DNA of 64,000 nucleotides from Paludibacter sp. (GTDB taxonomy: Bacteria > Bacteroidota > Bacteroidia > Bacteroidales > Paludibacteraceae). Below the pieces are notes generated by a model. It saw only the letters and a list, made by a program, of their open reading frames with translations, did no database searches and had not been told where the DNA came from. Of the stretch, positions 1 to 64,000 are shown piece by piece. The position numbers were made by a program, and so were the translations under genes. The stretch covers positions 310,001 through 374,000 of the forward strand of contig JANJVQ010000036.1 of the NCBI GenBank assembly GCA_024710005.1, written 5' to 3'. Positions within the stretch are counted from its first letter, which is position 1. Each line of letters opens with the position of its first letter.

Positions 1-207
1 GGTATGGCCGGTTCCTTCGGGTACGAAAAAGAACATTACGAACTCTCGCAGCAAATCGGGGAACTGGTGTTGTTTAAACAGGTCGAACAATTACCCGGTA
101 ATACGCTGGTGGTGGCGCAGGGCACCAGTTGTCGCTCGCAGATAAAGGACGGGACCAAAAGGGAGGCATTGCATCCTGTGGAGGTGTTGTTTGGGGCGTT
201 GAGGTGA
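1..207 (+). CDS. FAD-linked oxidase / Fe-S oxidoreductase, C-terminal fragment
   Basis: This is the last 68 codons of a gene that starts before the window; the frame is open from base 1. The visible residues begin GMAGSFGYEKEHYELS, which in the D-lactate/glycolate dehydrogenase family (FAD domain fused to an Fe-S, CCG-motif domain) directly follows the last CCG cysteine motif. The tail with GTSCRSQI and HPVEVLFGAL also fits the end of that Fe-S domain. Full-length Bacteroidota members are large (roughly 900-1000 residues) and oxidise 2-hydroxyacids at the membrane. Substrate cannot be assigned from this piece. Family assignment is from remembered motif similarity. Confidence 0.75.
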   Translation, partial: GMAGSFGYEKEHYELSQQIGELVLFKQVEQLPGNTLVVAQGTSCRSQIKDGTKREALHPVEVLFGALR

Positions 208-223
208 AGTGCAGGCCATCGGG

Positions 224-260
224 GTTTGCTTCGTCGGCTTCGCCAACTTGCAATGACGGG
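224..260 (+). repeat. Dispersed palindromic module X, solo copy
   Basis: A short imperfect palindrome with conserved ends (TTGCTTCGTC at the left, TTGCAATGACGG at the right) and an inner stem GGC-TTC-GCC. The same ends recur at 287-330, 480-523, 1687-1722, 1890-1932, 4445-4515, 29766-29811 and 34851-34875, with different inner stems. It is noncoding. Confidence 0.7.
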
Positions 261-280
261 CAAACGACCAAATGCGATTG

Positions 281-525
281 TTGAGGGGGTTGCTTCGTCG
301 TTCACCTTGTGAACTCCTCGCAATGACGGTGCGTTGATTATGGTCATATAAACGTCGCAATTGGGTTTGCGAACTTATTAAGTGATTTGCAGCGACGGGT
401 TCGGGGGTCAATAGCGCCCATCGTGAAAAAATGTTGATGGGTTGTACAAGCTTGGACGATGGGTATTTATTAAATGCGATGGCCCCGTCATTGCGAGGAG
501 TGCAAAGCGCGACGAGGCAACCTCC
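281..525 (+). repeat. MITE-like structured repeat, copy A
   Basis: About 245 bp bounded by module X at the left (287-330) and an inverted module X at the right (480-523). Between them are two long-range stems: CGTCGC at 353-358 with GCGACG at 392-397, and CCCATCGT at 417-424 with ACGATGGG at 456-463. Copy B (1687-1932) is the same element inverted, and in it the second stem reads CCCGTCGT/ACGACGGG, a compensatory A-T to G-C change. The gene-free stretch 208-567 holds only this element and the solo module before it. Confidence 0.75.
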
Positions 526-567
526 TCGCACCTACACTTGGTAAATTATTAGTACACAAATACTACT

Positions 568-1647
568 TTATTTTTTCTTCTTCCTTTTCTTCCTAAACCA
601 CATATAATACCCCGTAACCGGCAAACTTGCCCCGATTAACCCACTGATAAATGTGAGTATCTTCGACCAGATGCCCCAGAAGTTGCCGACATGCAGTGAA
701 TAGGTCCAACCCCAGATTTTGGATGCCTTGTCCTGGTCTTTGTACAGGTTGATACCAGTTATCTCACCCGTTTGCTTGTCGAAATCGTACTTGTCGGTGG
801 CGCGTGAGGTCGGTGCGTTTTTTTGATGTACCACTGCTGAACCGTCCTGGATGCGGACATATTTGAAATTCTGGTTTTGCTGCTTCAGTTCATCGGCAAC
901 AGCCTGCCAAATCTCGATGTTGACCTTTTTGGGTTCTTTTTTCTCACCTCTGCCGCCTCCTTCCCGTGCCTTTTCCTGCGGAACTTCCGCCCCGAATAGC
1001 CTGAAAACGCCGTTTCGGTACCATTCGAACGACCACATCAACCCGGTTACCGCGCCCACGAATAAAATCAGAAAGGCATAAGCGCCCAACACGCTGTGCA
1101 AATCGTACATCAGTCGACGGAAACCTTTTTTGCCTTGTATGGTGAAACTTCTTTTCTTCAGTTTCTTCGGAAACCAGATGATGACTCCCGTTATCAGGAT
1201 AAATACAAATACCAGGGTGGATATTCCGACGGAGTATTTGCCCCAGGTGCGCGTGTCGTCGAGTAGCCAGCGGTGCAGCGACATCACTACGAAAAACGGA
1301 CTTTCCCGATAGTGGAAAATATCGGTTACCTGACCGGTATATTGATTCACATAGGCTGTCACGCGGAAGCCTTCTGCTAATCCCATCGCGTAGGTGCGCT
1401 TCGGGTCGGATTCTATCCTGACATCCTTAACCTGATTGTCGGTCAGCTGACTGTTCACCATTGGAATCAGTTGTTCCAACGGAATAGGTTCTTGCTGCAT
1501 TGTGTTGACAAAATACCGTTCCGGATGCGCCCATTCCTGCAACTCGTCCTGAAAAACCAGGATGGAGCCACTGAGGCAAACGATAACGAGGATAATGCCG
1601 ACCGGGATGGACAACCATTTATGGAGTGCAAGGAAGAATTTTCGCAT
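568..1647 (-). CDS. PepSY-associated TM-helix family membrane protein
   Basis: A 359-residue inner-membrane protein of the PepSY_TM family. Transmembrane segments are visible at about residues 12-32, 138-159, 181-207 and 325-350, with a periplasmic PepSY-like region between the first two. Conserved histidines sit near the membrane segments (HKW near residue 9, SLHRW, YDLHSVLG, YSLHVGNFWG). The tail is very basic (RKKRKKKK). In Bacteroidota these proteins commonly sit beside siderophore or haem TonB receptors, and here the receptor follows at 1942-4335 on the same strand. A role in reductive iron release or siderophore handling is inferred from that context. The spacer to the receptor is filled by repeat copy B, so co-transcription is uncertain. 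Confidence 0.85.
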   Translation of the reverse strand: MRKFFLALHKWLSIPVGIILVIVCLSGSILVFQDELQEWAHPERYFVNTMQQEPIPLEQLIPMVNSQLTDNQVKDVRIESDPKRTYAMGLAEGFRVTAYVNQYTGQVTDIFHYRESPFFVVMSLHRWLLDDTRTWGKYSVGISTLVFVFILITGVIIWFPKKLKKRSFTIQGKKGFRRLMYDLHSVLGAYAFLILFVGAVTGLMWSFEWYRNGVFRLFGAEVPQEKAREGGGRGEKKEPKKVNIEIWQAVADELKQQNQNFKYVRIQDGSAVVHQKNAPTSRATDKYDFDKQTGEITGINLYKDQDKASKIWGWTYSLHVGNFWGIWSKILTFISGLIGASLPVTGYYMWFRKKRKKKK

Positions 1648-1686
1648 GATAATTTTGTTATATATAATACAGAACCTGTTATGAAG

Positions 1687-1932
1687 AGGGGGTTGCTTCG
1701 TCGGCTTTGCCGACTCGCAATGTCGAGGTCATCGCATTTAAAAAAATACCCGTCGTCCAAGTTTGCATAACACATCAACATTATTGCACGACGGGCACTA
1801 TTGCCCCCGGAACCCGTCGCTGCAAATCACTCAATAAGTTAGCAAAAGCTCAAGCGACGTTTATTTGCCCCCAATTAACGCACCGTCATTGCGAGGAGTT
1901 CACAAAGTGAACGACGTGGCAACCCCCTCTAC
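1687..1932 (-). repeat. MITE-like structured repeat, copy B (inverted)
   Basis: Reverse-complement copy of the 281-525 element, again with module X at both ends. Stems are CCCGTCGT at 1749-1756 with ACGACGGG at 1788-1795, and a conserved CGTCGC/GCGACG pair. Copies A and B flank the PepSY gene as inverted repeats. The element fills nearly the whole spacer between the PepSY and TonB-receptor genes. Confidence 0.75.
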
Positions 1933-1941
1933 AATCAATCC

Positions 1942-4335
1942 TCAAAACCGATACGACAACACAGCTGCCAAATTCAGCGGATCAATCTGGTTGATGTAAC
2001 CTCCTCTGTAATAAGAGTTATATCCGATGGCGTTGAAGATGTTGTTCGCGAACACACGAGCGGTGAACTTCTCGTAGGTGTAAGCCAGTTGCAGGTTGAC
2101 GGTGGTGTAGGCCGGCATCTCAAATGGTTTTACCCCTGCCGGTGTTCCGTGTCCGTCGGGTGTCAGACTGAATTCATTCACCGGACGCTCGCCTACATAG
2201 TAAGTTCCCAGTCCGACCGACAATCCTTTCAAGGCACTTTTACTGAGCGTGTAATATATCCAGCCATTGGCCGTATGGTCGGGTGCATTCATCGGTGATG
2301 AACCATTCACATACGACGGACTGTTTTCGTAACGGGCATTCAACCAGGCATATCCCAGCATCACCTGCAGGTTGGGCAGCGGACGGCCATTTAGTTCTAC
2401 CTCGACACCATTTCGCAATAAATCTCCGGCTTTGATGAAGTATCCGGTTACGGTATTTGTTCCGGGTACATATTCAGTATTGGAGAGGTTCTCGGTGATG
2501 ATGTCAAAATAGGTCAGGTTGAAACGCAGGCGGTTGTCTAACCAATCGGATTTGATGCCGACTTCGACTTGCCTGGTATCTGACGGACCGATTTCTTCGC
2601 CGTTTGACATTTTGTTGGATGCGGAACGCAGGTTGGTCGTGGTCGTATAGGAACCGAACAGGTTGATATTCTCAATCGGTGATACCATTACCCCGGCCAT
2701 CGGGTTCCAGGCTGAACCGGTAGTCGGACCGGCGCTGGTGGCGCTGATGCTGCTCCCGTAGCTGTAACGCAAGCCAAGGATAGCTTTCAGGTATTTGTTG
2801 ATGGTCATCACTTCCTGCAACAACAAACCGTAACTCGAACTGCGGGATTCAATGGGGCTGGCTGCTGTTAGCGCGACATTTTTCGTGATTTTATTCGGAA
2901 TGATGGACTGCAATACATCTATGGTATCAATGACTGCCGTATTATATGCCGTGGTCGATAAGTCGGTAAATTTATAATCAAATCCTACCTGAAAAGTATG
3001 CTTTACCGGACCGGTCATCACATCCCTTCCCACGAAATCCAGCTGGAATACCGAGTTGGCATCATCGCGCAATGAACGGGAAACCGAACGGCGACGCATG
3101 TTGTATTGTCCCGGATAGGCATTCAGCAAGGTAGCCATCGAAGTCGAAGTGTTGTCAAGCTGATAGTTGGAAGCAAACCACGAAGCCCGAAGACTGTATT
3201 TTTCTGAAAGCTGACGCACGAAACGTGCTGCGTAAGTCGTGGTAATGTTGTTGGCATTGTCCGATTCGAACCCTAAGAATTTATCATAAGGCATCTCGTA
3301 TAAAGCATTCACCGAGTCAGGGCCCAGGTTCACGGTACTGGTGTAGGGCGTGCGGTTGTCGTTGAGGTAATCCATTTCCAGCACGATCATCGTCTTGGGA
3401 TTCGGCTGCCATGCCAGCGATGGATTCAGATATACGCGGTCGGAACCAATCACAGGACGGTAATTGTCGGCACGCTCGAAGGCGCCGTTAACCCTGAAGG
3501 CGATTGTTTTCTCGCGGTTCAGTACCGTCTGCATATCGAAAGTGGGACGGAAATAACCCCAACTACCGGCACGCAGCGAAACATCCCCGGTATTGATGAA
3601 CTTCGGCGTTTTGGTTACCACGTTAATCACGCCACCCGGACTACCCAAATCGTTCCCGATACCCTGGGTGATGGCAGCAGAACCTTTGATGACCTGCACA
3701 CTTTCCACACCCTGCATTTCGGTGAGTGCTGATGCCGTACGGAAATCAGAATCCAGCCGCACCCCGTTTTTCACGATGGGTACTCCCCGGTATCCGCGGG
3801 TTGACAAACTCTCGCGTACTCCGCCATAAGAACCGAATAAGGTGATGCCCGGCACGTTGCGCACGGCTTCCGTTACGGTAAGTACACCCAGTTCAGTCAG
3901 TGCTTTCTCCGAAATAACCGAGATACTCTGAATCTGCTCTGAAGGGCGCAATGGCATGCGGGTAATGACATCTAATTTCTCCGGCTGTTTGTGACGTTCG
4001 CCAAACACCTCCACATCTTTCAGGTGGGTGTTGGGAATCATTTGCATTACCAATTGATCTTCTTTGTTCTTTTTCGGATCAATCTTTTGAATGTAGGGTT
4101 CATGACCGATGAAGTTGGCGACCAAAGTCAGTTCTCGGTCATTAGGTACCGGAAGCGAGAAGCTTCCTTCATTGTCGGTAGTTACACCCGTTTTGAGTTC
4201 CTGCACCATCACCGTGGCGGCAATCAGCGGATTACCATCGGTATCGATGATTTTACCTTCGATGGTAAATGCAGCAGTATTAAGACTTATAAATAAGCTG
4301 ATAACGATTAAAAATGTAGATATGAATTTTTGCAT
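1942..4335 (-). CDS. TonB-dependent siderophore-type outer-membrane receptor
   Basis: A 797-residue outer-membrane transporter. It has a signal peptide (about residues 1-22), then a carboxypeptidase-regulatory-like domain (about 24-105: IEGKIIDTDGNPLIAATV), a plug domain (about 125-240, with VRNVPGITLFGSYGG and ESLSTRGYRGVPIVKNGVR) and a 22-strand-type barrel ending in the aromatic residues YRF. The plug wording and length match the FecA/FhuE-like siderophore receptor group, not SusC. It would move ferric siderophore using TonB energy. The neighbouring PepSY protein supports an iron role. The exact ligand is unknown. A Fur box was not recognised upstream. Confidence 0.88.
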   Translation of the reverse strand: MQKFISTFLIVISLFISLNTAAFTIEGKIIDTDGNPLIAATVMVQELKTGVTTDNEGSFSLPVPNDRELTLVANFIGHEPYIQKIDPKKNKEDQLVMQMIPNTHLKDVEVFGERHKQPEKLDVITRMPLRPSEQIQSISVISEKALTELGVLTVTEAVRNVPGITLFGSYGGVRESLSTRGYRGVPIVKNGVRLDSDFRTASALTEMQGVESVQVIKGSAAITQGIGNDLGSPGGVINVVTKTPKFINTGDVSLRAGSWGYFRPTFDMQTVLNREKTIAFRVNGAFERADNYRPVIGSDRVYLNPSLAWQPNPKTMIVLEMDYLNDNRTPYTSTVNLGPDSVNALYEMPYDKFLGFESDNANNITTTYAARFVRQLSEKYSLRASWFASNYQLDNTSTSMATLLNAYPGQYNMRRRSVSRSLRDDANSVFQLDFVGRDVMTGPVKHTFQVGFDYKFTDLSTTAYNTAVIDTIDVLQSIIPNKITKNVALTAASPIESRSSSYGLLLQEVMTINKYLKAILGLRYSYGSSISATSAGPTTGSAWNPMAGVMVSPIENINLFGSYTTTTNLRSASNKMSNGEEIGPSDTRQVEVGIKSDWLDNRLRFNLTYFDIITENLSNTEYVPGTNTVTGYFIKAGDLLRNGVEVELNGRPLPNLQVMLGYAWLNARYENSPSYVNGSSPMNAPDHTANGWIYYTLSKSALKGLSVGLGTYYVGERPVNEFSLTPDGHGTPAGVKPFEMPAYTTVNLQLAYTYEKFTARVFANNIFNAIGYNSYYRGGYINQIDPLNLAAVLSYRF

Positions 4336-4440
4336 TGTAATATAGTTTTTGAATTACGTTGCAAAATTCGGGGAAAAAGTAAAGCAAAAAAATCACTAAT
4401 TATAATGATTTTTTGTAAAAGGGTATAGCGTGTTTTGGGT

Positions 4441-4603
4441 AGAGAGGGTTGCTTCGCTATGCTCGCAATGACGAGGTTGCTTCGTCACTCACTACGTTCG
4501 CTCCTCGCAATGACGGTGTGTTGATTAGGGTCATATATACGTCGCTGTTGGTTTTGCGGACTAATTGAGTGATTTGCAGCGACGGGTTCGTGGGACAATT
4601 ATG
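4441..4603 (+). repeat. MITE-like structured repeat, copy C (truncated)
   Basis: Two module X units in tandem (4445-4475 and 4475-4515) followed by the left half of the same element seen at 281-525: the CGTCGC/GCGACG stem region is present. The second stem and the right-hand module are missing. The similarity stops at about 4603, just before the inverted-repeat element at 4613. Confidence 0.65.
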
Positions 4604-4612
4604 CTCAACCAG

Positions 4613-4795
4613 AACCTTATTTTCAACCTTATTTTCTTACAAAACAACCTTAGTAGCATAGATTTGGGTTATATTTCCTCTGACCTTATTACCTTATTTT
4701 GATTGATAGGTTTTTTAATAAGGTTAGGTATGGTGTGGGTATTTATTTGCTACTAAGGTTGTTTTGTAAGAAAATAAGGTTAGTAAAATAAGGTT
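4613..4795. repeat. Nested inverted-repeat element (MITE-like)
   Basis: The arms 4625-4658 and 4748-4781 are perfect 34 bp reverse complements. Each is extended outward by a second 11 bp unit (AACCTTATTTT at 4613-4623, AAAATAAGGTT at 4785-4795). The ~89 bp centre again contains ACCTTATT and AATAAGGT, so the dyad is nested. No open frame of note lies inside. It fills the rest of the gene-free stretch between the TonB receptor and the hipA remnant. Confidence 0.75.
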
Positions 4796-4866
4796 AATGA
4801 CGGTTTTCCCCAAGAGGCAACATCGAACAGGGGTTGATTACGCAGTTGTTGTGTGGTCTGAAACCA

Positions 4867-5916
4867 TCAAACCCGAAATGCTTTCGCCTTTCGTTCTATT
4901 TCCGAAGGAGATATTTTGTACTGAGTTGCCAGTTTTCTCCAGGATGAAACAGCTTTGGTTACTTCCTTCTTTATTTCTTCTGCACGTTGGTTGGAAAGCA
5001 AATAATAAGGAGCGGTTTTCATAACCAAATCAATATCTAAAGAGTTATCTTCATCATCAATATTGAGTTTGAGACCAGTTCCTGTTTCATTAGCATTGAT
5101 GTCAAATGCCGGTGATAGCGTCCAGCCAGCTTCAGTATAGATAAACCCATGATTTCGCAAATGATCATCTGTGTTCGAAACACAAACGGAGAAAAGAACC
5201 CTGCGAAAAAGCTCTTCTAAGTTCTCAATGACATCTGTACAGGTCGATTTAATAAACCCGACTAAATCTAAATAACTTACTCCACAATCCGCATCGTCTC
5301 CATCAGTCCTTTGTAACAATGTCATTGCTGATGCAAAATGAATACGTTTGTTATCTGCTGTCCGGTCAAAACGTTGTGATAAATAAGTATGATAAGGAGA
5401 AGCAAGTCTTTTTATGATGGCATTTGGAACCGTAATCTTAGCCTGAATTGCCAGGGTATGCACAACCATTTCCCACAGCCCGACGTCAGTATCATCTTTG
5501 TTACTGGGGAATTTTGCGATCCACTGTTTCCCGTTTGTATCAACAACATCAGCTTTGGGACGAGCACCTCCCAATGATGATCCCGGAGCAATCAGTTGGT
5601 TAATCCATTTCAGCGAAGTCTCATCTAAATTGTCAGCATTCTTTTCATATTGTTCAACAGCGAATTCAAGGTCTCTTAATGAAGTCCAGGGTGGAGCAGC
5701 TAATCTTTCGTCATTGCTCAAAAAATCACCGTCTTCTAACTCTTTAAAACGCAATCCGCCCATACGGTGACTGTCATGCACACCCAACATGAAATCAATC
5801 CCGAATAAAGTACGAGGCTCTTTTTGCTCAATCTTAGACAAAAGAATTTCTCTGCGCTTCATCAATAACTGTCCCCATCTGTCGGGAGATGAATCTTTGA
5901 AAATTCCGAAGTTATC
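4867..5916 (-). pseudogene. 5'-truncated HipA-family kinase toxin
   Basis: The frame encodes the kinase part of a HipA protein: a Gly-rich loop SSLGGARPKADV, WIAKFPS, the catalytic loop SNTDDHLRNHGF and the metal-binding LSPAFDINAN. Reading upstream of the first usable start (TTG 5865 / ATG 5862), the frame continues as DNFGIFKDSSPDRWGQLL, the expected HipA sequence just before this point, up to 5916. The next in-frame codon but one is a stop (5920-5922). Family members are about 420-440 residues, so roughly the first 90-100 residues are gone, and no HipB antitoxin lies nearby. The break coincides with the start codon of the divergent gene at 5917. A shortened product from TTG/ATG could still be made, with its kinase motifs intact. 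Confidence 0.8.
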
Positions 5917-6348
5917 ATGTCAAATATAGCAGAATTTCTTGGTGTTAATTTAGAGAAAGATAATCCTGTCGAAAATGTCGAATATGAAAATTTGTTTGAA
6001 TGGACAAATTGGTTGTTTAATAAAAATTTGCCTAATAAAATAATTGGAGACAGCGAAAATTTAAACACCCTAAATAAAGTTATTGTCTCACCAATGGCTT
6101 TGCATGCATTTAAATTGGGAGAAAGTCTTTTTAATGCCATTGAATTCACAGACGAGTTTGATATACAATTTGAAAATGCGATGAAAAATGCTATTAATCA
6201 ATTAAAAAAAGCGGATGGTTTAACAACAAAAACAAAAAGATTATATCCCAACTTATTAGATGATTTAGTGGAAATCAACAGAATTGTACGAAAAATAAAA
6301 ACTGTTAAAGACGAACTTGAAGCTGGTAGATTCGATGAAGAACTTTAA
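5917..6348 (+). CDS. Hypothetical protein, first gene of AT-rich pair
   Basis: Encodes 143 residues that I do not recognise. It is predicted largely helical, with no signal peptide, membrane segment or cysteine motif. The C-terminal half (about 70-143) is Lys/Glu-rich and looks like a helical bundle. Base composition is visibly AT-richer than the flanking genes. The start ATG sits exactly at the break point of the truncated hipA on the other strand. Its 3' end overlaps the start of the next gene by 14 nt, so the two are almost certainly co-translated. A paired function such as antitoxin, immunity or specificity partner for the next protein is possible but only an inference from the layout. 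Confidence 0.7.
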   Translation: MSNIAEFLGVNLEKDNPVENVEYENLFEWTNWLFNKNLPNKIIGDSENLNTLNKVIVSPMALHAFKLGESLFNAIEFTDEFDIQFENAMKNAINQLKKADGLTTKTKRLYPNLLDDLVEINRIVRKIKTVKDELEAGRFDEEL

Positions 6349-7312
6349 GAAAAACATATCAGAACAATTTGCTGAATTTTCGGTACAAAAACCGAACGAA
6401 GCAAAATCGAAAAAACATATTTATGCAGACTATGTTGAGTTAATTTGTCTTTTTTCAAATGATTTTGTTTCACAATCCGATGTCATTGATAGAATGCAGG
6501 ATAGCGGAGATGAATTTAACGTGCCAACTCCAAAAGATGGAAGCATTGGTTTGGTTGATGCGCAAGAACATGATTCTGCAGAAAAATTTATTAATATAGT
6601 TTTCGAATATATCGAAGAACGAAAAATAATTTACAGAAACGCCTATCCTTTTGAAACAGAATCAGAAAAAGGAATCAAGTTAAAAGACAAAAGTTCTTTG
6701 ACTGAACAACAAAAATTATATGTATATCTACTAATTGCGTCTTCCTTAAAATCATTCAAAAAGCTAAAAGCCGAAATAACTTCCGAGTTTGAAACACTTT
6801 CTGAGTTTGTGCTTAAATCATATCTCCCTTCGCAAGCAAGAATTCTAAATTTTGCAAATAATGATCTTTATAATGGTAATACAAAAGAGAAAATAAAACA
6901 GCTTGCGAATGACATTAACTTAGAATATAATAATGAAGAGGTAGAGCAAATATCAGATTATAATAGCAAAGAAGAAGGTTTAGACATTGTTGCATGGATT
7001 CCATTTGAAGATAACAACCCAAATACAATTATTATTCTAGGACAATGTGCATGCGGAAAAGATTGGTTTGGGAAACAAAATGAAACTTTCCGATATGAAA
7101 ATTATTTAAAATACTATAGACAACCATTTACTCATTCCGTATTTATGCCCTATGATCTCAACAACACAAAAGGAAGGTTTGGTTACAGCAAAGATTTAAC
7201 AACAAATCACATATTTTTTGAGAGGAGACGAATTCTTAATCTTACGAGTAACAATATTTTTGACAATTTAAAGTATTCTAAACAAATCATTGAAAAATGT
7301 TTAGAATATTGA
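6335..7312 (+). CDS. Hypothetical protein with nuclease-like motif
   Basis: Encodes 325 residues from ATG 6335 (an upstream TTG at 6317 would add six). I do not recognise a named family. Residues from about 215 read EEGLDIVAWIPF, a short linker, then IIILGQCACGKDWFGKQ. An acidic residue ahead of a beta-strand and a Q-x-(A)-C-G-K pattern after the next hydrophobic strand is reminiscent of the PD-(D/E)XK nuclease core, with Asp and a terminal Lys in the right order. The N-terminal half is helical and charged (EYIEERKIIYRN, SLTEQQKLYVYLL). It is AT-rich, overlaps the upstream gene by 14 nt and sits next to a broken toxin gene and mobile-type repeats, a setting typical of defence or restriction cassettes. 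A nuclease role is an inference. Confidence 0.7.
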   Translation: MKNFKKNISEQFAEFSVQKPNEAKSKKHIYADYVELICLFSNDFVSQSDVIDRMQDSGDEFNVPTPKDGSIGLVDAQEHDSAEKFINIVFEYIEERKIIYRNAYPFETESEKGIKLKDKSSLTEQQKLYVYLLIASSLKSFKKLKAEITSEFETLSEFVLKSYLPSQARILNFANNDLYNGNTKEKIKQLANDINLEYNNEEVEQISDYNSKEEGLDIVAWIPFEDNNPNTIIILGQCACGKDWFGKQNETFRYENYLKYYRQPFTHSVFMPYDLNNTKGRFGYSKDLTTNHIFFERRRILNLTSNNIFDNLKYSKQIIEKCLEY

Positions 7313-7550
7313 GAGGATATTGTATAAAACTCAAGAAATACTTAGCCGATAACAAGTGGTTTGCCCTTAACTATCAGATTAAATCAAAACCAATTTACGT
7401 TAATGTTGTTTTGTTAAATTTAATTTTTTTTGGAAAAAGTTTAACGTTTATGTCTGCTCTTTATAGTAATTTTAGCAACTCATTGTGTACAGTATTTATC
7501 AAATGGGTTTCTTTCAGCAAATCCCATTATTAACCACATTCTTAAATACC

Positions 7551-8969
7551 ATGAACAGAAGAAATTTCTTACGCAACAGCTCCTTGTTGGCGGGGACTAT
7601 GTTGCTCAGTAATTTACAGTTTGCTGATGCGAAAGGCAAACCTAAACCCCGCAAAATTCCATCGAACGAAAAAGTAAACCTGGCCTGTATTGGCATCGGT
7701 AACCGCGGTGGGGATATTATCCGCGAGTTAAATAAAACAGGTCATTGTAATATTGTAGCCTTGTGTGATACCGATATGGGTGCCAATCATACGCTGAATG
7801 TCATCAACATGTTCCCCGATGCACCGCGCTATCAGGATTTCAGGGTGATGTTCGACAAGATGGCCAACCAGATCGATGCCGTTTGCATCGGTACTCCTGA
7901 TCACAGTCATTTTCCGGCCACCATGCTCGCGATGTCGTTGGGTAAACATGTTTTTGTTGAAAAGCCGATGGCGCACACTTTCAATGAAGTGGAACTGATG
8001 ATGCGGGGCGCTAAAAAATATGGCGTGGTAACTCAGATGGGCAATCAGGGACATTCGGAAGCAAATTATTTTCAGTTTAAAGTCTGGAAAGAAGCGGGCA
8101 TCATCAAAGATGTAACGGCAATTACCGCCCACATGAATAATCCGCGCCGTTGGCATTCGTTCGACTCGAACATGAAAAATATGCCGTTTGCTGAACCTGT
8201 TCCGGCTACGCTCGACTGGGATACCTGGTTGGGGACTGAGTTCTGGCACGATTACAACCACGACTATATCAACGGTCAGTGGCGATGCTGGTACGATTTC
8301 GGAATGGGTGCGTTGGGCGACTGGGGTGCGCATATCATCGATACAGCACACGAATTTCTGGATTTGGGTTTGCCGACCGAGATTAATATGTTGTATGCCA
8401 ATGGACATAACAAGTTTTTCTTCCCGTACTCATCCACCATCCTGTTTAAATTCCCGGAAAGGGGTGATATGCCCGCTTGCGACATCACCTGGTATGACGG
8501 AATTGACAATACCCCTCCTGTTCCCGCAGGTTACGGCAATGTGGAGCTGGACCCGAATATCCCACCTCCAACAACCGGACAGATTCAGCCATCGAAATTA
8601 AATCCGGGTAAAATCATTTACAGCAAGGAACTTACCTTTAAGGGGGGTAGTCATGGTAGCACACTTTCGATTATTCCGGAGGAAAAGGCATTAGATATGG
8701 CCTCAAAGCTGCCGGAAGTGCCGGTTAGTCCGTCCAATCACTTTGAAAACTTCCTGCTGGCCTGTAAAGGACAGGAGCAAACCCGTTCTCCGTTCCACAT
8801 TGCCGGTCCGCTTAGTCAGGTGTTCTGTCTCGGCGTGATTGCGCAGCGCCTGAATACCAGGCTTTTATTCGACCGGAAAACAAAGAAAATAACCAATAAT
8901 AAAATAGCCAACCAGATGTTGGTTGATACACCACCCAGAAAAGGATGGGGAGAATTTTATAAATTATAA
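7551..8969 (+). CDS. Gfo/Idh/MocA-family oxidoreductase, Tat-exported
   Basis: A 472-residue NAD(P)-dependent sugar oxidoreductase. It opens with a twin-arginine signal (MNRRNFLRN, then a hydrophobic stretch to about residue 26). The Rossmann motif LACIGIGNRGG is at about 44-54 and the family's EKP motif (HVFVEKPMAHT) at 137-139. The C-terminal domain has WRCWYDFGMGALGDWGAHIIDT, typical of periplasmic Bacteroidota members. An upstream in-frame start at 7485 would put 22 residues before the Tat signal, so ATG 7551 is preferred. It is the first gene of a tightly packed set and its stop overlaps the next start by 1 nt. Family members oxidise or reduce a sugar hydroxyl, often C3. The substrate is unknown. 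Confidence 0.88.
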   Translation: MNRRNFLRNSSLLAGTMLLSNLQFADAKGKPKPRKIPSNEKVNLACIGIGNRGGDIIRELNKTGHCNIVALCDTDMGANHTLNVINMFPDAPRYQDFRVMFDKMANQIDAVCIGTPDHSHFPATMLAMSLGKHVFVEKPMAHTFNEVELMMRGAKKYGVVTQMGNQGHSEANYFQFKVWKEAGIIKDVTAITAHMNNPRRWHSFDSNMKNMPFAEPVPATLDWDTWLGTEFWHDYNHDYINGQWRCWYDFGMGALGDWGAHIIDTAHEFLDLGLPTEINMLYANGHNKFFFPYSSTILFKFPERGDMPACDITWYDGIDNTPPVPAGYGNVELDPNIPPPTTGQIQPSKLNPGKIIYSKELTFKGGSHGSTLSIIPEEKALDMASKLPEVPVSPSNHFENFLLACKGQEQTRSPFHIAGPLSQVFCLGVIAQRLNTRLLFDRKTKKITNNKIANQMLVDTPPRKGWGEFYKL

Positions 8970-10234
8970 TGGATAGACGCAGTTTTTTGAAAAATATGGG
9001 TATGGCCGGTGGCGCTGTTATGCTGGCATCGAGTCCCTGGCTGTCGGCATTCTCCGAAACTGAAAACACCAAAAAGGAAATTGCCCGACTGGGAATTATC
9101 GGTCCCGGTTCGCGCGGTCAGTTCCTGATGAGTTTTCTGAAGAAAAATGCTAAAGTTGAGGTCGTTGCGCTATGTGATATTTATCAACCTTCCATCGATG
9201 GCGCTTTAAAGTTATACCCGGAAGCTACGGTTTATAAGGATTACCGCAAATTGCTGGAAGACCGCCGGGTGGATGCGGTGTTGATTGCTACCCCGCTGAA
9301 TACGCATTTTCAGATTGCTATGGATGCTTTCGATGCGGGAAAACATGTTTTCTGCGAAAAAGCGCTGGCCATGACCATTGCCGATTGTTACCAGATGTAT
9401 CAGAAGCATCGTGCAACGGGTAAGATCTTTTTCGCCGGACAGCAGCGCCTGTTCGATCCGCGGTATATCCGTGCCATGGAAATGGTGCAGCAGGGTGTTT
9501 TTGGTGATATTGAAGCAATCCGTACCTTCTGGTTCCGTAACAACGACTGGCGTCGACCAGTCCCTACCCCGGAACTGGAAAGACATATCAACTGGAGATT
9601 GTACAACGAATATTCGAAAGGATTGATGACTGAACTGGCTTGTCATCAGATTCAGATTGGAACATGGGCCATGCAGACTATTCCCGACAGAGTGATGGGT
9701 CATGGCGCCATAACACATTGGAAAGACGGCCGGGAAGTGTATGATAATGTGTCCTGTATATATATCTTCGACAATGGTGTGAAACTGAATTTCGAATCGG
9801 TTATTTCCAATAAGTTTTACGGACTGGAAGAGCAAATTTTGGGGAATCTCGGAACTGTTGAACCCGAAAAAGGTAAGTATTACTTTGAAAATGTTGAGCC
9901 GGCTCCCGGTTTTCTTCAATTAATCAACGACATCGAGAACAGTTTGTTTGATTCACTGCCTTTTGCCGGAACGAGCTGGGCGCCTGAAACCGCGAACGTG
10001 AACAAAGGAGAATATATTATTGGAGAGAAACCAACATCAGATGGAACCTCTTTGATGCTTGATGCTTTTGTGGAAGCGGTGATTACCGGAAAACAACCGG
10101 AGAAAATTGCTGAAGAAGGTTATTACGCGAGCGCCTTGTGTTTATTGGGACACGAAGCGATTGAAAAAGAGCAGATTGTGCCTTTCCCGGATGCTTATAA
10201 ATTAAATTATCTGAATCATAAAAAAACCGGCTGA
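8969..10234 (+). CDS. Gfo/Idh/MocA-family oxidoreductase, second copy
   Basis: A 421-residue relative of the previous protein, also with a twin-arginine leader (MDRRSFLKNMGMAGGAVML). It has a Rossmann motif at about 41-50 (LGIIGPGSRG). The usual EKP triad is EKA here (HVFCEKALAMT, 130-132), so the normally conserved proline is replaced while the lysine remains. Start and stop overlap the neighbours by 1 nt each, giving strict translational coupling. In the characterised Bacteroides 3-keto-glycoside route, two such oxidoreductases work with a DUF1080 enzyme, one making the 3-keto glycoside and one reducing the released 3-keto sugar. That division of labour is plausible here but not shown by sequence. 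Confidence 0.87.
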   Translation: MDRRSFLKNMGMAGGAVMLASSPWLSAFSETENTKKEIARLGIIGPGSRGQFLMSFLKKNAKVEVVALCDIYQPSIDGALKLYPEATVYKDYRKLLEDRRVDAVLIATPLNTHFQIAMDAFDAGKHVFCEKALAMTIADCYQMYQKHRATGKIFFAGQQRLFDPRYIRAMEMVQQGVFGDIEAIRTFWFRNNDWRRPVPTPELERHINWRLYNEYSKGLMTELACHQIQIGTWAMQTIPDRVMGHGAITHWKDGREVYDNVSCIYIFDNGVKLNFESVISNKFYGLEEQILGNLGTVEPEKGKYYFENVEPAPGFLQLINDIENSLFDSLPFAGTSWAPETANVNKGEYIIGEKPTSDGTSLMLDAFVEAVITGKQPEKIAEEGYYASALCLLGHEAIEKEQIVPFPDAYKLNYLNHKKTG

Positions 10235-10479
10235 TGAAAGACATTGTAATAAGCTCAAAAAGAATCAGGATTGAATTGATAACCCTGGCGATTTGCTTTG
10301 TAGTCGCGAACTTGCTCAATTTGTACGCGATAATTGCCTATCAAACGTCGTTTGTTGAATTATTAACCCAGTTGGGTTATGTGTTTATCTTTTCAGTCGT
10401 ACTATATATTGCCTGGAGTTTCCTGAGGGCAATTTTTTATTTGATAAAGAAACTGGTTAAATCAAAAAATAATGAATAA
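10234..10479 (+). CDS. Small two-helix membrane protein
   Basis: An 81-residue protein with two clear membrane segments (about 14-33, [20 protein letters not shown], and about 44-68), a short acidic/polar turn between them and a basic Lys/Arg-rich tail ([14 protein letters not shown]). The ATG overlaps the upstream stop by 1 nt and the next gene begins at its stop, so it belongs to the oxidoreductase-DUF1080 operon. I do not recognise a named family. Being the only integral membrane member of the operon, it could anchor or link the exported enzymes to the membrane, but that is a guess. Confidence 0.75.
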
Positions 10480-10480
10480 T

Positions 10481-11833
10481 ATGAAGAAGTTTATTTTACT
10501 AACTGTAATCGCATCTTTAACGTTAACGATAAATGCTCAGCCTAAATGGGAAAATCTTTTTAATGGGAAGAACCTTAAAAACTGGACTAAAATAAATGGT
10601 ACAGCTGAATATAAAATTGAAGATGGAGCCATTGTAGGCATCAGCAAGATGAATACACCAAACACTTTTTTAGCGACAAAGAAGACTTATGGTGATTTTA
10701 TCCTTGAATTTGAATTTAAAACCCATGATGAAATTAACTCTGGTGTTCAGTTTCGTTCTCTTTCTGATCCGGCCTATCAAAACGGACGGGTTCATGGATA
10801 TCAGTTCGAAATCGATGCATCGAAAAGGGCCTGGACAGGTGGAATATACGATGAAGCAAGGAGGGGATGGCTTTATGATCTGACCCAATATCCGGAGGCG
10901 CAACAAGCATTTAAAATAAGGGAATGGAATAAAGCGAGGATTGAAGCCATCGGTAATAGCCTAAGAACCTGGGTGAATGATGTGCCTTGTGCCAATATCC
11001 TCGATGACGTAACAGCATCCGGATTCATCGCCTTACAGGTACATGGAATCAAAGATATCAGCCAGGAAGGGAAAATTATTGCATGGAGAAATATCCGCAT
11101 TTGTACCACCGATCTCGAAAATGTAAAAACACCGGAGGCCAAAGCTGCCCCGCAAAAGAATTGCATCCCGAATACCATTTCTGACAAAGAAAAAGCGGAA
11201 GGTTGGGAATTGCTTTGGGATGGTAAAACAACAAACGGATGGAGAGGTGCTAAATTGAAGTCTTTCCCCGAAAAAGGATGGGTTGTGGATAATGGTGTGC
11301 TGAAAGTGATAAAATCGGATGGAGGTGAATCGACCAATGGCGGTGATATCGTGACCACTAAGAAGTATAAGAATTTTGAGCTTACGGTAGATTTTAAAAT
11401 AACTCCGGGAGCTAACAGCGGAATTAAATACTTTGTCGACACCGAATTGAATAAAGGAGCCGGTTCCTCTATCGGATGCGAATTCCAGATTCTTGACGAC
11501 AACAAGCATCCTGATGCCAAACTGGGTGTTGGAGGCAACCGAAAATTAGGTTCTTTATATGACTTAATTCCGGCAGCGCCTAACAAGCCCTACCGTGGTG
11601 GTTTCTTTAATACAGCCAGAATTGTTGTTAAGGGAAATCATGTTGAGCATTGGCTGAATGGAGTGAAAGTGGTTGAATATGAGCGTGACAACCAAATGTG
11701 GGATGCGCTTGTCGCCTACAGTAAATACAAAGTATGGGAAGGTTTCGGAAATGCGGAAACCGGACACATCCTGTTGCAGGATCATGGTGATGAAGTTTGG
11801 TTCCAGAACATCAAAATTAAAGAGTTAGAATAA
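10481..11833 (+). CDS. Double DUF1080 protein (3-keto-glycoside hydrolase-like)
   Basis: About 450 residues with a signal peptide ([19 protein letters not shown]) and two consecutive DUF1080 (3-keto-disaccharide hydrolase) jelly-roll domains. The first runs about 22-210 ([13 protein letters not shown] ... GVQFRS ... QFEIDA), the second about 235-450 ([15 protein letters not shown] ... NSGIKYFVD ... CEFQILDD). Each carries the family's opening LF(N/D)GK-x-W and the NSGV/I strand. The domain acts on 3-oxidised glycosides, cleaving the bond by elimination, which fits the two oxidoreductases upstream. An ATG at 10472 overlaps the previous gene; 10481 gives a cleaner signal peptide. Two domains in one chain are common in Bacteroidota. 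Confidence 0.85.
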
Positions 11834-11885
11834 TCAGACAATCTGACAGGAAGTGTTTGTAACAGCACTTCCTGTTGTTCAATCC

Positions 11886-12692
11886 ATGCATTTTCAGCAT
11901 TTATACAAGCAAATCGATTCGCGACAATCTGTTTTTTACGGATGGTTTCAGGCCATGCACACCCGTATAGATATCGCGCTGTGCAGACTCGATGAGCAGC
12001 GTGCACTGGAGCTGACTGAGAAAATCTACGCGGAAATAAACCGGATTGAGCGCATGGCCGACCGGTTCAATCCGCAAAGCGAAATCAGCCTGATCAACCG
12101 GCTGGCTGCTGTTGAGCCTCTTCCCGTTTCTGATGAATGGTTTGCAATGATAGAACAGTGTATCAATTACAACCGGATCAGTGCAGGTCTTTTCGATGTT
12201 ACGGTAAATTCTTTGAATAATCACAAAGATGGAATTAATGAGATTGAACTTGATCCAGAGCTGAAAACCGTGTATTTTAAACATCCGGATGTACAAATTG
12301 ATTTGAATGGTTACATCAAGGGATATGCGCTGGATAAGGTAAAAGATATTCTGCTGGAAAATCAATGTAATGATGCGCTCGTTAATATGGGCAATAGTTC
12401 AATTCTTGCACTTGGAAATCATCCCAATGGGGAAGGGTGGAAGGTGAATGTGCCGGGAAAAGATAATGAGTATGTAATACTGGTGAATGAGTGTTTAACA
12501 AGTTCTGGAAATAAGTCAGATTATCGTCATATCATCAACCCTTTAACAGGAATTGCAATTGAGAATTTAAATGTTTGTTCAGTTATCACTGCGAATGCAA
12601 CTGATGGGGAAGTACTGGCAACTACATCTTGCATTGGAGCCCCGGAGTTGCAGAATGCACTTTGCGAACATTTTAATGGGATTAAATTATAA
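11886..12692 (+). CDS. ApbE-like FAD:protein FMN transferase
   Basis: A 268-residue ApbE-family protein. Visible motifs are FYGWFQAMHTRIDI near the start, DLNGYIKGYALD (family: DLGGIAKGYAVD), NMGNSSILALGN, LTSSGNKSDYRHIINPLTG and a final ATDGEVLATT. In the family this last motif is ADALAT with a metal-binding Asp and Thr; here the aligned acidic residue is Glu. Usual length is about 300-340 with an export signal; this one has none whether started at 11853 or 11886. It could act in the cytoplasm or be a divergent, altered-activity copy. It lies between the DUF1080 and GH43 genes with short spacers, so it probably shares their transcript. No flavin-accepting partner with a D-x-x-(S/T)-G-A-(S/T) motif was noticed nearby. 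Confidence 0.8.
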   Translation: MHFQHLYKQIDSRQSVFYGWFQAMHTRIDIALCRLDEQRALELTEKIYAEINRIERMADRFNPQSEISLINRLAAVEPLPVSDEWFAMIEQCINYNRISAGLFDVTVNSLNNHKDGINEIELDPELKTVYFKHPDVQIDLNGYIKGYALDKVKDILLENQCNDALVNMGNSSILALGNHPNGEGWKVNVPGKDNEYVILVNECLTSSGNKSDYRHIINPLTGIAIENLNVCSVITANATDGEVLATTSCIGAPELQNALCEHFNGIKL

Positions 12693-12698
12693 AAAAAC

Positions 12699-13718
12699 AT
12701 GTTTAGTATGGATAAATTATTGAAAATCTGTTTGCTGGTAGTTGTATTGTTAATTGTTTCGTTTGAGGTGCCGGGTCAGAAGAAGATGAGCGGAAATCCT
12801 GTTTTTGAGGGATGGTATGCCGACCCCGAGGGAATCATATATGATGACACCTATTGGATTTATCCGACAACGAGTGATAAATACGAAAAACAAACTTTCT
12901 TTGATTGTTTTTCATCGAAAGATTTGGTTAACTGGACCAGGCATCCGAATATAATTGATACGGCTGAAGTTAAGTGGGCAAAGATTGCCATGTGGGCGCC
13001 TTCAGTAATCCGGAATAACAACAAATACTATTTCTTTTTTGCCGCGAATGATGTGCACGAAGGAGAAACCGGCGGTATTGGAGTTGCTGTGGCTGATCGT
13101 CCACAGGGACCTTACAAGGACTTATTGGGTAAGCCATTAATTAATAAAATTGTGAACGGTGCTCAACCGATTGACCAGTTTGTTTTCAAAGATAAGGATG
13201 GTACACATTACATGTATTATGGTGGTTGGGGACATTGCAATGTTGTGAAGTTAAACGAAGATTTCACCGCGTTGGTTCCTTTCGATAATGGGGAAATGTA
13301 TAAAGAAGTTACACCACAAGGTTATGTTGAAGGTCCGTTTATGTTTATCAAAAACGGTAAGTATTATTTTATGTGGAGTGAAGGCGGTTGGGGCGGACCG
13401 GATTATTCGGTTGCTTATGCCATTGCCGATTCTCCTTTCGGTCCGTTTAAACGTATCGGAAAGATCCTGGAACAAGATCCTAAAGTAGCTACCGGTGCCG
13501 GACATCATTCTGTCATGCATGTGCCCGGTTCCGACGATTATTATATCGTGTATCACCGTCGCCCGATCAATGTAACCGAACGTGATCACCGGGTCACATG
13601 TGTAGATAAAATGACCTTTGATGAAAATGGTTTTATAAATCCCGTGAAGATTACTTTTGAGGGTGTTAAATCAAGAAAGATTTTATCGCCTCGGCCACCA
13701 AAGGTATCCCCTCGTTGA
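12699..13718 (+). CDS. Glycoside hydrolase family 43 protein
   Basis: A 339-residue exported GH43-type enzyme. A signal peptide covers about residues 1-26, followed by the first blade with the catalytic-base Asp in FEGWYADPEGIIYDD. The pKa-modulating Asp is in IDQFVFKDKDG and the general-acid Glu in YVEGPFMFIKNGKYYF. The five-bladed propeller fits the family, whose members mainly cleave arabinosides or xylosides. It follows the ApbE-like gene by 6 nt and ends the oxidoreductase-DUF1080 operon. Its last 17 codons overlap the 3' end of the convergent aminotransferase gene, so the C-terminal KSRKILSPRPPKVSPR is encoded antisense to that gene and is probably a read-through extension. Confidence 0.87.
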   Translation: MFSMDKLLKICLLVVVLLIVSFEVPGQKKMSGNPVFEGWYADPEGIIYDDTYWIYPTTSDKYEKQTFFDCFSSKDLVNWTRHPNIIDTAEVKWAKIAMWAPSVIRNNNKYYFFFAANDVHEGETGGIGVAVADRPQGPYKDLLGKPLINKIVNGAQPIDQFVFKDKDGTHYMYYGGWGHCNVVKLNEDFTALVPFDNGEMYKEVTPQGYVEGPFMFIKNGKYYFMWSEGGWGGPDYSVAYAIADSPFGPFKRIGKILEQDPKVATGAGHHSVMHVPGSDDYYIVYHRRPINVTERDHRVTCVDKMTFDENGFINPVKITFEGVKSRKILSPRPPKVSPR

Positions 13719-14862
13719 TTTTCTCAACGGACGTATTACAGAACGACAAGCGCATGGTGTTGTTGATCTTGCCATGCGGGTCGAATGTCTTTCCGGATAC
13801 GAAAACCACGCCTTTTTCAATGGCTTTTTTAAGTATTTCTGTTGAATCGATGCCTTCGGGCAATTGCAACCAGATGTAAAAACCTCCGCGTGGTGCGGTG
13901 AAGGTAACGCCTTCGGGCAGGTGTTTTTGCAGGGCGATTACCATCGCTTCCGCACGCTCCTTGTATTGTACCCGAACTGCATCAATATAGTTATAAACAG
14001 CTCCTGATTCTACGAATTTATGAGCCAGCATCTGCGTGAAACTGGGCGAACAGGCATCAACTGCCTGCTTGATTAACTCACATTTCTGATAAATATTCTC
14101 TGGTACTAACATCCAACCAAGACGTAAACCCGGTCCCAGAATCTTCGAAAATGAACCGGTATAACATACTTCAATGCCGGCAGGATTCATTTCCTTGATG
14201 GTGGTGAGGTGCTCCTTGTCTGCTTCGTAATACCACAAATCACTGTAGGCATCGTCTTCAATCAGCGGGATGTCGTGACCGGAAAGGATTTCTATCAATG
14301 CCTTTTTCTTTTCTAATGTATATAATGTTCCCGCCGGATTATGGAAGTTGGGTGTCAGATACACGAATTTAGGCTTTTGTTCCACGTTAGCCAGGGCTGC
14401 TTTCAATTTTTCCAAATCGATGCCGTCAGAGCTGAGTGGCACGGAAACAATATCTGCCTGATAGGATTTGAACGCGGAGATGGCGCCGATAAAACATGGA
14501 TTCTCTACGATGATGGTGTCGCCCGGATCAATAAAGGCTTTTGCTAATATGTTGATAGCTTGCAGGGAACCGGTGGTGATCATGAGTTTGTTTTCATCAA
14601 CCGGTAATCCTTTTTTTCTCAGAAATGCTTTTAATGAATTGAGTAGCTCGGGTATGCCACTGGTCGGACCGTATTGCATGGCGATTTGCTTTTCCTTTTC
14701 CGTCAGGTTATTGTATATCTCATCAATCTGATGCAGCGGAAACAGGTTGTTGTCGGGCATTCCACCTGAGAATAAAATCATACCTGGCTTATTGGCCAAA
14801 CTCATTAAATCGCGGATTTCTGAAGTGCGCAGACTATTTATGGAAGTTGAAAAACGGGTCAT
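13666..14862 (-). CDS. PLP-dependent aminotransferase (aromatic / 2-aminoadipate type)
   Basis: A 398-residue fold-type I aminotransferase. The PLP lysine is in TGSFSKILGPGLRLGWML, with the family's NFHNPAGT and EDDAYSDLWY motifs before it. The opening MILFSGGMPDNNLFP fits the LysN/AraT-like group that uses aromatic amino acids and 2-aminoadipate. It is the distal gene of the minus-strand set iorA-iorB-paaK-ACT-thioesterase, so a role in turning Phe/Tyr/Trp into arylpyruvates for IorAB is the natural reading. A repeat element (14987-15075) lies in its leader. Its 3' end overlaps the convergent GH43 gene by 53 bp. Confidence 0.87.
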   Translation of the reverse strand: MTRFSTSINSLRTSEIRDLMSLANKPGMILFSGGMPDNNLFPLHQIDEIYNNLTEKEKQIAMQYGPTSGIPELLNSLKAFLRKKGLPVDENKLMITTGSLQAINILAKAFIDPGDTIIVENPCFIGAISAFKSYQADIVSVPLSSDGIDLEKLKAALANVEQKPKFVYLTPNFHNPAGTLYTLEKKKALIEILSGHDIPLIEDDAYSDLWYYEADKEHLTTIKEMNPAGIEVCYTGSFSKILGPGLRLGWMLVPENIYQKCELIKQAVDACSPSFTQMLAHKFVESGAVYNYIDAVRVQYKERAEAMVIALQKHLPEGVTFTAPRGGFYIWLQLPEGIDSTEILKKAIEKGVVFVSGKTFDPHGKINNTMRLSFCNTSVEKINEGIPLVAEAIKSFLI

Positions 14863-14986
14863 TATATTTAGTTATTAGTTGTTAGTGGATAGTGGTTAAT
14901 TGATTTAAGATTTAAAAGTTTAGAAATTCAAACTTAATGTTTCTAATTTGGTTTAAATGCTTAATAGTAAATCGAAAAGAATATAA

Positions 14987-15075
14987 GCTTATATGTAACT
15001 TTTATGGCTTATATGGTTCAAAAATTTTCTTTTGTGATTCCTTAGCTTTTCTTTTGTGCCTTTTGTGGTTTAAAT
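14987..15075 (+). repeat. TATATG/TTTTGTG array element, copy a
   Basis: A noncoding element starting GCTTATATGTAAC, with three spaced TTATATG/TTTATGG heptads (about 10-11 bp apart), then a T-rich middle with CTTTTGTG and a final pair of 9 bp units CTTTTGTGC / CTTTTGTGG ending GGTTTAA. Three other copies are at 42284, 45910 and 51184, all in the same orientation. It occupies the leader of the aminotransferase gene. Confidence 0.7.
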
Positions 15076-15077
15076 AT

Positions 15078-15479
15078 TCAAAATTTAATCTCTGTTTTGG
15101 TGACATAGGCGGTTCCTTTGAAGTTGGCCAGCAGCGGACCATTTTCCTGCCGGATATTGATGTCGCAGTGTATTAATTTGTTGCTGCGGGAAATCTCGGT
15201 TGCTTCAGCGATAATAGTACCTGAAGTGCTTTTTTCAAAGAAATTAATGGATGCATTGATTGATAACGCTACCTTTCCATACGAATTTGTCGCAGCTGCA
15301 AAGGCAAAATCGGCCAGGGTGAATAGCAGTCCACCATGCACCACGCCGGCCCCATTCAGATGTCGGCTGGTTATTTCAACCTTCACAATGGCATGGCCGG
15401 GATTGCATGATACGAGGACAATCCCGTTTTCGCGGGCAAAGTTGTCGCCTTTGAAATATTCAAAACACTTATCGCTCAC
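15078..15479 (-). CDS. PaaI-family hotdog thioesterase
   Basis: A 133-residue hotdog-fold protein with the family's HGGLLFTLADFAFAAA helix (the HGG-x-x-x-x-x-x-D catalytic pattern) near residues 48-63, followed by INASINFFEKSTSGTIIAEA. PaaI-type enzymes hydrolyse aryl- or phenylacetyl-CoA esters. It lies between paaK/ACT and the aminotransferase on the same strand, where it would release arylacetate from arylacetyl-CoA or protect the CoA pool. This is the same association seen in many phenylacetate clusters. Length is normal for the family. Confidence 0.87.
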   Translation of the reverse strand: MSDKCFEYFKGDNFARENGIVLVSCNPGHAIVKVEITSRHLNGAGVVHGGLLFTLADFAFAAATNSYGKVALSINASINFFEKSTSGTIIAEATEISRSNKLIHCDINIRQENGPLLANFKGTAYVTKTEIKF

Positions 15480-15504
15480 GTTTAATAGTGGTTAATGGTT
15501 GGTA

Positions 15505-15543
15505 TTTAAACCTGTCAGGTTTTCAAAACCTGACAGGTTTAAA
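15505..15543. repeat. Palindromic hairpin (AAACCTGTCAGG type)
   Basis: A near-perfect 19 bp-arm palindrome with core AAACCTGTCAGGTTTT and its complement around a single C. It lies between the ACT gene end and the thioesterase start on the minus strand. The same core recurs at 46788-46820. It can act as a terminator-like hairpin for the ACT gene but lacks a clear U-tract. Confidence 0.75.
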
Positions 15544-15557
15544 GTTGTAATTGAAAA

Positions 15558-15983
15558 TCAGATTTGATAAATATCACTCGCTTTCACCAATTTCATCTGA
15601 TTTGCCTCCAATACCCGGATGACTTCCTCGTTCGATTCGGAACGAATCACCACGCTGGCAGCATTGTCGAAGGCAAAGGCGTACATGTATTCAACCGGCA
15701 CATTGTTGTCTGAAAGAATTTGCAATGCTTTGTATAAACCGCCTGGTTCATGCGGTACAATCATACACACCACATCGGTGATGTTCACTGAAAAATGCTT
15801 CTCTTTCAATGCTTTGATGGCTTCATCCGGTTTGGATACAATACACCTCACAATGCCAAAATCGGCTGTGTCGGCAATACTGAATGCTGAGATATTGATG
15901 TTGTTCTCACTCAGAATCTTTGTCATCTCGGTGAGTCTCCCGGTCTTGTTTTCCAGGAAAACTGATAATTGCTTTATTATCAT
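15558..15983 (-). CDS. Tandem ACT-domain protein
   Basis: Encodes 141 residues made of two ACT domains (about 1-70, beginning IKQLSVFLENKTGRLTEMTKIL, and about 72-141, beginning VVCMIVPHEPGGLYKALQIL). ACT pairs bind small effectors, usually amino acids. In Bacteroidota and Clostridia this short protein is regularly encoded directly after phenylacetate-CoA ligase in IOR clusters, as here. It is thought to sense aromatic amino acids or modulate the ligase. The partner is not established by sequence. It is part of the minus-strand aromatic oxidation set. Confidence 0.85.
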   Translation of the reverse strand: MIIKQLSVFLENKTGRLTEMTKILSENNINISAFSIADTADFGIVRCIVSKPDEAIKALKEKHFSVNITDVVCMIVPHEPGGLYKALQILSDNNVPVEYMYAFAFDNAASVVIRSESNEEVIRVLEANQMKLVKASDIYQI

Positions 15984-16026
15984 AATTTTTTATTTTTAAA
16001 GTCTAACGTCAGTAAATAGCGAATAA

Positions 16027-16075
16027 CGAATAACTAATAGCTAATAGCTATTCACTATTCGATATTAGTTATTCG
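16027..16075. repeat. Inverted repeat spanning the paaK stop
   Basis: Arms CGAATAACTAATA (16027-16039) and TATTAGTTATTCG (16063-16075) are perfect complements. The right arm lies inside the last codons of paaK. The same GCGAATA/CTAATAG vocabulary recurs at 33446-33518, 36262-36330 and about 44458-44490. Confidence 0.55.
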
Positions 16076-17362
16076 CTTGTCAATCACCCTTTTTGCTTTT
16101 CCTTCTGATCTGGCAATGGTGTTGGGTTCAACTAAGTTAATTTTCGCTGAAATACCCAGCGTGCTTGCGATGTTATGCTGGAATCTTTTCTTTAGATTCT
16201 CTAAAGTTTTAATTTCGTCCGACCAGAACTGATCGTCGATTTCGATATTGATTTCTAAGGTGTCGAGGTTGTTTTCGCGGTTTACCACCAGTTGGTAGTG
16301 CGGACTCGCCTCGCTCATTTCGAGCAGTACGGCTTCTACCTGCGATGGGAACACGTTCACGCCACGGATAATAAGCATATCGTCGCTTCTGCCCATGCAT
16401 TTTTCCATCCTCACCAGCGTACGACCGCAGGCGCATTTCTCCACATGCAGACGAGTCAGGTCTCTGGTTCTGTATCGGAGCAGCGGCATGGCTTCTTTTG
16501 TTATAGTTGTGAAAACAAGTTCGCCCAGTTCACCATAAGGCAAAACCTCCAGCGTTTTCGGGTCGATAATTTCCGGGATGAAATGATCTTCGAAAATGTG
16601 CATGCCGTTCTGACATTCACACTCCATGGATACACCCGGACCGATGATTTCGCTGAGTCCGTAAATATCAAACGCCTTGATGCCGAGTAGATTCTCTACC
16701 TGTTTGCGCAATTCATTGGTCCAGGGTTCAGCACCGAAAATACCGGCTCTCAGTTTAATTTCTTTCCTGTCAATGCCTGCTGCAACTAAACTTTCGCCCA
16801 AGTGTGCAGCGTACGAAGGCGTACAGGCAATCACGGTCGAACCGAAATCAACCATCAGCTGCAATTGTTTTTTTGTGTTTCCTCCGGAAATAGGTATAAC
16901 TGATGCACCGACTTTTTCAGCACCATAATGAACGCCGAGTCCGCCGGTAAATAATCCGTAACCATAAGCCACCTGGATGATGTCTTCTTTAGTAACCCCC
17001 GCCATGGTCAGCGAACGTGCCACGACTTCGCTCCAAAGTTGCAAATCGTTTTTGGTATAACCCACCACCGTTGGCTTGCCGGTGGTACCGCTCGAAGCAT
17101 GCAAGCGGACAATCTGGTTTTGGGGGACAGTAAACAGTCCAAAAGGATAATTATCGCGTAAATCGTCTTTTACCGTAAAAGGTAAATCTTTCAGCTGATC
17201 AATGCTTTTGATGTCGCCGGGTTCTATGCCCGCTTCTGTCAGTTTCTTTCTGTAGAAAGGCACATTGTAGTACATGCGTTCAATCATCTTGACAAAACGC
17301 TCATTCTGAATCTCCTTCAGCTTTTCTCTGTCGGCTGTTTCAATAAATTCGTTCCAGATCAT
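16055..17362 (-). CDS. paaK: Phenylacetate-CoA ligase
   Basis: A 435-residue acyl-adenylate-forming ligase that joins phenylacetate (or another arylacetate) to CoA using ATP. The phosphate-binding loop is [17 protein letters not shown] (about 90-106). The YGLSE motif ([12 protein letters not shown]) is near residue 230 and the conserved RTRDLTRL about 290. The C-terminal subdomain has [21 protein letters not shown]. Length and motifs match PaaK closely. It sits downstream of iorAB with a hairpin-rich 210 bp spacer and upstream of the ACT-domain gene. Running in the ATP-forming direction, the ligase can harvest energy from arylacetyl-CoA made by IorAB. Confidence 0.93.
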
Positions 17363-17407
17363 TTTTATTTGCGATTTTTTTATTTACGATTTACGATTTT
17401 TTATGTC

Positions 17408-17492
17408 GCCCCTACGGGGCTGATATTGTGTTGCGTGTCATTTGCACCCCCGGGTTTTACCCGGGGCTAATGATATATTGCCCTTTCAGGGC
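17408..17492. repeat. Three serial hairpins in the iorB-paaK spacer
   Basis: Three short palindromes in a row: GCCCCTACGGGGC (17408-17420), CCCCGGG-TTTTA-CCCGGGG (17448-17466) and GCCCTTTCAGGGC (17480-17492). The middle one recurs as CCCCGGGTT-TT-AACCCGGGG at 34891-34910. They lie inside the operon between iorB and paaK and could affect transcript processing or relative expression. Confidence 0.7.
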
Positions 17493-17542
17493 ATGTGTTA
17501 TTGCAATTAATATCGGCAATTCATCAAAATTTTGATTCCTGT

Positions 17543-17570
17543 GTAGAGACGCACGGCCGTGCGTCTCTAC
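17543..17570. repeat. 28 bp perfect palindrome (dispersed)
   Basis: A perfect palindrome with arms GTAGAGACGCACGG and its complement, just after the iorB stop (minus strand). A second copy, extended to 30 bp, is at 48916-48945. Sequences of this kind are common dispersed palindromes in several phyla (from memory). Confidence 0.8.
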
Positions 17571-17572
17571 AA

Positions 17573-18175
17573 TTAACATTTTTCGTTTTCCGTTTTCCGT
17601 TCTCCGCTATATTCAATTCCCATCTCAAACGCCCTCAAATTCATCTCTACCACGGCTTCGCCTTTGCTGCTGAACATGGCACGGATGCTTTCCCGGAGTT
17701 CCTTTTTGGTGAACCCGAGGTAATCGGCAGCGGCGCCTATCATCACTACATTCTCGGTTTTGATGCTGCCAGCTTCTTTCGCGATGGCTTCGGCATCGAT
17801 AAACTGTACTTTTTTGCCTGTTTTTTTTATGTTTTCCAGCACTTCTTTTTCATCCGGATAATTCGCGATATTCACAAAAGGTTTTGTCGCCGTGATGATT
17901 ACACCGTCTTCCGCCAGAAAAGGAAGATAACGAAGTGCTTCCATAGGCTCCAGCGATAAAATAATACTGGCTTCACCACGTGGAATTAAATCGGAATAAA
18001 TTTCACGATCGGAAATGCGTAAATGCGATTCTACCGCACCACCACGCTGACTCATGCCGTGGACTTCCGCCTGTTTGATGAAAAGATTTTTTTGCATGGC
18101 AGCATAATCAATGATGGCGGCAATGGTCAGAATTCCCTGACCGCCCACTCCTGCCAATATAATATTGTTGATCAT
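17573..18175 (-). CDS. iorB: Indolepyruvate oxidoreductase, beta subunit
   Basis: A 200-residue gamma-type subunit of 2-oxoacid:acceptor oxidoreductase. The opening NNIILAGVGGQGILTIAAII is the family's Gly-rich motif, and MSQRGGAVESHLRIS follows at about 47-61, both diagnostic for IorB. With IorA it oxidatively decarboxylates indolepyruvate and other arylpyruvates to arylacetyl-CoA, passing electrons to ferredoxin. It follows iorA by 6 nt. Length is normal. Confidence 0.92.
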   Translation of the reverse strand: MINNIILAGVGGQGILTIAAIIDYAAMQKNLFIKQAEVHGMSQRGGAVESHLRISDREIYSDLIPRGEASIILSLEPMEALRYLPFLAEDGVIITATKPFVNIANYPDEKEVLENIKKTGKKVQFIDAEAIAKEAGSIKTENVVMIGAAADYLGFTKKELRESIRAMFSSKGEAVVEMNLRAFEMGIEYSGERKTENEKC

Positions 18176-18181
18176 CGTGTC

Positions 18182-19774
18182 TTATTTTTTGCTGTTTTTC
18201 CTTCTTAATGTTTGAATGCACTCGCGGCAAGCCAGAATAACCGAAACGCCTTCGTAATCGAAAGCAGCTTTCAGCTTGGCGATGTTTTCTTCCAGATTTT
18301 TCTTCAAAGGAACGATGGTGTGGATGTGTGCTGTCTCCACCCCGATGCCTTCACAAATTTGCTGAAGTTTGTTAGTCCCGGCAGAATCTTGTCCGCCTGT
18401 CATGGCTGTTGTATAATTATCAGAAATAATCAAGGTCATCGGTGTTTTATCGTTCACCGCATCCAGCAGACCGGTGATACCGGAATGTGTAAATGTTGAA
18501 TCTCCGATTACTGCTACTGCCGGATGTATTCCCGCATCAGCAGCGCCCTTGGCCATGGTCACAGAGGCTCCCATGTCCACGCAGGTGTTGATGGCATTAT
18601 ATGGAGGAAGCGCACCCAGCGTGTAACATCCGATATCGGCAAATACATGCTTGTTTTCGTAGCTTTCGAGTGCTATGTTCAGGGCTTCGTACAAGTCGCG
18701 GTGACTGCAACCCTGGCACAACTCGGGCGGCCGGTTGGCAACAATCTCAGGAACCGGCTGCGTGACATTGGTTTTATTCAGCAATGCTTTGGCTAATGCA
18801 TCCGGTGATAACTCTCCGGTGCGTGGTAAGGTGCCATCCAGTCGCCCAGTGAACTTACCATTGTCGAAGAACCCGCGCAACAATTCTTCGTAAATAGGGT
18901 AACCCTCTTCCGCGATCATCACTTTTGAATAACGACTGCAAAAGGCCTTGATTTTTTGTTCCGGAACAGGATATTGCGAAATTTTCAAAACAGGGATGTT
19001 TAATTGATGGGCTGAATTGATTTCCATCACATAATTATAGGCCAGTCCGAAAGCAATAATCCCAAAGTCTCCAGTTCCGGTAATTTCTTTATTGAAAATT
19101 GAATTTTCAGATAACTCAGTCAGTTGTTTTTGCATTTCAAGTAATGCATTGTAACGTCTGCGTGCATTGGCGGGTAGTAAAATCCACTTGAATTTATCGG
19201 TTTCCGGATTCAGCGGATTGGCTTCGACAGGCGCAGTGCGTTCAATCACCGAGCGGGAATGTGAAAGTCGTGTGGTAATGCGGATTATGACCGGCAATTT
19301 CACGTCTTCCGACAATTGGAAAGCATGACGAACACAATGATATGCTTCCTGTTGACTCGAAGGTTCGAGCAAAGGCAGGAAAGCAAATCTTCCGTAGAAA
19401 CGGGTGTCCTGTTCATTTTGTGAAGAATGCATCGAAGGGTCATCGGCCACCAGCAACACCAGTCCCCCGTTAATCCCGGTTACAGCAGAGTTAATAAAAG
19501 CATCAGCAGCCACGTTTAATCCGACGTGTTTCATGCAAACCAAACTCCTTTTCCCGGCATACGACATGCCGAGTGCAGCCTCATAAGCCGTTTTTTCGTT
19601 GGCCGACCAGCTTGACCTTATCTTTTTTTGTTTCGCAATTTCTGATTGCTGAATGTAGGTGGTGATTTCGGTAGAAGGAGTGCCGGGATAAGCATAAACG
19701 CCCGAAATTCCTTCGTCAATAGCGGCAACGGCAATGACTTCCGCCCCGAGGAGCAATTCTTTTTCTTTAACCAT
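18182..19774 (-). CDS. iorA: Indolepyruvate oxidoreductase, alpha subunit (no C-terminal ferredoxin domain)
   Basis: Encodes 530 residues. The N-terminal pyrimidine-binding domain starts LLLGAEVIAVAAIDEGISGVYAYPGTPSTEI, and the TPP-binding domain contains CQGCSHRDLYEAL, IGCYTLGALPPYN and GDSTFTHSGITGL. The chain ends soon after VSVILACRECIQTLRRK. Archaeal and clostridial IorA proteins continue into a ferredoxin-like domain with two 4Fe-4S Cys clusters; here only CRECI remains, so the shorter form must use another electron route or an external ferredoxin. It is the first gene of the minus-strand operon and catalyses arylpyruvate to arylacetyl-CoA with IorB. Confidence 0.92.
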   Translation of the reverse strand: MVKEKELLLGAEVIAVAAIDEGISGVYAYPGTPSTEITTYIQQSEIAKQKKIRSSWSANEKTAYEAALGMSYAGKRSLVCMKHVGLNVAADAFINSAVTGINGGLVLLVADDPSMHSSQNEQDTRFYGRFAFLPLLEPSSQQEAYHCVRHAFQLSEDVKLPVIIRITTRLSHSRSVIERTAPVEANPLNPETDKFKWILLPANARRRYNALLEMQKQLTELSENSIFNKEITGTGDFGIIAFGLAYNYVMEINSAHQLNIPVLKISQYPVPEQKIKAFCSRYSKVMIAEEGYPIYEELLRGFFDNGKFTGRLDGTLPRTGELSPDALAKALLNKTNVTQPVPEIVANRPPELCQGCSHRDLYEALNIALESYENKHVFADIGCYTLGALPPYNAINTCVDMGASVTMAKGAADAGIHPAVAVIGDSTFTHSGITGLLDAVNDKTPMTLIISDNYTTAMTGGQDSAGTNKLQQICEGIGVETAHIHTIVPLKKNLEENIAKLKAAFDYEGVSVILACRECIQTLRRKNSKK

Positions 19775-20008
19775 GTTTTAATTCAATGTCTAATGTGTGC
19801 TTTTATCTGCAAAATTGATGTAAAAACAGGATAATGTAATCTCACAAAAGTGTTTTTCAGCCAAAACTTCGCAAAGTTAGCGAAAAAGGAGCAAATAGCA
19901 AAGTGCCCTTTACAACACACCACTCACTTTCCTTGCTCTATAGAAAAATGCTTATAAAACCAAACAAAAAAAATGTTTTTGCTATTAAAAATTAAAAAAA
20001 ATCTGATT

Positions 20009-20043
20009 TTTGCTTTTATAGTTAAATAAATTTTGTAATTTTG
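20009..20043 (+). promoter_or_regulatory. Bacteroidota-type promoter for gdhA
   Basis: TTTG at 20009-20012, a 23 nt spacer and TAATTTTG at 20036-20043, matching the Bacteroidota sigma consensus TTTG/TAnnTTTG. It lies about 40 bp before the gdhA ATG. The rest of the 309 bp gene-free stretch 19775-20083 is AT-rich with no other feature seen. Confidence 0.65.
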
Positions 20044-20083
20044 CCGCCGAAACAATAAACCCACTAAAAAACGTAACATTTTT

Positions 20084-21421
20084 ATGAAAGCAGATCAAGT
20101 CCTCGACACCCTGAGGCGTCGCTTTCCCAATGAACCTGAATACCATCAGGCAGTTGAGGAAGTATTGCACTCAATTGAAGAAGTGTACAACGCCCACCCC
20201 GAATTCGAAAAACAAAATTTAATTGAAAGACTTTGCATTCCGGATCGGATTTTTTCTTTCCGTATTACCTGGACAGATGACAAAGGCAACGTGCAAACCA
20301 ACATGGGATACCGTGTTCAGCATTGCAACGCCATCGGCCCTTACAAAGGCGGTATGCGTTTCCACGCCTCTGTTTGTCCTTCTATTCTGAAATTTTTAGC
20401 TTTCGAGCAAACATTCAAGAATGCACTGACTACCTTACCGATGGGTGGTGGAAAAGGAGGTTCTGATTTCAATCCGAAAGGAAAATCAAATGCAGAAATC
20501 ATGCGTTTCTGCCAGGCGTTCATGCTGGAATTGTGGCGCCATATTGGTCCTGAAACTGATGTTCCTGCCGGTGATATCGGCGTAGGTGGTCGTGAGGTTG
20601 CTTACATGTATGGCATGTATCGCAAACTGGCCCGTGAAAATACAGGTACATTCACAGGTAAAGGTATCGAATTCGGTGGTTCGCTGATTCGTCCCGAAGC
20701 TACCGGTTACGGTAATATCTACTTCCTGATGAATATGCTCAAAAGAAAAGGGATTAACGATTTGAAAGGTCAGGTTGTATCTATCTCCGGTTCAGGTAAT
20801 GTGGCTACTTATACCGCTGAAAAAGTGCTGGAGCTGGGAGGTAAAGTAATTACCCTGTCCGACAGTAACGGTTATATCTACGATCCGGAAGGCATCACCA
20901 AAGAAAAACTCGAATACGTTTTCGAACTGAAAAATATCTACCGCGGTAGAATCAAGGAATATGCCGACAAATACAATTGCAAATATGTAGAAGGTGGACG
21001 CCCATGGGCTGAAGCTTGTACTATCGCGTTGCCTTCAGCAACCCAGAACGAGTTGAACGGCGACGATGCTGAAATGCTGGTGAAAAACGGTTGTATAGCT
21101 GTTTCAGAAGGAGCTAACATGCCTTCTACTCCCGAAGCTGTTGAAGTATTCCTGAAAAACAAAATCCTGTATGCTCCGGGCAAAGCTGCCAATGCTGGTG
21201 GTGTTTCAGTTTCAGGTCTTGAAATGACTCAGAACTCAATCAAACTGAGCTGGTCAAGAGAAGAAGTTGATCAGAAACTGAAAGACATCATGGAAAATAT
21301 CCACAATGCCTGCGTGAAATACGGAACAGAAGCTGATGGTTATGTTAACTACGTGAAAGGTGCCAACATCGCCGGTTTCATGAAAGTTGCCAAGGCCATG
21401 ATGGCACAGGGTGTGCTGTAA
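20084..21421 (+). CDS. gdhA: Glutamate dehydrogenase, NADP-type
   Basis: A 445-residue hexameric glutamate dehydrogenase interconverting 2-oxoglutarate plus ammonium and glutamate. The substrate site reads GPYKGGMRFHASV and PMGGGKGGSDFNPKGKS (catalytic Lys in GGGKGG). The catalytic Asp is in VPAGDIGVGGREV. The Rossmann domain has VSISGSGNVATYTAEK; the Ser after the second strand with the following DSN fits NADP use. Length and the N-terminal helical region match the GdhA small-hexamer class. It is a stand-alone gene with its own promoter (20009-20043) and a strong terminator (21445-21476). Confidence 0.95.
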   Translation: MKADQVLDTLRRRFPNEPEYHQAVEEVLHSIEEVYNAHPEFEKQNLIERLCIPDRIFSFRITWTDDKGNVQTNMGYRVQHCNAIGPYKGGMRFHASVCPSILKFLAFEQTFKNALTTLPMGGGKGGSDFNPKGKSNAEIMRFCQAFMLELWRHIGPETDVPAGDIGVGGREVAYMYGMYRKLARENTGTFTGKGIEFGGSLIRPEATGYGNIYFLMNMLKRKGINDLKGQVVSISGSGNVATYTAEKVLELGGKVITLSDSNGYIYDPEGITKEKLEYVFELKNIYRGRIKEYADKYNCKYVEGGRPWAEACTIALPSATQNELNGDDAEMLVKNGCIAVSEGANMPSTPEAVEVFLKNKILYAPGKAANAGGVSVSGLEMTQNSIKLSWSREEVDQKLKDIMENIHNACVKYGTEADGYVNYVKGANIAGFMKVAKAMMAQGVL

Positions 21422-21444
21422 TTGAGATTTTAGATTATATGTTG

Positions 21445-21476
21445 AAAAAAGCCCGCGAATTTCGCGGGCTTTTTTT
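21445..21476 (+). terminator. Rho-independent terminator after gdhA
   Basis: A GC-rich stem AGCCCGCGAA/TTCGCGGGCT with a 2-nt centre, preceded by an A-run and followed by seven T. It lies 24 nt after the gdhA stop. The A-run makes it usable from either side. Confidence 0.9.
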
Positions 21477-21543
21477 GTGCCTGTATGAACAATTTTTTAT
21501 CATAACATGTTTTAAGTATCAATTAAATAAACAAATAAGTACA

Positions 21544-22086
21544 ATGGCACCAATCAAACTTCTTTCACTGATTTTCTTGTCCGTATTATTTACGGGCAGT
21601 ATCAGTTCTCAATCCATTTATTCTTTTAAAGTAAATACAATTGATGGTCAGCAAACCACTCTGGCGCAATACAAGGGAAGAACCATCCTCATTGTAAACG
21701 TTGCCAGCAAGTGCGGGTTGACCAAACAATACGAAGGCCTCGAAGCTTTGTATAAGAAGTACAAAGACCGTGGACTGGTCATACTTGGTTTTCCCTGTAA
21801 TCAGTTTATGGGACAAGAACCAGGAACAGAAGCGGAGATTGCTGAATTTTGTTCCGTAAATTATGGAGTAACATTCCCGCTTTTCTCTAAAATTGATGTG
21901 AATGGTGAAGGTGCTCATCCCTTGTATCAATACCTGAAAAAAGTACTGCCGGGAACTGCAAACAAACCGGATATTGAATGGAATTTTGCCAAGTTCCTGA
22001 TAGATAAAGACGGTAAGCCGGTCTACAGGTATCATCCCAAGGTGAAGCCTGCTGAGTTGGAAGGGGATATTGAGAAATTACTCTGA
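21544..22086 (+). CDS. Glutathione peroxidase family protein, exported
   Basis: Encodes 180 residues with a signal peptide (about 1-24). The thioredoxin-fold peroxidase core carries the peroxidatic cysteine in NVASKCGLTKQYEGLE (Cys in place of selenocysteine), LGFPCNQFMGQEPG with the Gln, and WNFAKFLIDKDG with the Trp: the Cys/Gln/Trp triad is complete. Such enzymes reduce peroxides, in bacteria usually with thioredoxin-like donors. An upstream in-frame start at 21439 would run through the gdhA terminator and is rejected. The predicted location is the periplasm or outer membrane side. Confidence 0.9.
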   Translation: MAPIKLLSLIFLSVLFTGSISSQSIYSFKVNTIDGQQTTLAQYKGRTILIVNVASKCGLTKQYEGLEALYKKYKDRGLVILGFPCNQFMGQEPGTEAEIAEFCSVNYGVTFPLFSKIDVNGEGAHPLYQYLKKVLPGTANKPDIEWNFAKFLIDKDGKPVYRYHPKVKPAELEGDIEKLL

Positions 22087-22125
22087 AATGAATTGCTGAC
22101 TGAATATCTGATAAAATGAAAAAAT

Positions 22126-23115
22126 ATGAATAAGTTAATTTTATTGTCTGTCTTTATTTGTCTTGCACAGCTTGTTGGGGCGCAATGCGTTTCGGGTGAC
22201 TGCAACAACGGATTCGGAAAACACCAGTATTATGACGGTTATTACGAGGGAAACTGGAAAAACAGTCAGTGGGAAGGTCAGGGGAAGTATGTTTTGAAAG
22301 ATAAATATACTTACACCGGAACTTTTTCTGATGGTTTGTTGACCGGCAAGGGTACCATCGAGTTCTCTAATGGGAATCGGTATGTTGGTGATGTCTATGA
22401 TGGTTTGTTCCAGGGCAGTGGTGTCTTAACTTATAGTGACGGTAAAACTTTTGAAGGTGAATTTAAAAAGGGAGAAATCTGGTCGGGAAAAGGATTTGTG
22501 GCTATTGGAGAAGATACATATAATGGTCAGATTCTGGAAGGGAAATTTCACGGTCAGGGAGTATATAGGGATAAAGAGGGGAGGATGTTTGAGGGTGTAT
22601 TTAATAATGGTATCCCCTGGACAGGTAAAGGTTTTACCTTGCAAAAAGAAGGAACGTATACAGGTGAAATCTTCGAAGGGAAGATTCATGGTAACGGCGT
22701 GTTTAAATATAATTCAAATGGATTAAAACTCGAGGGTAAATTTGTAAATGGTACGATAGTCGATGGGAAGGGGTATATCAAGGACTTTAATGGTGATTAT
22801 TATGGTGAAATAGTGAATTCGACTTATCACGGACATGGCACATACACACATCGCGACGGATGGAAATATTCTGGAAGGTTTGTAAATGGTAAAGTTACAT
22901 CTGGCACTATGAATTATGTAGATAAAAGTAGTTATTCTGGGGATTTTTTGAACAACAAGCCCCATGGGAAAGGGACGCTTAAATACACTGATGGTTATAC
23001 ATATTCCGGATCTGTGGAATACGGAAAACGACAAGGCCAGGGTTCACTGTATGATAAAGACGGGAATTTGGTGTATTCTGGCAGATGGTCAAATGATAAA
23101 CCAATAGATAGATAA
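22126..23115 (+). CDS. Secreted MORN-repeat protein
   Basis: Encodes 329 residues with a signal peptide (MNKLILLSVFICLAQLVGA) followed by about twelve MORN repeats of about 23 residues (patterns such as YYEGNWKNSQWEGQGKYVL, YTGTFSDGLLTGKGTIEF and YSGDFLNNKPHGKGTLKY). MORN repeats form an elongated beta-sheet and usually bind lipids or proteins; no enzymatic domain is attached. It is 40 nt downstream of the peroxidase and 27 nt upstream of the next exported protein, so the three may be one transcript. Function unknown. Confidence 0.85.
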   Translation: MNKLILLSVFICLAQLVGAQCVSGDCNNGFGKHQYYDGYYEGNWKNSQWEGQGKYVLKDKYTYTGTFSDGLLTGKGTIEFSNGNRYVGDVYDGLFQGSGVLTYSDGKTFEGEFKKGEIWSGKGFVAIGEDTYNGQILEGKFHGQGVYRDKEGRMFEGVFNNGIPWTGKGFTLQKEGTYTGEIFEGKIHGNGVFKYNSNGLKLEGKFVNGTIVDGKGYIKDFNGDYYGEIVNSTYHGHGTYTHRDGWKYSGRFVNGKVTSGTMNYVDKSSYSGDFLNNKPHGKGTLKYTDGYTYSGSVEYGKRQGQGSLYDKDGNLVYSGRWSNDKPIDR

Positions 23116-23142
23116 TTGATTAACTTTAATATATACATTTTT

Positions 23143-24126
23143 ATGAAAACTTCATGGTTGCTTTTGTTTATACTGCTGTTTAACGCAGGGGCTATGGCAC
23201 AGAAAAAAACTTTTTGCAATGCATTCAGACAATTAGAAGAAATTGCCGGTGATAATTTTACGCAGATTCGTTTGGCTGAAGATACAACGGCTAAAGGTGC
23301 GTTTAAAACTTATCTCTCCTCGTTACAAATCGCAGGAGCTCAGAAGACCGAAATTAGTCAGCGTCTTGGGAGAACAGTTTTTAGAGGCGATTTCGGACTG
23401 TTTGATTCTGAAGATGCGGGAAAAGCGAAAGTGAATGAATTGATTGCTCAGATGGTTGAATGTTTTCCGGGCTTTAGGTTCCATGAAATGAAGAAAGGAA
23501 TCTTTAGTGAAACAAATTATATTTTTTCTAATCATGTTGAAAATGCTTTCAGATTGTACGATGCAGCTTTCGTGTTGAAAAAAGAGGGTAAAAGTAATGT
23601 TCGTGTCATTTTTGAATTTGGAGGTGTTGAGAAAAATATATACAACAATATGATTTCCGGTATGCCTTATACCGATTTTAGTGTGGTAAATGTTGATAAG
23701 GTGGTGGATGAGTTTAGTAGAAAACTGGATTTGGTTCTTAAAGAGTCAAAATCTGCATTTTACAATATTACAGGAGATCTGATTGAGGAACCAAATGCGA
23801 TTTTTAAAAGATATACGACTGAAACACAAGTTCCGTCAAACGGTTTTTGCACAATCGAAGACCGTACTATGGGATTGGTTTATTATGTTATCCCGCTTGT
23901 TAAAGAAGGAGATGCCGCTGACTTCCAGAAAGCAAACAATGAATATCTTGTTAAAATAATGAAAGCGCTGGGTAAAGATTATGCGCTCGGCTTGTCGGCT
24001 GATAAAAAGAAAGTTAATTTTGTACACAAAGACAGACCCGGAAAAAATGTGCTGAGTATTGTTGTCGTGAACCGCAAACCGCAGACTTTCGACTTAAGTA
24101 TTTATGTTGATTCTGATAAGGAGTAA
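23143..24126 (+). CDS. Exported hypothetical protein
   Basis: Encodes 327 residues from ATG 23143, chosen because it begins the signal peptide (MKTSWLLLFILLFNAGAMA); a TTG at 23116 would add nine residues. The mature part has a single early Cys (KTFCNAFRQLEEIAGDNF). I recognise no domain. Two halves look weakly alike: a segment around FGLFDSEDAGKAKVNEL and a later one around VVDEFSRKLDLVL. It follows the MORN gene closely, so the two products may act together in the envelope, but there is no direct evidence. Confidence 0.75.
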   Translation: MKTSWLLLFILLFNAGAMAQKKTFCNAFRQLEEIAGDNFTQIRLAEDTTAKGAFKTYLSSLQIAGAQKTEISQRLGRTVFRGDFGLFDSEDAGKAKVNELIAQMVECFPGFRFHEMKKGIFSETNYIFSNHVENAFRLYDAAFVLKKEGKSNVRVIFEFGGVEKNIYNNMISGMPYTDFSVVNVDKVVDEFSRKLDLVLKESKSAFYNITGDLIEEPNAIFKRYTTETQVPSNGFCTIEDRTMGLVYYVIPLVKEGDAADFQKANNEYLVKIMKALGKDYALGLSADKKKVNFVHKDRPGKNVLSIVVVNRKPQTFDLSIYVDSDKE

Positions 24127-24130
24127 AAAA

Positions 24131-25312
24131 TCATTCGACGATTACTGGATTTAAACCTCTCCGCCAATTATTCAGGTATTTGAAAAAATCCTCAGCCGTT
24201 TTGATGTCGTTTTGTTCTTCTTTTGCAGCAATAACTGTAAAGTAGAACCGGGTGGTTGTTTCTTTTTTCTGTGGAAAAACAATCAGGTTATTTACGCCCT
24301 CCATGATTTGTTTTCCCTGAAATTCTTTGGGCATGTACAGACCCAGACCGACAGTGTCTTTGGCGTATTTCAGGGTGTCGGGTTGCGGATGCCAGCTGCC
24401 CCACGAACCTACAAGCTGGTTGCTTTGGAAACAAGCGCCACCGCCGATTTGTTGCACGCCGGTTGCTAATTGCTCAATATCTGCGGAAGTAGTTATTTCG
24501 GCAACCACGTCGCGGTGACGGGCGTAGAGGATATAGCGGACAGTCATGTCGGCTTTCTTGCCTTCATACTCCCACCCTTTTACATCGCTTTCCACCACTG
24601 TGCGAATGTTTCCGGAAGCTACGATGCGGTGTGTTCTTAGATCGAACCTGTTGATATGCGTTGCTTTATCTTTTTCAAAGCCTTTGACAGTGCCCACGCC
24701 TACCCATCCCGAGACAAGCAGGATGTCGTCGCCATAACCGGCAGCAAGCTGCTCGTCCGTCGGATACCATTTGGTGTCGGCCAGCTCCAACTGATATTGC
24801 TTCTTTCCATATACATCGATGGTGCTTTTGTTGTCGAAATAGATGCGATAAGCCATCAAGGCAGATTCAAAAGCCACCCCATGGTGGTGCAGCTTGTTGT
24901 ACATGTCATTTTTTGCCGATGATATTTCGCGGATGTTGGTATGGCTACCGTCGGCTTCTTTCAAAATCAAACTTGCATACACCTCTGCCGGAAATTTTAC
25001 ACGTTTTTTATCAGATATACTTCGAAGTTGAACCTTCTTTTTTTCTCCGGCTTTCAGGTCGGTCAGGAATACCAGTTCGTCAGGAATGCTGTCGTTGTTG
25101 AGGTCGTCGAGTTGACTGCTAACCTGTTTTCCGTCAATGTAAACAGCCAGCCGGTCGCGTTTTGTCTGCCCGATTTTTTTGAATTGATCTAATTTTACTA
25201 CGACCGGAGCGTCTTTTATGTCTGCTTGATTTGGATTGGTGATTTCAATGTTAATTCCCGATGTGGAAATCAGACATAAAAACGTGAAGGCGAAAATGGT
25301 AAATGCTTTCAT
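24131..25312 (-). CDS. DUF4861 family exported protein
   Basis: Encodes 393 residues with a signal peptide (about 1-20). The chain contains HHHGVAFESALMAYRIYFD, VSGWVGVGTVKGFE and GGGACFQSNQLVGSWGSWHPQPD, which I associate with the DUF4861 family found in Bacteroidota pectin and rhamnogalacturonan loci. The activity of the family is not certain to me. It stands alone here, convergent with the exported protein at 23143-24126. A TATCTTTG promoter element lies upstream (25342-25349). Confidence 0.75.
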   Translation of the reverse strand: MKAFTIFAFTFLCLISTSGINIEITNPNQADIKDAPVVVKLDQFKKIGQTKRDRLAVYIDGKQVSSQLDDLNNDSIPDELVFLTDLKAGEKKKVQLRSISDKKRVKFPAEVYASLILKEADGSHTNIREISSAKNDMYNKLHHHGVAFESALMAYRIYFDNKSTIDVYGKKQYQLELADTKWYPTDEQLAAGYGDDILLVSGWVGVGTVKGFEKDKATHINRFDLRTHRIVASGNIRTVVESDVKGWEYEGKKADMTVRYILYARHRDVVAEITTSADIEQLATGVQQIGGGACFQSNQLVGSWGSWHPQPDTLKYAKDTVGLGLYMPKEFQGKQIMEGVNNLIVFPQKKETTTRFYFTVIAAKEEQNDIKTAEDFFKYLNNWRRGLNPVIVE

Positions 25313-25341
25313 AACCTTTTATGTTTAATTAGAAATGCATA

Positions 25342-25349
25342 CAAAGATA
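25342..25349 (-). promoter_or_regulatory. -7 promoter element of the DUF4861 gene
   Basis: Read on the minus strand this is TATCTTTG, a match to TAnnTTTG, placed 30 bp before the start at 25312. No convincing TTTG partner was seen 17-23 bp upstream. Confidence 0.4.
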
Positions 25350-25510
25350 AGACTTTGTTTTTATTTTGATGATTTCTTCTAATGAAGTTAGAATTGTAAA
25401 ATAATGCTAAAAATGAAACATTGACCTGTATTTTTAAGTTGTATCTGCTAAGTAGTCCTTTGTTTCAAGGATTAAGTGTAAATTATTTATAACATTAAAC
25501 TTATAAAGAA

Positions 25511-26143
25511 ATGAACATTAAACAATTAATTTTTATCATGCTGTTTTCGACAGCAATAAATCTTTCAGCACAAAATAATGGTGTTGAGGTAGGATACATT
25601 CATGTAACTGAGGAAACCAATGGGTCGACCGTGATTTTTCCGGCACAGGTGAGTGGTATACGTATTGGACCGGTCTCAGAAATGGAGCTTTTTACGAATG
25701 TGGATTTCAGGTATGGCGTGATTTATAGTTATCTGATGTCGGTTTTTGATGGTGCGATTTCCGGGACAAATTATTATAATGCGCATCAGATTGATTTACC
25801 ATTGCAGTTACAATTGAATTTCCGGGTTGACAATGCTCTGAAGTTGTTTGCATTTGCAGGTCCGAATCTTAACTTCGGAATGTTACAGCATACCGTCAAC
25901 AGAACCAATGTCGGCAGTGCTGAGGTTAAAACAACCTATAATCGTTACAAAACAGACGCGGATGACGATGGTGTTTATGATGTGAACCGTTTTGACCTGC
26001 AACTTGGCCTTGGTGCCGGAGCGCAACAGAACAATGTGCAGTTAAGGGTTGGATATAATTGGGGGTTGGTTGATTTGAATAACCGGAATAATATCAGCCT
26101 GATAAGAAATCAACTGACGGCGACACTGGTTTTTATGTTTTAA
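25511..26143 (+). CDS. Small outer-membrane beta-barrel protein
   Basis: Encodes 210 residues with a signal peptide (about 1-21, ending NLSAQ) and alternating hydrophobic strands ending in the aromatic TATLVFMF, the usual C-terminal barrel signature. It resembles the porin-family OMP_b-brl domain of Bacteroidota. The loop TDADDDGVYDVNRFD is Asp-rich and could bind calcium. Function unknown. It is monocistronic as far as the spacing shows. Confidence 0.78.
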   Translation: MNIKQLIFIMLFSTAINLSAQNNGVEVGYIHVTEETNGSTVIFPAQVSGIRIGPVSEMELFTNVDFRYGVIYSYLMSVFDGAISGTNYYNAHQIDLPLQLQLNFRVDNALKLFAFAGPNLNFGMLQHTVNRTNVGSAEVKTTYNRYKTDADDDGVYDVNRFDLQLGLGAGAQQNNVQLRVGYNWGLVDLNNRNNISLIRNQLTATLVFMF

Positions 26144-26198
26144 ATATCGTTCATTATTTATCGAGAAAGCCATTCATTTTCATTTAATGTGTGGCTTT

Positions 26199-26228
26199 TT
26201 TGTTTATAACCATATTTTGTTACTTTTG
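26199..26228 (+). promoter_or_regulatory. Bacteroidota-type promoter for rimM
   Basis: TTTG at 26199-26202, an 18 nt spacer and TACTTTTG at 26221-26228. Start of transcription would be about 26235, leaving a leader of about 60 nt to ATG 26294. Confidence 0.65.
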
Positions 26229-26293
26229 CATGTCTTTATAATGTTGTTAGCAATCAAATAAGAAACATGATTCTAACAAAGAACTTCAGTGAT

Positions 26294-26812
26294 ATGATAA
26301 ACAAAAACCAACTCTTCCCAATCGGGCAAATCAATAAACCTCACGGAATCCACGGGGAAATGTCGTTTGGCTTCACGGCTGATATTTTTGAGCTTGATGA
26401 ATTGCCGTTCTTTATCTTTGAACTGGATGGGATATTTGTCCCGTTTGTGGTCGCCGAGTATCGCTTGAAGACTGCTTCGACTGGTATTTTGCGTTTGGAT
26501 GGGTTAAATAGTGAAGAAGGTGCCCGTACATTTTCAGGATTGCAGATTTTTATCCTGAAAGAGTTTCTGGAAGTCGTGGATGATGCTGAAATTGAGTTGG
26601 ACTATTTCGTTGGCTTTCAGCTTGAAGAAAAAGAACAGGGCACGATTGGCGTGATTAGTGAAATTGATCGTACTACCGACAATGCCTTGTTTGTGATTCA
26701 AAAAGAGGATGATGAATTGCTGATACCAGTCAGCGAAGAGTATATAAAGAAAATTGACCACGAGAATAAAATCATCGTGGTTGAACTTCCCGAAGGACTC
26801 CTTGACTTATAA
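26294..26812 (+). CDS. rimM: Ribosome maturation factor RimM
   Basis: Encodes 172 residues. The N-terminal RimM barrel begins PIGQINKPHGIHGEMSFGFT, the family signature, and the PRC-barrel-like C-terminal domain starts about residue 95 (YFVGFQLEEKEQGTIGVI) with LLIPVSEEYIKKID. RimM helps mature the 30S head by binding ribosomal protein S19. ATG 26294 is preferred over the in-frame ATG at 26267 because it matches the usual start just before the first strand. Its stop codon directly abuts that of the convergent acyltransferase gene. Confidence 0.93.
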   Translation: MINKNQLFPIGQINKPHGIHGEMSFGFTADIFELDELPFFIFELDGIFVPFVVAEYRLKTASTGILRLDGLNSEEGARTFSGLQIFILKEFLEVVDDAEIELDYFVGFQLEEKEQGTIGVISEIDRTTDNALFVIQKEDDELLIPVSEEYIKKIDHENKIIVVELPEGLLDL

Positions 26813-27631
26813 TCACTTCAACGCGTAAACTTTCTCTTTTACCCATTCTGCCCATTGTGCCTGTGTTTTCGACTTGTCGAATGTTTGCCAGGGTATTCTT
26901 TCTCCGATTTTGATGGTGAAATGTTTACCTTTTTGTTTGAACATTTCATCTGCTAAAAACATCATCTCGATGTTAAATTTTATCTTCAGGAATTTGCGCA
27001 GATTCGCCAGGTTGTAGAAGAAGTTTGAGTTTCTTCCTTCGAAATAAATTGGTACCACATCCCGTTGGTATTGAATGGCTTTGGTGATGAAGTTTTTCTT
27101 CCATTCCAGGTCGCAGATTTCTCCTTTTGTTTTGCGCGAACACATACCGGCAGGATAGGTAACCAGGTGGTTGTCGGAGCTGTATAATTCATGCATCATT
27201 TCGGCGTGGCTTTTCGATTGGGCTCCGAACTTATTGACAGGAACAAACATTTCCTTCATCGGGTGCAGATTAGCAAGCAAGTCGTTGGAGAAAAATCTTA
27301 CCTTTCCGTCGTATTCCTTACCAATCAGGTAGCCGGTTGTCATCCCGTCGAGTCCGCCCAGCGGATGATTGCTGGCAAATATGTATTTACCATCCTTGGG
27401 TGGCAGGTTCTCTTTACCGTAAATCGAAGTGGTGACCCCCAGGAATTTCAGCCCGGCTTCAACGAAGTCTAAATTCTTCAGATCCGGATTTTTCTCAAAA
27501 AACTCGTTTATTTCATCCTGATGTACAATCTTTTTCAGGTATTTCACAATGAATTTAGGAACCTTTGCATGAGGAGCCCTGGTTTTTATCACCTTGGCGA
27601 CATCTATCTTAACAATTTTTTGTTTTGTCAT
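26813..27631 (-). CDS. PlsC-like lipid acyltransferase
   Basis: Encodes 272 residues. The acyltransferase core has YIFASNHPLGGLDGM (His and Asp of the HxxxxD-like block), FFSNDLL, the FVPVNKFG block and TYPAGMCSRK. The NHPLGGLDG form is the one I associate with Bacteroidota O-acyltransferases of the glycine-lipid/ornithine-lipid type (GlsA/OlsF-like), so a role in acylating an N-acyl amino-acid lipid is possible; a general lysophospholipid acyltransferase is the alternative. ATG 27631 is chosen because the TTG at 27655 lies inside a minus-strand TATTTTTG promoter element (27653-27660). Confidence 0.82.
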   Translation of the reverse strand: MTKQKIVKIDVAKVIKTRAPHAKVPKFIVKYLKKIVHQDEINEFFEKNPDLKNLDFVEAGLKFLGVTTSIYGKENLPPKDGKYIFASNHPLGGLDGMTTGYLIGKEYDGKVRFFSNDLLANLHPMKEMFVPVNKFGAQSKSHAEMMHELYSSDNHLVTYPAGMCSRKTKGEICDLEWKKNFITKAIQYQRDVVPIYFEGRNSNFFYNLANLRKFLKIKFNIEMMFLADEMFKQKGKHFTIKIGERIPWQTFDKSKTQAQWAEWVKEKVYALK

Positions 27632-27652
27632 ATGGTCATTTTTTCTGCGAAG

Positions 27653-27660
27653 CAAAAATA
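27653..27660 (-). promoter_or_regulatory. -7 promoter element of the acyltransferase gene
   Basis: Minus-strand TATTTTTG, 22 bp before the ATG at 27631. No clear upstream TTTG was seen at the expected distance. Its position rules out translation from the TTG at 27655. Between here and mraZ (about 330 bp) there is also a 15 bp direct repeat, AATCTCATTGTTTTT, at 27722-27736 and 27775-27789. Confidence 0.45.
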
Positions 27661-27922
27661 GTAAAAATATATGGGAGTTGTATATTGGTGTGTGTTCTCT
27701 ATCACCATGAGCAAAGCGAAGAATCTCATTGTTTTTACTGAGTGAAAATTATTTCCCCACTTTTATGTCATTCTAATCTCATTGTTTTTTGTGTTTTATA
27801 TAATGCATTGTTTTTTAGTGGTTTATGTTTATCGTATTTTCTTTATTTATTTGTTTGGTTTTTGTTTATAATCTATTGAAAAGCAAGATTTAACACTTCA
27901 AAACTTGTTGATAAGTTTTTTG

Positions 27923-27937
27923 TGGGGAAATGTGGGG
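27923..27937 (+). promoter_or_regulatory. Probable MraZ operator
   Basis: Two TGGGG boxes at 27923-27927 and 27933-27937, separated by 5 bp (10 bp period). This matches the established MraZ binding pattern of TGGGN repeats with 5 bp spacing. It precedes a TACTTTTA -7-like element at 27956-27963 and the mraZ start at 27991. Confidence 0.65.
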
Positions 27938-27990
27938 AATTCAAAATAGTTTTTATACTTTTACCGTTGCAAATTAACATGCGGAAATAT

Positions 27991-28443
27991 ATGTCAACAT
28001 TTATCGGGAAATACGAAGCTAAAGCGGATGTGAAGGGACGAATTTTCATCCCCTCAGTGTATCGTAAGATTCTTCCTGAATTGGAAAGAGAGCGTGTTGT
28101 GATGCGAAAGGATGCTGAAAATGACTTTCTGATTATTTATCCGGTTCCGGTATGGAATGAAAAGGTTGAGGAGTTTAAGTCCAGACTTGATGAGTGGAAT
28201 CCTGTCGATCAACTGTTGCTCATGCAGTTTGTCTCGGAGGCTGAATGGCTGGACATTGACAGTCAGGGGCGTGTGCTGATACAGAAAAAGCACCTGCAAA
28301 CTATTGCCGTGGAAAATGCAGAAGTGCTTTTCGTCGGCATGATTGACCGGTTTGCCGTTTGGAGTAAGGCCAAATTTGAGCAATCAAGACTCGCTGCGCC
28401 TGATTTTGCGGCATTGCTGAAAGAAAAAATGATGAAAAAGTAA
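27991..28443 (+). CDS. mraZ: Transcriptional regulator / division protein MraZ
   Basis: Encodes 150 residues with two AbrB-like MraZ repeats: FIGKYEAKADVKGRIFIPSVYRK near the start and EWLDIDSQGRVLIQKKHLQ in the second half, each with the D-x-K/Q-GR motif. It is the conserved first gene of the dcw cluster and represses its own promoter by binding TGGG repeats, which are present upstream (27923-27937). ATG 27991 matches homologue starts (Met three residues before the first Gly); ATG 27979 would add MRKY. rsmH follows after 10 nt. Confidence 0.93.
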   Translation: MSTFIGKYEAKADVKGRIFIPSVYRKILPELERERVVMRKDAENDFLIIYPVPVWNEKVEEFKSRLDEWNPVDQLLLMQFVSEAEWLDIDSQGRVLIQKKHLQTIAVENAEVLFVGMIDRFAVWSKAKFEQSRLAAPDFAALLKEKMMKK

Positions 28444-28453
28444 GATATGCCTT

Positions 28454-29365
28454 ATGGATGAGCCCCTTTATCATGTGCCTGCGTTGCTCACAGAAACCAT
28501 TGATGGGTTGAATATCAAACCTGACGGGGTTTATGTGGACTGCACTTTTGGTGGAGGAGGGCATGCGCGGGAGATGCTGAAACGTTTGGGAAATAACGGG
28601 AAATTGATTGGATTTGATCAGGATGAAGATGCTTTCGGGAATATACCTCAGGATGAACGGTTCATTTTTGTTCACAGTAATTTTAAGTACCTGAAAAATT
28701 TCCTGCAATTTCATCGGATTGAGAAAGTTGATGGGATATTAGCTGATTTGGGTGTTTCATTTCATCATTTTGACGAGGCGGAACGTGGGTTCTCATTTCG
28801 TTATGATGGAGAACTGGATATGCGGATGAATAAAAAATCCGGTCTGACTGCTGCAAAAGTGCTGAACACCTATTCGGAGGAGCAGTTGGCAGATGTTTTC
28901 TATCTCTATGGCGAATTGCATAATGCCAGGAAAATTGCCCGTACCATCGTCAACTACCGTGCTGACAATAAATTTGACAGGATATTTCCGTTTATTGAAG
29001 TGTTGAAACCTTTCTTCGGAAGAGAGAAAGAAAAAAAAGATATGGCGCGGGTCTTTCAGGCATTGCGCATTGAAGTGAACCGGGAAATGGAAGTGCTTAA
29101 GTCGCTGCTGAAACAGTGTGTGGAGGTGCTGAGTGAAGATGGGCGGTTAGTTGTACTTACCTATCATTCTCTCGAAGACCGGTTGGTGAAGAACTTCATC
29201 CGTTCCGGAAATTTTGAGGGGAAATTAGAGAAAGATTTCTTTGGAAATGTGATTGCTCCTTTGAAAGCGGTCAATAACAAGGTGATTATTGCAGGAGATG
29301 AAGAAGTTGCCGCTAATCCGAGGGCCCGTAGTGCCAAGTTGAGAATTGCAACGCTGAATCATTGA
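28454..29365 (+). CDS. rsmH: 16S rRNA m4C1402 methyltransferase
   Basis: A 303-residue SAM-dependent methyltransferase (MraW) that N4-methylates C1402 of 16S rRNA. Motifs are YHVPALLTETIDGL at the start, YVDCTFGGGGHAREML (SAM loop), LIGFDQDEDAF and DGILADLGVSFHHFDEAERGFSFR. The tail has LTYHSLEDRLVKNF and NPRARSAKLRIA. Length is typical. It is the second gene of the dcw cluster, and its stop overlaps a possible TTG start of ftsL, which more likely starts at ATG 29368. Confidence 0.95.
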   Translation: MDEPLYHVPALLTETIDGLNIKPDGVYVDCTFGGGGHAREMLKRLGNNGKLIGFDQDEDAFGNIPQDERFIFVHSNFKYLKNFLQFHRIEKVDGILADLGVSFHHFDEAERGFSFRYDGELDMRMNKKSGLTAAKVLNTYSEEQLADVFYLYGELHNARKIARTIVNYRADNKFDRIFPFIEVLKPFFGREKEKKDMARVFQALRIEVNREMEVLKSLLKQCVEVLSEDGRLVVLTYHSLEDRLVKNFIRSGNFEGKLEKDFFGNVIAPLKAVNNKVIIAGDEEVAANPRARSAKLRIATLNH

Positions 29366-29367
29366 GT

Positions 29368-29736
29368 ATGTCGTTTTTTAAAAACATATCAGAAAGGATT
29401 CGTCAGAGTGAGGATTTATCGGATCTTCGTTCAAGTAGTGTGCGCGATATTCTCAACGGGAATATCCTGACCAAAAAGTTCATCAGAAAGCAGTATTTGC
29501 TTATTGTTCTCCTGGTGGTGCTGAGTATCGGGTATATTGATAACCGCTATTCCAGTGAAAAGCAGATTGCCAACATGGTGATGCTGAAGAAAAATATACA
29601 GGATGCCAAATATGAGTCGTTGACAATCTCGGCTGAGTTGATGGAAATCAGCCGGCAGTCGAACCTCCTGCTGTTGATGGAAAGTAAGGGAATGCAGTTG
29701 AAGCCGGGTAGTACCCCGCCGATTGTTATAGAATAA
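29368..29736 (+). CDS. ftsL: FtsL-like division protein
   Basis: A 122-residue bitopic protein with a basic cytoplasmic N-terminus, one membrane segment (about 43-60, YLLIVLLVVLSIGYI) and a periplasmic coiled-coil-like region (EKQIANMVMLKKNIQDAKYESLTISAELMEISRQ, shown here in part: MLKKNIQDAKYESL). Sequence identity to FtsL of other phyla is low, but topology, size and position between rsmH and ftsI are those of FtsL in Bacteroidota. It should bridge FtsQ/FtsB-like partners with FtsWI. Confidence 0.82.
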   Translation: MSFFKNISERIRQSEDLSDLRSSSVRDILNGNILTKKFIRKQYLLIVLLVVLSIGYIDNRYSSEKQIANMVMLKKNIQDAKYESLTISAELMEISRQSNLLLLMESKGMQLKPGSTPPIVIE

Positions 29737-29765
29737 AGAATAGGTAATCAGCAAAAAATGATTGA

Positions 29766-29811
29766 AGAGGAGGTTGCCACGTCGTTCACTTAGTGAACTC
29801 CTCGCAATGAC
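29766..29811 (+). repeat. Module X palindrome inside the dcw cluster
   Basis: A solo copy of the dispersed palindrome with inner stem GTTCAC-TTA-GTGAAC and the conserved flanks GTTGCCACGTC and TCCTCGCAATGAC. It sits in the 96 bp spacer between ftsL and ftsI. Confidence 0.7.
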
Positions 29812-29832
29812 TGACTGGAGACAATTAAGGAT

Positions 29833-31974
29833 ATGCCGGATAAACGTAAAAATATCGTCGTAAGATTTGGAATAGTATATTTTATTATTTCCATACTCTT
29901 TGTATTGGTGATATATAAAATCGTTCAAATCCAGTTTTTTGAAAGAGATGAATGGATGAAGCTGGCTGAGAAGCAGAAAATCAGTGATATCACCGTCAGA
30001 CCGAAAAGAGGTAATATTTTTGCGTCAGACGGCAGGTTGCTGGCCAGTTCGATACCTACCTATTATGTTTACATGGATATGAGGGTCCCGGCCCTGAATA
30101 AAGATGAAGGTAAACTGTTTTATGAAAACCTGGATTCTCTGTCTCTTTCTTTATCGACGTTTTTTGGAGATAAAACCAAAGTTCAATACCGAAATACATT
30201 GCTGAAAGCGTTCAGAGAGCAAAATGGGAATTTGCAGCTTTATCCCAAAAGAATTTCGTATGCACAACTGAAAGATCTCAGAAAGTTACCACTCTACAGG
30301 CTTGGCAGGAATCGCAGCGGACTATTTACCCGGGAGTTTGTGCGGAGAGTAAAGCCATTTGGTTCACTGGCATCAAGAACGATTGGGGATGTGTATGCCG
30401 ATGAGGTGAAGGGCGGGAGAAGTGGTATTGAGGGATCATTCAATGAACAATTATTAGGAATTCCGGGTGTCTCAACACGCCAGAAAGTGGCGAATAAGTA
30501 CCTGGAAACGGTTGAAGTGGAGCCGGTAGACGGATTGGATGTGTATACAACACTGGACATTGAAATACAGGATATTGCTGAAAAAGCATTGCGGGATACC
30601 ATTGGCGCACTGGGTGCGAAATCGGGTTGTATCGTGGTGATGGAAGTGCAGACCGGTGAGGTGAAAGCCATGGTGAATCTGGATTATGACGAAAAATCGG
30701 ATGGTTATTACGAAGGGAAAAACCACGCGTTGACCGACAGGATGGAGCCTGGTTCAACTTTTAAGGTTGCATCTCTGATCGCCGTGCTGGATGAAGGGAA
30801 GGTGAAAATCAACGATGTCTTTGATATTGACGGGGGTATTCTTCCGATTGCCAACCGCTTGATGAAAGACCATAACCATCACCGGGGTGGATATGACAAA
30901 TTACATGTCAATGAAATAATCCAGGCTTCGTCGAATGTGGGAACTTCGAAAATGGTGATGAAATCTTTTGGTGACAAACCGGAAAAATACATCGAGAAAT
31001 TATATGACCTCAGGTTGAACGATTCCCTGCCTTTGCAGATGAAAGGGGTTGCCAAGCCCTGGATCAAACATCCGAAGAAAGATAAGAATGAATGGTATAA
31101 GACATCTCTCGCATGGATTTCCATTGGATATGAAACCAAGATACCGCCGATTTATACCCTGACACTTTTCAATGCCATTGCTAATGATGGAAAGATGGTG
31201 AAGCCATTGTTCGTGAAGACTGTAAAAAGGAATGAAGAGGTGGTACAGGCGTTCGAAACGGAGGTGTTGAAAGAATCTATTTGTAAACCGACAACGCTGA
31301 AAGAGGTTCAACAGACCCTGAAAGAGGTGGTAGATGGAAAGTTCGCCACAGCGAAAACAGCTCAATCTAAGATTGTAAGGATTGCCGGTAAAACAGGAAC
31401 AGCGCAGATTTCTCAGGGCGGACTTGGATACAGGGCTGGTCAGACACGTCATAATGTTTCTTTTTGTGGCTATTTTCCTGCGGATAATCCAAGGTATTCG
31501 GCAATCGTTGTGCTGACTGCTCCGGAAGGAGCACCCTCAGGTGGACGGATGGCCGGTAGTATTTTCAAGAAGGTGGCGGAGCGTACCATGTTGCTGAAAT
31601 CAAGCTGGTCGCCCGACCGGATTGCAAATGATTCTGTCAGAAAACATCCTTATCTGCCCGAAGTGAAAAGCGGAAATTCTTTCGCGCTGAAAAAGGTAAT
31701 AGAAGAACTGGCGATACCGGTCGACAACCCGGAATTTCGCGGATGGGTAAAACAAACTCCCAATGAAGGTAATCTGCTTTCGTTGGATACGTATAAAATT
31801 CAGAAAGGATTGGTGCCGGATGTGTCCGGTATGGGTGTCAAAGACGCGTTTTACATGTTGGGGACACTGGGACTGGATGTCAGGGTGAAAGGCCGTGGAA
31901 AAGTCGTAGCACAAAGTCTGAAACCGGGTACCTTACTGAGGGAGGGTAGTATAATTGAATTAGAATTACAGTAG
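29833..31974 (+). CDS. ftsI: Septal peptidoglycan transpeptidase (PBP3-type) with PASTA domain
   Basis: A 713-residue class B penicillin-binding protein. One N-terminal membrane segment (about 12-32) is followed by the PBP dimer domain (RPKRGNIFASDGRLLASS). The transpeptidase domain has STFK (about 308-311, EPGSTFKVAS), SSN (about 366-368, ASSNVGTSKMV) and KTG (about 519-521, AGKTGTAQIS). A C-terminal PASTA-like domain follows from about residue 655 (VPDVSGMGVKDAFYML). All three active-site motifs are intact. It crosslinks septal peptidoglycan with FtsW. The upstream spacer carries a dispersed palindrome, so this may mark a transcript break. Confidence 0.94.
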   Translation: MPDKRKNIVVRFGIVYFIISILFVLVIYKIVQIQFFERDEWMKLAEKQKISDITVRPKRGNIFASDGRLLASSIPTYYVYMDMRVPALNKDEGKLFYENLDSLSLSLSTFFGDKTKVQYRNTLLKAFREQNGNLQLYPKRISYAQLKDLRKLPLYRLGRNRSGLFTREFVRRVKPFGSLASRTIGDVYADEVKGGRSGIEGSFNEQLLGIPGVSTRQKVANKYLETVEVEPVDGLDVYTTLDIEIQDIAEKALRDTIGALGAKSGCIVVMEVQTGEVKAMVNLDYDEKSDGYYEGKNHALTDRMEPGSTFKVASLIAVLDEGKVKINDVFDIDGGILPIANRLMKDHNHHRGGYDKLHVNEIIQASSNVGTSKMVMKSFGDKPEKYIEKLYDLRLNDSLPLQMKGVAKPWIKHPKKDKNEWYKTSLAWISIGYETKIPPIYTLTLFNAIANDGKMVKPLFVKTVKRNEEVVQAFETEVLKESICKPTTLKEVQQTLKEVVDGKFATAKTAQSKIVRIAGKTGTAQISQGGLGYRAGQTRHNVSFCGYFPADNPRYSAIVVLTAPEGAPSGGRMAGSIFKKVAERTMLLKSSWSPDRIANDSVRKHPYLPEVKSGNSFALKKVIEELAIPVDNPEFRGWVKQTPNEGNLLSLDTYKIQKGLVPDVSGMGVKDAFYMLGTLGLDVRVKGRGKVVAQSLKPGTLLREGSIIELELQ

Positions 31975-31994
31975 AATAGCAAAAAAGAACTACT

Positions 31995-33443
31995 ATGTTG
32001 TTAAAAGAACTGCTGCTGGATATTAAGGTGCTTGCTTCTGTTGGAAATCAGGAGTTGGAGATTAGTGGAATTGAATTTGATTCGCGGAAAGTTGCTCCGG
32101 GGTACTTGTTCGTGGGCACCAGAGGAACGGCTGTCGATGGCCATGATTTTATAGCAGCTGCCATTGAAAAAGGAGCTGTCGCGGTCGTTTGCGAGCAAAT
32201 GCCGGAACTGACCGTCGACGAAGTAACTTATGTTCAGGTTGCCAACAGCGCTGACGCGTTGGGTCTTCTGGCTGCAGCATGGTATGGTTATCCTTCGTCG
32301 AAATTAACGCTGGTGGGTGTCACCGGTACCAATGGAAAAACGACCATCGCGACCTTATTATACAACTTATTCAGGGAACTTGGAAATAAAACAGGCCTGT
32401 TGTCGACAGTTTGTAATTATGTTGATGATTTGGAAGTTGAAGCTACACATACCACGCCCGATGCGCTGAGTCTGAATGCCTTGTTACATCAGATGGTGGA
32501 AGCAGGTTGCACTTATGCTTTTATGGAAGTCAGCTCGCACTCGGTGGAACAGGGACGTATCGCCGGACTGAAATTCGACGGGGGCATTTTTACCAACCTG
32601 ACCCGTGATCACATTGATTATCACCTGACTTTCGAAAATTACCTGAAGGCAAAAAAGAAGTTTTTTGATCTGTTGCCCGAAGATAGTTTCGCGTTGACGA
32701 ATGCGGATGATAAAAACGGGATGGTGATGCTGCAAAATACGAAAGCGAAAAAATACACCTATTCACTGCGTGGACTGGCCGACTTCAAAACGAAAATACT
32801 GGAACACAGCTTTGAAGGGATGTTGCTGGATATGAACGACAAAGAAGTGAATGTGTCGTTCATCGGGAAATTTAACGCCAGTAATCTGTCGGCTGTATAT
32901 GGTGCTGCTGTATTATTGGGAGCTGATGAAATGGAAGCACTGAGGATTATCAGTTCGTTGAAATCGGTCTCCGGCCGGTTTGAAACCCTGCATGCGCCTT
33001 CAGGGTTTACAGCTATTGTGGATTATGCGCATACCCCTGATGCCCTGAATAATGTGATTTCTACCATCAACCAGATTTTACAGGGTAGCGGTCGGTTGAT
33101 TACCGTAGTGGGTTGCGGCGGCAACCGTGACAAGGGAAAACGACCCATGATGGCGAGAGAAGCCGTGGATGGTAGCTGGAAGGCCATTCTGACTTCCGAT
33201 AACCCGAGGTTTGAAGATCCGCAGGAAATACTGAAAGACATGGCCGACGGATTGGATGCCGTGCAACGTACCAAAGCCCTGACCATTGTCGACCGCCGTG
33301 AAGCCATCAAAACAGCTTGTGCACTGGCGCAGCCGGGCGATGTGGTGCTCATCGCCGGCAAAGGCCACGAAAACTATCAAATTATCCAGGGAGTGAAATA
33401 TCATTTTGACGACAGGGAGGAAGTTAAGTTAGTGGTTAGTTAA
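31995..33443 (+). CDS. murE: UDP-MurNAc-tripeptide synthetase
   Basis: A 482-residue Mur ligase that adds the third stem amino acid. The ATP loop is [18 protein letters not shown] (about 112-130). The central domain has [10 protein letters not shown] and [13 protein letters not shown], and the C-terminal domain [13 protein letters not shown]. The DNPR motif marks enzymes that add meso-diaminopimelate, predicting DAP-type peptidoglycan. The start ATG at 31995 is 20 nt after the ftsI stop. Length is normal. Confidence 0.95.
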
Positions 33444-33445
33444 AA

Positions 33446-33518
33446 ACGAAAAGCGAATAACGAAAAGCGAATAGCTAATAGTGAATTTTGAAAATTATAT
33501 AGTTTTTAGCTATTAGCT
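33446..33518. repeat. GCGAATA/CTAATAG low-complexity repeat (murE-mraY spacer)
   Basis: Contains repeated AAAGCGAATA and TAGCTAATAG words with an inverted TATTAGCT at 33511-33518, giving a weak hairpin. Related tracts are at 16027, 36262 and about 44458 (reverse orientation). Confidence 0.45.
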
Positions 33519-33554
33519 GACATTGAACTTTTAAACAATTAAATCGAAAAAACA

Positions 33555-34820
33555 ATGTTATACCACCTCTTTACATACTTAGACAAAGCGTTTGATTTTC
33601 CCGGAGCGGGAATGTTCAACTACATATCGTTCAGGACGGGTGTTGCCTTCATTCTGGCGTTGATTTTATCGACTTTGTTCGGAAGAAAAATTATCGATTT
33701 TCTGCAACGGAAACAAATCGGTGAAATTGTGCGTGACCTCGGTTTGGAGGGACAAATGAAGAAGAAAGGCACTCCCACCATGGGCGGTATTATCATCATC
33801 ATCGCGATACTGGTGCCGACCTTGCTAATTGCGAATCTGACCAATATCTACATCCTGCTGATGATTATTACAACAGTCTGGCTGGGGGCTATTGGTTTTC
33901 TCGATGACTATATCAAGGTATTCAGAAAGAACAAGGAAGGATTAAGTGGTAGATTTAAAATCGTGGGACAGGTAGGCCTCGGACTGATTGTCGGTCTGAC
34001 GTTGTATTTGAGTCCGGATGTTGTAATACGCGAAAATATCGAAGTAAAAGGTGAAACCAATCGGGTGGAAGATGTGCATTACGCCAAACACGATGTGAAA
34101 TCAACCAAGTCAACCATCCCGTTTTTCAAAAACAACAACCTGAATTATGCTGATGCGTTTAAATTCATGGGCGAGAAGTCTCAAATTTATGGTTGGATAT
34201 TCTTCGTGTTGATTGTAATTTTTATCGTGACAGCTGTCTCAAATGGTGCGAATATGACGGATGGGTTGGATGGTCTTGCGACAGGCTCCTCGGCCATTGT
34301 CGGGGTAATACTCGGGATCCTGGCTTATGTCTCGGGTAACGTGAATTATGCCGGTTACCTGAATATCATGTATATACCGGGGACAGGAGAGATGCTCGTG
34401 TTTGCAGGTGCGTTTATCGGTGCAACCATCGGATTTTTGTGGTATAATGCTTTTCCTGCTCAGGTATTTATGGGTGACACGGGAAGTCTTACTATTGGTG
34501 GTATCATCGCGGTTTTTGCTATTGCCATTCGTAAAGAATTGCTCATACCGATTCTGTGTGGTGTGTTTCTGGTTGAAAATTTGTCGGTGATGTTGCAGGT
34601 AGGGTACTTCAAATACACTAAGAAAAGATATGGTGAAGGAAGGCGAATATTCAAGATGGCACCCTTGCATCACCATTATCAGAAACCGGGTGATGGAAGC
34701 ATTCCGGCTTTGATTCAGAATCCCAAAACAGCACTGCCGGAATCGAAGATTGTAATCCGGTTCTGGATTATCGGGCTGATTTTGGGTGCGCTGACGATTA
34801 TAACGCTGAAAATTAGATAA
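33555..34820 (+). CDS. mraY: Phospho-MurNAc-pentapeptide transferase
   Basis: A 421-residue polytopic membrane enzyme making lipid I from UDP-MurNAc-pentapeptide and undecaprenyl phosphate. Signature blocks are [38 protein letters not shown] (shown in part: [13 protein letters not shown]), [17 protein letters not shown] and [14 protein letters not shown] (the HHH motif). It is about 60 residues longer than the E. coli enzyme because of a loop around residues 160-205 ([17 protein letters not shown]), a known Bacteroidota feature as far as I recall. Position in the dcw cluster is standard. Confidence 0.95.
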
Positions 34821-34850
34821 TATTGAAATAGTGGTTAGTGGGGGTTGCTT

Positions 34851-34910
34851 CGTCGCTTCGCTACTCGCAATGACGTGCGCATTTCAATTGCCCCGGGTTT
34901 TAACCCGGGG
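34851..34910 (+). repeat. Module X plus CCCCGGG hairpin (mraY-murD spacer)
   Basis: A degenerate module X (TTGCTTCGTC ... ACTCGCAATGACG, 34851-34875) followed by the perfect hairpin CCCCGGGTT-TT-AACCCGGGG at 34891-34910. The latter is the same type as 17448-17466. Both lie in the 105 bp spacer before murD. Confidence 0.7.
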
Positions 34911-34925
34911 GTGATATTAATAAAA

Positions 34926-36260
34926 ATGAAAAGAATAGTAGTTTTAGGTGCAGGTGAAAGCGGAACAGGTGCAGCAGTACTTGCAAAGCAACAGGGTTTT
35001 GATGTTTTTGTGTCGGACTTATCCGCCATCAAATCATCTTACAAAGCCATGCTGGAAGAACATCAAATTAGCTGGGAGGAGAAGCAACATACTGAGACCC
35101 TGATTCTGAACGCGGATGAAGTGATTAAAAGTCCGGGTATACCAGACAAAGCCCCACTGATGAAAAAAATTGTGGCGCAGGGTATCCCGGTGATTTCTGA
35201 GATTGAATTCGCAGGTCGGTATACCGATGCTAAAATGATTTGTATCACCGGAAGTAACGGGAAAACGACCACGACTACGCTGATTTATCATATCCTGAAA
35301 AATGCGGGATTGGATGTTGGTCTGGCAGGCAATATCGGAAACAGTTTAGCTTTACAGGTGGCGCTTGAACCACATGCTTATTACGTGATTGAGCTGAGCA
35401 GTTTTCAACTCGATCACATGTTCGAATTCAAAGCTGATATTGCTGTTTTGCTGAATATTACACCAGATCATCTGGATCGCTATGATTACGAGTTTCAGAA
35501 CTACGTAGATGCGAAATTCAGAATAACACAAAATCAAACAGAGCGGGATGCTTTCATTTATTGGGAACAGGATCCTGTTATTCAAAAGGAGATGGCGAAG
35601 AGGAAAATACAATCGGCAATTTATCCTTTCGCGCTTGAAAAATCGGAGAAAACCAAAGCTTTCTTAACAGAAGAGAAACTAATTATTGATACCTTAAAAA
35701 CAATATTTGTTATGCCAACATCAGAATTAGCTTTACAGGGAATTCACAACACCTACAATTCCATGGCAGCCGGACTTACAGCTGCAGTACTTGATGTGAA
35801 AAAAGAAGTTATCCGGCAGTCTCTGCTCGATTTTCAGGGCGTGGAGCACCGGCTTGAATATGTGGCTACTGTTCGCAATGTGAAATTTGTGAACGACTCG
35901 AAAGCCACGAATGTCAACTCGTGTTGGTATGCACTGCAAAGTATGAAAACGCCGGTTGTGTTGATATTGGGAGGAACTGATAAAGGCAATGATTACAGCG
36001 AAATCGAAGAGTTGGTGCGTGATAAGGTTCGTGCTTTGGTGTTTTTGGGTGTTGATAATAAGCCATTGCATACTTATTTCGATGGGAAAAAAGAAATGAT
36101 TGCTGATGCTCTCTCGATGGAAGAAGCGGTTGACAAAGCATACCGGTTTGCAAGTGAGGGAGATACGGTGCTGTTGTCGCCCTGCTGCGCGAGTTTCGAT
36201 TTATTCGAGAACTACGAAGACAGGGGACGGCAGTTTAAGCAATGCGTGAGGGCGCTGTGA
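34926..36260 (+). CDS. murD: UDP-MurNAc-L-alanine:D-glutamate ligase
   Basis: A 444-residue Mur ligase. It opens IVVLGAGESGTGAAVLA (nucleotide-binding-like N-domain), with the ATP loop ITGSNGKTTTTTLIYHIL (about 102-120), ELSSFQLDHMFEFK and NITPDHLDRYD in the central domain, and VNDSKATNVNS in the third. ATG 34926 is chosen because the upstream in-frame start at 34845 would translate the spacer repeats. It adds D-Glu to UDP-MurNAc-Ala in the cytoplasm. Confidence 0.95.
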   Translation: MKRIVVLGAGESGTGAAVLAKQQGFDVFVSDLSAIKSSYKAMLEEHQISWEEKQHTETLILNADEVIKSPGIPDKAPLMKKIVAQGIPVISEIEFAGRYTDAKMICITGSNGKTTTTTLIYHILKNAGLDVGLAGNIGNSLALQVALEPHAYYVIELSSFQLDHMFEFKADIAVLLNITPDHLDRYDYEFQNYVDAKFRITQNQTERDAFIYWEQDPVIQKEMAKRKIQSAIYPFALEKSEKTKAFLTEEKLIIDTLKTIFVMPTSELALQGIHNTYNSMAAGLTAAVLDVKKEVIRQSLLDFQGVEHRLEYVATVRNVKFVNDSKATNVNSCWYALQSMKTPVVLILGGTDKGNDYSEIEELVRDKVRALVFLGVDNKPLHTYFDGKKEMIADALSMEEAVDKAYRFASEGDTVLLSPCCASFDLFENYEDRGRQFKQCVRAL

Positions 36261-36261
36261 A

Positions 36262-36330
36262 AAGCGAAAAGCGAAAAGCGAATAGCTAATAGTGAATAAT
36301 GAATAGTGAATAATGGTGTCTGGTGTCCGG
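36262..36330. repeat. GCGAAAA/GTGAATA tandem words (murD-ftsW spacer)
   Basis: Short tandem words AAAAGCG (three times) then GAATAGTGAATAATG, followed by GGTGTCTGGTGTCCGGTGTC. It is low-complexity, noncoding and related to 33446-33518 and 16027-16075. Confidence 0.45.
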
Positions 36331-36368
36331 TGTCTGGCGACAGTAGACTGTAGACAAATCTTATTAAA

Positions 36369-37604
36369 ATGGATTCAATATTAAAGAAATATCTCAAAGG
36401 TGATGCAGTAATATGGGCTGTATTCATTGGTTTGTGTATTATTTCGGCGGTTGAAATGTTCAGTGCTTCAAGTACGCTGGCTTTCAAATCGATTAATCAT
36501 ACCGCACCGATGTTGCGTCACGTGTTGTTCCTGGGGATGGGGGCCTTTATCGCGTTCCTGGTGCATTTTATTCCTGCGAAATTCATCCGCTTCGGAGCGT
36601 TTGTGCTGTTGGCATTCTCGATGGTGACTCTGGTGTTGGTGTTGTTTAAGGGAAAAACCGAAAATGATGCTACCCGTTGGTTGCAACTGGGTGGTTTTCA
36701 GTTTCAGCCGTCAGAGCTGGGTAAGTTATCCCTGATTATTATTGCGGCGGATTTTATTGCGCGGATAAAAAATTCTGCTTCAAACGAAAATAAGTTTTTT
36801 CGGATTTTGATGGTGTTGTCGGCCATCGTGTGTTTCCTGATTCTGTTGGAAAACTTCTCAACAGCCGTATTGCTTTTTGGGGTTATCTGGATCATGATGT
36901 TCATTGGTAAAATAGCTACCCGGAAACTTGTGCTGATTATTGCTGCCATTGTCGGTTTGGGTGTTTTTGGTTTTGCGGCGATTAAAATTTTCCCGCAGGA
37001 AAGTATGCCCAAGATGTTTGACAGGGCTTATACCTGGGAGAAACGCATCGACCGTTATCTTTCCGAAGATAAAGAAAAAGAAGACAAATATGTGATTAAT
37101 GATGAGAACTTGCAGGTGCAGCACGGCAGAATTGCCATTGCAAGGGGTGGTGTGATTGGGGTGATGCCGGGGAACAGTGTGCAACGTGACTTCCTGCCAC
37201 AGGCATATTCCGATTTTATTTACGCGATTATTGTGGAAGAAATGGGATTGGTGGGAGGTGTTTTTGTCATCCTGCTTTATATGGTATTGCTCTTTCGGGC
37301 AGGCAGGATAGCCACAATGAGTAAAACCGTATTTCCCGCGATTCTGGTGATTGGTCTCTCGCTGATGATTGTGTTGCAGGCATTTGTCAGCATGGCTGTT
37401 GCTACCAGCCTGGGTCCCGTGACAGGACAACCGCTTCCCATGATCAGTCGTGGTGGGACTTCCATCCTCATAACCAGTATCTATTTCGGCATTTTGCTTG
37501 GCATTACCAGGCAGATTAAAGAAGAACAGACTGGCAACAATGCACTTACTGAAGAAATTGTAATAGAAGACGACGATGAAGAAACATACGACGAAATCGA
37601 ATAG
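36369..37604 (+). CDS. ftsW: SEDS glycosyltransferase of the divisome
   Basis: A 411-residue polytopic protein of the FtsW/RodA/SpoVE family with about ten membrane segments. Family markers are NDATRWLQLGGFQFQPSELGKL (shown in part: RWLQLGGFQFQPSELGK), HGRIAIARGGVIGVMPGNS with the region before the catalytic loop, IVEEMGLVGG and GPVTGQPLPMISRGGTS. It polymerises lipid II into glycan strands with FtsI. The cytoplasmic tail is very acidic (IVIEDDDEETYDEIE), and its last 29 nt overlap the start of murG in another frame. Confidence 0.94.
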   Translation: MDSILKKYLKGDAVIWAVFIGLCIISAVEMFSASSTLAFKSINHTAPMLRHVLFLGMGAFIAFLVHFIPAKFIRFGAFVLLAFSMVTLVLVLFKGKTENDATRWLQLGGFQFQPSELGKLSLIIIAADFIARIKNSASNENKFFRILMVLSAIVCFLILLENFSTAVLLFGVIWIMMFIGKIATRKLVLIIAAIVGLGVFGFAAIKIFPQESMPKMFDRAYTWEKRIDRYLSEDKEKEDKYVINDENLQVQHGRIAIARGGVIGVMPGNSVQRDFLPQAYSDFIYAIIVEEMGLVGGVFVILLYMVLLFRAGRIATMSKTVFPAILVIGLSLMIVLQAFVSMAVATSLGPVTGQPLPMISRGGTSILITSIYFGILLGITRQIKEEQTGNNALTEEIVIEDDDEETYDEIE

Positions 37605-38706
37605 TCAACCCCGGTTTATCATCAGTGGTGGGGGAACAGGGGGACATATTTTCCCGGCTATCAGTATAGCCAATGCCCTGAAGGAATCATATCCCGAAGC
37701 AGATATTCTGTTCGTGGGAGCTATAGGCAGGATGGAGATGGAACGGGTTCCTGCAGCCGGCTATCCGATAGAAGGACTTCCTGTTAGTGGCTTCGACAGA
37801 AAAAACATGCTGCGAAATGTCAAGGTGTTGTGGAACCTGTTGCGAAGCATTCTCAAAGCGAGAAAAATCATCCGCAGGTTCAAACCTGATGTGGCTATCG
37901 GCGTGGGCGGATATGCCAGTGCGCCGGTATTGCGTGCCGCCTCGGCCTTTGGAGTCCCAACGCTCATTCAGGAGCAAAATTCCTACGCTGGTGTAACCAA
38001 TAAGCTGTTGGCAAAAAAAGCAGCCCGAATTTGTGTGGCCTATGATGAGATGGAGCGGTTTTTCCCTAAAGATAAAATTATAAAAACAGGTAATCCGGTT
38101 CGACAGGACTTGTTTGCGGTTGCTCCAAAGGCTGAGACAGCTTATCAGTTTTTCGGTCTGGACCCGGCAAAGAAAACCATCCTGATTGTAGGTGGAAGTC
38201 TGGGTGCACGTACCATCAACCAAAGTGTGATTGCCCATTTGGAAACGCTGGCGGACTCAGGAGTGCAGGTCATCTGGCAAACCGGGAAGTTTTACATAGA
38301 AGATGCAGAAAAAGCGTTTAAACCTTTCGCCTGTAAACATATTATCGTAACTGCTTTTGTTTCACGTATGGACTACGCCTATGCAGTAGCCGATCTGGTC
38401 ATTTCGAGGGCTGGTGCCAGCTCGATTTCGGAATTATGTCTGCTGGCTAAGCCTGCTGTTTTAGTGCCTTCTCCTAATGTTGCCGAGGATCATCAGACCA
38501 AAAATGCCATGGCTTTGGTGAAGCACGATGCTGCCGTGATGATCAGTGATGTCGAAGCGAAGGACAAAATGATTCCCGAGGCGTTAAAAATAATTCAGGA
38601 TGCCTCAAAAATGACTGCGCTTAGCAAAAATATTCTTAATTTAGCCGAGCAAAATTCAGCGGGTAGAATTGCTGAAGAAGTAAAGAAATTATTAGTGAAA
38701 TTTTAA
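37576..38706 (+). CDS. murG: Lipid II-forming GlcNAc transferase
   Basis: A 376-residue GT28 enzyme adding GlcNAc to lipid I. The N-terminal loop is ISGGGTGGHIFPAISIA, followed by GVGGYASAPVLRAA and LIQEQNSYAGVTNK. The donor-site motif is SRAGASSISEL and the C-terminal site NVAEDHQTKNAMAL. Start ATG 37576 lies inside the ftsW 3' end (29 nt overlap), giving about 15 basic/polar residues before the first strand. No better start exists downstream before the glycine loop. It is membrane-associated on the cytoplasmic side. Confidence 0.94.
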   Translation: MKKHTTKSNSQPRFIISGGGTGGHIFPAISIANALKESYPEADILFVGAIGRMEMERVPAAGYPIEGLPVSGFDRKNMLRNVKVLWNLLRSILKARKIIRRFKPDVAIGVGGYASAPVLRAASAFGVPTLIQEQNSYAGVTNKLLAKKAARICVAYDEMERFFPKDKIIKTGNPVRQDLFAVAPKAETAYQFFGLDPAKKTILIVGGSLGARTINQSVIAHLETLADSGVQVIWQTGKFYIEDAEKAFKPFACKHIIVTAFVSRMDYAYAVADLVISRAGASSISELCLLAKPAVLVPSPNVAEDHQTKNAMALVKHDAAVMISDVEAKDKMIPEALKIIQDASKMTALSKNILNLAEQNSAGRIAEEVKKLLVKF

Positions 38707-38715
38707 CTGTATTAA

Positions 38716-40134
38716 ATGAACAGGTTTACGAAATTCTATTTTCTCGGTATTGGTGGAATTGGCATGAGTGCCATCGCCCGGTATTATAAAATCCACGGTT
38801 TTGAGGTAGCCGGGTACGACCGTACCAGCACCACACTGACCAATGCCTTACAATCCGAAGGAATAGAAATTTCCTATGATGATAAGGATTCAGATATTCC
38901 GCCTAAGTTTCTGGATAAGAACAAAACTTTGGTGATTCTGACTCCTGCCATACCGCAGGACAACCCTCAGTTGGTTTACTTTCGTGAAAAAGAGTTTACT
39001 ATCATGAAACGGGCCGAAGTACTCGGATACATTACCCGACAGAGTAAAGGTGTTTGTATCGCCGGTACACATGGGAAAACGACCACGTCGACGATTACAG
39101 CCCATTTGTTCCGCCAGTCGCAGGTGGATTGCAATGCTTTCCTGGGTGGAATCTCAAATAATTACAACACAAATTTACTGTTGTCGAAGGAAAGTAATTT
39201 TGTGGTAATCGAGGCGGATGAATACGATCGCTCTTTCCACCACCTGACGCCTTATATGGCTGTGATTACTTCTGCAGATGCAGATCACTTAGATATTTAT
39301 AAGACCCATCAGGCGGTGAAGGAAAGTTTTGAGTATTTTGCATCGCTTGTACGTCCCGGAGGAACATTGATTGTAAGGAAAGGCCTGGATATTCATCCGA
39401 CCTTGCAAAAGGGCGTGAAATTATATTCCTATTCCATGGATGAAGGAGGTGATTTTCATGCGGCTAATATCCGCAGTATGCCGGGTGAGATTCGTTTTGA
39501 CTTTGTAACGCCGACTGAAACCATCGCGGATGTCCGACTGGGTGTTCCGGTGAAAATTAACGTGGAAAACAGCGTGGCTGCTATGGCGCTGGCCTGGTTG
39601 AGCGGAGTGACCTCAGAAGAGTTAAGAACAGGTTTGTCTTCTTTTTCAGGAGTTTACAGGCGCTTTAATATCGTGTGCCAAACTGCAGAAACGGTTTATA
39701 TTGATGATTACGCGCACCACCCCAGCGAGTTGCACGCGGGCATTACGTCTATCCGGGAAATGTATCCCGAAAGAAAAATAACCGGGATTTTCCAGCCGCA
39801 CCTGTATTCGCGTACAAAGGACTTCGCGGATGAATTTGCCCGGGTGCTTTCAACTTTGGATGAATTGATTTTGCTTGATATATATCCTGCACGTGAGTTA
39901 CCCATTGAAGGGGTTAATCCGGAACTTATTCTGAATAAAATGACGCTGGATAAGAAACAATATTGTCCGAAAAGTGAACTAATCAGCTTGTTGGAGAAGA
40001 GAGATGATCTGGAAGTGTTGGTCACCTTTGGCGCGGGTGATATTGATGCCCTGGTGCCTGAAATCAGAAAAGTGATTAAACAAAAGAAAATAAATACCGG
40101 GGAGCCTTTGGAAGAACCGGCAGTAAGTATATGA
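38716..40134 (+). CDS. murC: UDP-MurNAc:L-alanine ligase
   Basis: A 472-residue Mur ligase, the first amino-acid-adding step. Motifs are FLGIGGIGMSAIARYYK (N-terminal nucleotide fold), CIAGTHGKTTTSTITAHL (ATP loop, about 113-131), VIEADEYDRSFHHL and VYIDDYAHHPSELHAGI, all conserved in MurC. It follows murG by 9 nt and its stop overlaps the ftsQ ATG in the ATGA arrangement. Confidence 0.95.
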   Translation: MNRFTKFYFLGIGGIGMSAIARYYKIHGFEVAGYDRTSTTLTNALQSEGIEISYDDKDSDIPPKFLDKNKTLVILTPAIPQDNPQLVYFREKEFTIMKRAEVLGYITRQSKGVCIAGTHGKTTTSTITAHLFRQSQVDCNAFLGGISNNYNTNLLLSKESNFVVIEADEYDRSFHHLTPYMAVITSADADHLDIYKTHQAVKESFEYFASLVRPGGTLIVRKGLDIHPTLQKGVKLYSYSMDEGGDFHAANIRSMPGEIRFDFVTPTETIADVRLGVPVKINVENSVAAMALAWLSGVTSEELRTGLSSFSGVYRRFNIVCQTAETVYIDDYAHHPSELHAGITSIREMYPERKITGIFQPHLYSRTKDFADEFARVLSTLDELILLDIYPARELPIEGVNPELILNKMTLDKKQYCPKSELISLLEKRDDLEVLVTFGAGDIDALVPEIRKVIKQKKINTGEPLEEPAVSI

Positions 40135-40883
40135 AACGAAAAGTAATCAGTTATATTCTTTTGATAACCGGTGTCGTAATCGTATTGGGATACCTTGTTT
40201 TCGCGCTAATCCGTTTTTCGGTGGATGAGAGCGATATCAAATGCAAGAATCTGGTTATAAACGTAGATGGGAAGATTGAACTGATAAAATCCGGAGAGTT
40301 GAACGACATGTTGCGGGACAACGACCTGCATCCCATTGGTCAGTCACTGAACCGGTTACGGACAGAACAGATTGAACGTTTTCTGGAACAAAATCCCCTG
40401 GTGAAGCAGGCACTTTGTTATCATACTCCTGATGGTTGTGTCTTTGTAAACGTGTCGCTACGGGAACCCAGGTTTTTGGTTATGACCAACGAGAACTATT
40501 ATGTGGATCAGCACAAGGAGATATTGCCGGTGCCTTTGCATGCAGTGGCTTATGTTCCTGTGGTTACAGGCAGGGTTACCCGGTCGATGGCTAAAGGTAC
40601 CTTGTATGATTTTGTTGACTTTATCGGGAGGCACAGTTTCTGGAATGCACAGGTTTCTCAGATTCATGTCAGAGAGGATTTGAAAGTGGAATTAGTTCCC
40701 AGGGTTGGCAATACGGTGATTTTATTGGGAAGTCTGGATGGTTACGAGGAAAAGCTGAGTCGTGTTTATCGCCTGTATAACCAGGGTTTCAAGGTGATGG
40801 GCTGGAACAGCTATGAAAAAATAGACTTACAATACGACAACCAAATTGTTGGAATAAGAAATGAAAGGGACTCTGAAAATTAG
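40131..40883 (+). CDS. ftsQ: FtsQ-like division protein
   Basis: A 250-residue bitopic protein: a short basic cytoplasmic N-terminus, one membrane segment (about 6-26, ILLITGVVIVLGYLVFALI), then a POTRA-like region (about 40-105) and the FtsQ/DivIB domain with REPRFLVMTNENYYVDQHKE. Sequence is divergent from proteobacterial FtsQ, as usual in Bacteroidota. Position between murC and ftsA and the 4 nt overlap with murC support the assignment. It recruits FtsL and partners at the septum. Confidence 0.87.
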   Translation: MKRKVISYILLITGVVIVLGYLVFALIRFSVDESDIKCKNLVINVDGKIELIKSGELNDMLRDNDLHPIGQSLNRLRTEQIERFLEQNPLVKQALCYHTPDGCVFVNVSLREPRFLVMTNENYYVDQHKEILPVPLHAVAYVPVVTGRVTRSMAKGTLYDFVDFIGRHSFWNAQVSQIHVREDLKVELVPRVGNTVILLGSLDGYEEKLSRVYRLYNQGFKVMGWNSYEKIDLQYDNQIVGIRNERDSEN

Positions 40884-40931
40884 ATTTTTTGAAGTCACGA
40901 TGAGCATACGTTAAAGGATTTATTTAAGAGC

Positions 40932-42224
40932 ATGAAAGGAAAAGAGGATATAAACAGATTGGTGGCTTTTGATTTTGCCGGTACGGGAGTCAGGGCTATT
41001 GCCGCTGAGGTGAGAGAGGATTATGCCATAAAGATAGTGTCGGAAGAAATCAGAAAAGTGGATGAGATAAAGAATGGCATCATCGGACATCCTTCCGGAA
41101 CGGCTTTCAACGTGGTTGCATTACTGAAGGAGTTACAAAACAGTGCCGGCTTGCGTGAACCCATCAAGAAGTTTTCCACTGCATTTGGCGGGAAAAGCAT
41201 GAAAATCGTACATGCTTCGGTTCGTCGTAAGCTAAATAAGTCCAAAGAGATTACCACAGATATCATCGATTCGATGGCCCTGGAATGTGAAAAATCGTAT
41301 CAGGCGCAGGATATGTTGGTTTACGACACCATTCCTGTCTTGTACGAGGTTGATGGTGTGGAGATGGAAAAGCCGGAAGGTCAACGGGGAACTTACATCA
41401 TTGGAAACTATCATTTGGTGGTTGGCAGTGCTCAGATGAAGGTGCAACTGCATAAATGTTTAGAAAGAATCTACAACTGTCATGTTGAGCACATCCCGCT
41501 GGCTGCAGAGGCTTTTGCCATCGCGGTTACAGAGGAGGAAGACAGGCAGGCCGGTTGTGCGGTTATCAATATGGGTGATTCTTCTACAACACTTGCCATC
41601 TACCGGAATGAAATCCTGCAATATCTCATGGTGGTTCCGCTTGGAGGGAGGAATATCACGAAGGATATTGAAGAAATTGGTATAACTGAAGCCTATGCTG
41701 AGAAGTTAAAATGCAAAAAGGGGGTTGCCATGGAAAAGGCAGTCGGCGCTCCTGTGAATATCAGGGTGCCGGCAAAAAATCCGGCAGAACCACCGGTTGT
41801 AATTACGACTACTTTTCTGGCTATGATTATAGAGTCCAGGCTGGACGAGATTTTTCAACCGATATTCAAAATCCTGAATCAGTATGAAGATCAGATTCCT
41901 AATGGCGTGATTATTTCGGGTGGAGGTGCTAAATTAGCAGAAGTAAGGGATTATGTTGAGGAGAAATCCGGAATCCAAACACGTTATGGTGATCATTCGG
42001 GTTGGCTGACTCCTGACACACCCGGAAAATTTATGGATTTGTCGTATGCACAGGTGGTTGGTACCATCATTCTGACACATGACTACAGGTTGGAACATAA
42101 AGAAGTGATTGAGAAAACCGAAGTAGAAAAGAAACCAAAACGTAAATCCATAACAGACAAAATTACACAGGGTATTATCCGTTTTTTTGAGGAAGATACC
42201 GAGATGGAGGTGAAAAAGGAGTAG
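40932..42224 (+). CDS. ftsA: Actin-like division protein FtsA
   Basis: A 430-residue actin-fold ATPase that tethers FtsZ to the membrane. Motifs are LVAFDFAGTGVRAIAAEV (phosphate 1), AAEAFAIAVTEEEDRQAGCAVINMGDSSTTLAIY (shown in part: GCAVINMGDSSTTLAI), LGGRNITKDI and GVIISGGGAKLAEV (adenosine loop). The SHS2/1C region is present between. The C-terminal KITQGIIRFFEED is an amphipathic helix, the usual membrane anchor, followed by a short acidic/basic tail. A small hairpin follows the stop directly. Confidence 0.93.
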   Translation: MKGKEDINRLVAFDFAGTGVRAIAAEVREDYAIKIVSEEIRKVDEIKNGIIGHPSGTAFNVVALLKELQNSAGLREPIKKFSTAFGGKSMKIVHASVRRKLNKSKEITTDIIDSMALECEKSYQAQDMLVYDTIPVLYEVDGVEMEKPEGQRGTYIIGNYHLVVGSAQMKVQLHKCLERIYNCHVEHIPLAAEAFAIAVTEEEDRQAGCAVINMGDSSTTLAIYRNEILQYLMVVPLGGRNITKDIEEIGITEAYAEKLKCKKGVAMEKAVGAPVNIRVPAKNPAEPPVVITTTFLAMIIESRLDEIFQPIFKILNQYEDQIPNGVIISGGGAKLAEVRDYVEEKSGIQTRYGDHSGWLTPDTPGKFMDLSYAQVVGTIILTHDYRLEHKEVIEKTEVEKKPKRKSITDKITQGIIRFFEEDTEMEVKKE

Positions 42225-42243
42225 GGGCGCAATGCTTGCGCCC
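42225..42243 (+). repeat. Hairpin directly after ftsA
   Basis: Stem GGGCGCAA / TTGCGCCC with a 3 nt loop, starting at the base after the ftsA stop. There is no T-tract, so it looks more like a processing or mRNA-stability hairpin than an intrinsic terminator. Confidence 0.55.
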
Positions 42244-42283
42244 AATAGTGGTTAGTGGTTAGTGGTCAGTGGATAGTTAATTA

Positions 42284-42363
42284 GCTTATATGTAACTTAT
42301 ATGACTTATATGGTTTAATAAATTAAAATTTTCTTTTTGTTTCCTTAGTCATCCTTTTGTGAC
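42284..42363 (+). repeat. TATATG/TTTTGTG array element, copy b
   Basis: Starts GCTTATATGTAAC, with three TTATATG heptads, then a T-rich middle and CCTTAGTCATCCTTTTGTGA. The last 9 bp units are lost compared with the other copies. It lies in the 184 bp leader between ftsA and ftsZ. Confidence 0.7.
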
Positions 42364-42408
42364 TCAAATTCTTAAATTGTAAATAATAAAATCGTAAATA
42401 TATATAAT

Positions 42409-43707
42409 ATGGAAGATATTTTGCCATTAGTAGATTTACCCATGATTGACCCTGCGATTATCAAGGTAATTGGTGTCGGCGGTGGAGGTGGAAATGCCGT
42501 AAATCACATGTATAACCAGGGTTTCAGGGATGTGTCGTTTGTGGTATGTAATACCGACAATCAGGCATTGCAGAATTCGCCTGTTCCGCTGAAAATACAA
42601 CTCGGTGTAGGCTTAGGTGCTGGTGGAAACCCTGAAGTGGCACGACAGGCTGCGGAAGATTCCATTGATCGCATCAAAAGTGTATTAAAAGACAATACCA
42701 AAATGGTTTTCATTACTGCTGGTATGGGTGGTGGAACCGGGACCGGAGCTTCTCCTGTGGTGGCACAGGCAGCACATGAATTGGGTATTCTCACAGTTGG
42801 CATCGTAACTATCCCATTTGCATTTGAAGGCAGTATGAAGATACGCCAGGCGCTCGAAGGCGTTGCAGCCTTAAGTGAGCACGTGGACGCCTTGCTGGTT
42901 ATCAACAATGAAAAGTTACGTGAGATTTTTGCCGACCTGGAGTTGTCGAACGCTTTTGCCAAAGCCGACGATGTGCTGACCAACGCAGCCAGGGGCATTG
43001 CAGAGATTATCACGGTTCCGGGTTATATCAACACCGACTTCGCGGATGTTTACACCATCCTGAGCAAAGGTAATGTGGCCATCATGAATACAGGCTATGC
43101 TTCCGGAGAAAAGCGTATTACCAAAGCGATACAGGATGCCCTGAATTCTCCGTTGTTAAATACCAACGATGTTAGCGGTGCAAGCAAAGTGTTGCTCAAC
43201 TTGTACTGTTCAAGTGCACAGGAATATCAGATTAAAATGGAGGAAGTCAAAGAAATCAATGAATTCATGGCTTCCATTGGAGAAGATATTCAGGTGATCT
43301 GGGGTGCTGCTTTCGATGACAGTCTGGGTGAGAATGTAAAGATTACCCTGATTGCAACCGGTTATGATGTGTCTGATATCCCGGGTATGCCGGCATCAGC
43401 TAAGAAAAAGATTCGTCAACAGGCAGCATTGAAAACGGTAACTTTCGATGGTGACAATGAAATTACGGAAGAACCGGAAGCCGAGCAAAGTGTTGAGCCT
43501 GCTCGCCCCGATATCGAGAAATCCATACAAACTTATTATTCTTCATCTATAGATAAAAGTAAGCCTGTACAAGCAGAACTGCCGATTGAGATTGATGAGG
43601 AAATCGAGACGATATCACTTGATTTGGAAGACCTGGATGATGAGGAAGTTCTCGAAAAATCCGAGAACATTCCTGCATGGAAAAGGATGAAGAATAAACT
43701 TTTTTAA
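42409..43707 (+). CDS. ftsZ: Tubulin-like division GTPase FtsZ
   Basis: A 432-residue protein forming the Z ring. It has IKVIGVGGGGGNAVNHMY at the N-terminal nucleotide site, the tubulin signature MGGGTGTGASPVVAQAA and the synergy loop region NTNDVSGASKVLLNL. The variable linker is acidic and Gln/Glu-rich (about 340-415), and the chain ends NIPAWKRMKNKLF, the Bacteroidota-type C-terminal peptide expected to bind FtsA. It closes the dcw cluster; a separate leader with a repeat element suggests its own expression control. Confidence 0.96.
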   Translation: MEDILPLVDLPMIDPAIIKVIGVGGGGGNAVNHMYNQGFRDVSFVVCNTDNQALQNSPVPLKIQLGVGLGAGGNPEVARQAAEDSIDRIKSVLKDNTKMVFITAGMGGGTGTGASPVVAQAAHELGILTVGIVTIPFAFEGSMKIRQALEGVAALSEHVDALLVINNEKLREIFADLELSNAFAKADDVLTNAARGIAEIITVPGYINTDFADVYTILSKGNVAIMNTGYASGEKRITKAIQDALNSPLLNTNDVSGASKVLLNLYCSSAQEYQIKMEEVKEINEFMASIGEDIQVIWGAAFDDSLGENVKITLIATGYDVSDIPGMPASAKKKIRQQAALKTVTFDGDNEITEEPEAEQSVEPARPDIEKSIQTYYSSSIDKSKPVQAELPIEIDEEIETISLDLEDLDDEEVLEKSENIPAWKRMKNKLF

Positions 43708-43713
43708 ATCAGA

Positions 43714-44385
43714 TTAGTCTCTTCTTCCCATGAATATCATCACATAATAAAGCAGTGTAGCCAAAGAGCCCAACGCGGCTACCACATAAGTATAAGCAGC
43801 AGTCTTTAAAGCATCTTTTGCCGGCTCATGAGTTGAATAATTCGTGATGCCGGCATTGCTTAACCAGGCAAGTGCACGCTGACTGGCATTAATCTCCACC
43901 GGCAAGGTGACGAAACTGAAAAGGGTGGTTGTGGCAAATAAAATGATACCAATCAGCAAGAGTTGCGGGAAGGATTCCATAAAAACGATCCCGGCAAGCA
44001 ATACCCATTGTACCCAGTTGGAGGCAAAACTAACCACAGGGACTAATCTTGAACGCATTTGCAGAGGCGCATAAGCCGTGGCGTGCTGTACGGCGTGGCC
44101 GCATTCATGTGCTGCTACAGCGGCTGCTGCCACACTGGCTGAATGATAAACTTCTTCACTCAGATTCACTGTTTTGTTCAGTGGGTTGTAATGGTCGGTC
44201 AACTGACCGGGCGTACAAGTGACTTTCACATCAGTCAACCCGTTTTCCTGCAGCATTTTGTACGCAATGTCCCTACCGGTTAACCCTACCGGAATCTTCG
44301 AGTATTTCTTAAACTTCGATTTCAGACTGCTTTGAATTAAGAAACTCACTAAAGCAGTTACACCAAAAATAATCCAAATAATCAT
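43714..44385 (-). CDS. Membrane zinc metallopeptidase (YugP family)
   Basis: Encodes 223 residues with an N-terminal membrane segment (about 1-17) and further hydrophobic segments at about 118-160 and 195-218. The zinc site HECGHAVQHATAY (HExxH form HECGH) is near residues 93-105. Upstream are GLTGRDIAYKML and LTDHYNPLNKTVNLSEEVY, both typical of the YugP/DUF neutral-zinc-peptidase family. Substrates are unknown; a membrane-protein quality-control role is often assumed. It is convergent with ftsZ, 6 nt from its stop, and is unrelated to the dcw cluster. Confidence 0.87.
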   Translation of the reverse strand: MIIWIIFGVTALVSFLIQSSLKSKFKKYSKIPVGLTGRDIAYKMLQENGLTDVKVTCTPGQLTDHYNPLNKTVNLSEEVYHSASVAAAAVAAHECGHAVQHATAYAPLQMRSRLVPVVSFASNWVQWVLLAGIVFMESFPQLLLIGIILFATTTLFSFVTLPVEINASQRALAWLSNAGITNYSTHEPAKDALKTAAYTYVVAALGSLATLLYYVMIFMGRRD

Positions 44386-44530
44386 ATTGTTTTAATTTTA
44401 ATTTTTAAACCTTTAAACCATATAAGTTTTGTCGCAAATAATTTTCCGTTCTCTGCTTTTCGCTATTCACTATTCGTTATTCGCTCTCTGTTAATTTCAA
44501 TTTCCCTGCCAACGCAGAACCTGTCAGTTT

Positions 44531-45757
44531 TCATTTTAACAACAACGAACTATCCCCATAGCTCAAAAAACGGAAGTCATGCGAAAGGGCGTAATCGTAT
44601 ATCTTTTTCCAATTTTCGCCTGTGAATGCGGAAACCAGCAATAGTAAAGTGCTTCTGGGCTGATGGAAATTGGTAAACATACCCCGGATTACCCTGAAAA
44701 CATAGCCCGGATGGATGATGATTCGGGTCTGGGCATGTAAAACGGTCAATTGATGATTATTAAGATAATTTAAGATAGCCCGTAAAGCCATTTCGGTCGA
44801 AATGTCAGTTTTTTGCTGATAAGGCTCCCATTGCTCCACCCGGATCAATTTGTCAGGTGTAACTTTGTCATGGAGTATTTGTACCCCGATGTAATATAAG
44901 CTTTCTAACGTCCTGACTGATGTTGTTCCTACAGCGATTACATTCCCATCGTGTTGAAGCAGCTTCTCAATTGTCTCTTTTCTTACTGATATCACCTCGG
45001 CATGCATTTCATGATCAGCGATGTCTGCTGCTTTTACCGGTTGGAAAGTCCCTGCACCCACATGCAAAGTCAGTTCATCGGTTTGGATGTTCTTTTGTTT
45101 CAAACTGTCAAGCACCTGCTCTGTGAAATGGAGTCCGGCTGTTGGAGCAGCCACGGAGCCTTTTATTTTGGAGTAAATCGTTTGGTAGGTCGTTTTGTCG
45201 CTTTCCTCCGTTTTCCGGTGCAGGTAGGGTGGAATTGGTAACTCGCCCACGTTATCCAGTATCTCAGCAAAACTGATGTGTGTATTGTCCCATTCGAACC
45301 GGATTTGGTGAGTATTACCGGTGGACTTAATCAGAGAAGCGGTTATTTGAAGGCTTTCTCCGTTGATACTGATATTTCTTGCTAAGTTACCCTGCTTCCA
45401 CTTTTTCAGGTTACCGACCATGCATTTCCATGTGCAGCCCTCCGTTGAACTTAACGATAAAGCATAATCGGAGGGAGCGAGAGGCTCCAGGCAGAATATT
45501 TCAATTTGTGCTCCCGTTGATTTCTGAAACAACAACCGGGCATGGATCACCTTCGTGTTGTTGTACACCAGTAAAACGTTTTCAGGCAGGTGACTCACCG
45601 CGTTCAAAAAAATATCTTCGCTGATTTGACCATCCCGGTAAACGAGTAATTTCGATTGGTCCCGCTCTTTCAACGGATATTTGGCAATGCGTTCATCCGG
45701 CAATGCGTAATCGTAATCATCTATCAGAATGGGGTTGCTGTTAAAATCTTTGTTCAC
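44531..45757 (-). CDS. QueA-family SAM:tRNA ribosyltransferase-isomerase
   Basis: A QueA-like enzyme of about 408 residues. Motifs are YALPDERIAKYPLKERDQSKLLVY at the start (shown in part: PDERIAKYPLKERDQS), AAPTAGLHFT, VGTTSVRTLES and TNFHQPRSTLLLLVSAFTG. QueA transfers the ribosyl part of SAM to preQ1-modified tRNA. The protein is about 50 residues longer than E. coli QueA, and Bacteroidota often carry both a standard and a longer paralogue, so exact function is open. GTG 45757 is preferred: an in-frame ATG at 45844 lies upstream of the probable promoter at 45787-45820. Confidence 0.83.
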   Translation of the reverse strand: MNKDFNSNPILIDDYDYALPDERIAKYPLKERDQSKLLVYRDGQISEDIFLNAVSHLPENVLLVYNNTKVIHARLLFQKSTGAQIEIFCLEPLAPSDYALSLSSTEGCTWKCMVGNLKKWKQGNLARNISINGESLQITASLIKSTGNTHQIRFEWDNTHISFAEILDNVGELPIPPYLHRKTEESDKTTYQTIYSKIKGSVAAPTAGLHFTEQVLDSLKQKNIQTDELTLHVGAGTFQPVKAADIADHEMHAEVISVRKETIEKLLQHDGNVIAVGTTSVRTLESLYYIGVQILHDKVTPDKLIRVEQWEPYQQKTDISTEMALRAILNYLNNHQLTVLHAQTRIIIHPGYVFRVIRGMFTNFHQPRSTLLLLVSAFTGENWKKIYDYALSHDFRFLSYGDSSLLLK

Positions 45758-45786
45758 GGGAATCAGTAAAATGTTGTATTTTTGTG

Positions 45787-45820
45787 CAAAAGTAATAAAA
45801 TTAACCGCAAAAGGCACAAA
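45787..45820 (-). promoter_or_regulatory. Bacteroidota-type promoter of the queA-like gene
   Basis: On the minus strand: TTTG at 45820-45817, a 22 nt spacer and TACTTTTG at 45794-45787. Transcription would start about 45780, 20-25 nt before GTG 45757, which decides that start. Confidence 0.6.
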
Positions 45821-45909
45821 AGAATTCAATCGAATATTAACCATTTACTCATTTACGATTTACAATTATAAGATGAACTCCACAGACATTTAATGTCAAA
45901 AGTTTGAAT

Positions 45910-45994
45910 GCTTATATGTAACTTATATGCCTTATATGGTTTAAAAAAATCTTTTGTGTTTCCTTAGTCACCTTTTGTGCCTTTTGTGGTTTAA
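45910..45994 (+). repeat. TATATG/TTTTGTG array element, copy c
   Basis: GCTTATATGTAAC start, three TTATATG heptads, CTTTTGTG, then CCTTTTGTGC and CTTTTGTGG before GGTTTAA. It lies between the divergent queA-like gene and higBA, upstream of both promoters. Confidence 0.7.
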
Positions 45995-46062
45995 TAAGAT
46001 TCTCAACTTTCGCGAGTCGAGTTAGAAATTATCTGTTTAGTGGATTAAAAAATTGAAATTAA

Positions 46063-46093
46063 TTCCCAAATCGGGAACTTTGTATTATCTTTG
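46063..46093 (+). promoter_or_regulatory. higBA promoter -7 element and operator-like dyad
   Basis: Dyad TTCCC-AAATC-GGGAA at 46063-46077 immediately upstream of TATCTTTG (46086-46093), a match to TAnnTTTG. The dyad sits where a bound repressor would block the promoter, the usual arrangement for HigA autoregulation. Confidence 0.55.
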
Positions 46094-46107
46094 CAAACCA
46101 ATTAACT

Positions 46108-46404
46108 ATGGAAAGAATTTTTTCTAAAGGAACCTTACGGCAATTTTGGGAGAAACACCCTGAAACAGAGCAGTATCTTAAAACCTGGCACGAAACTGCA
46201 ATGAAATCAGATTGGAAATCTCCGAACGATGTGAAGAATACCTATGCAAATGCGAGTATTCTTAAGAACCAGCGTGTGGTCTTTAACATCAAAGGAAATG
46301 CATACCGGTTGATTGTTAAATTCAATTTTGAGAAACAATGGATGTTTGTTAGATTCATAGGTACACATCAGGAATATGACAAGATTAACGCAAATACAAT
46401 TTAA
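46108..46404 (+). CDS. higB: HigB-type toxin (mRNA interferase)
   Basis: Encodes 98 residues of the HigB_toxin family (RelE fold). Markers are ERIFSKGTLRQFWEKHPE at the start, NASILKNQRVVFNIKGNAYRLIVKFNF (shown in part: RVVFNIKGNAYRL) and the end WMFVRFIGTHQEYDKINA. Such toxins cleave mRNA on the ribosome. Toxin-first order, with the antitoxin 2 nt downstream, is characteristic of higBA. Length is normal, and key residues of the family (Arg in YRL, His in GTHxEYD) are present, so it is probably active. Confidence 0.9.
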   Translation: MERIFSKGTLRQFWEKHPETEQYLKTWHETAMKSDWKSPNDVKNTYANASILKNQRVVFNIKGNAYRLIVKFNFEKQWMFVRFIGTHQEYDKINANTI

Positions 46405-46406
46405 AT

Positions 46407-46775
46407 ATGGAATTCAGATTAATTAAATCAGAAAAAGACTATCAAGAGGCATTGAGAGAGCTTGATAAGTATTTTGATGCTCCCGTTGATTCGAAAGAAA
46501 GTGATTATGCTGATGTCCTCGCGTTATTAATTGATGAATATGAAAGAGTTCATTATCCTATTGAAGCACCAGATCCGATAGAAGCCATTAAAATCAGAAT
46601 GGAAGAAATGCAATTAAAACAAAAAGATCTGGCTCCGGCAATAGGAGGAAAAAACAGGGTTTCGGAAGTGTTAAACAAAAAAAGAAAACTTACACTGGAG
46701 ATGATTCGTCAGCTAACCGTTAAACTAAAAATCTCACCGGATATTTTAATTAAAGATTATCAGTTAATTCAATAA
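46407..46775 (+). CDS. higA: HigA-type antitoxin
   Basis: Encodes 122 residues. The N-terminal half (SEKDYQEALRELDKYFD) is the toxin-contacting region found in Bacteroidota HigA proteins. The C-terminal half is a helix-turn-helix of the Xre/HTH_3 type: IKIRMEEMQLKQKDLAPAIG, then NRVSEVLNKKRKLTLEMI. It should neutralise HigB and repress the operon through the dyad at 46063-46077. It ends before a strong hairpin (46788-46820). Confidence 0.9.
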   Translation: MEFRLIKSEKDYQEALRELDKYFDAPVDSKESDYADVLALLIDEYERVHYPIEAPDPIEAIKIRMEEMQLKQKDLAPAIGGKNRVSEVLNKKRKLTLEMIRQLTVKLKISPDILIKDYQLIQ

Positions 46776-46787
46776 AATAAACATCTC

Positions 46788-46820
46788 AGACCTGTCAGGT
46801 TTTATAAACCTGACAGGTCT
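46788..46820 (+). repeat. Palindromic hairpin after higA (AAACCTGTCAGG type)
   Basis: Perfect 15 bp arms (AGACCTGTCAGGTTT and complement) around TAT, 13 nt after the higA stop. It shares its core with 15505-15543. No T-tract follows, so terminator function is uncertain. Confidence 0.7.
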
Positions 46821-46836
46821 TGAAAACAAAAACAAC

Positions 46837-47916
46837 ATGCAAAAAAACAACATACAAAAAGGCGACACTGTTCGCTTCCTGAATGCCGTAGGCGGAGGTA
46901 AAGTAACCCGCATTGATGCTCAGAAAGGTATCGTGTACGTAGAAGATGAAGATGGTTTCGAAATTCCGGCACTGGAACGCGAATGTGTGGCAGTTCCCCG
47001 GGTTAATATGGAGACTAACTTCCCGTTAAAAGATTTCAGTTCGAAACCGGTAGCGGATATTCCATCGGAAGATCCTGTGCGAAATGTCAAAATCGAGACT
47101 CCAAAACCGGTAGAGATTATTGAAACAGCAGATGGGGACGAGTTGCGTGCGTTACTGGCTTTTATACCTATCGATATCAGGAATCTGCAAACCAGTGAGT
47201 ACGACTGCCTGTTGATTAACGACAGTAATTATTTTCTGTTTTACAACCTGATTATCGGAGAAAAAAATCAACGTAAGTCTGTTGCCAACGGCATCATCGA
47301 ACCGAATATGCAGGAAGAAATTTCGCGCATTGCCAATGCAGACTTAAATGACTGGGAAAACCTGCAAGTGCAGATCGTGGCCTATAAGCAAGGTAAAGTA
47401 TATCAACCTCAGACCGCTATTGACCTGAATTTACGAATTGCCCCGGTGAAGTTTTACAAATTGCATAGTTTTACTGAAAATGATTATTTCGATGAACTGG
47501 CTATGCTCTTCGATTTGGTGAAACCGAAACCCATAATGCCAGAGATATCTCCGGACGAGATAAAGAAAGCGATGCTGAGCAAAGAGCCGGTTGAAACCCC
47601 CAAACCGCAACGTCAGAAAACGCTGTTGAATCCAAAAGAGATTGAGGTGGATTTACACATCCACGAACTGGTGGATAATACCACCGGAATGAGCAATGCC
47701 GACATGTTGCAATTGCAGCTGGATAAGTTTCATGCGGTGATTGACGAAAATAAACACAAGAAAGGACAAAAAATTGTGTTTATCCACGGAAAAGGGGAAG
47801 GTGTGTTGCGCAATGAAATCATGAAGTTGCTGAAAACCCGCTATAAGTCTTATTATTACCAGGATGCATCTTTTCGGGAGTATGGTTTTGGTGCCACGAT
47901 GGTGGTTATTAAGTAA
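46837..47916 (+). CDS. DUF2027 / Smr-domain protein
   Basis: Encodes 359 residues. The N-terminal DUF2027 region begins IQKGDTVRFLNAVGGGKVTRI, an SH3-like barrel. The middle beta-rich part (about 105-220) contains SEYDCLLINDSNYFLFYNL. The C-terminal Smr domain has the paired motifs VDLHIHELVD and IVFIHGKGEGVLRNEI (DLHxH and HGxG). Smr domains bind or nick nucleic acids, and MutS2-linked versions act on collided ribosomes; this architecture is a Bacteroidota-specific one. A long stem-loop (47916-47988) begins at the stop codon. Confidence 0.87.
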   Translation: MQKNNIQKGDTVRFLNAVGGGKVTRIDAQKGIVYVEDEDGFEIPALERECVAVPRVNMETNFPLKDFSSKPVADIPSEDPVRNVKIETPKPVEIIETADGDELRALLAFIPIDIRNLQTSEYDCLLINDSNYFLFYNLIIGEKNQRKSVANGIIEPNMQEEISRIANADLNDWENLQVQIVAYKQGKVYQPQTAIDLNLRIAPVKFYKLHSFTENDYFDELAMLFDLVKPKPIMPEISPDEIKKAMLSKEPVETPKPQRQKTLLNPKEIEVDLHIHELVDNTTGMSNADMLQLQLDKFHAVIDENKHKKGQKIVFIHGKGEGVLRNEIMKLLKTRYKSYYYQDASFREYGFGATMVVIK

Positions 47917-47988
47917 TGCGAATCAGGAGTAGAAAATTAGATCCCTCACTTCCGTTCGGGATGACAATTTTCTGCTCTTGATTCGCAT
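47916..47988. repeat. Long stem-loop after the Smr gene
   Basis: Arms 47916-47938 and 47966-47988 pair over 23 positions, with only two G-U wobbles. The inner part contains ATCCC ... GGGAT around TTCCGTTC, a type of dispersed repeat seen in many genomes (from memory). It starts on the last base of the Smr-protein stop codon. Confidence 0.7.
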
Positions 47989-48025
47989 AAATAATTAATC
48001 GATATAAACTCTATATTAAGATTTC

Positions 48026-48904
48026 ATGATTACTAAGTTTTTTTATTTTTTTACTTTTTGCCTGATTGCTTCTGTTGTGGCGACCTTTTCATCCTGTGAT
48101 CCGAAAGAAGAAACAGAGGAAGAAACCACGATATATCTGTCAACCGTTTTTGAATATGTATATGGTCCCGGGCAACATGCAGCTCAGGCTAAACCGACGG
48201 ATACGCAATACGTCATTGGTAATCCGGCAAAGCACAGTGGCTGGTTGTATCTGGGCGGTTTCGGGGGGTATGTTGTTGCCGGTTTTTCAGCAAATATAAC
48301 AAATGCTGAAGGCCCCGATTTTGAAGTGTTCGCCTTGCCCGGCGCCGGACCGGAACCTGCCGTGGTATATGTAATGCGGGACGATAATGGCGACGGACTA
48401 CTCAACGAAAGCTGGTATGAACTCAAGGGAAGTGAGTTTGAAAACTCACAACGTAATTACAGCGTAACCTATTACAAACCTGCTGTTGATGCGGCAAATG
48501 TCACCTGGACAGACAGTAACGGTCAGAGCGGTGAACTGAAGGATGGTTTTGGTAATGCCTATACTTCTTCCTGGTGGTGGGCTGAGACAAAAAGCAATGA
48601 GGTAACATTTCAGGGAACACGTCTGCCCGATGCGTACGAAAATACACAGGTTGGCGACGCGAGCAGCTGGTCAGTTCCCGAAGGTCGTTTCGCATGGGGT
48701 TATGCTGAAAACAGATCCGGAACTGACTTCGATTCCAAAACATATTCAAATCGTCTTGATATCAGTAATGCCGTTGATATAAATGGCAATCCCGTTGACC
48801 TTGATCATATCCGCTTCATTAAAGTACAATCGGCTGTGTTGCAACAGGCTGGGTGGTTGAATGAAATTTCGCCGGAGATAAGAGGGGCAGCGGGATTGAG
48901 GTAA
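48026..48904 (+). CDS. Putative surface lipoprotein
   Basis: Encodes 292 residues with a lipoprotein signal (about 1-24, VVATFSSC, lipid Cys at 24) and then an acidic stretch (DPKEETEEE) resembling the Bacteroidota surface-export signal. The body has GWLYLGGFGGYVVAGFSANI, GPDFEVFALPGAGPEPAVVYVMRDDNGDG (shown in part: GPDFEVFALPG) and ESWYELKGSEFENS. I have seen such sequence in PKD/cell-surface proteins of Bacteroidota but cannot name the function. DDNGDGLLNE is an Asp-rich calcium-binding-like loop. A 30 bp palindrome follows the stop. Confidence 0.75.
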   Translation: MITKFFYFFTFCLIASVVATFSSCDPKEETEEETTIYLSTVFEYVYGPGQHAAQAKPTDTQYVIGNPAKHSGWLYLGGFGGYVVAGFSANITNAEGPDFEVFALPGAGPEPAVVYVMRDDNGDGLLNESWYELKGSEFENSQRNYSVTYYKPAVDAANVTWTDSNGQSGELKDGFGNAYTSSWWWAETKSNEVTFQGTRLPDAYENTQVGDASSWSVPEGRFAWGYAENRSGTDFDSKTYSNRLDISNAVDINGNPVDLDHIRFIKVQSAVLQQAGWLNEISPEIRGAAGLR

Positions 48905-48915
48905 TTAACGAAAAA

Positions 48916-48945
48916 TGTAGAGACGCACGGCCGTGCGTCTCTACA
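48916..48945. repeat. 30 bp perfect palindrome (second copy)
   Basis: The same palindrome as 17543-17570, extended by one base pair, 11 nt after the lipoprotein stop. A partial half-copy (GTGCCTCTACAC) follows at 48955-48967. It may serve as a bidirectional terminator between convergent genes. Confidence 0.75.
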
Positions 48946-49012
48946 TTTTATACGTGTGCCTCTACACAGATATGATAATTTGTTTTTTGTTATGTCTGTA
49001 ATTTTGTCAGAA

Positions 49013-51157
49013 TCAATCCGCCAGCACAAAATCCAACTGCTTCTTATCCAGATTTGCTTTTGCGACCCGCACGGTTAGTTCATCGCCTAACTGGAACTTC
49101 TTGTGGTAACGGCGGCCGACTAAGCAGTAATTCTTTTCATCGAAAGTATAGTAGTCATCGTCTAAGTCACGGATGGGAATCATGCCTTCGCATTTATTTT
49201 CGACGAGTTCCACATAGATACCCCACTCGGTTACGCCTGAAATAACGCCATCGAAGACCTTGCCGACATGTTGCGCCATGAATTCGACCTGCTTGTACTT
49301 AATGGAAGCACGTTCGGCATTGGCAGCCAGTTGTTCCATGTCGGAACTATGCTTGCACAACTCTTCGTATTCATGTTGATTTACACCTTTGCCTCCTGAA
49401 GCATAGCGTTCCAGCAAGCGATGCACCATCATGTCCGGGTACCGGCGGATGGGCGAGGTAAAGTGGGTGTAGTAGTCGAATGCGAGTCCGTAATGCCCGA
49501 GGTTATCGGTGGTGTATATCGCTTTTGCCATCGAACGAATCGCCAACGTTTCAATCAGGTTCTGTTCTTTTTTACCTTCTACCTGGTCGAGCAGGTTATT
49601 GATGGCGCTGGAAATGGCCGATTGTTTACCGGAGGTTTTCAGGTTATAACCAAATTTGCGGATGAATTGCGAGAAATTCTCGAGCTTGTCGGGATTCGGG
49701 ACATCATGCACCCGGTACACGAAAGTTTTGGCTTTCTGACCCCTGCCCGGTTTGCCGATGTGGGTTGCAACGGTCTTATTTGCCAGCAACATGAATTCTT
49801 CGATTAACTTGTTGGCATCTTTTTGTTCCTTGAAGAAAACAGAAAGCGGCTTGCCTTTGTCGTCGATTTCGAAACGTACCTCCACCCGGTCGAAAGCGAT
49901 GGCGCCGTTATCGAAACGCTTTTTCCGCAGGATTTTGGCTAAACGGTCGAGTGTCAGTATCTCCTCTTTGAAGTCACCTTTACCCGTTTCAATAACCTGT
50001 TGCGCTTCTTCGTAGGTAAAACGCCTGTCGCTGCGGGTCACTGTTTTGGCAATTTCATAATGTTTTATTTCTGCGTTATCAGTCATTTGGAAGATAACGG
50101 AATAAGTCAGTTTATCTTCATCCGGACGAAGTGAGCAGATGCCGTTCGACAGGTGCTCCGGCAACATCGGGATGGTGCGGTCTACCAGATAAACTGATGT
50201 CGCCCTTTCTTTTCCTTCCTTGTCGATGATACTGCCCGGACGCACGTAATGTGTCACATCGGCGATGTGAACGCCCACTTCCCACAATCCATCTTTCAGT
50301 TTGCGGAGCGATAAGGCATCGTCGAAATCCTTGGCATCACGCGGGTCGATGGTGAAGGTGGTGACTCCGCGCATGTCGATGCGTTTGGCTACTTCTTCAG
50401 GGGTAATACCGGCATCAATCTTATCAGCAGCAGCATCTACCTGTTCAGGATATTTATAGGGCAGACCGAATTCTGCTAAAATCGCGTGCATCTCCGTGTC
50501 GTTGTTGCCTTTGTCACCGAGGATGTCAATGACTTCGCCGACCGGACTTTTCATGTTAGGCTCCCACTGCATGAGTTTTACAATCACCTTCTGGCCATTC
50601 TTAGCGCCGTTCAGTTTAGTTTTCGGGATGAAAACATCATTGGTCAGCACCCGATTGTCGCAGACTAAGAAGGCAAAATTATCAGATACATCGAGGATAC
50701 CCACGAAAGTATCTTTGGCCCTTTCCATGATATCCACCACTTCACCTTCGGGCATTTGTCCCTTCCGGCGGGCATAAAGGAATACTTTTACTTTGTCATT
50801 CAGTAAAGCGTGGTTGGTTTTTCTTTCCGGGATGAAAATAGGTTCGCCGCCATCGTCGGGAATCAAATATGTTTTAACGCCCTGGCGGTCGATGGTACCT
50901 GTAATATAACCTCCGCGAGAGTTTAGTTTGAACTTGCCGCGGGAGATTTCTACCAGAAAGTCCTCATCCCAAAGCTGGTACAGTAACTCGTGAACATATA
51001 CCCGTTGCGATTCGTTGTTGATATCGAGGTGTTTGGCAACCTGTCTGTAATTGAAGTTCTTTTCCGGGTTTTCGTTGAACAGGTTAACGATGTTCTGAAT
51101 TAACTCCGATTTACGGATGCGGGTGCTTCCGCCTTGTTTATTTTTTTTTCGTTTCAT
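49013..51157 (-). CDS. rnr: Ribonuclease R
   Basis: A 714-residue 3'-5' exoribonuclease. An N-terminal winged-helix part (about 15-75), cold-shock domains (about 80-230), the RNB catalytic domain with TIDPRDAKDFDDALS (acidic cluster, about 273-286) and AERASIKYKQVEFM near its end, then a C-terminal S1 domain (VFDGVISGVTEWGIYVEL). It degrades structured RNA. It lacks the long Lys-rich tail of the E. coli enzyme but begins with a basic KRKKNK segment. Its leader of about 150 nt includes array element copy d, and a TACATTTG promoter element is seen at 51314-51321. Confidence 0.94.
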   Translation of the reverse strand: MKRKKNKQGGSTRIRKSELIQNIVNLFNENPEKNFNYRQVAKHLDINNESQRVYVHELLYQLWDEDFLVEISRGKFKLNSRGGYITGTIDRQGVKTYLIPDDGGEPIFIPERKTNHALLNDKVKVFLYARRKGQMPEGEVVDIMERAKDTFVGILDVSDNFAFLVCDNRVLTNDVFIPKTKLNGAKNGQKVIVKLMQWEPNMKSPVGEVIDILGDKGNNDTEMHAILAEFGLPYKYPEQVDAAADKIDAGITPEEVAKRIDMRGVTTFTIDPRDAKDFDDALSLRKLKDGLWEVGVHIADVTHYVRPGSIIDKEGKERATSVYLVDRTIPMLPEHLSNGICSLRPDEDKLTYSVIFQMTDNAEIKHYEIAKTVTRSDRRFTYEEAQQVIETGKGDFKEEILTLDRLAKILRKKRFDNGAIAFDRVEVRFEIDDKGKPLSVFFKEQKDANKLIEEFMLLANKTVATHIGKPGRGQKAKTFVYRVHDVPNPDKLENFSQFIRKFGYNLKTSGKQSAISSAINNLLDQVEGKKEQNLIETLAIRSMAKAIYTTDNLGHYGLAFDYYTHFTSPIRRYPDMMVHRLLERYASGGKGVNQHEYEELCKHSSDMEQLAANAERASIKYKQVEFMAQHVGKVFDGVISGVTEWGIYVELVENKCEGMIPIRDLDDDYYTFDEKNYCLVGRRYHKKFQLGDELTVRVAKANLDKKQLDFVLAD

Positions 51158-51183
51158 AAATGTCTAATGTCTAACGTCTGAAT

Positions 51184-51275
51184 GCTTATATGAACTTATA
51201 TGACTTATATGGTTTTAAAATTAAAATTTTCTTTTGTGTTTTCTTAGGCATCCTTTTGTGCCTTTTGTGGTTTAA
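51184..51275 (+). repeat. TATATG/TTTTGTG array element, copy d
   Basis: GCTTATATGAAC start, three TTATATG heptads, CTTTTGTG and the terminal CCTTTTGTGC/CTTTTGTGG units before GGTTTAA. It lies in the rnr leader, antisense to that transcript. Confidence 0.7.
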
Positions 51276-51313
51276 GTATTTAAATTTTTAAACTCTTAAA
51301 CCCTGTATATGTG

Positions 51314-51321
51314 CAAATGTA
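51314..51321 (-). promoter_or_regulatory. -7 promoter element of rnr
   Basis: Minus-strand TACATTTG, matching TAnnTTTG. It implies a leader of about 150 nt that contains copy d of the array element. The partner TTTG was not evident. Confidence 0.4.
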
Positions 51322-51397
51322 CAACAATTAACAAGAGATTAAGTTATTTTCAGTTTAAATTATTGTAAATTCGCCGCATGAATACGTGATGCTGATT

Positions 51398-52282
51398 ATG
51401 AAGAAGAAAATTGCATTTGTTATCAATCCAATCTCCGGAACCGGTTCTAAAAAAGAATTCCCGGAGATTATAGGTGAGAGCTTGGATAATGATTTGTATG
51501 AACATGAGATTGTTTTTACGGAACATCGTTTGCACGGACGTGATCTGGCAAAACACTATGTTGATGCGGGTTTTTATGCTGTGATTGCTGTGGGTGGAGA
51601 TGGTACTGTAAATGAAGTCGCCCGTTCGCTGCGACATACCAATACTGCCTTGGGTATTGTTCCTGCAGGTTCTGGTAACGGACTAGCCCGTCATTTGGAG
51701 ATACCGTTGAATGTGAAAAAGGCCGTTGAATTGCTCAATCATGCTGAAGTAATCAACATAGATTATGGTTTGGTGAACGATCAGCCTTTCTTTTGTACCT
51801 GCGGAACAGGCTTCGATGCGTATGTGAGCACCGAATTCGCGAAAGGACAGCAACGCGGCATCATGGCCTACCTCGAAAAAATAATCACCGGATATTTCAA
51901 TTACCGGTCGAAAAGCTACCATGTAACCGGCGAAAACATCGACATCAAGGCCAAGGCTTTCGTGCTGACATTTGCCAATGCTTCCCAGTGGGGCAATAAT
52001 GCTTACATCGCTCCACAAGCCAGTGTGCAGGATGGCAAAATGGATATTTCCATCCTTAGTAATTTCCCGTTGATAGCCATTCCCACGCTTGCCCTGCAAC
52101 TTTTCACCAAGACCATCAACAACGATTTCTTCATGACCACCCTGCGGGCTACTTCTGTCACCCTGCACCGCGACGAACCCGGTCCTTTCCACTTCGACGG
52201 CGAACCCTATGAAGAAGGTCGGGAAATTGAGGTGAAAATGGTGCAGGACGGGTTGAAGGTGCTGGTGAAGAAGCGGTTTTAA
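51398..52282 (+). CDS. Diacylglycerol-kinase-family lipid kinase (YegS-like)
   Basis: Encodes 294 residues. The catalytic domain begins KIAFVINPISGTGSKK and carries the nucleotide loop VGGDGTVNEVARSL (GGDGT) and GIVPAGSGNGLARHLEI. The second domain has IDYGLVNDQPFFCTCGTGFDAYV and ends DEPGPFHFDGEPYEEG, where the DGE motif is conserved. It phosphorylates diacylglycerol, phosphatidylglycerol or a sphingoid-type lipid; Bacteroidota make sphingolipids, so that substrate is conceivable. ATG 51398 is preferred to GTG 51386/ATG 51389 since it begins the first strand. Confidence 0.9.
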   Translation: MKKKIAFVINPISGTGSKKEFPEIIGESLDNDLYEHEIVFTEHRLHGRDLAKHYVDAGFYAVIAVGGDGTVNEVARSLRHTNTALGIVPAGSGNGLARHLEIPLNVKKAVELLNHAEVINIDYGLVNDQPFFCTCGTGFDAYVSTEFAKGQQRGIMAYLEKIITGYFNYRSKSYHVTGENIDIKAKAFVLTFANASQWGNNAYIAPQASVQDGKMDISILSNFPLIAIPTLALQLFTKTINNDFFMTTLRATSVTLHRDEPGPFHFDGEPYEEGREIEVKMVQDGLKVLVKKRF

Positions 52283-52286
52283 ATCT

Positions 52287-52814
52287 TCACTCCACTACCA
52301 ACCTCACCTTCGACCTCAAACAGCATTCAATCTTTATTCGCGGATCGCGTTGCAATAGCTTGCGCAGTTTGGTGATGATATTATAATAGGATGGCTCTTT
52401 CAGGGCAGGTTCTTTAACCTGCCAAATGTCACGGATGATGTTGTCACGGGAGACAAACTGATGTATATGCCTGCACAACATCAACAAGACTTCATTTTCA
52501 TAATAACTGAGGTGGATGTGGTTGTCCTGGTGTAGCAAAGAATGCTCGAATGGGATGAAGGTGAATTGTCCCAGGGCGTATTGTTGACGGCCGGGATGTT
52601 GGGTGATGTCCTGATGCAACATCCTGTTGATGCGAAGTTTCAGTTCTTTAATGCCGAATGGTTTCCTGATGTAGTCGGAGTTGATGTGACGGAAACCTTT
52701 CTCCAGGTGATAATCTTCCTCTAATGAAGAAGTAAACAGGATCGGTGTGTTGGATTGCTTACGGATGGCTACGGCAAGATTCGGGTCATCTTCCACATAC
52801 AGAATTCTTTTCAT
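52287..52814 (-). pseudogene. Response regulator with internally deleted receiver domain
   Basis: Encodes 175 residues in one open frame. It starts MKRILYVEDDPNL (the acidic pocket of an OmpR-type receiver) but jumps at about residue 13 (near 52775) straight to AVAIRKQSNTPILFTSSLEEDYHLEKGF, which belongs about 50 residues later in the family. The missing part contains the phospho-acceptor Asp (the D-V-M-x-P-x-x-D-G strand). The Lys of the DYIRKPFG motif remains. The C-terminal winged helix (about 75-175, SYYENEVLLMLCRHIHQFVSR) seems intact. No sensor kinase is adjacent. An in-frame deletion pseudogene is likeliest; a phosphorylation-independent regulator is the alternative. Confidence 0.75.
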
Positions 52815-52848
52815 ACGTTTGTCAGATATTTTCTAGCGTGATTAATAA

Positions 52849-53136
52849 TCAAGGTTAACTCCCGGTGGTGGTGTTAACATGGAAGGCACCCGCATTCGTA
52901 TCGCCGGCGATAACCCGGCCAATGGCATTGCGCTTGTTAACCAGCAAACAAATGTACCGGTTCAAATTCCGATGACATCTATCCTGCTGAATGATCCGAG
53001 TAAGGTTTCCTTTATTGTTCCGGCCGATTTGCCGGAGGGAGATTATAAGTTGCATTTGACAACGCAGTTTTCAGCAACGCATACGATGTTGAAAGAACCA
53101 CGTACTTATGTGTTGGAATATGTTCTGACAGTTTGA
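52849..53136 (+). pseudogene. DUF4469 Ig-like domain fragment (C-terminus only)
   Basis: An open frame from 52849 (after a stop at 52846-52848) reading LTPGGGVNMEGTRIRIAGD, then a beta-rich tail VSFIVPADLPEGDYKLHLTT and EPRTYVLEYVLTV. This is the C-terminal Ig-like DUF4469 domain that, in Bacteroidota, follows an HU-like DNA-binding domain of about 120 residues. The whole DNA-binding part is missing. The only start is ATG 52879. It abuts the damaged response regulator, so both were probably shortened by deletions here. A good terminator follows. Confidence 0.7.
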
Positions 53137-53158
53137 TTCCCGGGTTGTATGTTGTAGG

Positions 53159-53188
53159 AAATCCCCTCATTTTTTGAGGGGATTTTTT
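53159..53188 (+). terminator. Rho-independent terminator after the DUF4469 fragment
   Basis: Stem AATCCCCTCA / TGAGGGGATT with a short T loop and a run of T after it, 22 nt past the stop of the fragment. It suggests the ancestral gene was complete. Confidence 0.88.
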
Positions 53189-53230
53189 GTGCCGCACACA
53201 AATTTAAATTTCACCAAAGTTATGTGTTTT

Positions 53231-53368
53231 ACTCAAATGCTTTGCATCGTCCGACTCAAACGACTTGAGACGTTCCTCTCAAGTGGTCTGCATCGCCCGA
53301 CTCAAATGGGTTGAGACGTACGACTCAAGGGGCTTGAGTAGTCCCACTCAAATGAGTTGAATGGGAAA
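53231..53368. repeat. 23 bp degenerate tandem array, six units
   Basis: ACTCAA (once TCTCAA) begins each unit at 53231, 53254, 53277, 53300, 53323 and 53346: an exact 23 bp period. Units 2, 4, 5 and 6 contain the dyad CTCAA-n5-TTGA(G). Units 1 and 3 share GCATCG instead of the right arm, and units 2 and 4 share GAGACGT, so there is also a 46 bp superperiod. There are no spacers, and 23 is not a multiple of 3. It lies between the terminator and the convergent gene at 53385. Confidence 0.8.
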
Positions 53369-53384
53369 AAATACAAATGTTGCT

Positions 53385-54260
53385 TTATTTCATGATTTCT
53401 ATAACTACCGGATAATGGTCTGAATAATAATTTGTGAAATCATCCTTAACGATGGCTGCTCTTTTTATTCTATGTTTTAGGCTCTTGCTGACATAAATAA
53501 AATCAATACGGTACGATGGTGTTTCACCTCCATTGGATGTCAAAAGAGTCGGAGCTGAATAATCATAAGGTTTGTTCAGTAGTTTAAAAGCATCGACGTA
53601 TCCGGCATTTACTATTTTCCTGTGGACTTCATAATCAAGCTGTCCATTACAAAGATTTGCATGTGTAGGATATTTATTGTCGTTAAAGTTAAATCTTTCC
53701 CAAAGTTTCCCGTCCTTGTAGGCTTCTGCATCAGATTCAGAAATGGAATTGAAGTCTCCCATGATGATGGTTTTCTTTTGATGATTGGGTTTGGATTGTG
53801 ACATTTGTAATATCAGGTCTGTTTCTTCTCTTCTTTTCTGATATTTATGTGGAGAAAGATGAATCACATAGATGCTATAGTCTAAAATCTCCGCCTTAAT
53901 AAATCCGTGCAGCATGTTGTCCAGGACTTTTTCGACATTGATAATCGGGAATTTCGAGGTTAACCCTACCGGATATCCTTTCTCTTTCAGTAATACTGCA
54001 TAAGGATGATTAAATTTACGGGCCAACTCTTCCAGTTGCTTTTGTGTAAAAGAATTAAGTTCCTGTAGAGCCAATATATCCGGATTTTGTGATTTTACCC
54101 AGGAAACAAAATAATCTTTGTTAGAAGTTGTGTCGAGTTTCATTCCTTCTAGAATGTTGTAACTGATGATTTTCAGATTTTTTTGTTGAGCCGAAAGATT
54201 GAAAGATATGCTGATAAAAAGCAACGTAATCACCATCCACCACAATTTATTGAAGTGCAT
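53385..54260 (-). CDS. Endonuclease/exonuclease/phosphatase-fold protein, exported
   Basis: Encodes 291 residues with a signal peptide (about 1-25, ending NLSAQ). The EEP fold shows SYNILEGM, DILALQELNSF (catalytic Glu), IIMGDFNSISESDAEA (Asp-Asn) and the final YYSDHYPVVIEI (Asp-His). These metal-binding residues are complete. Exported Bacteroidota members hydrolyse phosphodiesters or phosphates on lipids, sugars or nucleic acids; the substrate is unknown. It lies 51 nt downstream of the GH20-SGNH gene on the same strand and may be the last gene of that glycan locus, which also has a phosphodiester glycosidase. Confidence 0.85.
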   Translation of the reverse strand: MHFNKLWWMVITLLFISISFNLSAQQKNLKIISYNILEGMKLDTTSNKDYFVSWVKSQNPDILALQELNSFTQKQLEELARKFNHPYAVLLKEKGYPVGLTSKFPIINVEKVLDNMLHGFIKAEILDYSIYVIHLSPHKYQKRREETDLILQMSQSKPNHQKKTIIMGDFNSISESDAEAYKDGKLWERFNFNDNKYPTHANLCNGQLDYEVHRKIVNAGYVDAFKLLNKPYDYSAPTLLTSNGGETPSYRIDFIYVSKSLKHRIKRAAIVKDDFTNYYSDHYPVVIEIMK

Positions 54261-54311
54261 AATTAAATTTTATTTAAAGTTGATGTTTGACTTATAAATG
54301 AATATCCGGTA

Positions 54312-56945
54312 TCATTTTTTATTTAAAATTGATAAAATCGCCGGCTGTATCACCCGTATCATCCTGTCGAACCCAATGTCATTCGGATGCACCCCGTCGA
54401 TGGTGCCTTCGTTGTCGGTTCCCAGGAAATTGTTCTCTTTAATCAGATAAAGATGAGGAATTTGTTCTTTCTGAAGGTCATTAAAAACACGTTCGATTGC
54501 CTCGTTTTGTTGTTTGCTTTTTAACCTGACTTTTTCATCGAACAATCCTTTCTCCCTCAATACGCTTTGGATGAAAATAATGGGTGTTTCAGGATGTTTT
54601 TTTCGCAGGTAACGAATGGCATATGGCGCTCTTTCCCTGATTTCTTCGGGACTCGGATTGGCGATACAATCCATGATGTAGGCATCACAAACAATGTCGC
54701 CCAGCATTTCTATGACAGGAGCTTCCATTTTGCCGTTGCCGCTAAGTCCCAGATTGATGAAATTCAGTCCGGTTGCCCTTGCCATGCGGGCAGGATAGGC
54801 GAGTCCGGGTCTGGAAGCAGAAGCACCTTGAGTGATGCTTGAACCGTAAATCAGGTATTTGCCTTCAAAGGGTGATGCTGATGGTTTTATAAAGGATGAT
54901 TTGTCCACCCCTATTTCGAGGGAAGTTATTTCATCGTAAGTAGGCAGGTATAGCAAACATTCCTTTGTCAGCGTATCCATGTTGGTTGCAATCATTTGTT
55001 CTGAATAAGCACCTTCAGGGCGACCAATACCGGCATATCGCCAGGTCCCGTCTTTTTTGATGTATAAGTCCAATCCCATCGAGTTTACATCGGGCATATT
55101 GGGAAGTCCCTTGCCGTTTTTAACCGACCACTTTGCTGCGATGGAACTGCTGTTGGTTGTAAATCCGATTGCCACTCCGGCACTGTTGGTAAAGAGCGAT
55201 TTTACTTTCTGCGGCATTTTTTTATAAATTGCTGTATCGACTCTGTGGTAAATCTTTTTTGTGTCCGAAGCTTTACCTACCCATGTCAGGCTGTCAGCCT
55301 GGATAAATTTACCTTCAAGGTCAGTGAAAATATGTTTGGCATAATGATAGCCCAGGGCATCATAGCGTTTGGTGAACTGTTTCAGACGCGTGAGGAACTC
55401 ATCCTCATTTCTTTCCCCGTAAGTCCAGCCCACTTCTGCCAGAGCGGCCAGGCGGGGAAGCAGCATGTACTGAACCTGTTTGAAATCTTTGATGTATTCA
55501 GTCCAAACATTGGCTTGTAATCCGAGAACATTTTTACGTTCCTCCGGATTCAAATCCAGCAGGGGATCAAATTCATATACTTTGGCGACGGGGATGTATC
55601 CACCTATTGCCAATGGTTCTGAAGCAGTCTTTTTCGACTGATACTTATCGAAGTAACAATGTGTTCCGGGTGTCATGATGACCTTGTTGCCTTTTTTAGC
55701 CGCTTCGATTCCTCCTTTAGTGCCTCGCCACGACATGATGGTGGCAGTTTGAGACACACCACCCTCCAGCACTTCATCCCATCCGATCATTTCCCGGCCG
55801 TGCGCTTGCAGGAATGTTTCAATACGGTGGGTAAAGTAGTTTTGCAAGTTAGATTCTTTTGCCAGATTCTCTTTTTGCATGCGGGTCTGGCAATGGGGAC
55901 AGGTTTTCCAGGTGGTGGAAGGACATTCATCTCCTCCTATGTGAATATACTTCGAAGGGAATAACTCCATCACTTCGATTAGAACATTTTGAGCAAATTC
56001 AAAGGTCGATTCTTTCCCGATGCAAAGTACTTCATGAAATACACCCCATTTTTCGGCAACTTTATATTGCTTGTTTTCATTGCAGGCCAGATGGGGATAG
56101 GCTGCCAGCGCTGCCAACATATGACCCGGCATGTCGATTTCGGGAATAACGGTAATAAAACGGTCAGTTGCATACTGAACTACACTTTTAATATCTTCCT
56201 GGGTATAAAAACCACTATGTGGCTTGCCATCATACAGATGTACTTTGTCTCTGTTATGGTTTGCCAGCGTTTGTTGTCTTGCGGAGCCAATTGCCGTCAA
56301 TTCCGGATAGCGTTTGATTTCAATCCGCCATCCCTGGTCTTCGGTCAGATGCCAGTGAAAAGTATTTATTTTGTGTAGGGCGAGAATATCAATGAAGCGT
56401 TTTACTTCTTCAACCGTGTAAAAATGCCGGCACACATCCAGCATGGCGCCCCTGTATTCAAAGCGGGGATAATCGTTGATTTTTACGCCCGGTACAATAA
56501 TTTGCTTACCGGGTTCTTTGGTGAGATACTCATCAGGTATTGCTTGTAATAAAGTTTGTATGCCGTAAAAAACGCCTTTATGACTGCCACCGCTGAGATT
56601 AATCTGTTTGTTTGTGATTTCCAGCGAATAGGCCTCTTCTCCCAGTTTTTTATCAATGCTGATGTTTATCGCATTGTTAACTTTCCTTTTATTAGCTGTC
56701 GTTTTTAGTCTTTTTTGAAAAAGGGTGTTAACCTGTTCCGACAGATAGTTCCCGTTCTGAAGCATCAGACGCGAATTTTCCAGCAAATTGATTTGCGTAT
56801 TGCTATCGAATGCAAACTCGGTTTTTTGTTTGATGACTGATACCGGTTTGGGAATGATGTAGTCAGTTTGGGCTTTACTTTCAAAAGAGAAACAACTCAG
56901 AAAGAGGGTTAACAGCAAGACTGCTGTCAGTTTAAATGCGTTCAT
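54312..56945 (-). CDS. GH20 beta-hexosaminidase fused to SGNH esterase
   Basis: Encodes 877 residues with a signal peptide (about 1-25). A GH20b N-domain (about 30-155) precedes the GH20 barrel (about 158-510) with FHWHLTEDQGWRIEIKRYP (shown in part: FHWHLTEDQGWR), HIGGDECPSTTW (catalytic Asp-Glu, about 335-336) and QANVWTEYI. After about 540 comes an SGNH N-terminal jelly-roll (LDLYIKKDGTWRYAGIGRPE) and an SGNH hydrolase: GSSITQGAS (nucleophile Ser, about 701), LGLSGNGKME and DGVHPNDIGFDR (Asp-His, about 850). The chain can remove terminal GlcNAc/GalNAc and de-esterify the same glycan, probably acetyl groups. Both sets of active-site residues look intact. Minus-strand TATTTTTG (56989-56996) is a likely promoter element. 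Confidence 0.9.
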   Translation of the reverse strand: MNAFKLTAVLLLTLFLSCFSFESKAQTDYIIPKPVSVIKQKTEFAFDSNTQINLLENSRLMLQNGNYLSEQVNTLFQKRLKTTANKRKVNNAINISIDKKLGEEAYSLEITNKQINLSGGSHKGVFYGIQTLLQAIPDEYLTKEPGKQIIVPGVKINDYPRFEYRGAMLDVCRHFYTVEEVKRFIDILALHKINTFHWHLTEDQGWRIEIKRYPELTAIGSARQQTLANHNRDKVHLYDGKPHSGFYTQEDIKSVVQYATDRFITVIPEIDMPGHMLAALAAYPHLACNENKQYKVAEKWGVFHEVLCIGKESTFEFAQNVLIEVMELFPSKYIHIGGDECPSTTWKTCPHCQTRMQKENLAKESNLQNYFTHRIETFLQAHGREMIGWDEVLEGGVSQTATIMSWRGTKGGIEAAKKGNKVIMTPGTHCYFDKYQSKKTASEPLAIGGYIPVAKVYEFDPLLDLNPEERKNVLGLQANVWTEYIKDFKQVQYMLLPRLAALAEVGWTYGERNEDEFLTRLKQFTKRYDALGYHYAKHIFTDLEGKFIQADSLTWVGKASDTKKIYHRVDTAIYKKMPQKVKSLFTNSAGVAIGFTTNSSSIAAKWSVKNGKGLPNMPDVNSMGLDLYIKKDGTWRYAGIGRPEGAYSEQMIATNMDTLTKECLLYLPTYDEITSLEIGVDKSSFIKPSASPFEGKYLIYGSSITQGASASRPGLAYPARMARATGLNFINLGLSGNGKMEAPVIEMLGDIVCDAYIMDCIANPSPEEIRERAPYAIRYLRKKHPETPIIFIQSVLREKGLFDEKVRLKSKQQNEAIERVFNDLQKEQIPHLYLIKENNFLGTDNEGTIDGVHPNDIGFDRMIRVIQPAILSILNKK

Positions 56946-56988
56946 AAATAATAAGTTTTTCGATGGATTAAAAATAAGATATTGAATG

Positions 56989-56996
56989 CAAAAATA
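56989..56996 (-). promoter_or_regulatory. -7 promoter element of the GH20-SGNH gene
   Basis: Minus-strand TATTTTTG about 44 bp before the start at 56945. The upstream TTTG is not clear. It suggests the GH20 gene can be transcribed apart from the SusCD part of the locus. Confidence 0.4.
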
Positions 56997-57067
56997 GCTT
57001 TTATTACTCAGAAAACCATACTTACATTCAATATCTTGGACTACTTAACTAATACCTGTTGTTCATA

Positions 57068-58282
57068 TTATTTGCGAACTATTAAACGCTCTGTTGCATG
57101 ATTGTTAACTTTTACAACATATATGCCTGCCGGTATGTTTTCCAGGGAAATGCGATTGGCTGTTGATCTTAAGATACTTGCGCCTGTGATGGAGAAGATT
57201 TCAATTTGACTGATACCTTCGTGATTAACTGTAATGTATTCACTGGCCGGATTCGGATATATACTTATTGTTTGATTGTTGATTTCGTCAATACCGGTTC
57301 CGGTATCAATTGTAATTTTACGTATGATGTTAGATGATTCGGCAACAAAGAAAGAATTATTATCAGGATTCACTAAGATTGCCAATGGGTTTGTGAATGT
57401 AGCTGTCGAACCATTGCCATCGGCAAATCCTTTTTGACCAGTACCGGCAATTGTTTTCACTGTTCCTTTTGAATAATCACCATTTTCATCAGGGGTTAGC
57501 GTTCTGATTGTATGAAACAAATAATCAGCCATATATAAAACACCGTTACTGTCTATGTCAAAGCCAAAATACTGACCGATTTCAGCTGTTAGTGGTTGCC
57601 CGGGAGTTCCGTCAAGTGAGGCTGTACCTTTGGTTCCGTCACCGGCTACTGTTGTCACAGTTCCGTCAGGAGCCACGCTAACAATTGTGTAGGTATTGCC
57701 ACTTCCGACCAACAGATTGCCATTTTTATCAAACACAGCACAATTCGGTAAAAAAGCACCCAAAGATGCATAGGTGGAAATAACACCGGCTGGTGTGATT
57801 TTCTTGATGGCTTTGTTGTCTCTGTCTGATACGTACATATTGTCTTCATTGTCAAAAATCAGGGACATCGGGTTACTGAAGCCAGTAGCAAATGTAGTTA
57901 CGGTGCCATCAGGTGTTACTTTCTGAATCCTGTGATTGGCCTTGTCTGCGACAAAATAGTTGCCCTGCGAATCAAAATTACCCTGCCAGGGGGCGTTAAA
58001 TGAACCATTCGGCGTTGAAATGGTTGTTACAACACCTTCTGCAGTCATACTTCTAATAGCATTGTTTCCCCTGTCGGCTATCCAAATGCTGCCATCAGCT
58101 TTTCGGCTTAAACTGTTTGGATACCTAAAGGTTGCAGTTAGCCCTGTCCCATCAGCAAAACCAGCAACATTAGCTGTGCCGGCGAATGTAGTAACCGTGT
58201 AGGTTGTTGTTGCGGAAACTGTTAATGCGGTGCAAAATGTCAATGCCATTACGCCTGACCAAAATGTACGTTTCTTCATCAT
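57068..58282 (-). CDS. NHL-repeat protein with T9SS sorting domain
   Basis: Encodes 404 residues with a signal peptide (about 1-24). NHL-type beta-propeller repeats follow (about 30-325: IWIADRGNNAIRSMTAEGVV, YFVADKANHRIQKVTPDG, MYVSDRDNKAIKKITPAG). The C-terminal Por/T9SS type A sorting domain (about 335-404) has ISIYPNPASEYITV and GIYVVKVNNHATERLIVRK. The chain should cross the outer membrane by the type IX system and be anchored or released. It is a close paralogue of the upstream gene product 58336-59598. Substrate or partner unknown; its place in a SusCD locus suggests glycan binding. Confidence 0.88.
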   Translation of the reverse strand: MMKKRTFWSGVMALTFCTALTVSATTTYTVTTFAGTANVAGFADGTGLTATFRYPNSLSRKADGSIWIADRGNNAIRSMTAEGVVTTISTPNGSFNAPWQGNFDSQGNYFVADKANHRIQKVTPDGTVTTFATGFSNPMSLIFDNEDNMYVSDRDNKAIKKITPAGVISTYASLGAFLPNCAVFDKNGNLLVGSGNTYTIVSVAPDGTVTTVAGDGTKGTASLDGTPGQPLTAEIGQYFGFDIDSNGVLYMADYLFHTIRTLTPDENGDYSKGTVKTIAGTGQKGFADGNGSTATFTNPLAILVNPDNNSFFVAESSNIIRKITIDTGTGIDEINNQTISIYPNPASEYITVNHEGISQIEIFSITGASILRSTANRISLENIPAGIYVVKVNNHATERLIVRK

Positions 58283-58335
58283 GATTTTTTGGTTTGAAAT
58301 TAATAATCAATTTTATATTTCACACTTATAATTAT

Positions 58336-59598
58336 TTATCTGAAAGTCATTCTTCTGATAAGAAATGTAACTGTGTCGGCAATGTACAATGTCTTACCAT
58401 CAGCTGAAGCCAGAACTGCATATGGTGTGTTAAATGTTGCAGAGAGTGCTTTCCCGTCCTTGGTGCCTTTTGTGCCGGTACCGGCGATAGTTGTAATGGT
58501 GCCTTTTGAATAGTCTCCGGTCGAATCAGGCGTGAATTTGCGAATTACATGATACAAAGCATCAGCAATATAGATTGCTCCGTTTGCATCACAACCCAAT
58601 CCGAAGATCTGTCCGATATTGGCTGAAAGCGGATTCCCTGCCTCACCATCATTATAAGTTGTTCCTTTCACTCCATCTCCGGCAATAGTTGTAACCTGTC
58701 CGGTTGAAAGAGAGAGCCTGAGCAGTCTGTAATTACTGCTGCCTCCGATAACAATGTCGCCGCCCGGAGTAAGAATGAGACAATTGGGCGTCATGCCAAT
58801 CGGATAGGTGGTTGTTTGTCCTTCAGGGGTTATTTTTTTGATGGCTTTGTTGTCTCTGTCGGCAACATACATGTTGTCGTTTGCGTCAAATACAAGAGAC
58901 ATCGGATCATCGAATCCGGTAGCAAAGGTGGTGACTTCATGTGTCAGTCCATCGATTTTCTGTATCCTGTGATTTGCCTTGTCGGCAACATAATAGTTCC
59001 CTTTAGAGTCAAAATTACCTTGCCAGGGGTGACTAAACAGCGTTGTTGAAGGCTCTCCGGCAATGGTCGTAACCAGCATGTCTGTTGATATGCTGCGGAT
59101 TGCAAAATTGCCGCGATCGGTAAACCAGATACTTCCATCCGGTGCAAAACTTAAACTCGTTGGTAATTTACAGGTCGCTTCTGTCCCAATTCCGTCTTTC
59201 ATGGCGGCAACTCCGTTCTGACCGACGATGGTTTGAACAATCCAACCGTTATCGACAGATTTTTGAAATGTAAACTCCGGACCGACAACAGTTGTGTCTT
59301 TAATTGTAACTTCAACATTAAATTTACCTTCTGCGATATTGGGTAATACAATTTGGAGTTTGCCGGGGTCTGCTTCAAGAATAAGAGCTTCGATACCGTT
59401 GAATTTTACTATATTCTCTGATTTTATCGTACTGAAGTTTCGCCCAAGTATAGTAACAATATCTTTCGCAGAGCCGTATGATGGATTGATGGAGACAACT
59501 ACAGGATCTTTCTTTCTCGGCTGTTCAACCTGTTCATCTGTACAGGATGTATTAATTATAAATACAATACCGGTTAATAAATATAATAGTTTTTTCAT
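58336..59598 (-). CDS. IPT/TIG plus NHL-repeat surface lipoprotein
   Basis: Encodes 420 residues with a lipoprotein signal (MKKLLYLLTGIVFIINTSC, Cys 19), an IPT/TIG Ig-like domain (about 32-110, VVSINPSYGSAKDIVTILGRNF) and an NHL beta-propeller (about 130-420) with IWFTDRGNFAIRSI, YYVADKANHRIQKI and MYVADRDNKAIKKITPEG. The propeller is strongly similar to that of the downstream T9SS protein. IPT-plus-NHL lipoproteins occur beside SusCD pairs and occupy the SusE/F-like slot as surface glycan-binding proteins. The binding target is inferred only from context. Confidence 0.86.
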   Translation of the reverse strand: MKKLLYLLTGIVFIINTSCTDEQVEQPRKKDPVVVSINPSYGSAKDIVTILGRNFSTIKSENIVKFNGIEALILEADPGKLQIVLPNIAEGKFNVEVTIKDTTVVGPEFTFQKSVDNGWIVQTIVGQNGVAAMKDGIGTEATCKLPTSLSFAPDGSIWFTDRGNFAIRSISTDMLVTTIAGEPSTTLFSHPWQGNFDSKGNYYVADKANHRIQKIDGLTHEVTTFATGFDDPMSLVFDANDNMYVADRDNKAIKKITPEGQTTTYPIGMTPNCLILTPGGDIVIGGSSNYRLLRLSLSTGQVTTIAGDGVKGTTYNDGEAGNPLSANIGQIFGLGCDANGAIYIADALYHVIRKFTPDSTGDYSKGTITTIAGTGTKGTKDGKALSATFNTPYAVLASADGKTLYIADTVTFLIRRMTFR

Positions 59599-59629
59599 TT
59601 CTTATTTTTTTTATTGTCGTAAAATTATC

Positions 59630-60595
59630 TTAAGGTTCATCAACAACTACCATCCAGCCATTGATTACTGCACGCTGATTTCCATCCGATGGCCGGTTTC
59701 TGATCTGGAAAACATTTGCTTCCGGATGTCTGATCATCATCTGGGTAGATCCTCCACCATCAAAATTGACTGCGTAGGAGCATCCCAATGCTTTCATGAT
59801 ACTACCGAGTTCTTTGTACGTCATGCCATTAGAGTATAATGCACTCCGGCCATCAACGACATAGAAATACAATACATCGTCATTCGTATAGCCCCATACC
59901 GTGCGGGGGTCAACTTGTGTCCATGTTGCGGGTAGGCTTGCAACCTGTCCCTCGCGTAACACGATGGCTCCACCTCCAGTAACTTCTTTCAGGTTGTTTT
60001 TCATGCTATTATAAGCAATACTATCGGCAATCAGGGGTTTATTGTCATTTGTGATGGCGGCAAAACTTAAAGCTTGTTGAGGCAAAGAAGCTTTATAGAT
60101 AAAGTAATTCTTTAAAATTACTCCATTTCTATGCAGTGGTCCTCTCAGGTCCATATTGCCCACATCCCAGAAGTCAGCGTTGATCATAGCAACCACCCGG
60201 TGATGTGGCCGGTCGGCGTAAACTGCCATTTCAGTCAGTGTTTGTTTAACAAAGTTTTTAGATGTGTTCTGATCATAGGGCATGGCGACTTTAACTTTTA
60301 ATCCGGGAGTTTTCATGTCAATCTTTATAATATAAGCATGAGTTGTTAATCCGTTCATTTTCAGAAAATGAATGTCTGTTTCTTCAACCCCCGGAGCAAT
60401 GGTAAATGAGGTGTCGGAGAAAACCCGTGCAACAGCATCCGAATGCTCGAGTAATGTTTTACCCAATGTAGTGCGTGGTTGATAAACCGGTTTGATGTTA
60501 TCCTCAGTGTTTTCACATCCGTGATTCAATAAAGAAATCAGGATGATAAAAATAGCAGGGATAAAATATTGAATTGTTTTTTTCATTTTTTTCAT
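59630..60595 (-). CDS. Phosphodiester glycosidase (NAGPA) family lipoprotein
   Basis: Encodes 321 residues with a lipoprotein-like signal (ISLLNHGC, Cys about 27). The NAGPA/DUF2233 domain (about 70-320) shows MINADFWDVGNMDLRGPLHRNG (shown in part: MINADFWDVGN), GGGAIVLREGQVASL and NFDGGGSTQMMIRHPE (the conserved DGGGS motif). The family cleaves GlcNAc-1-phosphodiesters and similar sugar-phosphate bonds. Together with the GH20 enzyme this points to a phosphate-linked GlcNAc glycan. It follows susD by 35 nt. Confidence 0.88.
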   Translation of the reverse strand: MKKMKKTIQYFIPAIFIILISLLNHGCENTEDNIKPVYQPRTTLGKTLLEHSDAVARVFSDTSFTIAPGVEETDIHFLKMNGLTTHAYIIKIDMKTPGLKVKVAMPYDQNTSKNFVKQTLTEMAVYADRPHHRVVAMINADFWDVGNMDLRGPLHRNGVILKNYFIYKASLPQQALSFAAITNDNKPLIADSIAYNSMKNNLKEVTGGGAIVLREGQVASLPATWTQVDPRTVWGYTNDDVLYFYVVDGRSALYSNGMTYKELGSIMKALGCSYAVNFDGGGSTQMMIRHPEANVFQIRNRPSDGNQRAVINGWMVVVDEP

Positions 60596-60630
60596 GATTT
60601 AATATGTTAATGAAATACTTAAGCTTAATT

Positions 60631-61935
60631 TTATTCTGCTGATTTCCAGTGTGAATTTTGTTCGAGCAGTTTGTTCAACTCCATTTCTCTGGAAGGAACG
60701 GGAAGTTTGTTGAATTTACTGTCCAGATTAAGCTTTGTTTCCAAACGACCTGTGCGCACAAGGTCAAACCACCTGAAACCCTCTCCCAGGAATTCTAAAT
60801 GACGTTCCTGTAATATTGCATCAATGAATTCGGTTTCATTGGCCGGATTTACAGGAGCCAATCCTCTGAAAGTACGCAGTTCATTTAGTCTGCCGAGACC
60901 ATTACTCAATCCCTTCGCTTCTGCACTGATCAGATACATTTCAGCAAGGCGCGTGATGATGATGGGGTCCGTACTTGTTTCACCGCTTGGATACTTGTTC
61001 AGCACATTGTTCGTTGCCTGAACAGCAACTGAAATATCTTTGCGTTTGTCGTTCGGGTCAAACATATTCATCACATCATTAGTGGGAGCATAGGTATAAC
61101 TTCCTCCTACAGAAGAATCCCTCGTGTAGAAAAAAGTGCTTGTTCTGATACTTGATTCCTCCGGTAAGTTCGTAAAAGCAAATATGATCTCGTTGTTTGC
61201 TGTTCTTCTGAAAATTTTCTCAAACTGGTCGAGTCCGAAAAACCCACTGGTTATAACTTCTTCGGCTAATGTGGCAGCTTCGGCTTTCTTTCCGGTAGCA
61301 AGTTTTACCCGAGCCATCAAAGCTTTGGCAGCTTCTTTGGATACATACTCATTTGATGAGAACTGCGGACAGAATTGAATTGCTTTGCCAAATTCCTCTT
61401 CAACAAATTCCCATATTTCAGTTTCGGGAGAAGCTGCAACATCTTCTGTTGTTGGGACTTTAATTAAAGGTACGGCACCCCATCTGGTAACCAGGTTATA
61501 GTACACCAATCCTCTGAAGAAATGCGCTATTCCCAATAAACTGTTCTTTTTGTCCGAATCTGTCATTTTCTCAACGGATGTAATAAATTCGTTGATCTGA
61601 TACAGATTGGTGTAATAGCCGTTCCAGGGGTCACTTACAAAACCACTTTCTGGAGTTATCAGATCGTTTAGCAGAATCTGATAAGTTGCGTATCCCGACG
61701 CACCACCACGGATAAAATTTCCACCTAATATATCCTGGGTGATATACCCGTTTACAGTGGGTTTATTTTGTGTATAGTAATAAAGTCCCGTCAGCAGTAA
61801 ATCTGCGTCTTCTTCTGTAAGATTATCTGTAGCAACGCTACTGTGCGGAAAAAGATCCAACATGCTATCACAACTTGTATGAAGTAATAGGAGGCTTACA
61901 GTAATAACTGTTATAAAAAAATTTCTTCTTAACAT
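60631..61935 (-). CDS. SusD/RagB-family surface glycan-binding lipoprotein
   Basis: Encodes 434 residues with a lipoprotein signal (MLRRNFFITVITVSLLLLHTSC, Cys 22). SusD-type helical TPR-like features include DADLLLTGLYYYTQN, LLGIAHFFRGLVYYNLVTRWGAVPLIK (shown in part: HFFRGLVYYNLVTRWG), EAAKALMARVKLATGK and the C-terminal LEFLGEGFRWFDLVRTGRLE. ATG 61935 overlaps the susC stop; the in-frame TTG at 61947 is rejected because it lies upstream of the signal peptide inside susC. It forms the lid of the SusC transporter. Confidence 0.92.
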   Translation of the reverse strand: MLRRNFFITVITVSLLLLHTSCDSMLDLFPHSSVATDNLTEEDADLLLTGLYYYTQNKPTVNGYITQDILGGNFIRGGASGYATYQILLNDLITPESGFVSDPWNGYYTNLYQINEFITSVEKMTDSDKKNSLLGIAHFFRGLVYYNLVTRWGAVPLIKVPTTEDVAASPETEIWEFVEEEFGKAIQFCPQFSSNEYVSKEAAKALMARVKLATGKKAEAATLAEEVITSGFFGLDQFEKIFRRTANNEIIFAFTNLPEESSIRTSTFFYTRDSSVGGSYTYAPTNDVMNMFDPNDKRKDISVAVQATNNVLNKYPSGETSTDPIIITRLAEMYLISAEAKGLSNGLGRLNELRTFRGLAPVNPANETEFIDAILQERHLEFLGEGFRWFDLVRTGRLETKLNLDSKFNKLPVPSREMELNKLLEQNSHWKSAE

Positions 61936-61943
61936 ATCAGTAA

Positions 61944-64000
61944 TCAAAGTTTAATATTAACACCTAAATTAATGGCCACAGGTTGTGAAGGGAGCAGGAA
62001 ATCATAACCCATCTGAGATGGAGAAAGACTTACACTCACTTCAGGATCCAGTAACGGATATTTTGTTATCAGAAAAAGGTTGTCACCCTGTACATAGAAA
62101 CGACAGCTTTCAATATTCATCCTTTTTGCGATGCTTTTTGGTAAAGTATATCCCAAAGTGGCATTTCTTAAGCGAATGTAGGAGCCGTCATGCAGAAATC
62201 TTGTTGTCTGGAATTTTGTAGAGTTCCACGAAACCCCGTACACCGCACGCGGTACAGTATTGCTTGTTCCGGGACCAGTCCATCGCTTGTCCGCTTCAGA
62301 CTGAAGCATCGGCCAAGTTCCGTTTCCCATACGATATCCGCCTGTCCACAATTGATACACTTTATTCCCGTAAGAACTGTTCAGGAAAAAACTGAAATCA
62401 AAGTTTTTATATTTAAACGAATGATTCCATCCTGCAGTGAATTTAGGATTGGCAGAGCCAACAATCTGGGAATCATTTTCTTTGTCTATGTCTCCGTCTC
62501 CGTTCACATCTTCGTACATCACATCACCCGCCCGTACGCCCTGTGCATAAATCTTAGCAGGTATTTCATCATCACTCTGATAGATGCCGATTTGTTTAAT
62601 CATATAGAAACTACCTACTTCTTCTCCTACTTTCAGTATATGGGTGGCATCCGGTCTGATAATTACATCATCTCCAAGGAGAGAAGTCAGCTTGTTTTTT
62701 ACAAATGAAATGTTGAAGTCTGTATGGTAACTGAAATCTCTCTTATCAAAGTTATATCCTGCTGTAAATTCCATCCCCTTGTTTTGCATGGATCCGATGT
62801 TACTCATATAGGTGGTGAAGCCTGTGGTAGCAGCAGTCGGGCGACTGTACAACAGGTTTTTCGTGTCTTTTATAAAGGCATCAGCAGTAAATGTAATGGC
62901 TCCATTCAGGAACGAAAGATCAATACCGATATCTGATTGATCTGCTTTTTCCCATTGCAGATTTCTGTTCCCTGCACTTGAAATGCCAAGACCATTCTGG
63001 TTGTTGTAGTTAAAACCGCCTCCAGCCAACGCCTGGTAAGCGTATGTCGCAATTCCTGCCTGATTACCGGTTGATCCGAAGCTGGCACGAATTTTTGCGG
63101 ATGAACGTTTTACCGGCCAGAAATCTTCTTCGGAAACCATCCATCCGGCAGATACAGAGGGAAAATAGCCATACCTGTTTTCGGGAGCAAATCGGGAAGA
63201 ACCATCAGCACGGATTGACATGGATAATAAATAGCGCCGGTCATAATTCAGTTGAAATCTTGTGAAATAAGATTGCAGAGCATATTCTGAAATTCCGGTT
63301 GATACATCCTGAAGTTCTGCAGCAACAGAGTTGACATCGAATGATCTGGATGGGAAACCGATACCGGTTTGAGATGCGCTTGAGCTGGAATCAAACTGGA
63401 AAGAATGTCCCGCAATTGCATTTACATATAGCTTCTTAAACGTTCTGTCGTATGTAAACAAATTTTCAATCAGATATGAGGTCAGCATGCGCCGGCCATC
63501 AACCAAACGTCCCACACTGTTCCCGTATGGATGCTGAGATGTATAATAAACATGTTCTTCTGTGTAGCCGACATCGCCGCCAAAAGTTACTTTGTAATTA
63601 AAATGATCAGTAATATTGAGTTTCCCAAATAATGAACCGATGGCTCTGAAGTTTTTAACATAAACGTCTTCTTCCTCCAGAATCTGTACCGGATTGTGAT
63701 TTAAGAGTTCAACACCGCCCCTGTACCAGGTTCCGTCCGGTTTTACAGGTGAATCCCATGTTCGTTGCTCCAGTGCCCTCGGCAGTAGATTAGATCCTAT
63801 ATTGTAGCCTGTTGGCACTCGGTTGTTGTTGCTGTAACTTAATGTGAAGTTAGCACCGGTGGAAAGTCTTTTGTTGATAATGTTGTTTTGATTGACTTTA
63901 AAATTGTACTTGTCAATCGCATTCCCTTTGAAAACCCCTTCGTGATGTCTGATGTTTCCTGAAATGTAATAATTTGATTGTTCATTGCCACCGGAGACCG
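61944..64000 (-). CDS. SusC/RagA-family TonB-dependent transporter (partial)
   Basis: The C-terminal ~685 residues of a SusC-type outer-membrane transporter; the frame remains open to the right edge (VSGGNEQSNYYISGNI near the edge is the usual barrel start after the plug). Barrel markers include FGYFPSVSAGWMVSEEDFW (shown here without its first residues), IGIDLSFLNGAITFTADAFI, YEDVNGDGDIDKEND and FKYKNFDFSFFLNSSYGNKVY. It ends with VNIKL. The N-terminal carboxypeptidase-like and plug domains lie outside the window. It would import an oligosaccharide with SusD (60631-61935) using TonB energy. Confidence 0.93.
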   Translation of the reverse strand, partial: VSGGNEQSNYYISGNIRHHEGVFKGNAIDKYNFKVNQNNIINKRLSTGANFTLSYSNNNRVPTGYNIGSNLLPRALEQRTWDSPVKPDGTWYRGGVELLNHNPVQILEEEDVYVKNFRAIGSLFGKLNITDHFNYKVTFGGDVGYTEEHVYYTSQHPYGNSVGRLVDGRRMLTSYLIENLFTYDRTFKKLYVNAIAGHSFQFDSSSSASQTGIGFPSRSFDVNSVAAELQDVSTGISEYALQSYFTRFQLNYDRRYLLSMSIRADGSSRFAPENRYGYFPSVSAGWMVSEEDFWPVKRSSAKIRASFGSTGNQAGIATYAYQALAGGGFNYNNQNGLGISSAGNRNLQWEKADQSDIGIDLSFLNGAITFTADAFIKDTKNLLYSRPTAATTGFTTYMSNIGSMQNKGMEFTAGYNFDKRDFSYHTDFNISFVKNKLTSLLGDDVIIRPDATHILKVGEEVGSFYMIKQIGIYQSDDEIPAKIYAQGVRAGDVMYEDVNGDGDIDKENDSQIVGSANPKFTAGWNHSFKYKNFDFSFFLNSSYGNKVYQLWTGGYRMGNGTWPMLQSEADKRWTGPGTSNTVPRAVYGVSWNSTKFQTTRFLHDGSYIRLRNATLGYTLPKSIAKRMNIESCRFYVQGDNLFLITKYPLLDPEVSVSLSPSQMGYDFLLPSQPVAINLGVNIKL

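Follow-up and report, generated by a model that had tools for sequence, protein, structure and literature searches.

A dispersed intergenic family of phased 23-bp dyad arrays in Paludibacter, constrained at the arms and possibly serving as sites for a dimeric DNA-binding protein

The short and long tandemly repeated repetitive sequences of cyanobacteria form dispersed intergenic tandem arrays, like the family described here, but they have other periods and inverted arms are not their defining feature. CRISPR arrays combine regular spacing with a partly palindromic repeat; unlike them, our family has no unique spacers, the 7–8 bp between the arms being itself repeated and the units standing head to tail. 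REP/BIME elements, as far as the account at hand describes them, are short intergenic palindromes that also occur in groups, whereas the units studied here show by eye no GTAG/CGTC end tag and keep one orientation and a fixed period (PMC3733652). The closest described system is BrickBuilt of Porphyromonas gingivalis, a 23-nt imperfect minisatellite within an IS5-type MITE that also has a leader, a tail and IS5-like ends (PMC4596501). In the portion of its description used here, BrickBuilt occupies 19 loci in strain ATCC 33277 with 1–22.8 repeats at each, three of the loci having neither leader nor tail; BLAST matches are given for P. gingivalis, with homologues in P. gulae (PMC4596501). The same source tells of MITE464/PgRS of P. 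gingivalis as 41-nt repeats and of the W83 repeats as 22-nt ones, and reports no homology between the 23- and 41-nt repeats (PMC4596501). These periods (22, 23 and 41) are the ones that recur in the Bacteroidales DNA scanned in this work; dyads are unmentioned in the portion of their description used, in contrast to the dyad units found here.

The statement of the initial annotation that no matching element had been described was too strong, because BrickBuilt is itself a set of 23-nt imperfect tandem repeats. As far as its description reaches, it shares with our arrays the imperfect tandem units of 23 nt, the intergenic position at many loci, the variable unit number and the predicted stem-loops. 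It differs in its leader, tail and terminal repeats, none of which was found at the nine arrays described below. The BrickBuilt 12-nt terminal inverted repeat, sought within 400 bp in eight stretches covering these arrays, gave best matches with 3–5 mismatches out of 12. The comparison was made by unit length and frame; the likeness is limited to the repeat part, with which our family may be akin. In the open-access literature we found no description of a YTCRA-n5-TYGAR family or of a Bacteroidales-wide period; as the search was mostly confined to open-access papers, this does not prove that no earlier report exists.

The window, i.e., the whole 64,000-nucleotide stretch of Paludibacter sp. 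DNA that was analysed, bears at 53231–53368 six tandem 23-bp units in exact phase, starting at 53231, 53254, 53277, 53300, 53323 and 53346, just as the initial annotation had it. All are read on the forward strand. Unit 2 (53254..53276, A-CTCAA-acgac-TTGAG-ACGTTCC) has a perfect 5-bp dyad, and the dyad is perfect also in units 4 (53300..53322, A-CTCAA-atggg-TTGAG-ACGTACG) and 5 (53323..53345, A-CTCAA-ggggc-TTGAG-TAGTCCC). The CTCAA-n5-TTGAG dyad had been ascribed to the even units and unit 5; it is present in units 2, 4 and 5 but not in unit 6 (53346..53361, A-CTCAA-atgag-TTGAA), which keeps four of five pairs and whose 3′ arm is the array end. Units 1 (53231..53253, A-CTCAA-atgct-TTGCA-TCGTCCG, two outer pairs unpaired) and 3 (53277..53299, T-CTCAA-gtggt-CTGCA-TCGCCCG, three of five pairs unpaired) share GCATCG, as noted earlier. 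The proposed 46-bp superperiod holds for units 1–4, where Tandem Repeats Finder gives period 46 (53231–53329, score 128), and not for the rest of the array, period 23 being reported for 53298–53360 (score 70).

A letter-blind scan of the window for four tandem dyads with periods 15–60 and unit identity of at least 0.5 listed this array and no other; in 100 first-order Markov windows of equal length it listed none. ACTCAA-n5-TTGAG with at most two mismatches occurred 24 times in the whole window against 22.1 expected, so the signal lies in the phasing and not in the motif count. The array folded better than shuffled sequence on either strand (z −3.45 and −5.20), and Rfam 15 at the gathering score gave no match in the window or in six loci containing seven of the other eight arrays. 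A phage origin was rejected for the window array (no match in 50,697 phage records), and a plasmid origin for the array designated C9 (no match in 72,556 plasmid records). The window also contains 7-bp tandem arrays (AATAGCT, GAATAGC, TAGTGGT etc.) at 16015–16050, 33447–33486, 36259–36337, 42246–42277 and 44455–44485, which resemble the heptamer repeats of cyanobacteria.

The initial annotation placed the array between convergent genes. Formally this holds, but the ORF on the left is only a remnant, the C-terminal 85 aa of a DUF4469 (HU-type) gene (52879..53136, forward strand; Pfam PF14734, E=4.7e-21) with three stops in its extended reading frame, and was treated as a neighbour. Between the remnant and the array lies a terminator-like hairpin (AAATCCCCTCA/TGAGGGGATTT plus a T run; 53159..53189, forward strand), seen by eye and absent from the output of the computed hairpin scan. 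The convergent gene on the right, which encodes an endonuclease/exonuclease/phosphatase family protein (53385..54260, reverse strand), has its stop at most 25 bp from the array. A Pfam scan of the six ORFs neighbouring the array revealed no Cas family in those six. The genome contains 12 DUF4469 matches, and an HU-DUF4469 gene or remnant adjoins two array loci, the one in the window and the ortholog of array C27 in the relative G027 (L072 3276–4213). At the latter the gene is intact, with a terminator, beside the array; at the C27 locus of our own genome, G000 (L065 3631–3768), it is gone while the terminator is retained. A link between the arrays and HU-DUF4469 proteins is suggestive only and post hoc, and no argument is built on DUF4469. 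A 44-bp direct repeat, 89% identical, stands on either side of the C27 array.

A pattern search followed by a sequence-only model (R1) disclosed nine arrays of one oriented unit in the genome (3.24 Mb, 36 contigs), named C6, C7, C9, C11, C17, C25 (the window array), C27, C34a and C34b; C28 holds one further weak short match, and two hits of the first pattern search, L014 and L015, proved to be chance single sites. The unit is n-YTCRA-n5-TYGAR with a WCGYYC-like spacer, repeated head to tail with a period of 23 bp, the centres of its half-sites being 10 bp apart. The arm letters are mostly CTCAA/TTGAG or TTCGA/TCGAA; the most divergent array, C34a, has the 3′ arm TCTAA or TCAAA in five of six units. 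The alternation with a 46-bp step is no family trait, being confined to the window array and to the beginning of a G027 array. The order in several others is CTCAA-type units, a GCATCG unit and then TTCGA-type units: wherever both arm types occur in an array the CTCAA units come first, and a GCATCG unit marks the junction in C7 (three species), in C9 and in the C34b orthologs of G027 and G029. Exceptions to this junction rule are C11 (GCATCG unit amid TTCGA units), the window array (CTCAA after GCATCG) and G027 C23 (GCA unit first). The last unit retains at least four of five arm pairs in seven of the nine arrays. Five of nine overlap a gene 3′ end or lie within about 55 bases of one, C9 overlapping the 3′ end of an ORF.

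No common leader or tail emerged between separate arrays when the 250-bp flanks of all nine were compared with one another; the matches found were 23 bp between C27 and C6 and the stretch between C34a and C34b, which both share. Nor was a consistent target duplication seen beside the nine arrays, the one candidate being a 7-bp TTCAGAA at C11. TTCGA-n5-TCGAA sites number 37 in the genome vs. 5 for the control, nine of them outside arrays; since isolated sites are near chance, interest attaches to the array rather than to single sites. GTAG-type palindromes, REP-like by eye (GTAGGGGCGTAACGCTTACGCCC; GTAGCGTCAGGCACTATCGCCCGTTAGCGGGTGACACTAC), occur near dyad arrays (L063 downstream of 7804, at the C7 array; L162 1690–1800).

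Comparison with orthologous arrays showed that units are gained and lost between species mostly in 23-bp steps. The array at mnmA (C7) has 10 units in G000, 9 in G027 and 8 in G069, the length differences from our own being 23 bp (G027) and 46 bp (G069). C17 spans 46 bp less in G027, and in G000 the first units of C34b are gone; the alignments of both C34b and C17 are poor at one end. The C9 and C27 orthologs differ by 3 and 5 substitutions without gaps, and the C11 ortholog is identical. In the C17 ortholog of G010 the phase is kept and the dyads are partly lost. A lack of indels out of phase was not accepted as proof of selection by itself, as the flanks are also indel-poor and the end of C17 in G069 differs out of phase.

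The arms are distinctly more conserved than the rest of the unit. Among 34 orthologous unit pairs, from arrays other than that of the window, substitutions affected 8/340 arm positions, 18/170 loop positions and 33/272 spacer positions (Fisher P=4.5e-7), i.e., 8/340 against 51/442 for loops and spacers together. This set counts C7 twice (G027 and G069) and omits the identical C11 units, C27 unit 6, the last C7 units vs. G069, partnerless C7 and C34b units, uncertain C17 units, and C34b vs. G029, G069 and G010. In a non-redundant subset of 25 pairs, without C17, the last C7 pair and the second use of C7, the counts were 4/250 vs. 25/325 (P=8e-4); they became 4/320 vs. 25/416 (P=9e-4) when C27 unit 6 and the C11 units, which are identical, were added. 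When the arm mask was moved through all 23 circular shifts in the non-redundant subset, the minimum fell at the true phase (4 changes vs. 8–21 elsewhere). Between related species the arms thus change 4–5 times less than loops and spacers. The arrays are real and are constrained at their arms, and the earlier impression that period and dyad look selected is supported by arm conservation, by the minimum at the true phase and by the 23-bp steps in the clearest comparisons. None of the eight arm pairs changed between orthologs was changed on both sides, and therefore the letters of the arms, and not pairing alone, are kept.

Within the genome, arm variants compensate each other between units. In a set of 49 of the 60 own units (A3), which leaves out seven array-end units, two identical repeats and two C34a units from inside the array whose middle pair is broken, 91.8% of arm cells were paired vs. 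86.6 in shuffles, and 21 changed cells were two-sided vs. 8.0, neither value being reached in 500 shuffles; slid controls gave at most 64% paired and at most one two-sided cell. All 58 distinct own units gave 88.3% paired (83.8 shuffled) and 22 two-sided cells (7.9), again with 0 of 500 shuffles as high. In set A2, 22 of the 71 three-unit rows were dropped before counting. The two-sided changes are confined to two of the five arm pairs, a number that, like the number of pair types, is no higher than in shuffles. Taken together, the ortholog and within-genome counts therefore indicate that letters are kept in the short term and complementary pairs in the long term at two positions. Mismatches of the A.C and G.T kinds numbered 16 to 10 in regular units (P=0.33) and 32 to 10 with the 11 GCA-type units included (P=9e-4), the latter readable as wobble on the other strand; this strand bias does not settle whether DNA or RNA is the acting form.

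In relatives the family is patchy; the counts that follow include our own genome each time, and searches over more than 40 genomes used stricter filters, under which weak matches are lost. Model R1 (E≤0.01) found it in 4 of 60 relatives, and the structured model R2 in 5 of 48 genomes of the genus (E≤0.001); R2 had matches in 6 of 393 genomes of the order (E≤1e-4) and in 1 of 296 of a phylum sample. Four of the five non-own genomes in the order search (G076, G266, G347 and G399) carry 23-bp dyad arrays with other letters. The fifth, G404, was set aside as a separate repeat style with 9/27-bp arrays (AATGGTTTG, CCCTCAAAC at L151 668–859 and L160 1477–1690). At mnmA, G029 lacks the array and G010 has it in decayed form, and by eye no array was seen at 25 more distant mnmA loci, two of which have less than 200 bp of upstream DNA. 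The window array was not conserved in place: G069, the sole relative in which the orthologous neighbour gene was found, has no array beside that gene, and the left flank of the window array, sought in G027, G029 and G010, gave a single 58-bp match, in G029. Since arrays are missing at these orthologous places, the array is dispensable. The combination that the initial annotation had set against its own reading, i.e., no similar arrays elsewhere and phase lost in close relatives, did not occur.

The loci with other letters keep the period of 23 bp: the arms are TTTCGA/TCGAAA in G076, pass from TATCGA/TCGATA to TATGCG/CGCATA and TATACG/CGTATA within a single array in G399, and are of adjacent TTCAG/CTGAA, GATAA/TTATC and AATAC/GTATT types in G266 and G347. 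At the G266/G347 locus (L162 1458–2000 and L175) several dyad modules with differing arms follow in a row, each with a 23-bp period; the two genomes, members of one genus, both retain them, with 10 substitutions in 513 aligned bases and gaps of 64 bp and 1 bp. The period of these four genomes is biased, because the loci were picked by a 23-bp model. A less biased set, 1.98 Mb of Bacteroidales DNA in all, took in 39 stretches of the order besides 80 named mnmA loci. It was not fully blind: L181 and L182, its two 23-bp rows, belong to the C7 array of relatives, which had been found earlier, and L299 comes from a different contig of G076, a genome picked by R2. Letter-blind dyads of three units with identity of at least 0.55 had periods of 21 (4), 22 (3), 23 (2) and 41 (7), with none in shuffles; four units with identity of at least 0.5 gave 21 (3), 22 (2), 23 (2), 41 (6) and 42 (1). 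Without the identity condition the periods were as scattered as in shuffles, the 80 mnmA loci yielding 60 rows with many periods vs. 35 in one mononucleotide shuffle. At a stricter cut (18/20 pairs), again without it, single rows appeared also at 29, 34 (two), 42 and 47, none of them above 0.33 in unit identity, and the shuffle gave two at the same cut.

Tandem Repeats Finder without a dyad condition (periods 12–65, at least 2.5 copies) gave in Bacteroidales non-coding DNA periods of 22 (9), 23 (6), 21 (2), 41 (3), 12–14 (nine) and four others. In 0.69 Mb from other orders of the class there were 10 arrays of 17–24 bp, five at 21–23, and letter-blind rows at 20 and 22 bp too. The share of 21–23 or 41–42 bp repeats in non-coding DNA, 20/24 in Bacteroidales vs. 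5/10 in the other orders, does not differ significantly (P=0.08); the 20/24 is extreme against a flat spread over 15–60, with periods chosen after the data were seen. In 200 kb of E. coli K-12 there was no array, a weak result with only about three expected at the Bacteroidales rate. A Parabacteroides MAG (L231 1466–1790) bears, between divergent ORFs, eight TTTCTAY-n4-TAGAA dyads exactly 41 bp apart, with spacers 40% identical vs. 31% expected from composition. L231 has a second 41-bp array (AGAATG..CATTCT) at 12572–12733.

The initial annotation had offered two readings, a row of RNA stem-loops or of DNA dimer sites about 2.2 turns apart. The DNA reading is favoured because the arm letters are conserved and the spacing in the 41-bp array is exact while its spacers drift; the whole-unit steps point the same way. 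We tentatively propose that the window array is a copy of a dispersed, clade-restricted intergenic minisatellite acting as phased sites for a putative dimeric DNA-binding protein. Each unit would present a pair of inverted half-sites, YTCRA-n5-TYGAR, with centres one helical turn apart and repeated every 23 bp; centres 10 bp apart fit a dimer on one face of DNA. The putative dimer would load cooperatively on several neighbouring sites, and the local nucleoprotein patch so formed might serve as a boundary, act as a sink for a regulator or shape transcription between genes, while slippage or recombination between units would probably account for spread and copy number. Conserved inverted half-sites at helical spacing are what a dimer-site array should have, and they were found; the nine arrays, arm conservation, the minimum at the true phase, the two-sided variants and the recurrence of the period with other letters all support this reading. 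Against it, 23 bp makes 2.2 turns rather than a whole number, and arrays of three turns were not seen; the arm letters switch within one G266 locus, which would be odd if one protein read them; isolated sites are not clearly enriched; arrays are dispensable; and two-sided changes involve only two of five pairs.

A serious rival, possible though we hold it unlikely, is a selfish or neutral minisatellite without host function, in which slippage or unequal exchange multiplies units, hairpin-templated repair keeps the arms complementary and the copying mechanism sets the 23 bp. The patchy occurrence in the genus, the gain and loss of whole units, the decay in G010, the differing presence between close relatives and the many 21–23 and 41 bp repeats in Bacteroidales non-coding DNA, with dyads or not, would all suit it. 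Templated repair, however, predicts two-sided changes between orthologs, which were not observed; the slower change of the arms, lowest at the true phase, speaks against it as well, and it does not evidently explain why the period should be near-constant across unrelated letters. That a transcript folds into a row of stem-loops protecting 3′ ends, stalling polymerase or binding an RNA-binding protein appears rather improbable to us. Folding beats shuffles on both strands, but any tandem palindrome gives such an excess; the A.C excess, expected if the RNA is the other strand, is not significant without the GCA-type units. Such an RNA element would agree with the two-sided arm variants between units and with the five arrays near or overlapping gene 3′ ends, yet stem-loops need no exact spacer length, no Rfam family matched, and arm letters are kept between species. 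Least probable, indeed very unlikely, is a degenerate BrickBuilt-like MITE, a non-autonomous transposon reduced to its internal 23-nt minisatellite. The equal length of imperfect intergenic units, their variable number and the three of 19 described ATCC 33277 loci with neither leader nor tail would fit such an origin (PMC4596501), but the nine arrays have no common leader or tail and a lone target-duplication candidate, and the BrickBuilt terminal repeat was not found near them.

A broader proposal, which we regard as doubtful, is that phased dyad arrays form an order-wide class in Bacteroidales, with the length held near two (21–23 bp) or four (41–42 bp) helical turns and the arm letters changing wholesale, even within one array with the phase kept, which a machine reading geometry or dyads would keep as architecture or boundary elements. 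If this is true, the 22-, 23- and 41-nt repeats of P. gingivalis would be local cases of one rule. The 23-nt minisatellites of Porphyromonas had been explained as the interior of a transposon, whereas for the family described here no transposon frame was found. Constrained arms, and a period common to unrelated letters, turn what might pass for repeat clutter into the testable question of what holds the period near two or four helical turns although the letters can vary. If a protein holds it, an unrecognised DNA-organising or regulatory factor would exist in an order of major standing in the gut and the environment; should a copying mechanism be responsible, the period would be a clue to that mechanism.
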